From an uncultured Ignavibacteria bacterium (GTDB lineage: Bacteria; Bacteroidota; Ignavibacteria; Tepidaquicellales; OLB5): a DNA stretch of 45,858 nucleotides. Shown here piece by piece: positions 1 through 45,858 of the stretch (positions within the stretch are counted from its first letter, which is position 1; each line of letters starts with the position of its first letter). The position numbers were made by a program, and so were the translations under genes. Where the stretch lies: positions 1 through 45,858 of the forward strand of contig CALMYL010000016.1 of NCBI GenBank assembly GCA_937873695.1, read 5' to 3'. The notes under the pieces were generated by a model. The model saw only the letters and a list, made by a program, of their open reading frames with translations. It ran no database searches and was not told the DNA's origin.

Positions 1-1755
1 CCGCTTTTCTGCCTTCTTCAGCTCTTCATTGATATCACCCAGTATTTTGGTATCAACGCGCACACCGGTGAATTCCATATCAGCTAATACTTCTATCAAC
101 GGGAATTCAATATCTCTGCATAAGTTATCAAGACTAATCTTCTTAAGTTCATATTCAATCCGGTGATACAGCCTTAGGGTCACATCGGCGTCTTCTGCAG
201 CGTAATCTGATGCTATCTGGAACGGTACCTGGTCCATTGTGATCTGAGTGCCGGCTTTACCTCCACCAATCAGTTCAGAAATTGGCACGCACTTGTAATT
301 AAGGTACTGCTCAGCAAGACTATCCATTTTGTAACTTGTATCAGATCTCAATACATAAGCTGCTATCATTGTATCAAAACCAACATTTTTAAGCTCAATG
401 CCGTAATTTTTCATTACAAGCATATCATACTTGATATTCTGACCTATTTTCGCAGTCTTTTTATCTTCAAGTACAGGTTTCAGGTCACTTAAAATATTAT
501 CAAGGTTCAGATCAGGGAGTGTATCTTCCTTTTTTCCTTTGGGTGCCAACGGCTTACCGAAAAGATCCGTTTCAGCGGATTCCTTGAACATTAATGGTAC
601 ATAAAACGCTTCGGCTTCATCGTAGCTGAATGAGAGTCCCACCAGTTTCGCATTCATAGAGTTTTCACTCGTAGTTTCAGTATCAAATGCAAATTCATCA
701 GTAGATTTCAGCTTTTTGCATAATCGTTTGAAATCTGCTTCAGTCTTGATTGTATAATACTTATGCGGGAAAGTTTTAATATCCTGCATTGCGCCTATGT
801 GCTCGATTTTCTGTTCAGCTTCAGCTGGCTCTTCAACTGCTATAGCCTGTATATTTACGTTTTGCTCAGCAGCGCCAAGCAGCTTTTTTAAAAGGGACTT
901 AAACTCAAACTCCGAAAACATTTTCTCAAGCAGTGCAACATTCTTTTCTGAATACGTCAAGGTATGGAAATCGATCTTCAGCGGCATTTCAGTGTGAATG
1001 GTAGCAAGCTCCTTAGATAAATATGCATCGTTTTTGCAATTGATGAGATTTTCCTTGAGCTTGGGTTTGGTGATCTTTTCAATGTTTTTGTAAAGATTAT
1101 CAATTGAACCGTACTCCTGTATCAAAGCAGAGGCGGTCTTTTCGCCGATGCCCCTTACACCGGGGATGTTATCGACCTTATCGCCCATCAGGGCGAGTAT
1201 ATCTGTGACCTTATCGGGTCCAACCCCGAATTTTTCCTTAACGCCATCGGGTCCGATGACCTCAATTTCAGCTACTTTCTGTCCCAGCACGCTGCGTGCA
1301 GGCTTATACATCATAATATTTTTGTTGACAAGCTGCATATAGTCCTTGTCAGAGGTCACCATAAAGCTCTTAACACCCTCTTTTTCAGCCCGTTTGACGA
1401 GGGTACCTATGATATCATCGGCTTCATAGCCGTGTGATTCGATCATAGGAATATTATAAGCCGAAATAACCTCTTTTATCCTGCCTATCTGCGGCCTGAG
1501 ATCATCGGGCATAGCTTCGCGGGTGGCTTTGTAATCGGGGAATTGTTTATGGCGGAACGTTGGCTCCGATGTATCAAATGCTACGGCGATGTAATCAGGC
1601 TTTTCGTCATCTATCAGCTTGTTGAGCGTGTTAACAAAGCCAAAAATAGCTGATGTATTGACTCCCTTACTGTTAATTAAAGGAGTGCGTATCATAGAAA
1701 AATAAGCCCTATAAGCCAGAGCCATACCGTCAAGTAAAAATAGTCTTTTTGCCAT
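1..1755 (-). CDS. polA: DNA polymerase I, N-terminal part (runs off window)
   Basis: DNA polymerase I acts in Okazaki-fragment maturation and repair. The frame is open from an ATG at 1755-1753 to the window edge, giving 585 codons, so most of the polymerase domain lies outside. The N-terminus (MAKRLFLLDGMALAYRAYF) is the 5'-3' exonuclease fold and covers roughly residues 1-300. A 3'-5' proofreading domain follows at about 320-510. It shows FAFDTET (Exo I, both acidic residues kept), GQNIKYD (Exo II) and YAAEDAD (Exo III), so proofreading looks intact, unlike in some bacterial Pol I enzymes that have lost it. The final visible residues match the start of the polymerase domain (LADMEFTGVRVD). 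No gene is coupled to it upstream; a repeat element lies just before its start. Confidence 0.96.
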   Translation of the reverse strand, partial: MAKRLFLLDGMALAYRAYFSMIRTPLINSKGVNTSAIFGFVNTLNKLIDDEKPDYIAVAFDTSEPTFRHKQFPDYKATREAMPDDLRPQIGRIKEVISAYNIPMIESHGYEADDIIGTLVKRAEKEGVKSFMVTSDKDYMQLVNKNIMMYKPARSVLGQKVAEIEVIGPDGVKEKFGVGPDKVTDILALMGDKVDNIPGVRGIGEKTASALIQEYGSIDNLYKNIEKITKPKLKENLINCKNDAYLSKELATIHTEMPLKIDFHTLTYSEKNVALLEKMFSEFEFKSLLKKLLGAAEQNVNIQAIAVEEPAEAEQKIEHIGAMQDIKTFPHKYYTIKTEADFKRLCKKLKSTDEFAFDTETTSENSMNAKLVGLSFSYDEAEAFYVPLMFKESAETDLFGKPLAPKGKKEDTLPDLNLDNILSDLKPVLEDKKTAKIGQNIKYDMLVMKNYGIELKNVGFDTMIAAYVLRSDTSYKMDSLAEQYLNYKCVPISELIGGGKAGTQITMDQVPFQIASDYAAEDADVTLRLYHRIEYELKKISLDNLCRDIEFPLIEVLADMEFTGVRVDTKILGDINEELKKAEKR

Positions 1756-1809
1756 ATGTGCCGTAAAATAATCAAATTGCGGAGTTATTGCAATGAAAAG
1801 CGTTGATGA

Positions 1810-1930
1810 CCTCACCCTCCGCCTCCCTCTCCTGTGAGGAGAGGGAGTGCCAAATCCTCAGAATTATAGTTCCCCCTCTCCTTTTCCCGAAGGGACTCCC
1901 TTGGAGTAGGAGAGGGGGTCAGGGGTGAGG
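1810..1930. repeat. 121-bp MITE-like element with terminal inverted repeats
   Basis: The left end (CCTCACCCtccgCCtCCC, from 1810) and right end (GGGGGtcaGGGGTGAGG, to 1930) are imperfect inverted repeats of about 22 bp. Inside the left half is a small hairpin CTCTCCTgtgAGGAGAG. The right half contains CCCGAAGGGACTCCCTTGG. It has no coding capacity. The type resembles dispersed non-autonomous palindromic elements found in many draft genomes. No flanking target duplication is evident by eye. Confidence 0.7.
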
Positions 1931-1987
1931 TATACTTCCTCTGCTTTTTTTCAATCAATTCTATTGATAATTCGTAAATCTCTGTTT

Positions 1988-2023
1988 ATATTCGAACTTC
2001 TAATAGCTCTCCTGTTCGAATAT
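1988..2023. promoter_or_regulatory. Inverted repeat upstream of SRPBCC gene, possible operator
   Basis: A perfect 10-bp inverted repeat, ATATTCGAAC (1988-1997) and GTTCGAATAT (2014-2023), lies with a 16-bp spacer 24 bp before the ATG of the SRPBCC gene. Each arm contains the self-complementary core TTCGAA, so the site is two palindromic half-sites about 24 bp apart. This spacing fits a regulator binding two turns apart. No regulator gene is adjacent. The function is inferred from geometry only. Confidence 0.4.
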
Positions 2024-2047
2024 TTCAATAACTAAATTTTTAAAAGC

Positions 2048-2590
2048 ATGAAAATTTTAAAATGGTTGGTCATTATCGTTGTAATTATCATTGCGGTTCC
2101 GCTAATTGCAGCGCTCTTCATCAAAAAGGACTACACTGTATCACGGGAGATCATAATCAACAAGCCCAAACAGGAGGTTTTTGAGTACACAAAGTACCTT
2201 AAGAACCAGAATGAATTCAGTAAGTGGGCTTTAATGGATCCACACATGAAAAAGACTTTCACCGGAACAGACGGCACTCCGGGGTTTATTTCCGCGTGGG
2301 AAAGTGATTCAAGTGATGTTGGAGCAGGCGAACAGGAAATTAAGGCTATTAAAGATGGCGAAAAAATTGATTATGAAATAAGGTTCAAAAAACCATTTGA
2401 GTCGACTTCATCAGCATATATGTCATTTGAACCTGCGGGTACATCGCAGACAAAGGTTAAATGGGAATTTTACGGCAGCATGCCCTACCCTATGAACCTG
2501 ATGACAGTCATAATGAATATGGATGAAGCAATTGGCAATGATTTAAATACGGGTTTGAAGAATCTGAAGGTTATAATGGAGAAGAAGTAA
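2048..2590 (+). CDS. Membrane-anchored SRPBCC (START-like) family protein
   Basis: The protein has 180 residues. Residues 4-25 form one hydrophobic helix (WLVIIVVIIIAVPLIAALF), followed by a short basic stretch. Residues 30-178 look like a helix-grip SRPBCC/polyketide-cyclase-like domain: VSREIIINKPKQEVFEY at the start, then a W-containing strand, and KVKWEFYGSMPYPMNLM near the end. This membrane-anchored form is common in Bacteroidota. Such domains bind hydrophobic ligands, but the ligand here is unknown. The gene stands alone between repeats and has an inverted repeat (possible operator) just upstream. Confidence 0.82.
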   Translation: MKILKWLVIIVVIIIAVPLIAALFIKKDYTVSREIIINKPKQEVFEYTKYLKNQNEFSKWALMDPHMKKTFTGTDGTPGFISAWESDSSDVGAGEQEIKAIKDGEKIDYEIRFKKPFESTSSAYMSFEPAGTSQTKVKWEFYGSMPYPMNLMTVIMNMDEAIGNDLNTGLKNLKVIMEKK

Positions 2591-3033
2591 GAAACTAACA
2601 CGGAGTCACAGAAGCATAGAGAATATTTATTTAGACAGCGAAATCAAAACTGCTCGATACAAATTGAAAATATTTGCTAAAGTGAATTGCGGCTAAAGCC
2701 GGTATTTTATTCAATTGTTACCACGAGCTAAAGCTCGCGGCTACTCAAGAAGCTATGTTGAAAAGCTCTACTTTTTAAGTAAAGCGAACAAAAAAAAAGT
2801 ATCTCTAGATGCTCCAGTCATTTTTTAGAAGAGTTGGATTAAGGTTTTTGAGTAGCTCCGCTCATTGGAGCGGAGTTATGTTGAGGCAGAAAAGATGCGG
2901 CTTTCTCCGAAGGAGTGCCCTTGGTAGGCCGCAATTGAATAATTCTGGTGTTACGGGGCCATAGAAACACAGAGAATTTTGAACCTGAATAAAACTCTAA
3001 ACCTGGCAGGTTTTAAAGACCTTGCCAGGTTTT
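2591..3033. repeat. Gene-free stretch built of several short repeats
   Basis: No open frame of note occurs in these 443 bases. Recognisable pieces are: two imperfect direct copies of a non-palindromic sequence (ACGGAGTCACAGAAGCATAG near 2601 and ACGGGGCCATAGAAACACAG near 2953); two small palindromes GCGGCTAAAGCCGG (about 2691) and CGAGCTAAAGCTCG (about 2724); a CTCCGctcattGGAGCGGAG-type hairpin near 2855; and a TCTCCGAAGGAGTGCCCTTGG block near 2905 that resembles the core of the 1810-1930 element (CCCGAAGGGACTCCCTTGG). It looks like an accumulation site for dispersed elements. Confidence 0.6.
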
Positions 3034-3035
3034 TT
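2999..3035. terminator. Hairpin with T-run between convergent genes
   Basis: AAACCTGGCA (2999-3008) pairs with TGCCAGGTTT (3023-3032), extended by GGT/ACC with one bulged base. A run of six T follows on the plus strand, overlapping the stop codon of the minus-strand gene ending at 3034. The hairpin could terminate transcription from either side. The sequence also resembles a dispersed 'CCTGGCAGG' palindrome seen in Bacteroidota genomes. Confidence 0.55.
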
Positions 3036-3324
3036 ATTCGGCAGATTCCATTAATATCCACCACATTGTACGAAAAAACGGCAATAAGAATACTATGAAG
3101 ATGGAAAAGTTCAAGAATATATTTAACAAATGCAGTTTTAAATTATTTATGGCTGTATTGGTAGCATTTCTGTAAATTAGATAGACTATTGAAGTAAAAC
3201 TATTTAGAATCAATATGAATGAATTATAATTCGAAAATGGTTCAGTTGTTAGAAATATTGATACAGCCGAAATTATCGTAATCAAAAGTAGAATTTTTGG
3301 AAAATTATTTTTTCTGGTCAACAT
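3034..3324 (-). CDS. Small hypothetical membrane protein
   Basis: The protein has 96 residues and I do not recognise a family. It shows three hydrophobic segments: about 10-26 (ILLLITIISAVSIFL), 34-51 (SFILILNSFTSIVYLIY) and 66-86 (LLNIFLNFSIFIVFLLPFF), so it is probably an integral inner-membrane protein. It starts 3 bp after the stop of the lipoprotein gene at 3328-3819, which implies co-transcription. The codons are AT-rich compared with the conserved genes to the right. It could be a recently acquired or fast-evolving gene. Confidence 0.6.
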   Translation of the reverse strand: MLTRKNNFPKILLLITIISAVSIFLTTEPFSNYNSFILILNSFTSIVYLIYRNATNTAINNLKLHLLNIFLNFSIFIVFLLPFFRTMWWILMESAE

Positions 3325-3327
3325 AAA

Positions 3328-3819
3328 TTATTTTGGTAATTCAACTCGATTTGAGAACATTAAACAACTTCCGAAAGTACCCCGTTCCGGAATGAATACA
3401 ATATTCAAATATTTGTCATCCGGTAAAATTTCAATGTAACTCTTGCCTAAAAAATTATACGTTTTGTCGTCTTTATATATACTTAATGATGGACGCAAAT
3501 ACTTTTGCATTAAGCTATCAGGTATACAAACATCAATTAACCCTGAATATTTTCCTTTATAGATCAATACATTGCTATCAATGTGAATACTAATATTTTC
3601 ATCAATTAGTTCAAATGGATTGTTTAAAAATCGCAAATCCATATCCTTACAAGGTCTATTGTTTATTTCTGTATTCTTAATTTTTTCCCAGTTATCAATA
3701 TTATCTGTTATGACAGAGTTATGATTACCCAGCGTAGTAATATCCTCTTTTTGCTTGTTACAGCCTAATAAGGGAGTCAAAATTGCCAATATCAGGAATA
3801 CGGTACTATTTAATTTCAT
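3328..3819 (-). CDS. Hypothetical lipoprotein
   Basis: The protein has 163 residues. The N-terminus MKLNSTVFLILAILTPLLGC is a signal peptide ending in a lipobox (LLGC, Cys at residue 20), so it is predicted to be lipidated and attached to the cell envelope. The rest has no motif I recognise. It is first of a probable two-gene unit with the small membrane protein downstream, 3 bp apart. Codon use is AT-rich. Confidence 0.65.
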   Translation of the reverse strand: MKLNSTVFLILAILTPLLGCNKQKEDITTLGNHNSVITDNIDNWEKIKNTEINNRPCKDMDLRFLNNPFELIDENISIHIDSNVLIYKGKYSGLIDVCIPDSLMQKYLRPSLSIYKDDKTYNFLGKSYIEILPDDKYLNIVFIPERGTFGSCLMFSNRVELPK

Positions 3820-3867
3820 AATATAAATATATTGAATTATTCAAAAATATAACATAGATTTACCCAT

Positions 3868-4104
3868 ATGAAAAAAGCTTTTATCATATTAACTCTGCTG
3901 GTTGCGTTTAATTTTGCGACACCGAATGTTAATGTGCTGAGTCAGTTGGCAAGGCATAGCATTGAATACAGGCAGGAGGATAAATCACGTGAGGTGACAA
4001 ATAACGAATTGCTGAAGAATAAAGTGGTGAGATATTTGAGAATGCAGATGTTATTGAGCAGTGTTGTTAGAGTTGATAAGAATCTTGAAATCAATACGAG
4101 TTGA
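3868..4104 (+). CDS. Small hypothetical secreted protein
   Basis: The protein has 78 residues. It starts with MKKAFIILTLLVAFNFATP, a plausible signal peptide, and continues with a charged, helix-prone region. No family is recognised. It is divergent from the lipoprotein gene at 3819, with a 48-bp AT-rich gap that must hold both promoters. A palindromic element (4122-4146) follows directly and could act as its terminator. The short length leaves some doubt that it is a real gene. Confidence 0.45.
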   Translation: MKKAFIILTLLVAFNFATPNVNVLSQLARHSIEYRQEDKSREVTNNELLKNKVVRYLRMQMLLSSVVRVDKNLEINTS

Positions 4105-4121
4105 TTTCATACTTCTCTTGG

Positions 4122-4146
4122 AGTGCATTGACTGCGTCAATGCACT
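4122..4146. repeat. Palindromic element copy (family D)
   Basis: AGTGCATTGAC (4122-4132) and GTCAATGCACT (4136-4146) form a perfect 11-bp stem with loop tgc, followed by a T-run. Its core matches four other copies in the window with paired substitutions (CATTGAC/GTCAATG here versus CACTGAC/GTCAGTG and CACCGAC/GTCGGTG). It sits between two convergent genes and may terminate transcription from the gene ending at 4104. Confidence 0.75.
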
Positions 4147-4148
4147 TT

Positions 4149-4706
4149 TTAGGATAGCCATAATCTCCAAGGTACTTCCATCAACTTATAAAAGCTATAT
4201 TGAATAACATATACCAAAATTCCCAATACCATAATTAATATTGATTTAGATTTCATAAATTTTGCGTTCTTAAAAATGCTTAACAATAATGCATAATTTA
4301 AGAATACTGTGCTTCCATAAACGCCAAAAGAATTAGCAGATACGAAAAGGAAATGTTTATCCCTTACTTCGCCATAATAAAAAGTAGAGCCAAAATAGAT
4401 TTCATACCAAATTAAGAAAGACAGAATTAAAGATATTGCTATAACCGGAAACAAAATCGTCATGGATACATTCTGTTCTATTTTGAAAACGATTAAAACA
4501 CTCAAAATAGCAACAACAATTTCTAGAGTTACAGAAAAATGATAGATTGTTCTAATGACATCATTTTGCATGTAATTGTAGAACGGGTATGGTTCATCTA
4601 AAAAATATAATTCATGTACATTGAATAATAAAGAAATTAAAGTGAATAAGAATACAAATAATGAAGAGAATCTAAGAAGATTTATCTGAAAATTAAAATT
4701 GGGCAT
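4149..4706 (-). CDS. Hypothetical polytopic membrane protein
   Basis: The protein has 185 residues with about five hydrophobic segments: near 10-28, 53-74, 80-98, 122-146 and 152-171. No family motif is recognised. It is a single gene, flanked on both sides by palindromic repeats, with AT-rich codon use like its small neighbours at 3034-4104. It is probably an inner-membrane protein of unknown role. Confidence 0.6.
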   Translation of the reverse strand: MPNFNFQINLLRFSSLFVFLFTLISLLFNVHELYFLDEPYPFYNYMQNDVIRTIYHFSVTLEIVVAILSVLIVFKIEQNVSMTILFPVIAISLILSFLIWYEIYFGSTFYYGEVRDKHFLFVSANSFGVYGSTVFLNYALLLSIFKNAKFMKSKSILIMVLGILVYVIQYSFYKLMEVPWRLWLS

Positions 4707-4773
4707 TAAAGAAATGAAATATATTTGACGTTTCCCTATGACAGTAATAAAATATCATTTTCATCAATCACTA

Positions 4774-4932
4774 TGCACTGACATAGTCAGTGCACTCTAA
4801 GAAAAGCAATTTTTGCATTCCCAAACTGGAGTTTGGGAATGAGGGTAGGAAACATCGCACTGACACAGTCAGTGCACTCCAAGAAAAGCAGGAACTTCAT
4901 CTCCTGCATTCCCAAACTGGAGTTTGGGAATG
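4774..4932. repeat. Two tandem units of paired palindromes (families D and G)
   Basis: Each unit holds a D hairpin followed by a G hairpin. Unit 1 has TGCACTGAC/GTCAGTGCA (4774-4782 with 4786-4794), then CATTCCCAAACT/AGTTTGGGAATG (4816-4827 with 4830-4841). Unit 2 has GCACTGAC/GTCAGTGC (4857-4864 with 4868-4875), then the same G hairpin (4907-4918 with 4921-4932). A CACTC-AAGAAAAGCA linker is shared. With only two units and complex palindromes, this is not a CRISPR array. It lies in the gap downstream of gmhA. Confidence 0.8.
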
Positions 4933-4951
4933 AGTGCAGAGACACCTGTGA

Positions 4952-5536
4952 TTACGTAAACAGCTCCCTTTCCACACTTTCGCAGATAATATGACCGATA
5001 GTAATATGTCCTTCCTGGATGCGCTGGGTATTGTTAGAAGGAATGATAATCTCGCAATCAGCGGTGCCTTTTATTTTACCGCCTGTACCGCCAAGGAAGG
5101 CTATAGTTTTGACTCCCTTAGACTTAGCCATCTCAAATGCTTTTATTATGCTTGCGGAATTACCGCTTGTTGATATTCCGATAAGCACATCGCCTGCTGC
5201 CCCGAGTCCCTCGACCTGGCGGGCGAATACGTTATCATAGCCAATATCATTGGCGCCTGCTGTAAGCAGGCTGGAATCGGTAGTAAGCGCAATTGCGCCG
5301 ATCGCGGGGCGTTTAATATCGTGTGAAAGGCGGATGATGAACTCCGTTGCCAAGTGCTGGCTATCAGCGGCGGAGCCGCCATTGCCGCAGAACAATATCT
5401 TTCTGCCGGCTTTTATGCTTTCGTTCATGATATCAATTGCCTTATAAACATCTTCACGGCAATGTTTTAGTATAGCAAGCTTGGTTTGGGCGCTCTCATT
5501 TAGTGATTCATCAAAAAATTTTGTGCGATCGAACAT
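4952..5536 (-). CDS. gmhA: Phosphoheptose isomerase (sedoheptulose 7-phosphate isomerase)
   Basis: The enzyme converts sedoheptulose 7-phosphate to D-glycero-D-manno-heptose 7-phosphate, the first step of ADP-heptose synthesis for LPS inner core. The product has 194 residues, close to the family length of about 192. It is a SIS-domain protein with CGNGGSAADSQHLATEF at 50-66. Residues H61, E65, Q174 and H182 align with the zinc and active-site positions of the E. coli enzyme (RIQEGH...GHI). Its position downstream of the KDO transferase gene in the same orientation supports the LPS role. No other heptose gene (hldE, gmhB) is visible in the window. Confidence 0.93.
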   Translation of the reverse strand: MFDRTKFFDESLNESAQTKLAILKHCREDVYKAIDIMNESIKAGRKILFCGNGGSAADSQHLATEFIIRLSHDIKRPAIGAIALTTDSSLLTAGANDIGYDNVFARQVEGLGAAGDVLIGISTSGNSASIIKAFEMAKSKGVKTIAFLGGTGGKIKGTADCEIIIPSNNTQRIQEGHITIGHIICESVERELFT

Positions 5537-5646
5537 GAATAATTCTATTTAGATAATAGTTTAAAAACTTCAAATCAAATGTAGTTTACAATAAAGATTC
5601 CTGCTTGCGCCTTAGAAACAAGGCAGGCATACATGACAAAAAAGGT

Positions 5647-6957
5647 TTATATCTGATTATTAACTACTTCAGCTATTTTTTTTGAGGCTTCGTTCTTGCG
5701 GTCAAACACTGAAAGTGACTTTTTACCAACCTCAAATCTGTACTCCCGTTTCCTTAGAAGGTTAACCAAAGATTTAAACAGTTCTTTGGAATCCTCAACC
5801 GCAATTCCCCCGCCGTTCTTGATCAGAAGTTCGGCATCTTCGGAAAGTTTCTCATCACCAAACATTACGGGTATTCCATACCCAGCCGGTTCAAGCACAT
5901 TATGCATACCGGTCTGGTAACCGCCGCCAACATACGCAACATGCGCGTATTTATAAAGTCCCATTAAAATTCCTATACAATCAATAATAATCAGGTTCTC
6001 TCCGGCATATTTGTTAAGCTCGGAATACCTTATACTTTTAACATGCGGGTATTTTTCGTGGATATCGTATTCTATCTGGTCCAGTGTATCTTCAGTGGGT
6101 TCATGCGGAGCCAGTATAGTAACAAGCGAGAGCTCTTCTGATAGTCCGTTTGAGCTTATTTTATCTATCACCGGGAAAATTACATCATCATCTTTATCCC
6201 ATGAGCTGCCCACAACAAAAACATTTTTATCAGTCAAAACATTTCCGTTTATCAGGGTTTTATCGCCGGATACTTCCTTAGCTTTGCTGATGCGTTCGTA
6301 CTTTGTATCACCGAATACAACGATTTCTGAATGAGTGCCTTTCATAAGCTTCCTGAAATGCAGCCTGTCTTCTTCATCGGTAACCCCTATTATGTCTACG
6401 AATTCGTAAATTGTTCTTTTGTAAGAAAGACTTACCGGGAATTTCCATTTAAATCTGCGCAGGTCAAATGCTGAATTGACAACCATTGTATATATATTGC
6501 GCTCTTTAAGTTCTTTAAGCAGGTTCATCCACAGATCATATTTAATAAATATGACGGCGGCGGGGTTTGTGATATCAAGGAACTTCTTTACCGCTGGCGG
6601 AGTATCGTAAGGAAGATATGTTTTTATAATCTTTGATCTGAGCGGAGTATCAATTTTTGAATGATTAAATCCTGATGGTGAGAAGAACGAGATGATAAAA
6701 TTGTATTTATCGGTTTTGTCAAGCTCATCAATAATAGGTTTAGCCTGTTCAAACTCTCCAAGCGAAGCACAGTGAATAAGAATGTTTTTCTTTGCAGGGT
6801 CAAGAGTTAATACCTTGGGTTTAAGGTACTTAAACAGTCCTTTTCTTCCTTTGAAACCAGCTTTTAATTTATTGTTAAAAAGGGATAAAGATCTTGCAGC
6901 CAGCCAGAATACGGGCAGGAAAAGGAAACTATAAATTATAGACCAAAAATATTTCAT
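5647..6957 (-). CDS. waaA: 3-deoxy-D-manno-octulosonic acid transferase
   Basis: WaaA/KdtA transfers KDO from CMP-KDO to lipid IVA at the cytoplasmic face of the inner membrane. The protein has 436 residues, the usual family length. It has an N-terminal membrane anchor (IIYSFLFLPVFWLAARSL, 7-24). ASLGEFEQ at 64-71 contains the catalytic base Glu68. The C-terminal GT-B half has VGGGYQTGMHNVLEPAGYG, the donor-binding segment. It follows frr by 32 bp and precedes gmhA by 110 bp. It is probably the distal part of the pyrH-frr transcript. Confidence 0.95.
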   Translation of the reverse strand: MKYFWSIIYSFLFLPVFWLAARSLSLFNNKLKAGFKGRKGLFKYLKPKVLTLDPAKKNILIHCASLGEFEQAKPIIDELDKTDKYNFIISFFSPSGFNHSKIDTPLRSKIIKTYLPYDTPPAVKKFLDITNPAAVIFIKYDLWMNLLKELKERNIYTMVVNSAFDLRRFKWKFPVSLSYKRTIYEFVDIIGVTDEEDRLHFRKLMKGTHSEIVVFGDTKYERISKAKEVSGDKTLINGNVLTDKNVFVVGSSWDKDDDVIFPVIDKISSNGLSEELSLVTILAPHEPTEDTLDQIEYDIHEKYPHVKSIRYSELNKYAGENLIIIDCIGILMGLYKYAHVAYVGGGYQTGMHNVLEPAGYGIPVMFGDEKLSEDAELLIKNGGGIAVEDSKELFKSLVNLLRKREYRFEVGKKSLSVFDRKNEASKKIAEVVNNQI

Positions 6958-6989
6958 TTAAAATCGGAAAGACCCCGGGTGAAAAGAGA

Positions 6990-7547
6990 TCAGACTTCCA
7001 TTATTTCTTTTTCTTTTTGAACAACTAAAAGGTCTATTTCTTTTATATGCTTATCGGTTAGTTTCTGGATCTCGCCTTCGGCGTGTTTACGGTCGTCTTC
7101 AGAAAAGTGCTCGTCTTTTTCGGCCTTTTTAAGTCTTTCAATTTCATCGCGTCTTACGTTGCGGACTGCAATTTTACCGTCTTCAGCGTGTTTTTTAACA
7201 AGCTTCACAAGTTCTTTTCTTCTTTCTTCGTTCAAGGTAGGGATGGGTATCCTTATTACGTTTCCGTCATTTATTGGATTTAACCCAAGATTTGAGTTCA
7301 AGATCGCTTTTTCAACTGCAGGCATTGCTGTTTTATCCCAGCACTGTACAGTGATGGTATGAATATCAGGAGTGCTTAAGTTTCCGACCTGGCTGAGGGG
7401 TGTTAAAGTGCCGTAATAATCAACCTTTATTCCATCAAGAAGGTTTGTAGTGGCTTTACCTGTTCTTATCCTGATGAGTTCATTGCGCAAATGCTCTGAA
7501 GCTTTGTGCATCTTAATATCTGTTTCTTTGATTATATCTTTGATCAT
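6990..7547 (-). CDS. frr: Ribosome recycling factor
   Basis: RRF works with EF-G to split the post-termination ribosome. The product has 185 residues, the standard length. It has the typical RIRTGKAT segment at 27-34, PLSQVGNLSTPD at 51-62, and a long coiled-coil C-terminal domain rich in Lys and Glu. It lies 80 bp downstream of pyrH, the conserved bacterial order. No terminator is seen between them. Confidence 0.97.
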   Translation of the reverse strand: MIKDIIKETDIKMHKASEHLRNELIRIRTGKATTNLLDGIKVDYYGTLTPLSQVGNLSTPDIHTITVQCWDKTAMPAVEKAILNSNLGLNPINDGNVIRIPIPTLNEERRKELVKLVKKHAEDGKIAVRNVRRDEIERLKKAEKDEHFSEDDRKHAEGEIQKLTDKHIKEIDLLVVQKEKEIMEV

Positions 7548-7627
7548 AAAATTTTCTGTATAAAATTAAACTTACTGCTTATAAAAATAGTGAATATTAA
7601 CAAGAAAAAATACAGTGAATACACAGC

Positions 7628-8350
7628 TTAATTATGCACAAAAGTACCTACTTTTTTACCAAGAACGATTTCTTTAAAATTGTTCTCTTTGTTCATATTG
7701 AATACTATTATAGGAATATTGTTCTCTCTGCATAATGCAAAAGCTGTCATATCCATAACTTTCAGATTCTTATTCAATGCGTCTCCAAAAGTGATATTTT
7801 CATACATCACGGCATCCTTATTCTTTTCAGGGTCAGCATCATAAACGCCATCTACGCGTGTACCTTTTAAAATAACATCGGCGCACACTTCCAGGGCTCT
7901 TAATGCGCCCGCCGTATCTGTGGTAAAATACGGATTACCTGTTCCTGCGCCGAATATCACTATCCTTCGTTTTTCAAAATGGCGCATCGCCCTTCTTCGA
8001 AGGAAGGGTTCAGCTATTTTATTCATATCAATAGCTGAAAGCAGCCTGGTAGGCATCCCCGCTTTTTCAAGCGAGTTCTGCAGCGCCAGCGAGTTGATTA
8101 TTGTAGCAAGCATGCCCATGTAATCACCTGTTACGGCATCTATGCCCTGCGCCTGCGCAGAAAGTCCGCGGTAAATATTGCCGCCTCCTATCACAATGCC
8201 AACATCAACGCCAAGATCGTACACTTTTTTTATTTCAGCGGTAAGGTAATTCAGAATGCTTACATCTATCCCCGTATGAGCGTCTCCGCTGAGAGATTCA
8301 CCGCTCAGCTTCAGGAGCACCCGTTTGTATTTAAGTTCTTTAGCTGCCAA
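7628..8350 (-). CDS. pyrH: UMP kinase
   Basis: UMP kinase phosphorylates UMP to UDP in pyrimidine nucleotide synthesis. The product has 240 residues and belongs to the amino-acid kinase fold. It shows [11 protein letters not shown] at 12-22, [12 protein letters not shown] near 52-63, and TRLLSAIDM and [12 protein letters not shown] further on. The start codon is TTG (8350-8348), with no clear Shine-Dalgarno sequence. An intrinsic terminator hairpin ends about 15 bases before this start (see the terminator entry). pyrH must therefore be transcribed by read-through from tsf or from a promoter overlapping the hairpin. Confidence 0.96.
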
Positions 8351-8364
8351 TTTTTTCAGGGTAT

Positions 8365-8400
8365 AAAAAAGCAGGCTTAAAAAAATTTAAGCCTACTTAG
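8365..8400 (-). terminator. Intrinsic terminator between tsf and pyrH
   Basis: Read on the minus strand, AAGTAGGCTTAAA pairs with TTTAAGCCTGCTT (one T-G wobble), followed by a run of Ts. The hairpin begins only about 10 bases after the tsf stop and its U-tract ends about 15 bases before the pyrH TTG start. It separates the rpsB-tsf unit from pyrH-frr, or acts as an attenuator for pyrH. Confidence 0.75.
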
Positions 8401-8409
8401 AAATATTTT

Positions 8410-9276
8410 TTATGCGCTTATTGTTTCGCCAAGCTGGTAGCGAACCATTGTTTTCACTTTGTAATCGCTTCCTGCCAAAGCTGAAACAGTTTTGATAACA
8501 TCATTAACTGTTTTGCCCGGCTCTTTAACAAATTCCTGCTCAACAAGGCAGTTCTCTTCATAGAACTTCTCTACCCTGTTGGTGGCAATTCTATCGGCAA
8601 TATTTTCGGGCTTACCTTCGTTAATTGCCTGTACCTTATAGATCTCTTTTTCTTTTTCGATCATTTCAGCGCTTACGCCGCTTCTATCTATAGTAATCGG
8701 TTTCATAGCCACAACCTGCATTGCCAGGTCATTACCCAGGGCAACGCCTTCATCTGTAACTTTTCCGGTAATCTCTATTAGTGAAGCAACTTTATTGCCT
8801 AAATGATTATAATCGCAGAAAAATCCGTCTGCAGAAGTGAAGTATGCAGCGCGTTTAAATTCTACTTTTTCACCAACGCTTGCTGTAGTACCGTCAATTA
8901 CCTGCTGCATTGTGCTTCCGCCCGCGGAGGCAGCACCAAGCAGGGCATTAACATCACCTGATCTTGCTGCAAAAACCGCTTCTACTGCAGATTTTGCAAG
9001 ATCATTAAAGGTATCGCTTTTGGCTACAAAATCGGTTTCGCAATTAACTTCAACTATTGCAGCTTCGTTCCTGGCTTCGTTAACTCTTGCGTAGATCAGT
9101 CCTTCTTTTGCGACCCTGTCACTTCTTTTCTGTGAAGTTGCAGCGCCTTTTTTTCTTAAATACTCAATAGCTTTTTCAATATCACCATCAGATTCCATCA
9201 AAGCTTTTTTACAGTCAGCTATACCTGCCCCTGTTTTTTCTCTTAACTTTTTAACTAAGTCTAAGGATATATCCAC
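8410..9276 (-). CDS. tsf: Elongation factor Ts
   Basis: EF-Ts is the guanine nucleotide exchange factor for EF-Tu. The product has 288 residues. It has an N-terminal UBA-like domain (LVKKLREKTGAGIADCKKAL, 7-26), then the core with VEVNCETDFVAK, the TDFV motif that contacts EF-Tu. The C-terminal half has the second repeat and the usual ending. The start is GTG at 9276-9274, preceded by a good Shine-Dalgarno (AAAAGGAG, 6 bases away). It follows rpsB by 88 bp, the classic operon pair. Confidence 0.97.
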   Translation of the reverse strand: MDISLDLVKKLREKTGAGIADCKKALMESDGDIEKAIEYLRKKGAATSQKRSDRVAKEGLIYARVNEARNEAAIVEVNCETDFVAKSDTFNDLAKSAVEAVFAARSGDVNALLGAASAGGSTMQQVIDGTTASVGEKVEFKRAAYFTSADGFFCDYNHLGNKVASLIEITGKVTDEGVALGNDLAMQVVAMKPITIDRSGVSAEMIEKEKEIYKVQAINEGKPENIADRIATNRVEKFYEENCLVEQEFVKEPGKTVNDVIKTVSALAGSDYKVKTMVRYQLGETISA

Positions 9277-9364
9277 AATATGCTCCTTTTATTATAATTC
9301 TATTCTTTAAATAATATTTATTAACAGCATTTAAAACAAAAAACTTATCAAAGCATCTTAATAG

Positions 9365-10141
9365 TTAAGATACTCCAACTCCTTCGCTTTCATCAGCAGC
9401 AGCTATTTCTTTTTTGTTAGCCTGCGCTTCTTCATCACGCTGCATTCTTTTGGCATCAATTGTCTGTCTGGTATCAGCAATTGTATCGGCAATTGAGCTT
9501 GTAATAAGCTCTATTGATTTAACCGCGTCGTCATTTGCAGGTACCGGGTAATCTATAAGATCCGGGTCACAGTTAGTATCCACAATGGCGTATATAGGAA
9601 TTCCTAATTTTCTGGCTTCATCAACTGCTATATGCTCTTTTTTTACATCTATCAGGAATATTGCGCCCGGGAGCTTATTCATGCTGACAATACCGCCAAG
9701 AACTTTTTCGAGCTTATCTTTCTCTCTTGAAAGCATAAGTCTTTCTTTTTTCTGGTAGTTGTTAATTGTGCCGTCAGCTTCCATTTTTACGATGTTGTTG
9801 TATCTTTTTATACTCTTGCGGATAGTAACGAAGTTTGTTAACATACCGCCAAGCCATCTTTCAGTGACGTACGGCATACCGCAGCGCGCGGCTTCCTGTT
9901 TAACAACTTCTTTAGCCTGTTTTTTGGTGCCTACAAACATGATGGTTTTGCCTTCACCAATTATCCTTGCAATGGAATTCTGCGCTTCCTGCAAAAGCTC
10001 ATGTGTTTTTTTGAGGTCAATAATATGGATCCCGTTGCGTTCCATAAAGATATACTTCTTCATTTTGGGATTCCAGCGGCGGGTTAAATGCCCGAAATGG
10101 GCGCCTGATAGTAACAGGTCTTCTATTGAAACATTTCTCAT
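9365..10141 (-). CDS. rpsB: 30S ribosomal protein S2
   Basis: S2 is an essential small-subunit protein. The product has 258 residues. Family motifs are [19 protein letters not shown] at 9-27, [10 protein letters not shown] near 95-104, and [19 protein letters not shown] further on. The C-terminal tail after about residue 235 is acidic and variable, as is usual. A strong Shine-Dalgarno (AAAGGAG) lies 7 bases before the ATG. A 229-bp gap with small hairpins separates it from rpsI, consistent with its own promoter and a leader. Confidence 0.98.
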
Positions 10142-10344
10142 GATATTCTCCTTTTGTTTTCTGTCCTAACTTAGCCGGGACACTTCTGTTTCCTTCACTT
10201 CCTGCCTAAACATCCTTTTGTATAAAGGACACAAGTCGGGCCGGATCGGGAAACATGTTTATTGGTTTATTATTAATAACCCGCAACAAATTCTGCAAGA
10301 ACTAGCTGCGGGAAAATTTCGATGCTGACGTGTGATACATCCGC
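10142..10344 (-). promoter_or_regulatory. rpsB leader region with possible RNA structure
   Basis: The 203 bases upstream of rpsB contain several complementary arms on the minus strand: CCCGCA/TGCGGG spanning about 10284-10316, TCCTTT/AAAGGA near 10209-10229, and GTCC/GGAC near 10164-10181. Ribosomal protein S2 is known to repress its own mRNA in some bacteria, so an autoregulatory leader is possible. I cannot match it to a named leader family. A promoter must lie here because a terminator follows rpsI. Confidence 0.35.
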
Positions 10345-10370
10345 AAAAACTGAACGGAAAAACAGTTCAG
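10345..10370 (-). terminator. Intrinsic terminator after rpsI
   Basis: On the minus strand CTGAAC (10370-10365) pairs with GTTCAG (10355-10350), loop of nine bases, followed by TTTTT (10349-10345). It directly abuts the rpsI stop codon (10373-10371), so it closes the rplM-rpsI transcript. Confidence 0.8.
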
Positions 10371-10763
10371 TTAACGTTTTGAGAACTGGAAGCGTTTTCT
10401 TGCTTTTGGCTGACCGGGTTTCTTTCTTTCAACCATACGTGAATCCCTGGTTAAAAGCCCTTCTTTCTTAAGCGCCGGTTTTACGCTTGCGTCATATTTT
10501 AAAATAGCGCGCGCAACACCTAATCTTATAGCGCCAATCTGCCCGGAGACTCCGCCGCCGTTCACATTTACTTTAACATCAAATCTTCCGGCAAGATCGG
10601 CTGTATATAACGGTTCAAGAGCTTCTTTCAATAAGGAATCCTTACCAAAAAAATCTTTTCCTGTTTTAGTGTTGATCTGAACATTACCGGTGCCTTCTGT
10701 TAAATACACCCTGGCTGTTGATGTTTTTCTTCTTCCTGTAGCTAAATGATATGTAACTGCCAT
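10371..10763 (-). CDS. rpsI: 30S ribosomal protein S9
   Basis: S9 is a small-subunit protein whose basic C-terminal tail reaches the P-site tRNA. The product has 130 residues, the standard length. It has ATGRRKTSTARVYL at 8-21, GGGVSGQIGAIRLGVARAL-like sequence in the middle, and the conserved ending KARKRFQFSKR. It begins 10 bp after the rplM stop, the near-universal L13-S9 operon, and is closed by an intrinsic terminator abutting its stop. Confidence 0.98.
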   Translation of the reverse strand: MAVTYHLATGRRKTSTARVYLTEGTGNVQINTKTGKDFFGKDSLLKEALEPLYTADLAGRFDVKVNVNGGGVSGQIGAIRLGVARAILKYDASVKPALKKEGLLTRDSRMVERKKPGQPKARKRFQFSKR

Positions 10764-10773
10764 TTATATTGTT

Positions 10774-11229
10774 TTATATATTTTTTACAATCGGGTTTTG
10801 TGCAGTATGCGGATGCGTTTCACCTGCATACACTTTAAGCTTTGTAATAAGTTTATTACCCAATTTGGTTTTGGGCAGCATACCTTTTACAGCCTTTGTA
10901 ATTACTTTATCAGGATGGGTAGCGATAAGCTCTTTAAAAGTCTTTATCTTCTGTCCGCCCGGATATAAAGAATGGTGTTTGTATTCTTTAAGTGATTCCC
11001 TTTTACCTGTTAAACGGACCTTTTCTGCATTTATAACAATTACAAAATCCCCGGTATCAACATTGGGAGTAAACCTGGGGTTATTTTTCCCCCAAATTAT
11101 CTTTGCTACTTCTGAAGCAAATCTTCCAAGAGTTTTGCCATTGGCATCAACAACATACCATTTCTTATTAACCTCGTCATTATGTGTAAAATGCGTGGCT
11201 TTTAATGATTTTTCTATCGCTTTTTTCAT
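10774..11229 (-). CDS. rplM: 50S ribosomal protein L13
   Basis: L13 is an early-assembly large-subunit protein. The product has 151 residues. Family signatures are KKWYVVDANGKTLGRFASEVA at about 22-42, GDFVIVINAEKV, and the central VKGMLPKTKLGNKL segment that marks L13. The C-terminus (YAGETHPHTAQNP) is also typical. It is first gene of the rplM-rpsI unit; AGGA occurs shortly before its ATG. The gene is divergent from the plus-strand gene at 11377. Confidence 0.98.
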   Translation of the reverse strand: MKKAIEKSLKATHFTHNDEVNKKWYVVDANGKTLGRFASEVAKIIWGKNNPRFTPNVDTGDFVIVINAEKVRLTGKRESLKEYKHHSLYPGGQKIKTFKELIATHPDKVITKAVKGMLPKTKLGNKLITKLKVYAGETHPHTAQNPIVKNI

Positions 11230-11348
11230 TGTATTTTCCTAAAAAGAATACAAAAATAGCACTTTTTTCAATTAATGTCAATGTAAGGAGTGATGTATGA
11301 GGAACAATTTACCAAAATTTATATTGAATATATATCAGTGAATTTAGC

Positions 11349-11356
11349 TAATTTTG
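11349..11356 (+). promoter_or_regulatory. Bacteroidota-type -7 box upstream of 11377 gene
   Basis: TAATTTTG matches the TAnnTTTG -7 consensus known from Bacteroidota. A TTG lies about 22 bases upstream, close to the -33 element spacing. The ATG at 11377 is 20 bases downstream, leaving a short leader. This is a consensus match only. Confidence 0.4.
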
Positions 11357-11376
11357 TATAAAACAAATAAATAATT

Positions 11377-11979
11377 ATGAAAACTACTATATTCCTGCTG
11401 TTTTTAGTCCAAATCTCGGTTTTTTCGCAATATGATGAACAGGTTACCGAAAGGCTTAACGCTTACGCGGATAGTGTAGATAATCTTATCAAAAATTCAA
11501 CCGGTGCCCCCGGGGATATTTTTGTTAGTACAGTAAACAGTATCAGGAATGAACGCGCGATAGGCTTACAAAATACAAAGATCTCCTATTTCTACTTTCA
11601 GAAGGAAGATTCCGTTATTGAAACAGATGGAGAGGTAAATTTCATTCCTTTATATGCTCCGCCCATGGCTATATTGGCAGAGTATAACATTGCCGCCAGC
11701 CAGACAGTTGTAGTCTATTATTATATCCAGGGTAATAACTTGCTTTACAGGTTCATTTCGAGCGGCGCTTACGGATATATAAACAGAACTTTCTGGATAA
11801 ATGACCAGAACTTAATCAAATTTGAGGAGAAAAACTCTGATGTAGGGAGTAAACATATTATACAAACAGATAAATTCTCTAAAGAAATTTACAGCAACAG
11901 CATTTTGGTTATGGACCATTTAAGAGATCATCTGAAATTGTATTATGATATCATCAAGGTATCAGGAATGGATAAATAA
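11377..11979 (+). CDS. Hypothetical secreted protein
   Basis: The protein has 200 residues. MKTTIFLLFLVQISVFSQ is a clear Sec signal peptide ending in the FSQ motif frequent in Bacteroidota exports. The mature part has many aromatic residues (ISYFYFQKE, VVVYYYIQGNNLLYRF, a tail with KLYYDII) and is probably a beta-rich periplasmic or surface domain. No family is recognised. The gene is monocistronic and converges with trmO 3 bp downstream. A TAnnTTTG-like promoter lies upstream. Confidence 0.7.
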   Translation: MKTTIFLLFLVQISVFSQYDEQVTERLNAYADSVDNLIKNSTGAPGDIFVSTVNSIRNERAIGLQNTKISYFYFQKEDSVIETDGEVNFIPLYAPPMAILAEYNIAASQTVVVYYYIQGNNLLYRFISSGAYGYINRTFWINDQNLIKFEEKNSDVGSKHIIQTDKFSKEIYSNSILVMDHLRDHLKLYYDIIKVSGMDK

Positions 11980-11982
11980 CGG

Positions 11983-12444
11983 TTATCCCCAGTAATCTTT
12001 CATAAGCTCGCTTGCCCAACGGGGCTGAGTGACAACTTCCCGCGGAAGGAATTCCTTCAGTACAGGTTTAATATCCAGTACCGGGGTATTATCAATTGCG
12101 TCTAATCCCTTAACCTTTAAAACATTACCTGCAGAGTTTATTATTTTCACTATTGTATGTCCCAAATGATTGGGTCTATCTTTTGCACGCATAGCGAAGA
12201 TGCCTACTTCGGGCCATGCATTATTATCCCGGGGATGCCTGACACTTCTGTTTACTTTACTGCTATCGGCCTTATCAAAGTAAAAAATGATCTCAGCATG
12301 AGAGAACTCAGCAAGACCTATTAAGGCATCACTTGTGAACTCGTTTGTTAAGTGTATTTCAGATATTACACTACCCCAGAAATCATCTGTGATCTCTTTT
12401 CTTGAATTCTTTACATAACCTACAGGCACTATCTCAATTTTCAA
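11983..12444 (-). CDS. trmO: TrmO-like tRNA (m6t6A37) methyltransferase (TsaA/UPF0066 family)
   Basis: The family uses S-adenosylmethionine to N6-methylate t6A37 in tRNA; E. coli TrmO is the characterised member. Family motifs are RHPRDNNAWPEVGIFAMRA, DRPNHLGHTIV (usually RPNPIGLT) and the signature GLDAIDNTPVLDIKP. I chose a TTG start at 12444 (MKIEIVPVGYV): GAGAGGA lies just upstream and family members begin near the I-P-x-GYV motif. An ATG at 12477 is also in frame but falls inside the U-tract of a terminator. The product is 153 residues from the chosen start. Functional assignment to t6A is inferred from the family. Confidence 0.82.
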   Translation of the reverse strand: MKIEIVPVGYVKNSRKEITDDFWGSVISEIHLTNEFTSDALIGLAEFSHAEIIFYFDKADSSKVNRSVRHPRDNNAWPEVGIFAMRAKDRPNHLGHTIVKIINSAGNVLKVKGLDAIDNTPVLDIKPVLKEFLPREVVTQPRWASELMKDYWG

Positions 12445-12476
12445 ATATATATCCTCTCTTCCTTTCTTTTCTATCA

Positions 12477-12502
12477 TAAAAAAAAGCCGAATTAACCGGC
12501 TT
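12477..12502 (-). terminator. Intrinsic terminator after the 12541 gene
   Basis: On the minus strand AAGCCG (12502-12497) pairs with CGGCTT, with a loop of about seven bases, followed by a run of Ts. It lies 38 bases past the stop of the 12541-13032 gene. Its U-tract abuts an in-frame ATG of trmO, which argues that trmO starts further downstream. Confidence 0.75.
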
Positions 12503-12540
12503 ATATTTGTATGGTTGATGAAATGCGGGTTGAATTCCGG

Positions 12541-13032
12541 CTATTTGTACTGCGCGTGATCTCTTAAAATGAATTTAATTTCTTTAGCTTTAACAAATGA
12601 ATTCAGTTTTGCCAGTTCATATGTATCAATGTTTTTGAATGCCATTCCGATGAGTCCGCCAATTACAGCACAGGGCACTGTGAATATGCCTATTACTCCA
12701 AGCGTAGCATCCTTAGGCAGGAATTTTATTTTCTTCTTTCCCCAGATCTGGTAAACCAAAAAACCGCCAACAAAGCCTATCCCGGCGCCGAAAGCCGCTC
12801 CTGTTTTCCAGTATTTGCCGTTATCAAACCTTATGCGGGCGATCTTATCGGTATTAACGATCTTATATGCGCCTGTATCGGAAACAAGCAGCAGGTTCTG
12901 GTGAATACCAATCAGCCTGGTTTTGGGTATACCTGTGCCTGATTTATACACAATACTGCATGGATCAGTTTGTGAATAACAAACCGATGTTACAATAAAA
13001 AGCGCAAATAGCAATGAAAGAAAATTTTTCAA
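12541..13032 (-). CDS. Hypothetical secreted protein with glycine-rich hydrophobic segments
   Basis: The protein has 163 residues. MKNFLSLLFALFIVTSVCYSQ is a Sec signal peptide. Residues 27-70 look like a small beta domain (LIGIHQNLLLVSDTGAYKIV). Two glycine-rich hydrophobic stretches follow, AAFGAGIGFVGGFLVYQIW (about 79-97) and a GVIGIF-PCAVIGGLIGMAF segment (about 113-132), resembling glycine-zipper membrane hairpins. A similar layout occurs in uncharacterised Bacteroidota envelope proteins. No function is assigned. It is closed by an intrinsic terminator. Confidence 0.68.
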   Translation of the reverse strand: MKNFLSLLFALFIVTSVCYSQTDPCSIVYKSGTGIPKTRLIGIHQNLLLVSDTGAYKIVNTDKIARIRFDNGKYWKTGAAFGAGIGFVGGFLVYQIWGKKKIKFLPKDATLGVIGIFTVPCAVIGGLIGMAFKNIDTYELAKLNSFVKAKEIKFILRDHAQYK

Positions 13033-13204
13033 TAAAAATAATTTATTTGTTATGTAAATATAGCTAAAAACTTACTACAATTACAATAATTAAAATGCAG
13101 TAGAATAAAATTATCTGAGGATATACATAACGGTGTTACCGATTCAGCAATGAAATATTTTTTAACAATTGCAATAAATAACTTACTGATAAACATTTGA
13201 TATT

Positions 13205-13561
13205 CTAATGCTCACCGGGGTTAACCAATTGAAACCAGTTTCCGTCCGGATCTGTAAATGTAAGGCATCTGTCAGAGCCATCAGTACCCTTGAACATTAA
13301 TCCTTTTTTCAGAAACAATGCTCCGGTTTCTTCCAGATCGTTTGTATAAAGTACAAATGCCGTACGGGCAGACTGGTAATTGGGTGCACTTTCAGGCGGT
13401 TTACCGGGTCTGAGAAGGATCGTGTAACTTCCTGATCTCAGCCAAACGAATTTTTCGTGCTGAATAGTTTCAAGCTCAAACCCTAATACGCTGATGTAAA
13501 AATCCTTTGATACCAGGGGATCGTTCACAAAAAGTTCAATGTGCCCAAATTTGAATTCCAT
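13205..13561 (-). CDS. Glyoxalase/bleomycin-resistance (VOC) superfamily protein
   Basis: The protein has 118 residues, a single VOC module of two beta-alpha-beta-beta-beta repeats. It begins KFGHIELFVNDPLVSKDFYI (residues 4-23), with His7 at the usual first metal position. It ends with FTDPDGNWFQLVNPG, the family's C-terminal signature. Members include metal-dependent lyases, dioxygenases and antibiotic-binding proteins; the substrate cannot be told from sequence. It lies downstream of the PKS/methyltransferase pair in the same orientation with a 29-bp gap, so it could be a third gene of that unit. Confidence 0.85.
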   Translation of the reverse strand: MEFKFGHIELFVNDPLVSKDFYISVLGFELETIQHEKFVWLRSGSYTILLRPGKPPESAPNYQSARTAFVLYTNDLEETGALFLKKGLMFKGTDGSDRCLTFTDPDGNWFQLVNPGEH

Positions 13562-13590
13562 ATATATTAAAAAGTTTATATTAAAAAAAA

Positions 13591-14094
13591 TCAGTATAGT
13601 TCTTCAAGCGCCTTTTCTTCAATTTCAATTCTGCGTTTAAGCAGAAACAGGTTTAAAGAAGAAAAAATCTCGGCAGTGATAAAACAAGAGAACATTAAAG
13701 GAATTACAGCCAGTTCAGTTATTACAGCCATGTAATTAGGATGCTTAAAATATTTATATGGACCATACTTAACTAATTTACTTCCGGGTACTATAATAAT
13801 CCTGGTATTCCACATGCTGCCAAGTGAAGTAATTGCCCAGTATCTTAAGCACTGCGCTAAAATGAATAATACAAGGAATATCACCCAGAATTCATTTAAT
13901 GTATGTTTTAAAAAAAAGTATTCTGCAATTAAGGAAATGAAAAACATTACATGCATAATAACAATTACTGAATAACCTTTTTTATCATATTCAATTCCGC
14001 CTGCAGCAAGACTCTTCTTCTCATTCCTTTTGGCAATAACAAGCTCAACCAGCCGCTGAAGTATTACAAACCCGATTACTATATAAAAGAGCAT
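13591..14094 (-). CDS. ICMT-family membrane methyltransferase paired with type III PKS
   Basis: The protein has 167 residues with hydrophobic helices at about 1-18, 42-62, 68-85 and 124-150. GPYKYFKHPNYMAVITE at 111-127 is the isoprenylcysteine carboxyl methyltransferase family motif (SAM-binding HPxY...E). It begins one base after the PKS stop (TGA-T-ATG), so translation is coupled. In Bacillus subtilis the equivalent gene bpsB (ypbQ) follows the type III PKS bpsA and O-methylates its alkylpyrone products. A similar methyltransferase (SrsB) acts on phenolic lipids in Streptomyces. By analogy this enzyme probably methylates the neighbouring PKS product in the membrane. That role is inferred. 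Confidence 0.85.
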   Translation of the reverse strand: MLFYIVIGFVILQRLVELVIAKRNEKKSLAAGGIEYDKKGYSVIVIMHVMFFISLIAEYFFLKHTLNEFWVIFLVLFILAQCLRYWAITSLGSMWNTRIIIVPGSKLVKYGPYKYFKHPNYMAVITELAVIPLMFSCFITAEIFSSLNLFLLKRRIEIEEKALEELY

Positions 14095-14095
14095 A

Positions 14096-15166
14096 TCAGG
14101 AAGTTTTAAATAGTACTAATTCAGAACTGAAGCCGGGACCAAGTGAAGATATCAGTCCATACTCCCCCGCTTTTGTACTCTGAACATTTTTCAGGAACTC
14201 ATCCAGTACGTAAATTACACTCGGCGATGACATGTTGCCATGTTCTTTCAATATCTTGTGTGATATATTCAGAGTACCCTGCTTAAGTCCCAATGATTCT
14301 TCATAAGCATTTATTACTTTCAATCCCCCAGGATGGGTGATATAATGCTTAATGTCCTCAATTGACATATTGTGCATTGAAAGCAATTCAGCAATATTTG
14401 GTTTAACATTCTCTTTCACAATTGTTGGTATATCCCTGCTGAATACCACGCTGAATCCGGTATCAACAATATCCCAGCCCATAACATCAAGTGAATTATC
14501 ATAAATTGTGGATAGCGAAGCAACCAGTTCAGGGCAATTTTCATTTGCCGAAAGCTCATTTTCATCACCGGCAATCAAAACGCATGCGCAGCCATCACCA
14601 AAGAGAGAAGCAGCGACTATATTACTCTTTGAAATGTCATCTTTCTGGAAAGTCAGACTGCACAGCTCAACAGCAACAACAAGCACATTTTCCTTTGGGT
14701 AAGCTTTTGTCAGATCCATTGCGCGGCTTATACCTGCCGCGCCTCCGGCGCAGCCGAGTCCCCACAGGGGAAGGCGTTTTATGTGACTGTTAAACCCAAG
14801 TTCATTGAACAACCGTGCGTCTAAGGTTGGAGTCATAACTCCCGTACTTGTAACATAAATCATATTATCAATTTTAGCGGGATTGATATTAACTCCAGCC
14901 AGGCATTCCACTATTGCCTGCTTTGCAAGTTCTAAAGAGACTTCAGTGAAGATCTCGCTCTGCTCCTTAAAAGTATGTTCTTTAGCAAGCCACTCAGGTT
15001 TTACAGATATATGCCTTTGGGTGATTTCGGAGTTATCAAAAACACTTATCAGTCTTTCAATTTCAAGTCCGCTGCCTGAGAAAAGATTATAAATAAAATT
15101 CTTGATCTCGCTTTGGGGCAGTATATACGGTGCATCAGAAGTGGCTGTAGAAATTATTTTTGGCAT
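14096..15166 (-). CDS. Type III polyketide synthase (chalcone/stilbene synthase family)
   Basis: The protein has 356 residues, normal for the family. It has a thiolase fold with the full catalytic triad: Cys139 in LWGLGCAGGAAGISRA, His278 in YITHPGGLKV, and Asn311 in EHGNMSSPSVIYVL. The C-terminal SSLGPGFSSE matches the GFGPG-like loop. Bacterial members extend fatty acyl starters with malonyl-CoA to alkylpyrones, alkylresorcinols or phloroglucinol. No dedicated starter-loading gene is present. Coupling to an ICMT-like methyltransferase favours membrane alkylpyrone or phenolic lipid synthesis of the BpsA-BpsB type. The precise product is not predictable. Confidence 0.93.
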   Translation of the reverse strand: MPKIISTATSDAPYILPQSEIKNFIYNLFSGSGLEIERLISVFDNSEITQRHISVKPEWLAKEHTFKEQSEIFTEVSLELAKQAIVECLAGVNINPAKIDNMIYVTSTGVMTPTLDARLFNELGFNSHIKRLPLWGLGCAGGAAGISRAMDLTKAYPKENVLVVAVELCSLTFQKDDISKSNIVAASLFGDGCACVLIAGDENELSANENCPELVASLSTIYDNSLDVMGWDIVDTGFSVVFSRDIPTIVKENVKPNIAELLSMHNMSIEDIKHYITHPGGLKVINAYEESLGLKQGTLNISHKILKEHGNMSSPSVIYVLDEFLKNVQSTKAGEYGLISSLGPGFSSELVLFKTS

Positions 15167-15250
15167 TAAGTTACTTTAGATCTGCAATATTTATATAGAT
15201 AACATTTTGTACAATGAAACAGTTCTGAATATGACAGCTAAATAAAAATA

Positions 15251-15276
15251 AAGACACGCTTTTAAAGGCGTGTCTT
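15251..15276 (-). terminator. Intrinsic terminator after the heme-barrel gene
   Basis: AAGACACGC (15251-15259) and GCGTGTCTT (15268-15276) form a perfect 9-bp stem with an eight-base loop. On the minus strand an AT-rich tract with five Ts follows. It lies 27 bases past the stop of the barrel gene (15303). It could also limit transcription towards the PKS operon. Confidence 0.75.
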
Positions 15277-15302
15277 CGTTAAAGCGTGAATAACTTTTGC
15301 TG

Positions 15303-16520
15303 TTAGAAATAAAACTTGATAACTGTCTGGAATTCATCATCCTTGAAATCTGTGAAGTTAGTTGGTTCGGGGTCACCCTTGCCGTTGCGCACTAAACGGA
15401 AGATGCTTTCAACTTCAAGTCCGCTTAAAGGATAGAACACTGCCCCAAAGCTGTAACGCTGGCGTTCGGTTTCGCTGTTCTTTAAGCCAAGCGCGTTATC
15501 ATAATTTTCGTATTGAACTTTCAGCTCAACACCCTTTGAAATCCTGATATCAATTTCACCGAAGATAGTGCGGAAATCTGAGCGCGTTGCCATTGAATCC
15601 CTTATATCAAGCCTGTTATAAGCAAGCTCGCCAATAATTGCGACTCTTTCAAACAAGCCGATTGATAAAAATCCCGCTGCCATCTGGCGAAGCGCGTTGA
15701 TATTATTTGCGGGGTCATACTTAAACGGATTGCTCAAAAATGAACCGCCAATACCGAAAGTATATTTAGTTTTTTTGCTTGCCCAGCGGAAATCACCCGA
15801 AACAGTAACCTGTTTCTGATTATCAAAATCAAAGCTGTTGTTGCGCTGGTTGTTTATGTTCACACTTGAACCGTTTGAAAATCCCGCTGAGAGTGTGAAG
15901 AAACTGGGAGCTATACCGACTTCTATTCCCGCATCACTCGCGTAGGGAGTGTACATATCGTTAAATATCCTGTTATATGCTCTGTGCTCGGGAATCTTTA
16001 CGCCGAAGTTCGGAATAAACCTGCCTGCTTTGAAATAAAGCCCTGCAGGTAGATTTGATACCATACCGTAAATTTCATATTTGGTTGGGAGCGGATTTGG
16101 ACCGTATGTGTTTGGTATATATAAACCCGGCGCTACCATTAAATTGATATACTTATTCAGCTGGGCGTTTACATACAGGTCCCCCTGCATCTGGAAAAAT
16201 GAATTGAAGTTCGGATTTCCTTCCCCGGTCTGGTCATCAATGAATACCATCCTCATATCTGAACCCATTGAAATGCTTTTTGTAAGCTGTGGATCGATTT
16301 CAGTTGTTTTGTTTGCCTTTTCCCAGAATTTGAAATACAGGTTATCTTTGCCGTACTTCACGCCGTAAAGATTCCTCATTCCACCGCCGGTTGGATTGAC
16401 ATGGCAGCTCTGGCATTTTTCACCCGTATAAGCCGCAAACTTAGGATAAGAATACAAAGCGGAAGTTAAAACGAAGAACAATACGAAAAATCCTGAAGCA
16501 AATCGAAGTTTTGTTTTCAT
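15303..16520 (-). CDS. Outer-membrane beta-barrel with N-terminal single heme-c motif
   Basis: The protein has 405 residues. It has a signal peptide (about 1-24, ending ALYSYP), then KCQSCHVNPTGGGMRN at 35-50. CQSCH (36-40) is a canonical c-type heme attachment motif. The remaining 350 residues alternate aromatic and polar residues in amphipathic strands, each about 10-12 residues, and end in VIKFYF, a typical last barrel strand with terminal Phe. This suggests a porin of 14-18 strands with a tethered heme at the periplasmic side. Similar heme-tagged barrels occur in several FCB and deltaproteobacterial genomes and may serve extracellular electron transfer or respiration. Role here is inferred. 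It is divergent from the ABC exporter and closed by its own terminator. Confidence 0.78.
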   Translation of the reverse strand: MKTKLRFASGFFVLFFVLTSALYSYPKFAAYTGEKCQSCHVNPTGGGMRNLYGVKYGKDNLYFKFWEKANKTTEIDPQLTKSISMGSDMRMVFIDDQTGEGNPNFNSFFQMQGDLYVNAQLNKYINLMVAPGLYIPNTYGPNPLPTKYEIYGMVSNLPAGLYFKAGRFIPNFGVKIPEHRAYNRIFNDMYTPYASDAGIEVGIAPSFFTLSAGFSNGSSVNINNQRNNSFDFDNQKQVTVSGDFRWASKKTKYTFGIGGSFLSNPFKYDPANNINALRQMAAGFLSIGLFERVAIIGELAYNRLDIRDSMATRSDFRTIFGEIDIRISKGVELKVQYENYDNALGLKNSETERQRYSFGAVFYPLSGLEVESIFRLVRNGKGDPEPTNFTDFKDDEFQTVIKFYF

Positions 16521-16654
16521 TGTGTGATGGTTTGTTTAAAAATAGTTAATTAGTTACTCAATATCTTTATTTTTTTATAAAAATGCAAATAAGATATATT
16601 TACAGCAAATACCATTTATTATAAATGGATTTTAAACTATTTTTGCTCGGAACG

Positions 16655-16669
16655 AGCCCCTTCGGGGCT
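16655..16669. repeat. Short palindrome upstream of the ABC exporter
   Basis: AGCCCC (16655-16660) and GGGGCT (16664-16669) form a tight GC hairpin with loop ttc. It lies in an otherwise AT-rich leader 18 bases before the ABC exporter ATG at 16688. An in-frame ATG at 16625 would translate the palindrome (LLGTSPFGAV). The hairpin could be a dispersed element or a leader structure. Confidence 0.5.
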
Positions 16670-16687
16670 GTTAACGAAACACTTTTA

Positions 16688-18502
16688 ATGAAAGAATACT
16701 TCAAGTTAGTTAAGCTTTTAAAACCCTACAGGCACCTGTTAGTGTTATCGTTTGTATTAATAATAATTTACTCGGCATGTAATGCCGCCTCTATTTACCT
16801 TTCAATCCCCCTGCTTAAAACACTTTTTACGGGCACTCCAACAGATCTTTCAGTACTTCCCTCGCAGAATTTCTTTGATGCATTAAGGCAATCAGTTGAT
16901 AAATGGATATTCGCCGGTAGTGATAAATACAGCGCGCTTGTAAAAGTCTGCTTACTGCTGTTTTCAGCTTACCTGCTTAAGAACATTTTCGCCTTCATGC
17001 AGGGAATATTGACTCAGTATGTGGAAAAATCATTAATTACAGACCTCAGGCGCAGAATGTTCGAGAAATTCAACTCCCTTTCGCTCAAATACTTTAATGA
17101 AAGACGCTCAGGTGATATAGTATCCCGTTTTATAACCGATGTCAATACGATACAGAACACTGTATCAGTTACGTTCACAGATCTGATAAAACAGCCTGTG
17201 CTTATTGTAACTTTCCTTACAATGGCATTTTTGATAAGCTGGAAGCTTACGCTTATTTCGATGATAACGGTTCCGCTGAGCGTACTGCTGATAATTTTCC
17301 TTGGCAAGAAGCTAAAGAAATACAGCATCCGCGTGCAGGAAAAGCTGGGTGAGTTCACTTCAGTAATATCGGAGAATATTTACGGCGGAAAGATAATCCG
17401 CGCTTTCGGGATGGAAGAGTTTGAAAAGAAACGGTTTGAGTTCAAACTAAAAGATTACTTCCGCTCATTAATGAAGAGCGCCGTGTATAATGATATGACG
17501 CGTCCGCTAACGGAAATAGTTAGCGTTGCGCTGGGAGTATTTATAATATGGTATGCCGGCAAAGAAATATTTTCGGGCAATTCACTTGCTCCGGAAGAGT
17601 TTATAGGCTTTTTGCTGATTATTTTCCAGTTAATGTCGCCAATTAAAGATTTCAGCTCGGTCTCGAACCGTATACAGGAATCATACGCATCAGCCAACAG
17701 GATATTTGAAATTATTGACGCTAAACCGGATATCGAAGATAAACCGAATGCCAGAGATAAAACGGGATTTGACAGAAGCATTGAGTTTAAGAATGTGAGC
17801 TTTACTTATAACTCCGTTGACCGGATGATACTGGATAGCGTAAACATAAAAATTGCGAAGAATGAAAATATCGCAATTGTAGGCTTAAGCGGAGCGGGTA
17901 AATCAACGATGGTTGATCTCCTCCCCCGTTTCTATGATGTTACCTCGGGTGATATTGAAATAGACGGCGTTAATATAAAGGATATAAAAATAAGCTCACT
18001 GCGCAATTTGTTTGGTATAGTTACACAGGAAATTATTCTGTTTAATGATACTATCCGCAATAATATTGCGTATGGACAGGAGCATATTCCCGAAGCTGAT
18101 ATAGTCAATGCCGCAAAGAATGCCAACGCGCATGATTTTATTGTGAACACCGAAAAGGGATATGATACTGTCATTGGTGAGCGCGGTTTGCGGCTATCAG
18201 GGGGACAGAAGCAGCGAATTGCAATCGCCCGAGCACTGTTAAAGAATGCCCCGATCATGATACTAGATGAAGCAACTTCATCGCTTGATACGGAATCAGA
18301 GCATTTGATACAGGAAGCGATAGAAAGGCTGATGCTGAACCGCACATCAATTGTAATTGCGCACAGGTTATCTACAATTAAAGATGCTGACAGGATAGTG
18401 GTTGTTGATGGCGGGAAAATAACGAGTGTTGGCACACACGATGAGCTGCTTAAGGATGAAAAGAGTATTTATAAAAAGCTTTATGAAATGCAGTTTGGGT
18501 AA
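16688..18502 (+). CDS. MsbA-like lipid/LPS ABC exporter (fused permease and ATPase)
   Basis: This half-transporter dimerises to flip lipid A-core or related lipids across the inner membrane. The chosen product of 604 residues has a six-helix permease domain (about 20-330) and an ATPase domain with GLSGAGKST (Walker A, near 398-406), LSGGQKQR (signature, near 502-509) and IMILDEAT (Walker B, near 523-530), then the switch His in IVIAHRLST. I chose the ATG at 16688 (MKEYFKLVKLLKPY) because the upstream ATG at 16625 would add 21 residues read from a palindrome. The following glycosyltransferases and ligase-like gene support LPS export, but family members also export other lipids or drugs. Confidence 0.9.
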   Translation: MKEYFKLVKLLKPYRHLLVLSFVLIIIYSACNAASIYLSIPLLKTLFTGTPTDLSVLPSQNFFDALRQSVDKWIFAGSDKYSALVKVCLLLFSAYLLKNIFAFMQGILTQYVEKSLITDLRRRMFEKFNSLSLKYFNERRSGDIVSRFITDVNTIQNTVSVTFTDLIKQPVLIVTFLTMAFLISWKLTLISMITVPLSVLLIIFLGKKLKKYSIRVQEKLGEFTSVISENIYGGKIIRAFGMEEFEKKRFEFKLKDYFRSLMKSAVYNDMTRPLTEIVSVALGVFIIWYAGKEIFSGNSLAPEEFIGFLLIIFQLMSPIKDFSSVSNRIQESYASANRIFEIIDAKPDIEDKPNARDKTGFDRSIEFKNVSFTYNSVDRMILDSVNIKIAKNENIAIVGLSGAGKSTMVDLLPRFYDVTSGDIEIDGVNIKDIKISSLRNLFGIVTQEIILFNDTIRNNIAYGQEHIPEADIVNAAKNANAHDFIVNTEKGYDTVIGERGLRLSGGQKQRIAIARALLKNAPIMILDEATSSLDTESEHLIQEAIERLMLNRTSIVIAHRLSTIKDADRIVVVDGGKITSVGTHDELLKDEKSIYKKLYEMQFG

Positions 18503-18513
18503 TAGTTTTTTAG

Positions 18514-18617
18514 GTCATGCTGAACTTGTTTCAGCATCTGCCTGCAAACATATAGATTTTAGCTTCTTGAAAGATTTCGGAGTATTTTAATAGACCCTGA
18601 AACAAGTTCAGGGTGAC
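18514..18617. repeat. Inverted-repeat element with two covarying hairpins
   Basis: The left end (18514-18539) and right end (18592-18617) are imperfect inverted copies of each other. Each end is itself a hairpin: TGCTGAA/TTCAGCA on the left, CCCTGAA/TTCAGGG on the right. The outer pairs differ in a compensatory way (TG..CA versus CC..GG), so pairing rather than sequence is kept. A 52-bp AT-rich centre separates them. It lies between the ABC exporter and the first GT2 gene and may end or weaken transcription there. Confidence 0.75.
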
Positions 18618-18656
18618 AAGAAAAATAGAGACTTGAATTAATCAGCTAATTTTAAA

Positions 18657-19400
18657 TTGAAAATTTCTGCAGTCGTAATAACCAAGAATGAAGAAGTAAA
18701 TATTAAGGCGTGTCTCGAAACCCTGAAGTGGGCAGATGAGATTATTGTTATTGATTCAAACAGCACTGATAAAACTCTTGAACTGGCTTCAGCTTACACA
18801 GATAAATTGTTTTCAACTGATTCCGATGTATTCAGTGAAAAACGCGCTATGTCATTTGAAAAATGTTCAAATGACTGGATATTATTTCTTGATGCAGATG
18901 AGAGGATCACTCCCGAACTTAAGGATGAGATACTTTCACTCAATCCTGTGGCCGGAGTTTACGGTTACAAGCTGAACAGGAAAAATTATTATTTCGGGCA
19001 ATGGTTAAAACACTCAGGCGTTTACCCCGATAAACACATACGGCTGTTTAATAAGCAGCACGCTTCAGTTACACCAAGGATAATACACGAGGGAGTTGAG
19101 ATCACGGGAACTGTTGTTGAGCTGAAAAATGATTTTATTCACTACTCTTTCCGTGATATGACGCATATGATGGATAAGATAAATCTATACAGCACCCTTG
19201 AAGCCCGCGAGAAGCTTGTAAACAATAAACAGATATCAAAATTCGGCGTTTTCACTCACGCTTTATCAGCATTTTTACGCGTATATTTATCCAGAAAAGG
19301 ATTTAAAGACGGCACGGGCGGATTTTTCATAAGTTTTTGTTATTCAATGGTAAGTTTTCTTTCACATTTAAAATTGCTAAAGCTGCAGGGTAAATTATAA
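18657..19400 (+). CDS. Family 2 glycosyltransferase, WaaE/KdtX-like (copy 1)
   Basis: The protein has 247 residues with a GT-A fold. It begins KISAVVITKNEEVNIKACL (2-20), with the nucleotide-sugar region DEIIVIDSNSTDKT (26-39) and the metal-binding acidic motif FLDADERI near 76-83. The C-terminal part has HYSFRDMTHMMDKINLY, as in LPS-core beta-1,4-glucosyltransferases of the WaaE group. The start is a TTG (18657). A close paralogue lies at 20623, on the other side of the ligase-like gene. It probably adds a sugar to the LPS core or O-chain; donor and acceptor are unknown. Confidence 0.87.
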   Translation: MKISAVVITKNEEVNIKACLETLKWADEIIVIDSNSTDKTLELASAYTDKLFSTDSDVFSEKRAMSFEKCSNDWILFLDADERITPELKDEILSLNPVAGVYGYKLNRKNYYFGQWLKHSGVYPDKHIRLFNKQHASVTPRIIHEGVEITGTVVELKNDFIHYSFRDMTHMMDKINLYSTLEAREKLVNNKQISKFGVFTHALSAFLRVYLSRKGFKDGTGGFFISFCYSMVSFLSHLKLLKLQGKL

Positions 19401-19472
19401 GGATACCATATTTCAACAGTAAAAGAAAATATTAACAGGTACACAGATATTCTGATATATGTATTTATTGGA

Positions 19473-20630
19473 ATGGCGGTGTTTACATCGCAATTTTCAA
19501 TTGCTACTTCGTCAATCGGTATTGGCGGGTTGATAATTCTGACTGTATTTAAACTAATAGTAACAAATGAAAAACTGCAGATTGACCGAAACCTGCTTTA
19601 CCTGATTGCAGCATTTATTCTTGTTCAGGTGATTTCATCGGCGGTGTGCGGCAATCCCGCTGACTCATTCGACCACATCTACCGGAAAATATCTTTATAT
19701 ATCATATTTATTGCTTCAATTTTATTTATAAAAAATACTTCGCATCTTAAAAAGATGCTGATTGTATTTATTATTTTCACTGCATTGATATCAACGATAG
19801 AAATTGTGCGGTTTGCACTGGAGTATTTGCCGAATCCAACAAAACCACTGGCTGAATACAGGCTTGAATATTACGGCTATCCCGTAACAAACGGTGAAAT
19901 AAAAATGATGATATTGCTTATCATTATCCCCTTTTTCCTGTTGAAGAAAAATTACCTGATGAATAAGCTTTATCTTGCACTTTTAACGGTGCCGCTTATC
20001 ATTACATTTTACCTTACCAATGCACGTAATGCAATGCTTGCTTTGTTTGCGGCTCTGGTTGTAATGGGATTACTTAAAAATAAATATTTTCTCGGCGGAT
20101 TGATAGCAGTTACAGTTTTATTTTTATTTTTAGCTCCCTATGCGATGACAAACAGAGTATTGAGTATCGCTGACCTGAATCACCCAAGCAATCACTCCAG
20201 GATTGTGATGTGGGAAACATCTGTTAAGATAATCAAGGATAACCTCCCATTTGGTGTGGGTGATGTTGATAATAATGTAATTTACAGGATGTATAAAACT
20301 CCTGAGTACCACGGCGAAGGTTCGCACATGCACAGCAATATTTTTCAGATACTTGTCAATTTTGGTATCATTGGATTTGCCGCGTGGCTGATATTAATGC
20401 TCTATATTTTCGTAAAGCAGATTCAAACCTGGCTGAAGACGCGTGAGTCTGAATTCCTGAATATACTCGCATTAATTTCAGTTACATCAATGATCGCTTT
20501 GCAGGTCGCCGGGCTAACCGAATGGAATTTTGGTGATGCGGAATTCGCCGCAGTATTCTGGTTTAACCTTGCCCTGGCTTTCTTAGCATTAAAATTCAAA
20601 TCGAAGGGAGATCTGCTTCCCAATGGCTAA
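19473..20630 (+). CDS. O-antigen ligase-like polytopic membrane protein (Wzy_C/WaaL type)
   Basis: The protein has at least 385 residues and 10 or more hydrophobic helices. The long periplasmic loop around 220-280 carries ...NHPSNHSRIVMWETS and GVGDVDNNV, similar to the conserved loop of O-antigen ligases and polymerases (Arg and His before helices). It would join glycan to lipid A-core or polymerise repeat units. The ATG at 19473 starts inside a hydrophobic helix. The frame is open upstream to a TAA at 19398 with plausible codons (STVKENINRYTDILIYVFIG) but no ATG, GTG or TTG. An ATT at 19410, after AAGGATACC, could be the true start. It overlaps the next GT2 gene by 8 bp. Confidence 0.8.
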   Translation: MAVFTSQFSIATSSIGIGGLIILTVFKLIVTNEKLQIDRNLLYLIAAFILVQVISSAVCGNPADSFDHIYRKISLYIIFIASILFIKNTSHLKKMLIVFIIFTALISTIEIVRFALEYLPNPTKPLAEYRLEYYGYPVTNGEIKMMILLIIIPFFLLKKNYLMNKLYLALLTVPLIITFYLTNARNAMLALFAALVVMGLLKNKYFLGGLIAVTVLFLFLAPYAMTNRVLSIADLNHPSNHSRIVMWETSVKIIKDNLPFGVGDVDNNVIYRMYKTPEYHGEGSHMHSNIFQILVNFGIIGFAAWLILMLYIFVKQIQTWLKTRESEFLNILALISVTSMIALQVAGLTEWNFGDAEFAAVFWFNLALAFLALKFKSKGDLLPNG

Positions 20631-21396
20631 GATAAGCGCAATTGTGATAACATATAATGAGGCTGCTAATATTACGGAGTGCCTTGAATCGCTTAAATGG
20701 TGTGATGAGATAATTGTAATTGACTCAGCCAGCAGCGATAATACCTGCGAGCTTGCACGTGAATTCACAAATAACATAACAATAACCGGCAATTTACCTT
20801 ACGGCGAAAAACGGAATATCGGGATCGAAAAGGCATCCTTTGAGTGGATATTATGGATTGATGCAGATGAAAGGATCTCCCCTGAGCTAAAGGAAGAAAT
20901 ATCTGCACTTATCAATGGTCACAATGGCCTGAATCCCAAACATGAGGCATATTTAGTAAACCGCAGGAGCTTCTTTATCAATAAATTCATTAAACATTCG
21001 GGCTGGTACCCTGATTTCACTCTAAGATTATTCAAAAGATCCGCAGGCATACGGTTTGATTCCCTGCTTGTTCACGAAAAAGCTGTTTATAATGGCAGTA
21101 CAGGCAGACTTAAACACGATATCCTTCATTATACTGACCGGGATTTTGAGCATTATATAAACAAACTCAATAATTACACTTCCCTTAGCGCTGAAGAGCT
21201 AAAAGCCAAAGGCAAAAAGGCTTCGTTTTTTGATATTATTTTTAGACCTGCATTTGCATTCTTTAAGATGTATTTTTTGAAATTGGGAATTCTGGATGGC
21301 TACACGGGGCTGGTTTTATGCTCATTATCATCAGTTCATGTAATGACCAAGTACTCTAAACTATATTTGATGAATAAATCTAAGTTAAATAATTAA
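20623..21396 (+). CDS. Family 2 glycosyltransferase, WaaE/KdtX-like (copy 2)
   Basis: The protein has 257 residues. It is clearly paralogous to the gene at 18657: KISAIVITYNEAANITECL, LKWCDEIIVIDSASSDNT and WIDADERISPELKEEI align throughout with copy 1. The acidic DAD motif is kept. It begins inside the end of the ligase-like gene (8-bp overlap, ATGGCTAA), so translation is coupled. It probably acts on LPS core or O-chain. The pair looks like a tandem duplication later separated by, or formed around, the ligase-like gene. Confidence 0.87.
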   Translation: MAKISAIVITYNEAANITECLESLKWCDEIIVIDSASSDNTCELAREFTNNITITGNLPYGEKRNIGIEKASFEWILWIDADERISPELKEEISALINGHNGLNPKHEAYLVNRRSFFINKFIKHSGWYPDFTLRLFKRSAGIRFDSLLVHEKAVYNGSTGRLKHDILHYTDRDFEHYINKLNNYTSLSAEELKAKGKKASFFDIIFRPAFAFFKMYFLKLGILDGYTGLVLCSLSSVHVMTKYSKLYLMNKSKLNN

Positions 21397-21409
21397 TAGC
21401 AGTTACAGT

Positions 21410-21760
21410 ATGGATAGTAAAGAAAAAAATACTCAGCTTTTTATGTACCTTGTCGGTTCATTTGAAATGTCAGCTATGATGGCAATGGGTAAGATTAAAA
21501 ATCCTATGACGGATAAAACAGAGCGCGACCTGACCCAGGCACAGTTTTCAATTGATATAATGGATATGCTTAAGGAAAAAACCAAAGGACAGTTATCTGA
21601 ATATGAGGCGAAGTTCCTTGATAACACATTGGGTCAATTAAAACTGAATTACATTGACGAGGCAAAAAAGCCCGAAGAGCCGAAAAGTGATGAAACAAAA
21701 CCCTCTGAAGAAATAGAAAAAGCTGAAACGGAAAGCACAAATAACTCAGAAGAAAAGTGA
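21410..21760 (+). CDS. DUF1844 family protein
   Basis: The protein has 116 residues. Residues 7-80 match the small helical DUF1844 family: FMYLVGSFEMSAMMAMGKI, then an acidic/amphipathic helix LTQAQFSIDIMDMLKEKTKG and LDNTLGQLKLNYI. The C-terminal third is a low-complexity Glu/Lys/Thr tail (PEEPKSDETKPSEE). The function of the family is unknown. It overlaps nadK by four bases (GTGA), so the two are translationally coupled. Confidence 0.85.
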   Translation: MDSKEKNTQLFMYLVGSFEMSAMMAMGKIKNPMTDKTERDLTQAQFSIDIMDMLKEKTKGQLSEYEAKFLDNTLGQLKLNYIDEAKKPEEPKSDETKPSEEIEKAETESTNNSEEK

Positions 21761-22650
21761 TATTCGGAATACGGGGAAATACGGCAAAGGCAGAACTAGC
21801 CATGATAGTTCACAGGCTGGTAAAAGGTCTGGATTTGGCAGGGATCAATTATATATGCGAAGCTGAAATAGCCGCGCAGATAAGAAGACAATTTTCACAC
21901 AAGCTGAGATCGCAGCAAGTGGCTTCGGAAAAAGAACTTGTGAAAAAATGTGATTTTATGATATCAATCGGCGGCGATGGTACATTTCTGGCAACTGCCA
22001 AGCTGGTTGGAAACAGGGATATTCCGATTATTGGAGTGAACCTTGGCAAACTGGGCTTCCTTGCAGAGACATCTACCCGCGAGGTGGTTTCTTTTGTAAA
22101 AAAAGTTGTAAACGGAGACTACCTTATAGATGAACGCACTATACTTGAAGCCGTTTCAATAAACGGGCATAATACCCGCAAGGTTGTACACGGCATGAAC
22201 GAGATAGTTATTAACCAGAACGAAATTGTCAAGACCATTGAGATAAGTGTTTACTTCAATAACCAGCTTGTAAACAGCTACCACGCTGACGGGATGATAA
22301 TTTCAACGCCAACGGGCTCAACCGGCTATTCGCTTTCAGCCGGCGGACCCATTGTATTCCCAAAAACGGAAGTATTCATACTCTCACCGCTCTCGCCGCA
22401 CACACTAACTGCAAGGCCCGTAATACTCCCTGATAACGGCGTATTTAAGGTGAAGGTAAATTCAAGAGTACCAATTAATGTTGTAAGTGACGGCAATGAT
22501 ATTATAAAATTAAACGCGCCGGCAATTATTGAATTAAAGAAAGCTCCCTACAAAATTAAGATAGCAAAAGCGCTTGAAAGCAATTATTTTAAAGTTCTTA
22601 CGGGTAAACTTTTGTGGGGCGAAGATAAGAGGAAAAAAAGCAGGTATTAA
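21757..22650 (+). CDS. nadK: NAD kinase
   Basis: NAD kinase makes NADP from NAD and ATP or polyphosphate. The product has 297 residues. The start is a GTG overlapping the DUF1844 stop (GTGA). Motifs are SIGGDGTFLATAK with GGDGT at 72-76, GVNLGKLGFL, the NE-containing MNEIVI, and ISTPTGSTGYSLSAGGP near 186-202. Length and order fit the family. The 4-base overlap with DUF1844 places it in the same transcript as the upstream glycosyltransferase genes. Confidence 0.96.
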   Translation: MIFGIRGNTAKAELAMIVHRLVKGLDLAGINYICEAEIAAQIRRQFSHKLRSQQVASEKELVKKCDFMISIGGDGTFLATAKLVGNRDIPIIGVNLGKLGFLAETSTREVVSFVKKVVNGDYLIDERTILEAVSINGHNTRKVVHGMNEIVINQNEIVKTIEISVYFNNQLVNSYHADGMIISTPTGSTGYSLSAGGPIVFPKTEVFILSPLSPHTLTARPVILPDNGVFKVKVNSRVPINVVSDGNDIIKLNAPAIIELKKAPYKIKIAKALESNYFKVLTGKLLWGEDKRKKSRY

Positions 22651-22751
22651 GAACCGGCATACAATTACCCTAAGCTTCTTAACTGTTTTGAAACATTTTT
22701 TTATAAATTTTAACATGGGATCCATCGCTTTTAGCTGAGGATATATAAAGT

Positions 22752-23981
22752 TTGGATAGACGCATCTGGATCATTTTTTTAACGGTATTCATCGATCTTC
22801 TTGGTTTCGGGATACTCATTCCTATTCTGCCGACATTTGCGCAGAATGAGCTTGCAATGAATGAAACGCTTATTGGATTAATAGTAGGAATATTTTCTTT
22901 AATGCAGTTCATATTCAATCCTTTGTGGGGCAGACTCTCAGATATTTACGGCAGGAAGCCTATACTTATTTTTGGGCTTGGCGGGAATGTATTTTCATAT
23001 ATTATTACCGGCCTGGTATTGGGGGGAGTGCTCAAATCAATTCCACTGTTGTTTATATCACGCGCGCTGGCAGGATTCTTTTCGGCTAACATTGGCGCGG
23101 CTATGGCTTACATAAGCGATGTTACGCCGCCTAAGGACCGCTCAAAAGGTATGGGACTCATCGGCGCGGCTTTCGGGTTAGGTTTTGTTTTCGGTCCCTT
23201 TATAGGCGGCATAATGGCTAAGCGCTTCGGGTATGACTTCCCTACTTATTTTTCGGCTTTGCTGTCCTTCTTAGCGCTTCTGCTGACAATATTTTTTGTA
23301 TCGGAATCATTACCCAAAGAGCTGCGCGGCGCAAAAACTATGGGCGGATTCAATCTGAAAAACGGACTGAAAAAACTTATTTCCGCGCTCAAACATCCGC
23401 ACGTAGGATTTTTGATAATGCTGTACTTTATTGTGGTTTTTTCAATTTCAAATATATTCTCAACTTTCCAGTTATACGCTGAAAGCAAGAACGGCTTCAG
23501 TTTTGATATTGAAGAGGTAAGTTATTTATTCGCATTCACCGGACTTGTTGGCGCAATTACGCAGGGTCTGCTGATACGACCGATACTTAAAATATTTGAC
23601 GAAAGGAAAGTATTTATTGCCGCCTGCGTTATTATGGGAGTTGGTCTGGGGACAATCCCCTTTTCAAATCATATACTCGTTTTACTGCTTGGAAGTTTAT
23701 TTTTGATGAGCTTTGGTAACGGTCTGCTGCTTAGTATTGGCTTGGGTTTAATTTCCAAATTCAGTGAGCGTGATGAACAGGGCGGAATACTTGGCTTAAC
23801 GCAGTCGCTGGCATCATTTGCAAGGTTTATAGGTCCAAGCTGGGGCGGGCTGGTTTATCATTACATCAGCTTTGCTGCACCGTTTTTAACGGGCGGAATT
23901 GTAATGATTGGCGCGACTGTGATGAGTCTAAGGCTGCTTAAGGATAAATACCGCCACTCAAGTAATACGGTTGGGATGTAA
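22752..23981 (+). CDS. MFS transporter, TetA-like drug/H+ antiporter subfamily
   Basis: The protein has 409 residues with about 12 hydrophobic helices. The N-terminus RRIWIIFLTVFIDLLGFGIL is typical of the TetA-type DHA1 group (DLLGFGI-IPILP). The loop 2-3 motif is GRLSDIYGRKPILIFG, the conserved MFS motif A. Helix 5 has the antiporter motif GFVFGPFIGG. The start is a TTG (22752), with GAGGA about 12 bases upstream. The substrate cannot be told; assigning tetracycline export would be unjustified. It follows nadK by 101 bp, so it may have its own promoter. Confidence 0.87.
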   Translation: MDRRIWIIFLTVFIDLLGFGILIPILPTFAQNELAMNETLIGLIVGIFSLMQFIFNPLWGRLSDIYGRKPILIFGLGGNVFSYIITGLVLGGVLKSIPLLFISRALAGFFSANIGAAMAYISDVTPPKDRSKGMGLIGAAFGLGFVFGPFIGGIMAKRFGYDFPTYFSALLSFLALLLTIFFVSESLPKELRGAKTMGGFNLKNGLKKLISALKHPHVGFLIMLYFIVVFSISNIFSTFQLYAESKNGFSFDIEEVSYLFAFTGLVGAITQGLLIRPILKIFDERKVFIAACVIMGVGLGTIPFSNHILVLLLGSLFLMSFGNGLLLSIGLGLISKFSERDEQGGILGLTQSLASFARFIGPSWGGLVYHYISFAAPFLTGGIVMIGATVMSLRLLKDKYRHSSNTVGM

Positions 23982-24026
23982 TTGCATACATATTCTGTTT
24001 GACTTTTAACTGCATTAATTAATAAT

Positions 24027-24034
24027 TATTTTTG
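24027..24034 (+). promoter_or_regulatory. TAnnTTTG-like box before the dus gene
   Basis: TATTTTTG lies six bases before the ATG at 24040, and TTTG occurs at 23998-24001. The -7 match to the Bacteroidota consensus is good, but the spacing to the upstream TTTG is about 3 bases too long. The transcript would be nearly leaderless. This is a weak prediction. Confidence 0.25.
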
Positions 24035-24039
24035 CCCCT

Positions 24040-25008
24040 ATGTTACCAGATTTCAAAAATAAGATAGTTTTAGCGCCGATGGAGGATGTTACCGAGCCTC
24101 CATTCCGTATGATATGCAAGAAACTTGGCGCTGATGTGCTGTATACGGAGTTTATAAGCTCAGAAGGGTTGATACGTGATGCCCGAAAAGCAAGAGAAAA
24201 GCTGTTCTTTTATGAAGAAGAGCGCCCGCTTGCGATACAGATATACGGCGGCAATGAAGAATCCATGGCGGAATCATCACGCATAACTACTACGGCGAAT
24301 CCCGATTTTATTGATATAAACTGCGGCTGCTGGGTTAAGGATGTAGCCATGCGCGGCGCAGGCGCGGGTCTGCTGCGAGATTTGCCCAAAATGCAGAGAA
24401 TTGCGGAATCTGTTATGGCAAATACAAATCTACCCGTAACACTCAAAACCCGCCTGGGGTGGGATGAGAATTCAATTGTAATTGTTGAAGTAGCGAAAAT
24501 AATGGAATCAATCGGCATAAAGGCGCTTACTGTGCATTGCAGGCTTCGCAGCCAGGGCAATAAGGGCGATGCAGACTGGAGCTGGGTAAAACGCATCAAA
24601 GATGCAGGTGTAACGATCCCCATTATACTTAACGGAAATGTCAGATCACCCGAAGATGTAAAATTTGCGTTTGATACATATGAACCAGATGCTGTTATGA
24701 TAGGACAAGGGGCGATACAGAACCAATGGATATTTAAACAATCGAAGGAATTCTTAGCGACAGGGAAATATACTGAACCCGGAATTGAGGAGAAGATCGA
24801 TATTTGCATACAGCACCTTAAGCTCAATTGCGAGGCCAAAGGCGAGACATATGGAGTACTTGAAATAAGGAAGTTTTATTCGGGTTATCTTAAAGGTCTG
24901 CCTAATATATCCAAATTCAGAATGGAATTAATGATGATAAGAGAAATGGAACCCGTAATTGAGAAGTTAATAGAAATCCGGGATCATTATTTACAATTAG
25001 TTGATTAA
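24040..25008 (+). CDS. dus: tRNA-dihydrouridine synthase
   Basis: Dus enzymes use FMN and NADPH to reduce uridine to dihydrouridine in tRNA. The product has 322 residues: an N-terminal TIM barrel with LAPMEDVTEPPFRMICKKLG (11-30) and AIQIYGGNEE (65-74), then the C-terminal helical domain. The catalytic segment reads DINCGCWVKDV, with the active Cys at 97. DusB-type enzymes usually have GCP there, so Trp98 in place of Pro is uncommon to my knowledge. The basic/glycine segment RGAGAGLLRD and HCRLRSQGNKGDADWSW follow as in the DusB group. It is the last plus-strand gene before a convergent gene at 25051. Confidence 0.92.
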   Translation: MLPDFKNKIVLAPMEDVTEPPFRMICKKLGADVLYTEFISSEGLIRDARKAREKLFFYEEERPLAIQIYGGNEESMAESSRITTTANPDFIDINCGCWVKDVAMRGAGAGLLRDLPKMQRIAESVMANTNLPVTLKTRLGWDENSIVIVEVAKIMESIGIKALTVHCRLRSQGNKGDADWSWVKRIKDAGVTIPIILNGNVRSPEDVKFAFDTYEPDAVMIGQGAIQNQWIFKQSKEFLATGKYTEPGIEEKIDICIQHLKLNCEAKGETYGVLEIRKFYSGYLKGLPNISKFRMELMMIREMEPVIEKLIEIRDHYLQLVD

Positions 25009-25050
25009 CGAATCAAATGTTCACTGATAATAATTCAATGACAATTCAAA

Positions 25051-25956
25051 TCAGTATCCGTCTCCGTCTTTCATCAGTTCATTTTCATTTGAATCATACA
25101 GAAGTACAGATGCCCTTATAGCGTATTCAATTATTCCCCATAGCGGTTTGTTTGTCCACGGCACGCAATCCTGCCTGTAGTACCACCAAAAATACCCGCC
25201 GATATATTTGGGGGTTGTGATATGCATTTTATAGTACCGGTTTATATATGTTTCCTTCAATGCCGCGTTTGTGGTGCCGCACTCACCTATACCAAGATTT
25301 GAATTAGGGAAAATTACATGAAGACTGTCAAAAACCCGCTGCCAGTTAGGCTGAAGGTTATTGCAGTCATCTTCATAATATGAAACAAACACGTAGTTCA
25401 GCCCCTGTTTCATTTCAGGACTTATGTTGGTATTAACCCAGCGGAACATTTCGTTCTGCGGATTTTCCCAGCAGTCTTTGTTATAGTACAAAGTCAGCGC
25501 AGTACGGTATTGCAGCTGATTGGCTTTATTGAAAGCGTAGTTTATTTTTGCCTTCACAGAATCTTTATTCCCAAGCCACTCACCGTTAACTTCATTGCCG
25601 ATTTCCCATATATCAACTTTGCTGCCAAGGGTATTCATATATTCATCAGTACGGGCTTTATACTGCGCCACGGAATAATCCTTAACGTAATAGCTGTCAA
25701 GCAGTTCACCCATAATTACACAAACGCTGTCAAGTTTATTTACTGCGTTAGTATAATCAGCAGCGGGTATCCATTCATCAAACACAATGCGTGTTGTCAT
25801 CCTGTACCTGTGGCTGCCTATTGCAGTTACTATATTATTTATATTGTTTATGCCGTCAATTGTAATTCCGTACATTTTTCGGTTTGACTGGCTGTAAGAT
25901 AAAGGCAGGATCAAAAAAATACCCAGAATGATCACAGCAATTTTTCTGAATTCCAT
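25051..25956 (-). CDS. Secreted glycoside-hydrolase-like (clan GH-A type) protein
   Basis: The protein has 301 residues. Residues 1-22 are a signal peptide ending SYSQ. The rest looks like a TIM-barrel glycosidase. WEIGNEVNGEW (117-127) carries the Asn-Glu pair typical of the clan GH-A acid/base catalyst (Glu122). NLGIGECGTTN (220-230) carries a candidate nucleophile Glu225, about 100 residues later as expected. A late GGYFWWYYRQD segment resembles the aromatic strand of such barrels. I cannot assign a GH family. There is no CBM and no T9SS tail. The gene stands alone, convergent with dus. Confidence 0.65.
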   Translation of the reverse strand: MEFRKIAVIILGIFLILPLSYSQSNRKMYGITIDGINNINNIVTAIGSHRYRMTTRIVFDEWIPAADYTNAVNKLDSVCVIMGELLDSYYVKDYSVAQYKARTDEYMNTLGSKVDIWEIGNEVNGEWLGNKDSVKAKINYAFNKANQLQYRTALTLYYNKDCWENPQNEMFRWVNTNISPEMKQGLNYVFVSYYEDDCNNLQPNWQRVFDSLHVIFPNSNLGIGECGTTNAALKETYINRYYKMHITTPKYIGGYFWWYYRQDCVPWTNKPLWGIIEYAIRASVLLYDSNENELMKDGDGY

Positions 25957-26092
25957 GTTAATTCCCCCGTTTGTTACATCAAATCTAAGGTAAATTAATT
26001 AAACATAAATCACTTAAATAGCTATAAACCAATTTTACTGTTCTGAACAGAAAAATACCGTAAACAGTTTAATTCAGGCGTAACAAATAAAA

Positions 26093-26119
26093 AAAGCATC
26101 TGCCTGAAGCAGATGCTTT
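26093..26119 (-). terminator. Intrinsic terminator after the Omp28-like gene
   Basis: AAAGCATCTGC (26093-26103) and GCAGATGCTTT (26109-26119) form an 11-bp perfect stem with loop ctgaa. On the minus strand, a T-run follows (A-run at 26088-26095 on plus). It closes the tlpA-barrel-Omp28 operon, 28 bases past the last stop. Confidence 0.85.
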
Positions 26120-26146
26120 ATGAAAATGATTGTTAAAATTGACTGA

Positions 26147-26932
26147 CTATTTTAAAATTTTTATACGTTCTACTCCAAAAACCTGTTTTGTATCGGGATT
26201 CTGCACAAATACTATCATCCAGCACTCATCGGGGTCCCAGTTGCTGTTAAGACTATATGACCTGGATACAGTATTGGTCTGTCCAATCGAAATAGATTCG
26301 CCGTCTTTGCCTGTTATCATATTTCTCATTACATCATCAGGAGAAGTGATCCCGTTCGGGGCGGTTACATATGATATGTTATTTTCAATTATTACCATGT
26401 GTATCACATTGTTTGATGACGGAAGCGCATTAACAAGCTGAATATCAGCGGTAACAGTTCCGGTATCAAGAGCTTCATCATAGCTGTTTTGGAGAGTTAT
26501 ATTAAGGTAATTTGTTGTTTTGAATTCAGCATTAATCTGCGCGCTCCATGTAGAAGACGAATACTGTCCCATACTGATACCGTTAAGTCTGCCCTGCGGA
26601 GTAGTGTTAACTCCGTAGTAATCAGATCTGCCCTGGTTTTGTGTTATGTTTGCCCTGTAGAGCGAATCGAGTATATACGGATACTTTGTGTGATAGCTTA
26701 AAATAATCACACTTGTATCATTTATGGTAGTACCCGAGTTAACATTGATCTGGTCAAGATATTCATGTGCGGCTATACAGGGATTGCATCCCGCGTTAGT
26801 GAAAAACTCAACCAGTACTTTCTTGTTAACCGGCTGCGGAATGTAAACGGAATTTGTTGTGGAGTCATTACTCTCGCATCCGTGGAAGAATATGAGAACT
26901 GCCGCAATCAGAACGAATTTAAAATATTTCAT
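26147..26932 (-). CDS. Omp28-like thioredoxin-fold lipoprotein
   Basis: The protein has 261 residues. A lipobox FFHGC places the lipidated Cys at residue 19. KKVLVEFFTNAGCNPCIAAH (37-56) is a thioredoxin-like active site (CNPC, 49-52), as in Bacteroidota 'Omp28-related' proteins. The second half is a beta-rich domain. It is likely surface- or periplasm-facing and tethered to a membrane. It is the last gene of a unit with a beta-barrel protein (10-bp gap) and a TlpA protein, so two thioredoxin-like proteins flank the barrel. A thiol-redox or protein-folding role for the unit is inferred. Confidence 0.82.
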   Translation of the reverse strand: MKYFKFVLIAAVLIFFHGCESNDSTTNSVYIPQPVNKKVLVEFFTNAGCNPCIAAHEYLDQINVNSGTTINDTSVIILSYHTKYPYILDSLYRANITQNQGRSDYYGVNTTPQGRLNGISMGQYSSSTWSAQINAEFKTTNYLNITLQNSYDEALDTGTVTADIQLVNALPSSNNVIHMVIIENNISYVTAPNGITSPDDVMRNMITGKDGESISIGQTNTVSRSYSLNSNWDPDECWMIVFVQNPDTKQVFGVERIKILK

Positions 26933-26942
26933 TGTACCTGTC

Positions 26943-28604
26943 TTAATTGAAGTTATTCATAATTGTTAACCTGAAGCCGTTGAAAGGATTTACATAACGG
27001 CAAATTCCGCTTGAGCACTGAATGCCGCCGCGCTCGCTGCCATATGATAAAATTACTGTGTTGGCAGAATTGAACTTATATACCAGTTCTCCTTTTACCC
27101 AGTATTTCTTGCCTGATGGGTCCTCTTCATCATTGGTTACTTCAGCGGTGCCCGAAACAATAATATTTGGCGAGCGTGAAACGCTAAGCGTTGTTAACTG
27201 GCTCCAGAAATGAGTATCACCGGAGCGGAGGCTGTTATATGCCTGCTGAAATTCAGCGTTAAGCTTTACGCCGTAAATTTTACCGAATGTATACTGCACT
27301 TCAAGCGGTACAGTAAATGTTCTGATGATATCACTTGCGCCCGGATTCACAATACTGTACAATATATTTGTTTTTCTTGAAACGCCAAGTTTAGTTTTCA
27401 GGCTTTTTGAAGCATAGTATTCAGCTTCAAAGAAAAGCTCCCAGTAGGGCGAAAATTCATTTTTTGTTGATGGCAAAAAGGCGCTTCTGTCAATTCTTTC
27501 ATACCTTGTAAGCGTAGTAGTATCAACATCAGCATAGTCATAGTGCCTGCTTGTGAGTGATGCATTTGCGTTAAGCGTAAGCTTTGGCGTTGGCGAATAA
27601 AATACATCCACCTGCCAGCCAACTTCATCATTAAAATCCACGTTGTGCGGAAATCTGGAAAGCAGTGTTGATGAATACACTTTTATGGCCGAAGGCGCGT
27701 TTTGGAAAGGCAATGATTTAAAAGGATCATTTGCGCTGCGCTGGTCTGGTGTGGTAACGTTGAATCTGTAATTCTTATAATCTACTGTGATCCCAAATCC
27801 CTCGCGGGTGTAAGATATCGAACCGTACGCTCCATCACCCCTGGGGGCTTTGGATTGAGTAAATATGGCATTAGGCTGATTGATAGTTACTTTATTTGCG
27901 TAGGAAAACAACAGGCTAAGCCCTTTGTAATTAAGCCCCAGGTTACCTTCGAATATTTCAGCGCTGATATCTGTTATTAAATTACCCGTCGGTATCTTAC
28001 CGTCAGTATACAGATACGAACCTCCAAAAGTAACATATTTTACCGGCGAAAGACTGAAATTAACAGCGCGTATGCTGTAGTTTTCTGTTCTTGCAGTATC
28101 ATTAATATCAGTAAAATCCATACCGCCGGCAACCAGAGTACTGTTGAATTTTACCGTGCCCTTTTTACCGAATGAATGTTTGTAATTGATCTTGCCGCCA
28201 TCAAAAATTGTATTCCAGCCAATAGGCCTGCTTTCAAAAGAATTCAGCGTTAAACCGCTGGCAAAAACCTCATAAAAATTGCCGCCCCGTACAGTGAAGT
28301 CATCTTTTTTGAATTCAAGGAATCTTTGTGAAATGCCTTTTACTGATTTACCGAATTCAATGGGATCGTCATACTCAAACCTGACACCTGCCAAAAAATC
28401 ATTGACAAAAAGTCTTCCGTCAAAAAGCTCTTCGAAATATTTTTTATTTACATCCTCAGTCACGCTGTTTTCAACACCGGTGCCGTATCGCAGAAGGTTT
28501 GAAGCCGAAACTCTGACATTTAGTTTGGGTTGAGAATAAATTGTTATGGTTCCGGAAATTAAAACGAGAAAAAATAATATTACTGCCCCCTTAGTTCTCA
28601 TCAT
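26943..28604 (-). CDS. Outer-membrane beta-barrel protein, DUF6029-like
   Basis: The protein has 553 residues. Signal peptide at 1-25 (VILFFLVLISGTITIYSQ). The rest is rich in alternating aromatic amphipathic strands (for example GFGITVDYKNYRFNVTTP) and ends in a strand with terminal residues typical of barrels (FRLTIMNNFN). N-terminal residues 26-120 (VRVSASNLLRYGTG, then FFVNDFLAGVRFEYDD-like text) resemble the DUF6029 family of Bacteroidota. No TonB box or plug domain is visible, so it is not a TonB-dependent receptor. It sits between TlpA (2-bp gap) and an Omp28-like lipoprotein. Confidence 0.7.
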   Translation of the reverse strand: MMRTKGAVILFFLVLISGTITIYSQPKLNVRVSASNLLRYGTGVENSVTEDVNKKYFEELFDGRLFVNDFLAGVRFEYDDPIEFGKSVKGISQRFLEFKKDDFTVRGGNFYEVFASGLTLNSFESRPIGWNTIFDGGKINYKHSFGKKGTVKFNSTLVAGGMDFTDINDTARTENYSIRAVNFSLSPVKYVTFGGSYLYTDGKIPTGNLITDISAEIFEGNLGLNYKGLSLLFSYANKVTINQPNAIFTQSKAPRGDGAYGSISYTREGFGITVDYKNYRFNVTTPDQRSANDPFKSLPFQNAPSAIKVYSSTLLSRFPHNVDFNDEVGWQVDVFYSPTPKLTLNANASLTSRHYDYADVDTTTLTRYERIDRSAFLPSTKNEFSPYWELFFEAEYYASKSLKTKLGVSRKTNILYSIVNPGASDIIRTFTVPLEVQYTFGKIYGVKLNAEFQQAYNSLRSGDTHFWSQLTTLSVSRSPNIIVSGTAEVTNDEEDPSGKKYWVKGELVYKFNSANTVILSYGSERGGIQCSSGICRYVNPFNGFRLTIMNNFN

Positions 28605-28606
28605 TT

Positions 28607-29104
28607 CTAATTCTTTCCTATCTTTAAAGCTTCTTTTATTTCGCTTTCCAGCTTCGCGTCATCGCCCTGCATATAGCCTGAATAGGTTTTATAAACGCTT
28701 CCATTGCGGTCAACAAACACCGAAAACGGCGGATCCTGTCCTCCGAAATTACTGAATACGTTCTTATCGGTATCATAAAGTACCGGGAATTTATAGCTTT
28801 TTGATTCAATGTACGGTTTTACTTTGCTGAGTGATTTCTGATCATCTATACTGATGGCAACAAATACAAACCCTGAATCTTTATACTTACCCCAAAGCTC
28901 ATTAAGAACTTTCATTTCTTCTTTGCAGGGTACGCACCATGTTGCCCAAAACTGCACAAATACAGGACCCTGTTTTATCAGTTCAGAAAGTTTAACACTG
29001 TTGCCTTCAAGGTCATTCAGGTCAAATTCATAGCCCTGGGCGTAATTTCTTCCGGTAAGTGAAAGTACGAACATTAAGACTGCTAAAACGATAATTCTTT
29101 TCAT
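28607..29104 (-). CDS. TlpA-like periplasmic thiol-disulfide reductase
   Basis: The protein has 165 residues. Signal peptide at 1-22 (VLAVLMFVLSLTGRNYAQ). The thioredoxin fold shows VFVQFWATWCVPCKEEMKVL (48-67) with the active CVPC at 57-60. FSNFGGQDPPFSVFVDRNGSV includes the cis-Pro region. TlpA/ResA proteins reduce disulfides in secreted apocytochromes or other exported proteins. It is first in a unit with a beta-barrel and an Omp28-like protein, and lies 59 bp downstream of nuoH. Confidence 0.92.
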   Translation of the reverse strand: MKRIIVLAVLMFVLSLTGRNYAQGYEFDLNDLEGNSVKLSELIKQGPVFVQFWATWCVPCKEEMKVLNELWGKYKDSGFVFVAISIDDQKSLSKVKPYIESKSYKFPVLYDTDKNVFSNFGGQDPPFSVFVDRNGSVYKTYSGYMQGDDAKLESEIKEALKIGKN

Positions 29105-29163
29105 TTTTCGCTAAAAATTAGTTAATTAATATCCCTTTAAATCTAAATTATGTGAAACCACAC

Positions 29164-30186
29164 TTACTTTAACACAGAAACCAGTATTGCAGTTACAATT
29201 ATATTCAGTATAGAAAGCGGCAGCATAACCTTCCAGCCCAGATTCATAAGCTGGTCATACCTGAATCTTGGAAGCGACCAGCGCACCCAGATGAAGAAAA
29301 ATACAAGGAATGCCACCTTAGCACAGAAAGTTAAAACCTGTAAAATTGATACAGCCATTGGCGGTAATCCAAAGCTCTGCAGATAAGGGAACTGCCATCC
29401 GCCGAGATATAATGTCGCAATTACAGTTGAAGCAACTATCATATTGGCATATTCGGCAAGAAAGAACAAGGCGAACTTCATACTGGAATATTCCGTGTGA
29501 TAACCGCCAACAAGCTCAGGTTCAGCTTCGGGCAGATCGAAAGGAGAGCGGTTTGTTTCCGCGAATGAAGCTACAAGAAAAATTATGAATCCAAGCGGCT
29601 GCAGCACAAGGTTCCATTTCCATCCGTTCTGATGAAGAACAATATCCTGGAGGCTTAGTGAGCCGGTTATGAGAATTATACCCACAACAGAAAGCCCCAT
29701 AGAGAGCTCGTAACTTATCATCTGCGCGCTTGAGCGAATTCCGCCAAAAAGCGAGTATTTACTGTTAGAAGACCATCCGCTTAATGTTATGCCGTAAACC
29801 CCCAAAGAGGTTAAAGCAAGAATATAAAGTATGCCAACGTTAACATCGGTGATCTGAAGTGAAATAATTCTGCCGAAAAGCTCTATTGTATGACCAAAGG
29901 GCACTACGGCAATTGTTGTTAGCGCCACAAAAATCGAAATCATTGGCGCAAGAGTGTGAATGGGTTTATTTGCTTTTACCGGAACAATATCCTCTTTGAA
30001 GACAAGTTTTATAACATCTGCAAATGACTGCAGTAAACCCTGGTACCCCACCCTGTTGGGTCCGTACCTGTTTTGCATGAAAGCAGAAACCCTGCGCTCA
30101 GCATAAACCGCATAAGCTACCGAAACAAGAAGAACTGTAAGTACAGTAGCAATTTTAATAACAGAAATTAACAATTCAATCCACAC
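29164..30186 (-). CDS. nuoH: NADH-quinone oxidoreductase subunit H
   Basis: NuoH forms the quinone-access chamber at the membrane arm of complex I. The product has 340 residues, the usual length. It has eight or more helices. Motifs include FMQNRYGPNRVGYQGLLQSF (36-55), the GWSSNSKYSLFGG loop, and ETNRSPFDLPEAEPELVGGY near 211-230, a signature of NuoH with its conserved acidic residues. No other nuo gene is in the window; it instead follows pgi/pmi by 4 bp in a central-metabolism operon. The other subunits are presumably elsewhere. Confidence 0.96.
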   Translation of the reverse strand: MWIELLISVIKIATVLTVLLVSVAYAVYAERRVSAFMQNRYGPNRVGYQGLLQSFADVIKLVFKEDIVPVKANKPIHTLAPMISIFVALTTIAVVPFGHTIELFGRIISLQITDVNVGILYILALTSLGVYGITLSGWSSNSKYSLFGGIRSSAQMISYELSMGLSVVGIILITGSLSLQDIVLHQNGWKWNLVLQPLGFIIFLVASFAETNRSPFDLPEAEPELVGGYHTEYSSMKFALFFLAEYANMIVASTVIATLYLGGWQFPYLQSFGLPPMAVSILQVLTFCAKVAFLVFFFIWVRWSLPRFRYDQLMNLGWKVMLPLSILNIIVTAILVSVLK

Positions 30187-30190
30187 GGAT

Positions 30191-31243
30191 CTAACTCTCC
30201 ATTAATTTATTTTTTAACAAGTTGATTTTTTCAATAGGTGTCGGGTCTGTTTTATTTATTACCGCAAGATAAAAACTGATCCAGTCACCCAGGTACACAA
30301 GATCGAATATTCTTTCCAGCTTTGAATTTCCTTCAGATTCGATCTCAATATCTATCCCCCTGTAAGGCTCCAGTATCTCTTTTGTGATCTTCTGACGCTT
30401 CACGATCCGGGGGTTATCTTCCCTATCGAGGAGATATATTAATGCAAAATTACGCAAAAATTCTGAATTTTCCTGCCACCCAACTATTTCATTGTGGTTT
30501 AATTCCGGGAAGTAATTGCCAAAGGCCAAAGTTTTGGAATTTTCAGCAAATTGTCCCCGCCAGCGGAGATTCACTATATCAAGCAGGTCATTTGATGAAT
30601 AGATCACAGGAATCCTGCCATGTAAATGCTCGGCTATATTCAGTGCAGGATTTGTACCGCCGGAGAAATCTGAATAAACAGCAGATCTGCTGCTCATCAC
30701 GTCAATAAGCCCTGCAATTTCATTATCCCGTTCTTTTATAAATTTTAGTTTTACAAACAGCATCAGCATTGTAATAAAAGAAAAAGCCAGGGCACATCTT
30801 GGCTGGTAGCCGCGCGGAACTTTCACCACATAGTTTCCGTCATTTTCAGCCATAATGGTCAGCTTCCCTCCTGCTGAAATGCAGGCAATTTTGCAGCCTT
30901 TGCTTTTGGCATCATTATAGGCTGAAATTGTTTCTTCAGTATCACCTGAATAGCTGGAACATATTACCATTGTATGTTCATCCGCGTATGCAGGAATGAA
31001 GTAATTCCTGTTCACCTGAACCGGAATACTAATTTCATACTGAAGGTAACTTCGAAGCAGGTCACCGCCTATTGCAGAACCGCCAAGACCTGTAATAATA
31101 ATGTTCCTTATCCCTGAGACTTCAAGTTTAATATCAATATTGCTTCCAATTTCAAATGCCTGTTTAAGCTGCCCGGGGAATGCAGCAATTACATCAAACA
31201 TCCCGGCGCTATCATGTATTTCTATTTCTGTTTTTGTGATCAT
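30191..31243 (-). CDS. Bifunctional phosphoglucose/phosphomannose isomerase
   Basis: The protein has 350 residues. It has two SIS-type subdomains and the archaeal/bacterial PGI-PMI type layout: ITGLGGSAIGGDLLRSYL (50-67), YSGDTEETISAY near 97-108, and the C-terminal domain beginning RWRGQFAENSKTLAF with LNHNEIVGW. These enzymes interconvert glucose-6-P, fructose-6-P and mannose-6-P. It is flanked by ptsI (13-bp gap) and nuoH (4-bp gap). It may be the sole PGI, but nothing else can be said from this window. Confidence 0.9.
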   Translation of the reverse strand: MITKTEIEIHDSAGMFDVIAAFPGQLKQAFEIGSNIDIKLEVSGIRNIIITGLGGSAIGGDLLRSYLQYEISIPVQVNRNYFIPAYADEHTMVICSSYSGDTEETISAYNDAKSKGCKIACISAGGKLTIMAENDGNYVVKVPRGYQPRCALAFSFITMLMLFVKLKFIKERDNEIAGLIDVMSSRSAVYSDFSGGTNPALNIAEHLHGRIPVIYSSNDLLDIVNLRWRGQFAENSKTLAFGNYFPELNHNEIVGWQENSEFLRNFALIYLLDREDNPRIVKRQKITKEILEPYRGIDIEIESEGNSKLERIFDLVYLGDWISFYLAVINKTDPTPIEKINLLKNKLMES

Positions 31244-31256
31244 AAATAAATTTTCT

Positions 31257-33017
31257 TCAGTTCAAAGCCTCCAGCTGCTCGCCGATATTTTTATTAAAAC
31301 ATTCTTCAATGTAGGTTTTAACCTCCTCTATTGTGCTCATGGTTAATACTTTAGCAGCTACTTTTCGGGAGTTTTCATAGTTAACAAGCCTGATAAGACG
31401 TTTTATCTGTAAGTACTGTGTAGAAACCACGCTGAGCTCTGTAACTCCCATCCCAATCAACAACAGACTTGCGTACGGATCAGAAGCCATTTCTCCGCAA
31501 ACACTAACGGGAATATTGTTCTTAGCGGCGCTTCTGACTGTCATATCAATAAGCCGCAATACTGCGGGATGAAATTTCTCGTACATTTCACATACAAGGC
31601 TGCTATCCCTATCGACTGCAAGTGAATACTGGACTAGATCATTGGTGCCTATACTGAAAAAATCAACCATCTTTGCAAGCTCATCAGCAAGTATAACAGC
31701 AGAAGGAATTTCGATCATTACACCAACCTGTATCTTCTCATCAAAACGGATATTTTCCTCCCGCAGCTGTGATTTTGCTTCTTCCAGGTACTGAAAAGTT
31801 TTTTTTACCTCTTCAATTCCGGAGATCATAGGCAGCATGATCTTAAGATTCCCGCCCGCTGAAGCTTTAAGTATTGCTCTCAATTGCGTAAGGAATGTCT
31901 CTTTCTTATCCAGGCAGATCCTTATTCCGCGCCAGCCCAGGAACGGGTTCAGTTCCTTCTGGGAATCCGGCAGTATCTTATCGCCGCCTATATCAAAGGT
32001 CCTGATAGTAACAGTTTTTGGATAAATATGCTCTGCCAGAAACTTGTACTGGCGGTATTGGTCTTCTTCGGAGGGGAAGTCACCCTGCTCCATAAACAAA
32101 TGTTCAGTTCTGTACAGGCCTACATCGCAGCCATAATGTGTTACAACATAATCTACTTCATTATTGAACTCCAGGTTTGTTGAAAGCCGTACGGACTTTC
32201 CGTCCCGGGTTTCAGTCGGTAGTTTTTCAATTTCCTCCAGCCTTCGCTCTAGTTCGCTATTTTTTATAATCTGCTCTTCGTAGGAACTGATAGTATCCAT
32301 GGACGGGTTGCGGATAACGAGCCCTTTATAACCGTCAATGATTATTGAGTCTTCAGATGAGATGTTAACAGAAATATCCTGCATTGCAACTACAGCGGGA
32401 ATCCTGAGTGAACGGGATATCAGCGCCACGTGAGAATTTATGCCACCAAGATCGGTAGCAATCCCAAGCAGATTTCTGTTGCTGAAGAGAATTGTATCAG
32501 CAGGAGAGAGATTCCTTGCGATAACTATGGAATTTTCGGTAATCTTAGATACCAGCCTGCCCTTCAAAAGATTCCTGAGCACACGGTTCTTCATATCCTC
32601 GATATCGTTCACCCTGTCCCGAATGTATTCATCTCTGGAAGATACAATAGCGTTTTCCAGTATCTGGATCTCTTCTTTAAAAACCACAAATGCCTGCTTA
32701 TTTTCAGAGCGGATGCGTTCTTTTACTTTTGAGTGGAAAAAATTATCATAAAGAAAACTAAGCTGTGCTTCGAAGATCTGAAGATTCTTATCGTCAAGTT
32801 TTTCTTTGGCAAGGGTGAATATTTTATTCAGCTCTTTAACAGACTGGTTTACGGCATTTTCGTAATCAGAAATTTCCGCATCCGAAGAGACGATCTGCGC
32901 CGGAGAAATATCAACTTTGTAACTGGGCACTTCTGCGCGGTAAACAAAGGGTCTTCCAATCGAGATCCCTTTGGAAGCGGCAATACCTTTAAATATTTTT
33001 TCAGGCTTGTTATTCAT
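31257..33017 (-). CDS. ptsI: Phosphoenolpyruvate-protein phosphotransferase (PTS enzyme I)
   Basis: Enzyme I transfers phosphate from PEP to HPr. I chose the ATG at 33017 (MNNKPEKIFKGIAASKG), leaving 7 bp after the ptsH stop; an upstream in-frame ATG at 33050 would overlap ptsH by 26 bases. The product is 586 residues. The phospho-acceptor His lies in LGGINSHVALISRS (His about 196). PEP-binding segments are TNLEFNNEVDYV, RTEHLFM, GWRGIRICL and the C-terminal catalytic CGEMASDP. No enzyme II gene is visible, so the pathway target is unclear. Confidence 0.94.
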   Translation of the reverse strand: MNNKPEKIFKGIAASKGISIGRPFVYRAEVPSYKVDISPAQIVSSDAEISDYENAVNQSVKELNKIFTLAKEKLDDKNLQIFEAQLSFLYDNFFHSKVKERIRSENKQAFVVFKEEIQILENAIVSSRDEYIRDRVNDIEDMKNRVLRNLLKGRLVSKITENSIVIARNLSPADTILFSNRNLLGIATDLGGINSHVALISRSLRIPAVVAMQDISVNISSEDSIIIDGYKGLVIRNPSMDTISSYEEQIIKNSELERRLEEIEKLPTETRDGKSVRLSTNLEFNNEVDYVVTHYGCDVGLYRTEHLFMEQGDFPSEEDQYRQYKFLAEHIYPKTVTIRTFDIGGDKILPDSQKELNPFLGWRGIRICLDKKETFLTQLRAILKASAGGNLKIMLPMISGIEEVKKTFQYLEEAKSQLREENIRFDEKIQVGVMIEIPSAVILADELAKMVDFFSIGTNDLVQYSLAVDRDSSLVCEMYEKFHPAVLRLIDMTVRSAAKNNIPVSVCGEMASDPYASLLLIGMGVTELSVVSTQYLQIKRLIRLVNYENSRKVAAKVLTMSTIEEVKTYIEECFNKNIGEQLEALN

Positions 33018-33024
33018 GTTTAAT

Positions 33025-33294
33025 TTAAAGCTCTCCGAACCCTTCTTCAAAAAACTTTACTACCTCGGCGGCGGCTTTCTGTTCATCCTCACCTTCAAAC
33101 CTTAGTGTAAGCTTTGAACCCTGTTCCGCAGCCAGTGTCATTACACCAATAATGCTTTTACCGTTAATGCTGTAATTATTCTTTATTATAAAAAAATCAG
33201 ACCTGTATTTGGAGGCTATCTTAACTATATTTGAAGCCGGCCTGGTATGCATCCCCGCTTTATTTACAATGGTCACGGTTTTTTCAATCATCAA
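33025..33294 (-). CDS. ptsH: Phosphocarrier protein HPr
   Basis: HPr has 89 residues. The active His16 lies in NKAGMHTRPASNIVKIA, and the regulatory Ser47 in NGKSIIGVMTLAAEQGS matches the HPr-kinase site of Gram-positive-type HPr. It overlaps the polyprenyl synthase gene by 4 bp and is followed by ptsI. No PTS sugar permease or HPrK is nearby, so the pair may serve regulation (PTS-Ntr-like) more than sugar uptake. Confidence 0.94.
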   Translation of the reverse strand: MMIEKTVTIVNKAGMHTRPASNIVKIASKYRSDFFIIKNNYSINGKSIIGVMTLAAEQGSKLTLRFEGEDEQKAAAEVVKFFEEGFGEL

Positions 33295-34298
33295 TAGCTC
33301 CGGTTCAGCAGCATACCCGAAAAACTTTCAAGCAGGTCTCTTGCATTGCTGCTCTTAATGCAATCCAGACTTCTGTTAGCTTTTTCTGTATAAGATGCAA
33401 TCTCATCTTTTGCAGAACCGATCACGCAAATATCATTATACAGTTTAACTATATCCTTTATCTTTGATTCATCTCCGTTCCCTGAATTATAGGCATACAT
33501 AAAATCATCGCGTTTTTTACCTTCCAGTATATCCAGGGCCTTTAAATACAGGAAAGTTTTTTTTCTTTCCAGAATATCGCCGCCTATTTTCTTTCCGAAT
33601 TCACCTTCATCAGCAATCACGTCAAGAAGGTCATCCTGTATCTGGAAAGCGAGCCCGATGTTCTCTGAATAATTGCTAATAGCTTCTATACCGGTATTAT
33701 CTGCGCAGCCGATTATCGCGCCCATAACCGAGGATGTTCTTAGCAGCTCCGCGGTTTTTTTTCTTATCATTATTTTATAATCATCGATCGAAACATCTGC
33801 GCTAACTTCAAACTCCTTATCAAGCGCCTGTCCCTCACAAACTTCAATTACCCCGTCAGTAAATGCCTGCAGAACGCCTGTAATATTCCCGGTCTTAGAG
33901 CGAAGTAATGAACGGTATGAAAGTCCGATAAGCTCATCGCCCACCAATATTGCGGAATTTACATCCCATTTTTTATGAATGGTCTGTTTACCCCTGCGGG
34001 TATTTGCGTTATCCATTATATCATCATGCACGAGGGTAAAATTGTGAAGTATTTCAACCGCAATAGCGGCATCAAGGGCGTTATCAGTGTTGCCTCCAAA
34101 CGCTTCACAGGATAGAAGTACAAGTATAGGCCTTACCCTTTTTCCTCCGCCTGACATAATGTAATTCAGCGGGTCAAAAAGCGTATAGGGATATTTCTGG
34201 TTATCCTTGCAGTATTTGGAGCGTTCGGTCTCTGACTCAAGAAAATCGAACAGTCTCTTATCTATTATCTGCCGGTAATTGCTGAATGTTTTATCCAA
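33291..34298 (-). CDS. Polyprenyl (all-trans) diphosphate synthase
   Basis: The protein has 335 residues and belongs to the isoprenyl synthase family. It has GGGKRVRPILVLLSCEAFGG (50-69), the first Asp-rich motif DDIMD (92-96) with ...NANTRRGKQTIHKKW after it, and the second Asp-rich motif QIQDDLLDV near 217-225. Chain length cannot be set with confidence from sequence. It could make the quinone side chain or the GGPP/FPP precursor. It lies 13 bp after era and overlaps ptsH by 4 bp. Confidence 0.9.
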   Translation of the reverse strand: MDKTFSNYRQIIDKRLFDFLESETERSKYCKDNQKYPYTLFDPLNYIMSGGGKRVRPILVLLSCEAFGGNTDNALDAAIAVEILHNFTLVHDDIMDNANTRRGKQTIHKKWDVNSAILVGDELIGLSYRSLLRSKTGNITGVLQAFTDGVIEVCEGQALDKEFEVSADVSIDDYKIMIRKKTAELLRTSSVMGAIIGCADNTGIEAISNYSENIGLAFQIQDDLLDVIADEGEFGKKIGGDILERKKTFLYLKALDILEGKKRDDFMYAYNSGNGDESKIKDIVKLYNDICVIGSAKDEIASYTEKANRSLDCIKSSNARDLLESFSGMLLNRSY

Positions 34299-34311
34299 AT
34301 ATTTCTAGCCT

Positions 34312-35220
34312 TTATGTTACTGATGAACCGAATTTGTTGAAATTCCTTTTTAAAAAATCATCATCATTCTTCCAGTCTTTACGGACTTTTACGAACAATT
34401 CAAGATAAACGGGCCTTCCAAGGAAATCTTCAATTGATCTCCTGGAATATTCACCCAGTTTTTTTATTTTCAGTCCGCCTTCACCAATTATTATGGCCCT
34501 TTGTGTTTCGCGCTCTACCATAACCGCCGCCCTTATAAAATCTTTTCCGTTTTCCCGTTCTTTGAACTCCTCTATATCTATGTAAACAGAAAAAGGTATT
34601 TCATCTTTGTACTGGCGCAGCACGTTCTGTCTTATTATCTCCGAAACAAAGAACTTCTCAGGCTGCGCCGTAAGGACCTCGCTCTCAAAATAGAACTCGT
34701 TTTCCGGCAGATACTTAATGATAGTTTTAAGAAGTTCATCTACATTAAACCCTTTTACCGCTGATACTGGTATTATTTCATCAATTTTGAAATTATCTGA
34801 AAGGTCCTTTATAACAGAGAGTATATCTTCTTTCCTGATGAGATCGATCTTATTCAGAACACAGAATAATTTATGACCTTTATACTCTTTACTGTATTTG
34901 CCGTATAGTTTTCCGAAAGATTCCCGGTCATACTTTTTTATATCAACCACCAGGATAATTATATCGGATTCGATAATACTCGACTCTATTTCCCTGCTCA
35001 TAAACTGCTGCAGTTTATACTTTGGATCAAGTATTCCCGGTGTATCCACAAAAACAATCTGTACATTATCTTTTGTGTATATGCCGGTAATCTTATTCCG
35101 TGTAGTTTGCGGCTTTGCAGTTACAATTGAAAGTTTTTGCCCCAAAACGGCATTCAGCAAAGTTGATTTGCCTGCATTTGGCGCACCGATAATTGGAACA
35201 AAACCCGATAATTTTTGCAT
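34312..35220 (-). CDS. era: GTPase Era
   Basis: Era binds 16S rRNA and is needed for 30S maturation. The product has 302 residues: G1 IIGAPNAGKSTLLNAVLGQ (10-28), G2 KPQTTRNKITGI, G3 VDTPG, G4 NKIDL, and a C-terminal KH domain with IIGEGGLKIKKLGEYSR. It is the first gene of the minus-strand operon that continues with polyprenyl synthase, ptsH, ptsI, pgi/pmi and nuoH. It has a 202-bp AT-rich upstream gap that must hold the operon promoter. Confidence 0.96.
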   Translation of the reverse strand: MQKLSGFVPIIGAPNAGKSTLLNAVLGQKLSIVTAKPQTTRNKITGIYTKDNVQIVFVDTPGILDPKYKLQQFMSREIESSIIESDIIILVVDIKKYDRESFGKLYGKYSKEYKGHKLFCVLNKIDLIRKEDILSVIKDLSDNFKIDEIIPVSAVKGFNVDELLKTIIKYLPENEFYFESEVLTAQPEKFFVSEIIRQNVLRQYKDEIPFSVYIDIEEFKERENGKDFIRAAVMVERETQRAIIIGEGGLKIKKLGEYSRRSIEDFLGRPVYLELFVKVRKDWKNDDDFLKRNFNKFGSSVT

Positions 35221-35422
35221 AATTCTTTAAAAATACGCATTTATATTGGCAAATTCAATTTAAGAATGAGGGTACTAAAAACATTAGTCTGCTGTTAAAT
35301 GTATGAGCCGGAGATCATTTAATTTAACTAATATTGTTTTAATGATCTTAAGGTTTAAATAACTTTTTTCGCAACTTTGTATCACGTACAGACGTTATAT
35401 TACGTAATTTTTCCTTGTCATT

Positions 35423-35680
35423 ATGTATTTGAATATATATATTTATGCAATTAAAATTGAATTAATGCTTGATAGAAAGACCATTTATGTTGGCGAGTAC
35501 AAACCAAGTAAGATAGCAAGAACTACCTTATTTGAGTTAAGTACATGCAGTGATTTCGGAAGACATCCAAAGATCACAAAAGCTCCTGGTAAATTCATTG
35601 TGTTCAAAGTTCTGATAAGAAAGCATTATGGCATGGAGTTCTTCTTTGAAGATGAGAATTATTGGTACTTTAAGAGATGA
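35423..35680 (+). CDS. Small hypothetical protein
   Basis: The protein has 85 residues from the ATG at 35423. A second ATG at 35465 (MLDRKTIYVGEYKPSKIAR) would give 71 residues and removes an unusual Ile/Tyr-rich start; it may be the true start. The rest is basic (about pI 9-10) with no motif that I recognise. An intrinsic terminator (35706-35732) lies downstream. It is isolated between era and the kinase gene. Confidence 0.5.
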   Translation: MYLNIYIYAIKIELMLDRKTIYVGEYKPSKIARTTLFELSTCSDFGRHPKITKAPGKFIVFKVLIRKHYGMEFFFEDENYWYFKR

Positions 35681-35705
35681 TCTGTACCGTGAGATTTAAG
35701 TAAAC

Positions 35706-35732
35706 AAAAGGCGCCCAATATTGGCGCCTTTT
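35706..35732. terminator. Strong hairpin terminator between convergent genes
   Basis: AAAAGGCGCC (35706-35715) and GGCGCCTTTT (35723-35732) form a perfect 10-bp stem with a seven-base loop, followed by further T residues on the plus strand. It ends the small plus-strand gene; on the minus strand it also follows the kinase stop (35758) by about 25 bases, with an A-run giving Ts, so it serves both. Confidence 0.88.
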
Positions 35733-35757
35733 TTAATAAGTTCCAAAGTTACAAAAT

Positions 35758-38700
35758 TCACTGAACCCGGTTTCCTGTGATCCTAAAATTGATCTCTACT
35801 TCAGTTCCTGCTGAACGGCTGCTGTTCACTTTAATATGTGCTTTCATATCATCGAGTATTTTCTTGGTTATCACCAGTCCCAGCCCCATACCGCTTGATT
35901 TGGTTGAAAAATACGGCTCAAACAGCTTTTGCTGTGTATCATCATCCATTCCAACACCATTATCCCTGATCTTAACTGAATAGAACCCGTTCTTACGCAG
36001 ACTTTCAACATTAACTTTGCCCGATTTGCTGGTGTCTTCAAGTTCATCTATGGCCTGCATCGAGTTTTTGATAATGTTTATCAGGGCACGCTTCACTTCA
36101 TCTTTATCACCCATAACCATTTCTTTATCCACCAGCGGATCCAGTTTAAGGCTGATCTTACCTCCGGTATCCATCAGCCTTACAACATCTTCCAGAATTT
36201 CGTTCATGTTAAGAAGCTCGTAATTCCTGCTTGGCAATTTGGCAAAATTAGAAAACTCTGTGGCTATTCTGTTCAGGGTTTCCACCTGGTCTATGATAAG
36301 CTTATTTGTGGTTTGAATGATAGAACGGAAATCATTGGAACCATGAGTATATGCATAATACAAATGCTGCATTGCAAGTTTCATGGGTGTTAAAGGATTT
36401 TTAATCTCATGGGCTACCTGCCGGGCAATATCCCTCCATGCGCCTTCGCGCTCAGCCTTCTTAAGTTCTTCCCTGGAGCGCTTAAGTTCTTTTATCATCC
36501 TGTTGAATGACTGTACAAGCTCGCCAATTTCATCCTTGCTGTTTGATCTTACCTGTACATCTATGTTTCCCTGTGATAACTGCTCAGTTGCCTTCTGCAG
36601 CCTTAATATTGGGTTTGATATTCTATAGGAAAGAAAATTTACAATAAATATAAGCAGAATTACTGCGGCAAAATAAGGCCCAAGTATATATACAAGACTC
36701 TCGGTGAGTTCCTGGTTGATCTCGCTTTGCTTAAAAACAGTCTGGGTAGAGATTATCCCGGTAAGATTGTTGAAATTATCATAGATAGGTTTGTAGCCTA
36801 CTATAAACGTGAAATCACCTATCTGCTGATTTTCGGAAAAATAATCCTTCTTTAACAGGGCAAGATTATAATATGCATTACCGCTTAGCCTTGTATCAAG
36901 CAGATCTGATTTGTACAGCTGTTCACTGGTTGTAGCAGCAAGCCTGTTCCTGATATAGAAATTAAAATTCTTATCTGTTTCCGAAAAACCTTTATCAAAC
37001 AGATTTGAAAACCCGGAAATACTTTCTCTTTGATTTCTTTTATCAGTATTTGAGTTTTCAAAACCGGTCCTGCTTCTTACGTACTGATCCACTATTCTAA
37101 GATCGCTGATAAGCTGATTCTTGTAAAAATCCTCGTTCTTTTCGTTAACAAATGCGCGCGTATATATAGCAAGAATTACAATAGGGATAACAGAAGCAAG
37201 CATAAAGGATGCAAAAAGTTTTTCCCTGAATCCGAATTTAATGAACCTTACAGATTCTGTATCAAGCAGATAAGAAAAACCCTTGTATACAATGTAAATG
37301 AACAGAAATATAAGATAAATAAGTACAAGAAAAAGCAGATAGCGGAAAAAGAAAAATGTGCTCAGACTGAAATCATTCACTTTAACGCTCACTACATATA
37401 TCTTGGGACTGCTTGCATTGCCGGTAATCCTGCTTTCGGTGAGTACATAAAAAGATTTATAAATCTCGTTTTCAAACTCATCATATCTTAAAGCAGATTT
37501 ATCTATCTTATCTTTAACACTTTCCCTGAAAGCGTCAAGAGATTTCAAAAATGCCTTTGAAATATCTTTATTTGAAGAGCCTACTATCTCGGATTCAGCA
37601 AACTCAGATATCACCGGGGTAGAGGTGAGTTTGTTCAGGATATTATCTCGTGCAAAACTACGGAATATACCCAGGTTTGTTTGAGTAAGAAAATTCTTGG
37701 CATCATAGCCTGCGGCAATAACAACATAACCTATCACTTTGTTGAAAGGGCTGTTCTTAAGATCTGATCTTTCAAGCGGGATAAGGGCAGAATAGAACTT
37801 CATATCGGCATTCTGAAGTATTTCAACCTCATCTGCAAGCATTGTGTTCATAACGGCATTTATATCCAGTGTCTCCGGTTCTTCCTCGGTTTCAGTTTCA
37901 CTTTCGGCTTGTGGATTGTTCTGAACTTTTTTGGTCTTGATGGTCCTTAGAGTGAAGTTAAGAACACTATCTGAAACCAATTCTCCCGGGTTTATATTGA
38001 AGTCGCTTATTAGCTTTTTTGCTGTATCCAGAACATAAATCGCAGAATTTAGGTCTTCGTCAAAGAATTTGCTTCTGGACCATATATCAAACGCCAGTTT
38101 CCCTGCTTTGTTTTTATCCTTTATGCCGGTTTCAATAGAAGTGTCATCGCCTATATCATCAATTGTTGCAGATAGCAGGAATACTATTTTATCTGTTGAT
38201 TGCTGAGAAACATCTTTGGCGGCTTTTTCAAGGTAACGGTTTTCCAGGGAAGTTATCTTGTTAAGCAGGACTGCCGGAATAAAGACCGCGCACACAAGAA
38301 GTATAAGCGAAAGATTTATGATATTTACAAATTTGTAATCGCGGGTAAAAGAAAGCTGACGCTGAATATATATACTGAAAATGGCTGTTAAAGCCAGTAT
38401 TGTTAATCGCAGATTCAGCTTCAGCGATACATCCAGAAACTGGTCGGGGAACAGGGATATAATGAGATTAAACAAAAGAGAAACCACGAAGAAAGCAATC
38501 ACCGTGTTCTTTCTCAGGAATCTGTTGAACCCAAGGTAATTAGCTGTATATTTTGCCGTAACAAGTGCAGCCGCCAGGAAGATCATTACCAGTGATATGG
38601 AAAGAAAAAGGATTATTATACTTATGACAATCAATTCAGGCTGGTTAAAGGAAAAAAGATCAGATTTATCAATGAATTTGACTGATGAATCAAAAATGAG

Positions 38701-39912
38701 ACTCTGTATAACAAGCCCGTAATAATTCAATACGATCAAAGAAACAAAAACCGAAGCCAGTGAGATCGCCAGGGAATAATACCATTTGTATTTCTTTTGA
38801 TCTGACTTATATAATTTTATTACATTTATAAGTATGTAAACAGAAATAACAGTAAAAATTACTGAAGAAACAGAGAGTTCACCAAGCGATTTAGCCATAC
38901 CAAACCCAATACCGGAAGCATAATGTACGGGAGAAAACAAGTCTGAACCGAAGAGCCCGAAAAATTCACCCGGGAAATCAATATGAAGCCAAAGATACCT
39001 TGAGACAATCAGAACAACCGCAAAGAGAGATATCCTGAGGAAATAAGAATCAGCCTTACTTAAGGCCAGCAATAGCCAGTATATAAGTACCGCGTTCAGT
39101 ATGAACCCAATGAATCCTATTACATTATCAAACTTTCCCAGGATACTAAGCAGGTAGGAAGACTGATCAAGTTCAGGTATGAACATCTTGCCAATAATGC
39201 TGCCGTGTATTCCTTTCAGATTCAGCAGCGATACGCTCCCCGAAGAAGTATCAGGACTTGGGGATGTATTTGCAGGTGAATTAAACTCCAGCTGCACATC
39301 AAGATGAAATCTGTCGTAGATCTCTTTTCTGAGTCCCGTGCTGTTAAAAAAAGATGACTGAACCCCTGAATTAACATCAATTATTTTTGTTGTTACAAGT
39401 ACACCTTCAATGCCCCCGTTATCATTTTTGACCGGGTCAAAAACCATAATGTAGGTAAAAATACCATTTTCCTTTACTATTGAATATCTTTCACCTGAGA
39501 GCGCTTTTTTGAGCTCAATTACATCGGGGAAACTTTGCCTGCCTGAATACATAAAGAGCTCAAGCCTGGAATTGTAAATTTCTATGTTGTATTCGCTGTT
39601 TATTTCAGATTCGTAAAGGGCATCGTATGCTTTCCTGGTGTTAAGCTGCGTTACGGCCTGTACAAGACGCTTATTCTTGAGCAGCTGGTATGAATACTGC
39701 GCTGTTTGATTCTGGCTGTTATAGAAAATATTCAGACAATCAGCCTGAATTTCAAGTTTTTTTTCTGCGGATATACTTTCCCAATTGCTGATTATAGAAC
39801 GCGAAAAGTAATACCTGACCCCAAACACAAACAAAATAACAAATAAAAGGATAAGGGATAGTATCCCGAGGACTTTAAAACGGAATATGTCTTTCTTTTC
39901 GAAATGAAACAT
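35758..39912 (-). CDS. Large multi-sensor NtrY-like histidine kinase
   Basis: The protein has 1384 residues from the ATG at 39912 (MFHFEKKDIFRF); the first in-frame ATG at 39960 would overlap the upstream gene by 31 bases. Order: TM helix near 15-35; extracytoplasmic region about 40-255; a block of about eight helices (260-550); second extracytoplasmic region (555-850, with an acidic ESETETEEEPET stretch); helices near 852-877 and 898-916; third extracytoplasmic region (920-1065); TM; HAMP (1091-1141); HisKA with phospho-His in VAHEIKNPLTPMK (near 1168); HATPase with DNGVGM and GMGLGL (near 1339). The kinase half resembles NtrY. No response regulator is adjacent. The signal is unknown. Confidence 0.9.
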   Translation of the reverse strand: MFHFEKKDIFRFKVLGILSLILLFVILFVFGVRYYFSRSIISNWESISAEKKLEIQADCLNIFYNSQNQTAQYSYQLLKNKRLVQAVTQLNTRKAYDALYESEINSEYNIEIYNSRLELFMYSGRQSFPDVIELKKALSGERYSIVKENGIFTYIMVFDPVKNDNGGIEGVLVTTKIIDVNSGVQSSFFNSTGLRKEIYDRFHLDVQLEFNSPANTSPSPDTSSGSVSLLNLKGIHGSIIGKMFIPELDQSSYLLSILGKFDNVIGFIGFILNAVLIYWLLLALSKADSYFLRISLFAVVLIVSRYLWLHIDFPGEFFGLFGSDLFSPVHYASGIGFGMAKSLGELSVSSVIFTVISVYILINVIKLYKSDQKKYKWYYSLAISLASVFVSLIVLNYYGLVIQSLIFDSSVKFIDKSDLFSFNQPELIVISIIILFLSISLVMIFLAAALVTAKYTANYLGFNRFLRKNTVIAFFVVSLLFNLIISLFPDQFLDVSLKLNLRLTILALTAIFSIYIQRQLSFTRDYKFVNIINLSLILLVCAVFIPAVLLNKITSLENRYLEKAAKDVSQQSTDKIVFLLSATIDDIGDDTSIETGIKDKNKAGKLAFDIWSRSKFFDEDLNSAIYVLDTAKKLISDFNINPGELVSDSVLNFTLRTIKTKKVQNNPQAESETETEEEPETLDINAVMNTMLADEVEILQNADMKFYSALIPLERSDLKNSPFNKVIGYVVIAAGYDAKNFLTQTNLGIFRSFARDNILNKLTSTPVISEFAESEIVGSSNKDISKAFLKSLDAFRESVKDKIDKSALRYDEFENEIYKSFYVLTESRITGNASSPKIYVVSVKVNDFSLSTFFFFRYLLFLVLIYLIFLFIYIVYKGFSYLLDTESVRFIKFGFREKLFASFMLASVIPIVILAIYTRAFVNEKNEDFYKNQLISDLRIVDQYVRSRTGFENSNTDKRNQRESISGFSNLFDKGFSETDKNFNFYIRNRLAATTSEQLYKSDLLDTRLSGNAYYNLALLKKDYFSENQQIGDFTFIVGYKPIYDNFNNLTGIISTQTVFKQSEINQELTESLVYILGPYFAAVILLIFIVNFLSYRISNPILRLQKATEQLSQGNIDVQVRSNSKDEIGELVQSFNRMIKELKRSREELKKAEREGAWRDIARQVAHEIKNPLTPMKLAMQHLYYAYTHGSNDFRSIIQTTNKLIIDQVETLNRIATEFSNFAKLPSRNYELLNMNEILEDVVRLMDTGGKISLKLDPLVDKEMVMGDKDEVKRALINIIKNSMQAIDELEDTSKSGKVNVESLRKNGFYSVKIRDNGVGMDDDTQQKLFEPYFSTKSSGMGLGLVITKKILDDMKAHIKVNSSRSAGTEVEINFRITGNRVQ

Positions 39913-39929
39913 ATAGTAGCCCGAAAGCC

Positions 39930-40400
39930 TTAATTTACAATAACCTGATCGATCAACCAAAGATCATTCAGGTACTTTAGTGATACTGAAATTGTGAAGG
40001 TACTGATGAAGCCCCCCTTTTTATATTTATACTTTCCGAGGGCGAATGCGTATCTTTCAGAACGGCTGGAGTTTTTCCACTTGAACGATGAAACAGGAAA
40101 AGACTGAAGAAAATTTTCGATAATATACCCGGATTGCTCACGATTGTAATAGCCTTTTTCGCTATCCTGAAGACTAAGGTATATCTCATTCTGGAAAAAG
40201 GGGCTGATGTATGTAACGTTGGAATACATCAGACCATCGGCAATACTCAGAAAAACATGTTTACAGTTCTCGAACTTTTTCTGTTTGTCTTCTGATTTGT
40301 ATTTCTTTTCCTTCCACCATGAATCTTGTGAATAGGCATCTCCGCAAGAGATTGCTATTACATAAAAAACAGAAAGCAAATATATTGTTATTTTTCCCAA
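39930..40400 (-). CDS. Small secreted protein, DUF4783-like
   Basis: The protein has 156 residues. Signal peptide at 1-24 (YLLSVFYVIAISCGDAYSQ). The remaining 130 residues resemble the NTF2-like DUF4783 family of Bacteroidota: VFLSIADGLMYSNVTYISPFF, a central GYIIENFLQSFPVSSFKW and a last strand with LNDLWLIDQVIVN. It is 17 bp upstream of the kinase gene and surely co-transcribed. It might present a ligand to one of the kinase's extracytoplasmic domains, but this is inference. Confidence 0.75.
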   Translation of the reverse strand: MGKITIYLLSVFYVIAISCGDAYSQDSWWKEKKYKSEDKQKKFENCKHVFLSIADGLMYSNVTYISPFFQNEIYLSLQDSEKGYYNREQSGYIIENFLQSFPVSSFKWKNSSRSERYAFALGKYKYKKGGFISTFTISVSLKYLNDLWLIDQVIVN

Positions 40401-40750
40401 TAGAAATATGACGTTTAGCTAAATTAATCAAAAATTTGGTGAATTTCAGTTCATTTTTAGACAAAATGCAAAATGTTTAGCTCATAGAAAAGGAAATTAC
40501 ATAAAGTATAGCTTAAACACATTTCTTTGACTAATATATAAATATAATAGTTGTCCTTTTACATAATCGACTTATAATATCCTATACGTTATTTAATATA
40601 TTTATCTGTCATTTTGTTTCAGGGTTACCCCACCCCGTTTCTGATTGTATCTTTTAACAAAAACAGGTATATTTAAGGACACTAAAATTTGATTTGGGAC
40701 AAAATTGTATCTCCCGATAGAATGAAGAAGATGTAAAGGAAGCCGGAAAA
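40401..40750. other. AT-rich divergent intergenic region
   Basis: This 350-base gap separates the divergent DUF4783-kinase and GNAT-ilvE units. It contains no convincing open frame or hairpin. It is very AT-rich around 40520-40600 (TATAAATATAATAG and TATAATATCCTATACG), so both promoters likely lie here, but I can point to no exact consensus match. Confidence 0.5.
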
Positions 40751-41878
40751 GTGATAAGGATACGAAAGGTTGAAAACGAGAAAGACAGGATGGATTTCAT
40801 CAGATTCCCATGGGAGATATACAAGGGAGATCCATACTGGGTTCCGCCTTTGATATTTGATGTCAGGAAAAATCTTGACCCAAACAAGAATCCGTTCTTT
40901 AAACATGCAGAAGTACAGCTTTTCCTTGCCGAAAAAGACGGCAAGCTGGCAGGCAGAATTGCCGCTATAAAGAATGATAATCATACAGATTTTCACAAAG
41001 ATAACGCGGGATTTTTCGGGTTCTTTGAGTCAATTGATGATGAAGACGTTTCAGATCTCTTGTTTGATACAGCGTGCGAGTGGGTTAAAAGCAAGGGATT
41101 AACAAGCATAATTGGTCCTGTAAATCCTTCAACCAACGATGAATGCGGTTTACTTGTTGACGGGTTTGACTCATCTCCCGTATTTTTAATGACTTACAAT
41201 CCAAAACGCTATATCAATATGATAGAGAATTTTGGATTTGAAAAGGCAAAAGACCTCTATGCTTATTACATTCCCGCCAGCGTGATAAACGATGCTAAGA
41301 TGATGGCTAAGCTTGAAAGAATGAGCGATCTCATCAAAAAACGTTCTGATATTACGACTCATAATCTCAACATGAAAGACCTTAGCAATGAGGTAAGAAG
41401 AATTGAGGAGATATATAACAGCGCATGGGAAAGCAACTGGGGTTTTGTACCAATAACAACGGCAGAGTTTGATTACCTTGCCGAATCACTTAAAATGGTT
41501 GTTGACCCTGACCTGGTAACATTTGCTGAAGTTGCAGGAAAACCTGCGGGTTTTTCTCTTGCATTGCCGGATTTCAACCAGGTTTTAAAAAAAATGAACG
41601 GAAGACTTCTTCCATTTGGTTTTCTTAAAATACTGACACAAAAGAAGAAAATTGATTTTCTTAGAGTAATAATAATGGGTGTAAAACCTGAATACCAGAA
41701 AAAAGCGATCGATTCAGTATTCTACCTTGAGGTCATAAAAAATGGCAACAAGAATGGGTACACCGGCGCTGAAATTTCGTGGGTTCTGGAAGATAATATG
41801 CCGATGAGAATGACAGCCGAAAAATTAGGAGCGCACATATATAAAACGTACAGGATTTACAGGAAAGATCTAATTTAA
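40751..41878 (+). CDS. GNAT-like N-acyltransferase fold protein
   Basis: The protein has 375 residues and belongs to an uncharacterised family of acyl-CoA N-acyltransferase fold proteins. It begins IRIRKVENEKDRMDFIRFPW, followed by YKGDPYWVPP (24-33) and a GNAT-like core with LFLAEKDGKLAGRIAAI (57-73). IGPVNPSTNDECGLLVDGF is typical of this family. A second GNAT-like half follows, with VTFAEVAGKPAGFSLALPDF and a late GAEISWVLEDN. The start is GTG (40751). It is 21 bp from ilvE and probably co-transcribed. Substrate unknown. Confidence 0.82.
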   Translation: MIRIRKVENEKDRMDFIRFPWEIYKGDPYWVPPLIFDVRKNLDPNKNPFFKHAEVQLFLAEKDGKLAGRIAAIKNDNHTDFHKDNAGFFGFFESIDDEDVSDLLFDTACEWVKSKGLTSIIGPVNPSTNDECGLLVDGFDSSPVFLMTYNPKRYINMIENFGFEKAKDLYAYYIPASVINDAKMMAKLERMSDLIKKRSDITTHNLNMKDLSNEVRRIEEIYNSAWESNWGFVPITTAEFDYLAESLKMVVDPDLVTFAEVAGKPAGFSLALPDFNQVLKKMNGRLLPFGFLKILTQKKKIDFLRVIIMGVKPEYQKKAIDSVFYLEVIKNGNKNGYTGAEISWVLEDNMPMRMTAEKLGAHIYKTYRIYRKDLI

Positions 41879-41899
41879 TAACTTTTAAATTTTTGAGTT

Positions 41900-42856
41900 A
41901 TGCCGGTAAAAAAAGTTGAAAAAATATGGATGAATGGCAAGCACGTCAATTGGGATGATGCAAAGGTTCACGTTCTCTCACATGTTTTACATTATGGTTC
42001 TTCGTTCTTTGAAGGTATAAGATGTTACAAAACAAAACAGGGTCCGGCCGTATTCAGGCTTGGAGATCATGTAAAGCGCCTGATACACTCTGCGAGAGTT
42101 TTCAGGGCTGAGATCCCTTTTTCATACGATGATATTTTTGAAGCAATTGTAGATACAATTAAGATCAATGAGCTTGAAAACTGTTACATCAGGCCAATAG
42201 CCTACAGAGGCTATGAGGACCTGAATGTTAATCCCCTTAAAAATCCGGTTGAGCTAACCATTGCAGCATACGAATGGGGCTCATACTTAGGCCAGGGCGC
42301 TCATGAAAGCGGTATAGATGTATGTGTATCTTCATGGAGAAGGAGCACACCTGATACAACGCCTACGATGGCTAAAATAGGCGGCGCGTATATGAACAGC
42401 CAGCTTATCAAGATGGAAGCTATTGTTAACGGATTTTCAGAAGGTATTGCCCTTGATGTTAACGGCTATATCGGCGAAGGTTCCGGTGAGAATATGTTCA
42501 TAGTTCAGGATGGTATTTTGTACACACCGGGTATCCATAACGGAATACTTAGCGGTATTACAAGAAAATCCATAATGACACTTGCCAAGGATATGGGATT
42601 TGAGGTAAAAGAAGGCAGCTTAATGAGAGAAATGCTTTATATGGCAGATGAAATTTTCTTCTGCGGTACGGCTGCTGAAATTACTCCTATCCGTTCAGTT
42701 GATAAAATGATAGTTGGCAACGGAATGCCCGGCAAAGTTACCAAACAGATGCAGGAAGCATTCTTTGAGGTGGTTAAAGAAGGAAACGATAAATACGGAT
42801 GGCTTACATTTTTAGATGGCAAGGAAAGAATCCTTAACATGAAGCAGGTAAAGTAA
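41900..42856 (+). CDS. ilvE: Branched-chain amino acid aminotransferase
   Basis: IlvE is a PLP fold-type IV transaminase for Leu, Ile and Val. The product has 318 residues. SHVLHYGSSFFEGIRCY (27-43) and the catalytic Lys159 in PTMAKIGGAYMNSQL are family signatures. GEGSGENMF and FFCGTAAEITPI follow, as in IlvE. It lies 21 bp after the GNAT gene. No other ilv or leu genes are in the window. Confidence 0.95.
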   Translation: MPVKKVEKIWMNGKHVNWDDAKVHVLSHVLHYGSSFFEGIRCYKTKQGPAVFRLGDHVKRLIHSARVFRAEIPFSYDDIFEAIVDTIKINELENCYIRPIAYRGYEDLNVNPLKNPVELTIAAYEWGSYLGQGAHESGIDVCVSSWRRSTPDTTPTMAKIGGAYMNSQLIKMEAIVNGFSEGIALDVNGYIGEGSGENMFIVQDGILYTPGIHNGILSGITRKSIMTLAKDMGFEVKEGSLMREMLYMADEIFFCGTAAEITPIRSVDKMIVGNGMPGKVTKQMQEAFFEVVKEGNDKYGWLTFLDGKERILNMKQVK

Positions 42857-42920
42857 GTTGAAGGCTTGACTTACTGAACGAAGTGAAGGAAGTTAAAGGT
42901 GACACAACTATAGAATTTAC

Positions 42921-43017
42921 TCCCGCCAGGGCCCCAAGAGGGTAAACAGGGATTTCGATCAGCCTCATTTAGCTTTTATCCCGCCAGGGCGGGATTTCGA
43001 TCAGCCTCCGGCTGATC
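42921..43017. repeat. Double-hairpin element (family H, minus orientation) plus degenerate copy
   Basis: The intact copy has TCCCGCC/GGCGGGA (42979-42985 with 42988-42994), linker TTTC, then GATCAGCC/GGCTGATC (42999-43006 with 43010-43017). Its reverse complement shares the layout of copies at 44605-44642 and 45747-45784: variable hairpin, then TCGAAA/G, then TCCCGC..GCGGGA. Upstream, 42921-42966 is a degenerate copy, where the first hairpin is split by about 18 bases and the second truncated (shares GGGATTTCGATCAGCCTC). It lies between ilvE and rlpA. Confidence 0.75.
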
Positions 43018-43132
43018 TCAAGGTTCATCTGGTTTTATTCAGATATAAAATATAAAAACAAGTTTTATGTCTCCCCCGCTCATTTTTTGGCGGGAAGGGC
43101 ATATAGATTTTTTGTTCTTTTAACATAAGGAG

Positions 43133-43258
43133 TTTGGCGCAAAGAACGCCAAAATAAAAAAGAGAAACGCTCCAAGACGTATTGCAATAGACAATACTGA
43201 ACGAGCAAGACTGTCCGTGTGATGATGATATATTATGCTATGCTGCTATGGGACAGTC
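43133..43258 (+). promoter_or_regulatory. Three hairpins in the rlpA leader
   Basis: TTTGGCG/CGCCAAA (43133-43139 with 43147-43153), GTATTG/CAATAC (43179-43184 with 43192-43197) and GACTGTCC/GGACAGTC (43209-43216 with 43251-43258, 34-base loop) line up before the rlpA ATG at 43275. They could form a structured mRNA leader or be relics of repeats. I see no match to the c-di-AMP riboswitch that controls some rlpA genes. Confidence 0.35.
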
Positions 43259-43274
43259 AATTTATTAACAAAAA

Positions 43275-44270
43275 ATGAAAGGAGATGCATTGTTTAAAAC
43301 AAGAATCTTGTGGTTAATCTCTTTTTTAACTGTACAACTCGTGCTTACGGGTGCAATATCAGAAAGTGCTTACTCAAATGGAGATCCAACCGGCTCTAGC
43401 TTTGTGGAAACCGGTGAGGCTTCGTGGTACGGTCCTGGGTTCCATGGTAGAAAAACAGCCAACGGCGAACGTTTTGATACCTATGAATTCACGGCGGCTC
43501 ACAAAACCTTGCCCTTCGGTACCCTGCTGAAGGTCACAAATCTTGAGAATAATCTCTACACTGTAGTAAGAGTGAACGATAGAGGTCCATACATCAGAGG
43601 AAGGATAATAGATCTTTCCAAGGCTTCAAAGGAAGCTATTGGTATGGGCGGTACGGCACAGGTAAAGATCGAGCAAATTACTGACGAAGAAGCTGAAATG
43701 CTTCGCCAGGGTATTGATCCTGATGAACATATTGATATCACAGAAATAGATACCAATGAATTCAAGACAACAGAGCTTTTGAACGGCAATGTTGAAGCTG
43801 AATCCAAGGTGTTCGTTGAATTTGAAGGAGAAGACGGTACTTCAAATGATTTTGAACTTAACAAAAGCCTGAAATCAAACGGCAACTTAAAGATCAAAGT
43901 TGTAACACCAAAAACAAAAGAGGAAAAGGAAAAAGAATCAAACCTCTTTCAGCAGATAAATGACATTGATTCACTCATCAGGTTTTATGATATATCAAAC
44001 CAGCTGGCAGTAGTAAAAGGCAACTCAATTGAAGTGGGGATATATACTGACAAGTCACTTGCCGACAGAAGGATCGGCCGGTTAGAACGCGACGGTTTCA
44101 CCAAGATCTTTCTTGAAGAAATAGCGGTTACAGATCCCAATACAAACACAAAAACAGTGACCTACAAGGTACTGGTGGGATTGTATGAAAAAGAAAAATC
44201 CGCAAAGAAAGACCTGAGTGCTTTATACAAACTAAAATATCAGCCTAAGCTCGTAAAAATAGGCGAATAA
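43275..44270 (+). CDS. rlpA: RlpA-like septal ring lytic transglycosylase with SPOR domain
   Basis: The protein has 331 residues. Signal or anchor helix at about 8-28. Double-psi beta-barrel RlpA domain at 45-134: GEASWYGPGFHGRKTANGER (47-66), FDTYEFTAAHKTLPFGT and VNDRGPY (100-106), with the conserved Asp of RlpA enzymes. A charged linker with acidic stretches (140-240) follows. The last 85 residues (VKGNSIEVGIYTDKSLADRR onwards) look like a SPOR domain that binds denuded glycan strands at the septum. The role is cleavage of naked peptidoglycan in division or cell separation. An intrinsic terminator lies 114 bp past the stop. Confidence 0.93.
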   Translation: MKGDALFKTRILWLISFLTVQLVLTGAISESAYSNGDPTGSSFVETGEASWYGPGFHGRKTANGERFDTYEFTAAHKTLPFGTLLKVTNLENNLYTVVRVNDRGPYIRGRIIDLSKASKEAIGMGGTAQVKIEQITDEEAEMLRQGIDPDEHIDITEIDTNEFKTTELLNGNVEAESKVFVEFEGEDGTSNDFELNKSLKSNGNLKIKVVTPKTKEEKEKESNLFQQINDIDSLIRFYDISNQLAVVKGNSIEVGIYTDKSLADRRIGRLERDGFTKIFLEEIAVTDPNTNTKTVTYKVLVGLYEKEKSAKKDLSALYKLKYQPKLVKIGE

Positions 44271-44383
44271 GCTCAGTATAATCAAACAAAGAAGCAAATG
44301 AGCGGTTAACTTACTATAATCCGCTGCAATTGATAACAAAGCACAGTAAAACGTAACACTAACAGTACAGTTATAAAAATAAG

Positions 44384-44416
44384 AAACCCCGCAGGAAGGT
44401 CCTGCGGGGTTTTTTG
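44384..44416 (+). terminator. Strong intrinsic terminator after rlpA
   Basis: AAACCCCGCAGGA (44384-44396) and TCCTGCGGGGTTT (44400-44412) form a perfect 13-bp stem with a three-base loop, followed by more Ts. It is 114 bp downstream of rlpA. Confidence 0.92.
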
Positions 44417-44480
44417 TTTGTACTTTTGTCATTCCCGTGTTCAATCCGCCTAAAGAATGTTTGACAGGACTTTTTAACAG

Positions 44481-44642
44481 CTCTAACCACGAATTCCACT
44501 AATTACACGAATTTTTTCTTGCCTTCTTGACTTACTATGCTTTAGCATCTACGCCTTAAAATGCAACAGCTGAGGAAGGAGGAAGTTTTACTCTTGCCTT
44601 CAAGAAAATGCATTGCATTTTCGAAGTCCCGCTTCAGCGGGA
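44481..44642. repeat. Repeat-derived gap with double-hairpin element (family H, plus)
   Basis: The left part (44481-44511) is the non-palindromic CTAACCACGAATTCCACTAA type sequence known as dispersed repeats in many FCB drafts. The right part, 44605-44642, is the H element: AAAATGC/GCATTTT (44605-44611 with 44615-44621), linker CGAAG, TCCCGC/GCGGGA (44627-44632 with 44637-44642). The element abuts the TAA stop (44645-44643) of the T9SS-sorted gene and may serve as its terminator. Confidence 0.7.
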
Positions 44643-45858
44643 TTACTTTAGAAGCACCATCTTCTTGCTATCCACAAATTTATTACCATTCGGTTCTTCG
44701 GCATCTATGCGGTAGAAGTAAACACCTGACGCATAATTCATGGCATTAAAATCTACAATGTATGAACCTGCGGTTTTAAGCACATTGTTCACAAGCCGTT
44801 TAACTTCTCTGCCCAGTATATCATAAATTACGATCTTTACCTTTGAATCTCGTGGAAGATCATAATTTATCTTTGTTACGGGATTGAACGGATTTGGATA
44901 ATTCTGCGATAGCCTGAATACTAATGGAACATTCTTCGGTTCATTGCCTTTACTGCTGGTGTTTGAACCAAATACCATCCGGATATCCTCTGATACTATC
45001 CTGACATGTTCAATTATGCTCTTTGGCTTTTCAATCTTTACCACCTGCTTTAATGATTTCATCTGTGAAAGCTCTTTTGAAGCGTTCACATCACCAAGCT
45101 CTGACTTCTCTTCAAGCTTCTTTATCTTCGTTTCATCATCATTCTTTGATATTTCTATCGCTGTATTTATCGATTTACGGATATCCAGCCTTTGCTCTTT
45201 GGTGAAAGGATTTTTATCGTCGCCATCGGCTTCGTTTTGGAGTGCATTGACTATGTCAATGCTTAACCGGCTATTATCATCACGCACCGACACAGTCGGT
45301 GCACTCCCAAAAGAACCGCCCTGCGGCACAAGTAAACTTGTTGCCATGTAATCCCATCTTGCGATAAGTCCTTCGTAGCTGTATGGATTCTGGTTTATTA
45401 TCTGCTGAAATCCAGCCAACGCCTGTGAGTATTCACGCATCCTTACTTTACACTTTAGTATGTAATAATTGGCGCGCTTTACAAGCGATGTATTGCTTTG
45501 ATGGTTCAGTATCAGGTTTTCGTAGAATACTTTAAGAGTATTTGCCGCATTGTAAGACGTATCACTTGCTACAGTTGCTAAAAATAGCTTTGATACGGCA
45601 AATATGCTCTGAATGCTATCTGGATATGTATTGATTAAATCCAGACATTTTGTTTTTGCCTGTGTATAATTGCGGTAACGCATAAGGACGCTGATGGAAT
45701 CGTACATTTGTTTAGGTGTGGATAATACAAACACACCCCGCCCAAGAAACTGCGAAGCAGTTTCGAAGTCCCGCCTTGGCGGGATGGCGGTCTTTTTATT
45801 ATCGACCCCCTCCCCCTGCGGGTACTCCCCCTCAACAAGATAGTATGTTAAAAAGTGC
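44643..45858 (-). CDS. T9SS-sorted protein with TPR-like repeats, C-terminal part
   Basis: The frame is open from the stop at 44643 to the window edge, about 405 codons, with the N-terminus outside. The C-terminal 85 residues form a type IX secretion sorting domain (RLSQNYPNPFNPVTKINYDL, then ILGREVKRLV, SGVYFYRI, SKKMVLLK), which directs export to the cell surface. The middle has a tetratricopeptide-like helical stretch (YRNYTQAKTKCLDLINTYPD, REYSQALAGFQQIINQNPY). Two in-frame palindrome-derived segments break it: GSAPTVSVRDDNSRLSIDIV, and PPRRDFETASQFLG nearer the edge. A GTG at 45734 is a possible but unconvincing start, since the open frame continues upstream. Function of the whole is unknown. 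Confidence 0.85.
   Translation of the reverse strand, partial: HFLTYYLVEGEYPQGEGVDNKKTAIPPRRDFETASQFLGRGVFVLSTPKQMYDSISVLMRYRNYTQAKTKCLDLINTYPDSIQSIFAVSKLFLATVASDTSYNAANTLKVFYENLILNHQSNTSLVKRANYYILKCKVRMREYSQALAGFQQIINQNPYSYEGLIARWDYMATSLLVPQGGSFGSAPTVSVRDDNSRLSIDIVNALQNEADGDDKNPFTKEQRLDIRKSINTAIEISKNDDETKIKKLEEKSELGDVNASKELSQMKSLKQVVKIEKPKSIIEHVRIVSEDIRMVFGSNTSSKGNEPKNVPLVFRLSQNYPNPFNPVTKINYDLPRDSKVKIVIYDILGREVKRLVNNVLKTAGSYIVDFNAMNYASGVYFYRIDAEEPNGNKFVDSKKMVLLK
45244..45302. repeat. Two family-D palindromes inside a coding region
   Basis: GCATTGAC/GTCAATGC (45244-45251 with 45255-45262) and GCACCGAC/GTCGGTGC (45284-45291 with 45295-45302) lie in opposite flanking orientation within the T9SS-sorted frame. 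They keep it open and encode LSIDIVNA and APTVSV-like residues. Each has the CACTCC flank seen in the intergenic D copies. Compared with copies at 4122 and 4774, stem pairs change together. Confidence 0.8.
45747..45784. repeat. Double-hairpin element (family H) inside the open frame
   Basis: AAACTGC/GCAGTTT (45747-45753 with 45757-45763), linker CGAAG, TCCCGCC/GGCGGGA (45769-45775 with 45778-45784). It matches the 44605-44642 element in layout and linker (TTTCGAAGTCCCGC), with a changed first stem. It lies in frame in the T9SS-sorted gene (PPRRDFETASQFLG). Further upstream, 45806-45835 (CCCCTCCCCCTGCGGGTAC) resembles the right half of the 1810-1930 element. Confidence 0.75.

Follow-up and report, generated by a model that had tools for sequence, protein, structure and literature searches.

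The window analyzed here, a stretch of 45,858 nucleotides from an uncultured Ignavibacteria bacterium, very probably carries a bpsA-bpsB-type operon, in which a long-chain alkylpyrone, possibly accompanied by some resorcinol, would be made by a type III polyketide synthase (PKS) and then O-methylated by a methyltransferase (MT) of the isoprenylcysteine carboxylmethyltransferase (ICMT) family. We report the gene pair, its catalytic residues, its clade, its conserved linkage, and the predicted folds of both proteins.

Organization of the locus

The window is one of the contigs of a 3.78 Mb assembly that is 99.9% complete and encodes a single type III PKS, together with three further ICMT-family genes, all of which are much weaker members of the family than the MT of the window. 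The closest named loci are found in Ignavibacteria MAGs, with PKS identities of 85 and 74%. Transcription runs along the minus strand in the order PKS, MT, and then a gene for a small VOC-family protein (Table 1). The original prediction placed the MT start one base after the PKS stop, and the ORF coordinates confirmed this, with the TGA of the PKS (14098-14096) and the ATG of the MT (14094-14092) separated by exactly one base (14095). A terminator-like hairpin located between an upstream 405-aa gene and the PKS suggests that the pair is probably transcribed separately, as a unit of its own.

The 405-aa protein (15303-16520), for which no Pfam family scored above the cut-off, contains one CxxCH heme-binding motif (KCQSCHVNP) near its N-terminus and shares 81-99% identity across same-genus loci.

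Table 1. Coordinates of the gene pair and adjoining features in the window
Feature	Position	Strand	Evidence
Type III PKS, BpsA clade, 356 aa	14096..15166	-	Pfam, PDB match, tree, AlphaFold (AF2) model
BpsB-like ICMT-family integral membrane O-methyltransferase (MT), 167 aa (predicted)	13591..14094	-	PF04140, alignment, AF2 model
VOC-family small protein ORF	13205-13561	-	Glyoxalase PF00903, 48 bits
Terminator-like hairpin, 10 pairs and a T-rich tail	15250..15277	-	Consensus scan; alone no evidence of function

The pair encodes a type III PKS and an ICMT-fold methyltransferase

The PKS matched both chalcone/stilbene synthase families in Pfam (Chal_sti_synt_N and Chal_sti_synt_C, PF00195/PF02797; 81 and 76 bits), and its best solved relatives by sequence in the PDB were Mycobacterium tuberculosis PKS11 (E 4.6e-62) and CylI. 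ArsB and ArsC, for which a switch between Trp281 (ArsB) and Gly284 (ArsC) is described (PMC6274091), were absent among the PDB matches listed for this protein. The original prediction of an intact Cys139-His278-Asn311 triad was borne out, as these residues line up with PKS11 in its catalytic region and are invariant in all relatives compared, that is, in 13 members of the class Ignavibacteria and in 34 PKS-MT pairs spanning phyla. An AF2 model of the PKS (pLDDT 92.8) superimposed on PKS11 with a Z score of 52.1 (1.6 Å over 351 residues) and on CylI with a Z score of 51.8 (1.4 Å over 352 residues). As judged from sequence and modeled structure, the protein is a type III PKS with a predicted thiolase fold and a Cys-His-Asn triad. 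The identity of 3,5-dihydroxyphenylacetyl-CoA synthase (DpgA) was considered and rejected, because the score of 200.7 bits with the NCBIfam equivalog NF042429 fell short of its cut-off (425).

The MT belongs to the ICMT family (PF04140, 100 bits) and contains the motifs GPYKYFKHPNY and RRIEIEE. In an alignment of 28 sequences, 19 residues were invariant, among them H118, P119, Y121, E127, N148, R155, and E159, which include the HP-Y, N, and R..E positions of the family. The AF2 model (pLDDT 93.9) matched the archaeal Ma-ICMT (4a2n) with a Z score of 16.6 (2.6 Å over 164 residues), with steroid reductases scoring lower (Z 9.5). Conservation and modeling thus both identify the MT as a predicted helical membrane methyltransferase of the ICMT fold with conserved HPxY, Asn, and R..E(E). 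Function as a protein-S-isoprenylcysteine O-methyltransferase was rejected, since the MT scored 28.5 bits with the NCBIfam equivalog NF040696, whose cut-off is 160.

The PKS falls within a clade that includes Bacillales enzymes

A maximum-likelihood tree of 57 proteins placed the window PKS inside a clade of 43 rows (support 97/98) comprising PKSs from Bacillales, Dadabacteria, Kapaibacteria, Latescibacterota, Zixiibacteriota, Acidobacteria, Clostridia, and Alphaproteobacteria. PKS11, CylI, PKS18, ARAS2, the plant enzymes, a Streptomyces enzyme annotated as PhlD, and a Planctomycetota PKS of the hierridin-operon (hid) type all fell outside this clade. Some rows are long, and outside the clade deep placements are unsure. 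One clade member, from Peribacillus, lies in an xpt-pbuX-PKS-MT locus, where genes for xanthine phosphoribosyltransferase and xanthine permease directly precede it, as they do bpsAB in B. subtilis. The window PKS and the Bacillales PKSs from the xpt-pbuX-bpsAB locus therefore group together with support, and the MT of the window lies directly downstream of the PKS on the same strand. Identity to the Bacillales members compared was 41-49% for PKSs of the Ignavibacteria branch, and identity to the Bacillota members compared was 43-52% for the MT.

The original prediction drew an analogy to BpsA-BpsB, which the tree and the conserved linkage described below strengthen, placing the window pair in the same clade and the same family of operons. 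The phylogeny that it proposed as a check is answered in part: the window PKS grouped with the Bacillales enzymes and not with the PhlD-annotated or plant enzymes, and B. subtilis BpsA itself, SrsA, and ArsB/C lay outside the sample.

Bacillales-like PKS-MT pairs were also present in two records labeled as Gammaproteobacteria, a Stenotrophomonas rhizophila plasmid (CP065518.1), whose PKS groups within Bacillales in the tree, and Pseudomonas sp. ISL-84; these may represent either transfer or mislabeled assemblies.

Predicted product of the pathway

In B. subtilis, BpsA produces triketide pyrones, and co-expression of bpsB yields the corresponding methyl ethers (PMC4901931; PMC5686519). We infer the substrate, product, and methylation site in the window as follows. 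Cys139 of the PKS would be loaded from a long-chain fatty acyl-CoA (or acyl-ACP), the chain would be extended by malonyl-CoA with the help of His278 and Asn311, and lactonization would release it as a 4-hydroxy-6-alkyl-2-pyrone, possibly together with a smaller amount of a tetraketide resorcinol. The ICMT-fold MT is expected to sit in the membrane, where the lipid would partition, and to methylate the ring hydroxyl with SAM as the donor, yielding an alkylpyrone methyl ether.

The mode of cyclization is unreadable from sequence, because the folds of PKS11 (pyrone) and CylI (resorcinol) tie in Z score. It is conceivable, though unlikely, that the main product is instead an alkylresorcinol or alkylresorcylic acid formed by C2-C7 aldol closure, with the MT forming a methyl ether of the resorcinol, in the way that SrsB of Streptomyces acts on alkylresorcylic acid. 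CylI, a resorcinol-type enzyme, is as near in fold as PKS11, small amounts of alkylresorcinol are formed by B. subtilis BpsA (PMC5686519), and methylation of alkylresorcylic acid by SrsB is named in the title of a study cited by PMC5916927. However, triketide pyrones are the main products of the clade's characterized member (PMC4901931), PMC8086630 describes the enzymes of the Bacillus clade as pyrone formers, and CylI lies outside the BpsA clade, as does PKS11. We therefore favor the alkylpyrone methyl ether as the main product.

Linkage and co-occurrence of the PKS and the MT

The MT was found directly downstream of the PKS in 77 of the 80 nearest loci (73 by ORF and HMM search and 4 more by tblastn), and this conserved order implies that the pairing in the window is far from chance. 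Across 59 related genomes, 26 encode both proteins and 28 neither, with 3 encoding only the PKS and 2 only the MT (Fisher p 3e-11, uncorrected for kinship). The PKS-only genomes all belong to one genus, and both MT-only matches lie at contig ends. In one genus (g12), the two genes are unlinked, on different contigs, and both are retained. Pairwise distances for the PKS and the MT were correlated across 34 pairs (r 0.72; 0 of 5000 permutations), a correlation to which shared species history contributes.

These patterns bear on whether the MT acts on some lipid or phenol other than the PKS product and is merely co-transcribed with it. Enzymes of the ICMT fold have varied substrates, and the three PKS-only genomes show that the PKS can be kept without the MT, but the linkage across many phyla, the retention of both genes where they are unlinked, and the correlated distances, as well as the methylation of BpsA products upon co-expression of bpsB (PMC4901931), make this quite improbable. 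Methylation of the PKS product by the MT is the reading that we retain.

The VOC gene is best read as a neighbor

The VOC ORF starts 29 bp past the MT stop, and the original prediction suggested that its product could carry out a third step, modifying the ring. The same order on the same strand is kept in six other same-genus genomes that carry the pair on one contig, and in a seventh (G012) across a contig break. However, two genomes of the genus (G003 and G010; 92 and 99% complete) contain the 405-aa gene, the VOC gene, a 163-aa gene, and TrmO in an unbroken row without PKS or MT, one (G004) has neither the pair nor the VOC gene, and in another (G013) an intact pair adjoins a VOC gene split between two frames. 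Outside the family, moreover, other genes follow the pair, such as ORFs resembling AtuA ferredoxin-like proteins. A three-gene pathway is thus largely refuted and highly improbable; among close relatives the pair and the VOC gene vary in presence independently of one another, and since they are gained and lost separately, the VOC gene is best read as a neighbor rather than a pathway step.

Within the genus, the small region flanked by the 405-aa gene on one side and by the 163-aa gene and TrmO on the other is variable (13205-13561 in the window; loci L135, L136, L143, and L138 in G003, G010, G004, and G013, respectively). In another family of the order, an ORF of 103-104 aa follows the pair in most loci (L013, L015, L017-L022, and L029), and the two such ORFs tested were AtuA ferredoxin-like (PF23544). 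Elsewhere in the window, the C-terminus of the ORF at 44643-45734 (LSQNYPNPFNPVTKINYDLP...) resembles a type IX secretion sorting domain, and part of this ORF is matched by proteins encoded beside the PKS in some relatives (L013, L014, L019, and L025).

Distribution among bacteria

Annotated pairs of a PKS and an ICMT-family protein occur on plasmids of Phyllobacterium and Sulfitobacter (Alphaproteobacteria), with a similar arrangement in Marinovum, and PKS-MT pairs are also found in Dadabacteria, Kapaibacteria, Latescibacterota, and others. The pair is therefore widespread among bacteria, and the locus in the window belongs to a known system, not a new one; the initial view that such a pair is remarkable in a Gram-negative lineage does not hold. 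Among related lipids, alkylresorcinols are established in Planctomycetota (PMC10896814), and Myxococcota share conserved clusters for alkylpyrones (PMC12224551). A literature search of partial coverage found no paper on a type III PKS or PKS-MT pair from Ignavibacteria, nor any published product measurement for enzymes of this branch.

The host range of the Bacillus pair is thus much wider than in the literature found, and the pair leads one to predict a lipid for Ignavibacteria and for further groups of which little has been cultured; in Ignavibacteria the product may plausibly be a membrane lipid that the class was not known to make. Beyond these two points and the removal of the VOC gene as a false lead, the locus amounts to ordinary genome annotation. 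As for the physiological role, a broader reading, which we hold somewhat less probable than its opposite, is that BpsAB is a widespread lipid module of many non-sporulating Gram-negative phyla with a general role in the membrane or in signaling that the Bacillus sporulation phenotype has masked, and that the Ignavibacteria branch makes an undescribed methylated lipid.

Comparison with known systems

By description, the SrsA-SrsB-SrsC system of Streptomyces griseus likewise combines a type III PKS with an O-methyltransferase acting on a phenolic lipid, but the window locus is without a hydroxylase. The hidABC (hierridin) operons of cyanobacteria and Planctomycetota also pair a type III PKS with a methyltransferase, in their case with alkylresorcinol chemistry (PMC10896814). 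Unlike the window, the one hid operon inspected contains a methyltransferase-domain protein and an FAD oxidoreductase, with no ICMT, in the order MT-FAD-PKS, and the hid-type PKS lies elsewhere in the tree. M. tuberculosis PKS11 and PKS18 provide the closest solved folds that make alkylpyrones, with PKS11 the enzyme matched at Z 52.1 above, yet they fall outside the BpsA clade and share only 32 and 29-30% identity, respectively, with the window PKS.

Members of the class Ignavibacteria are not known to sporulate. The sporulation and biofilm roles reported for the Bacillus pair (PMC5686519) are thus not simply transferable to the window, and, unlike B. subtilis bpsAB, the window pair does not lie beside xpt-pbuX. 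It nevertheless shares with BpsA-BpsB (BcsA-YpbQ) the gene order and near-overlap of the two genes, a PKS within the Bacillales clade (41-49% identity), and an MT of the same family (43-52%).
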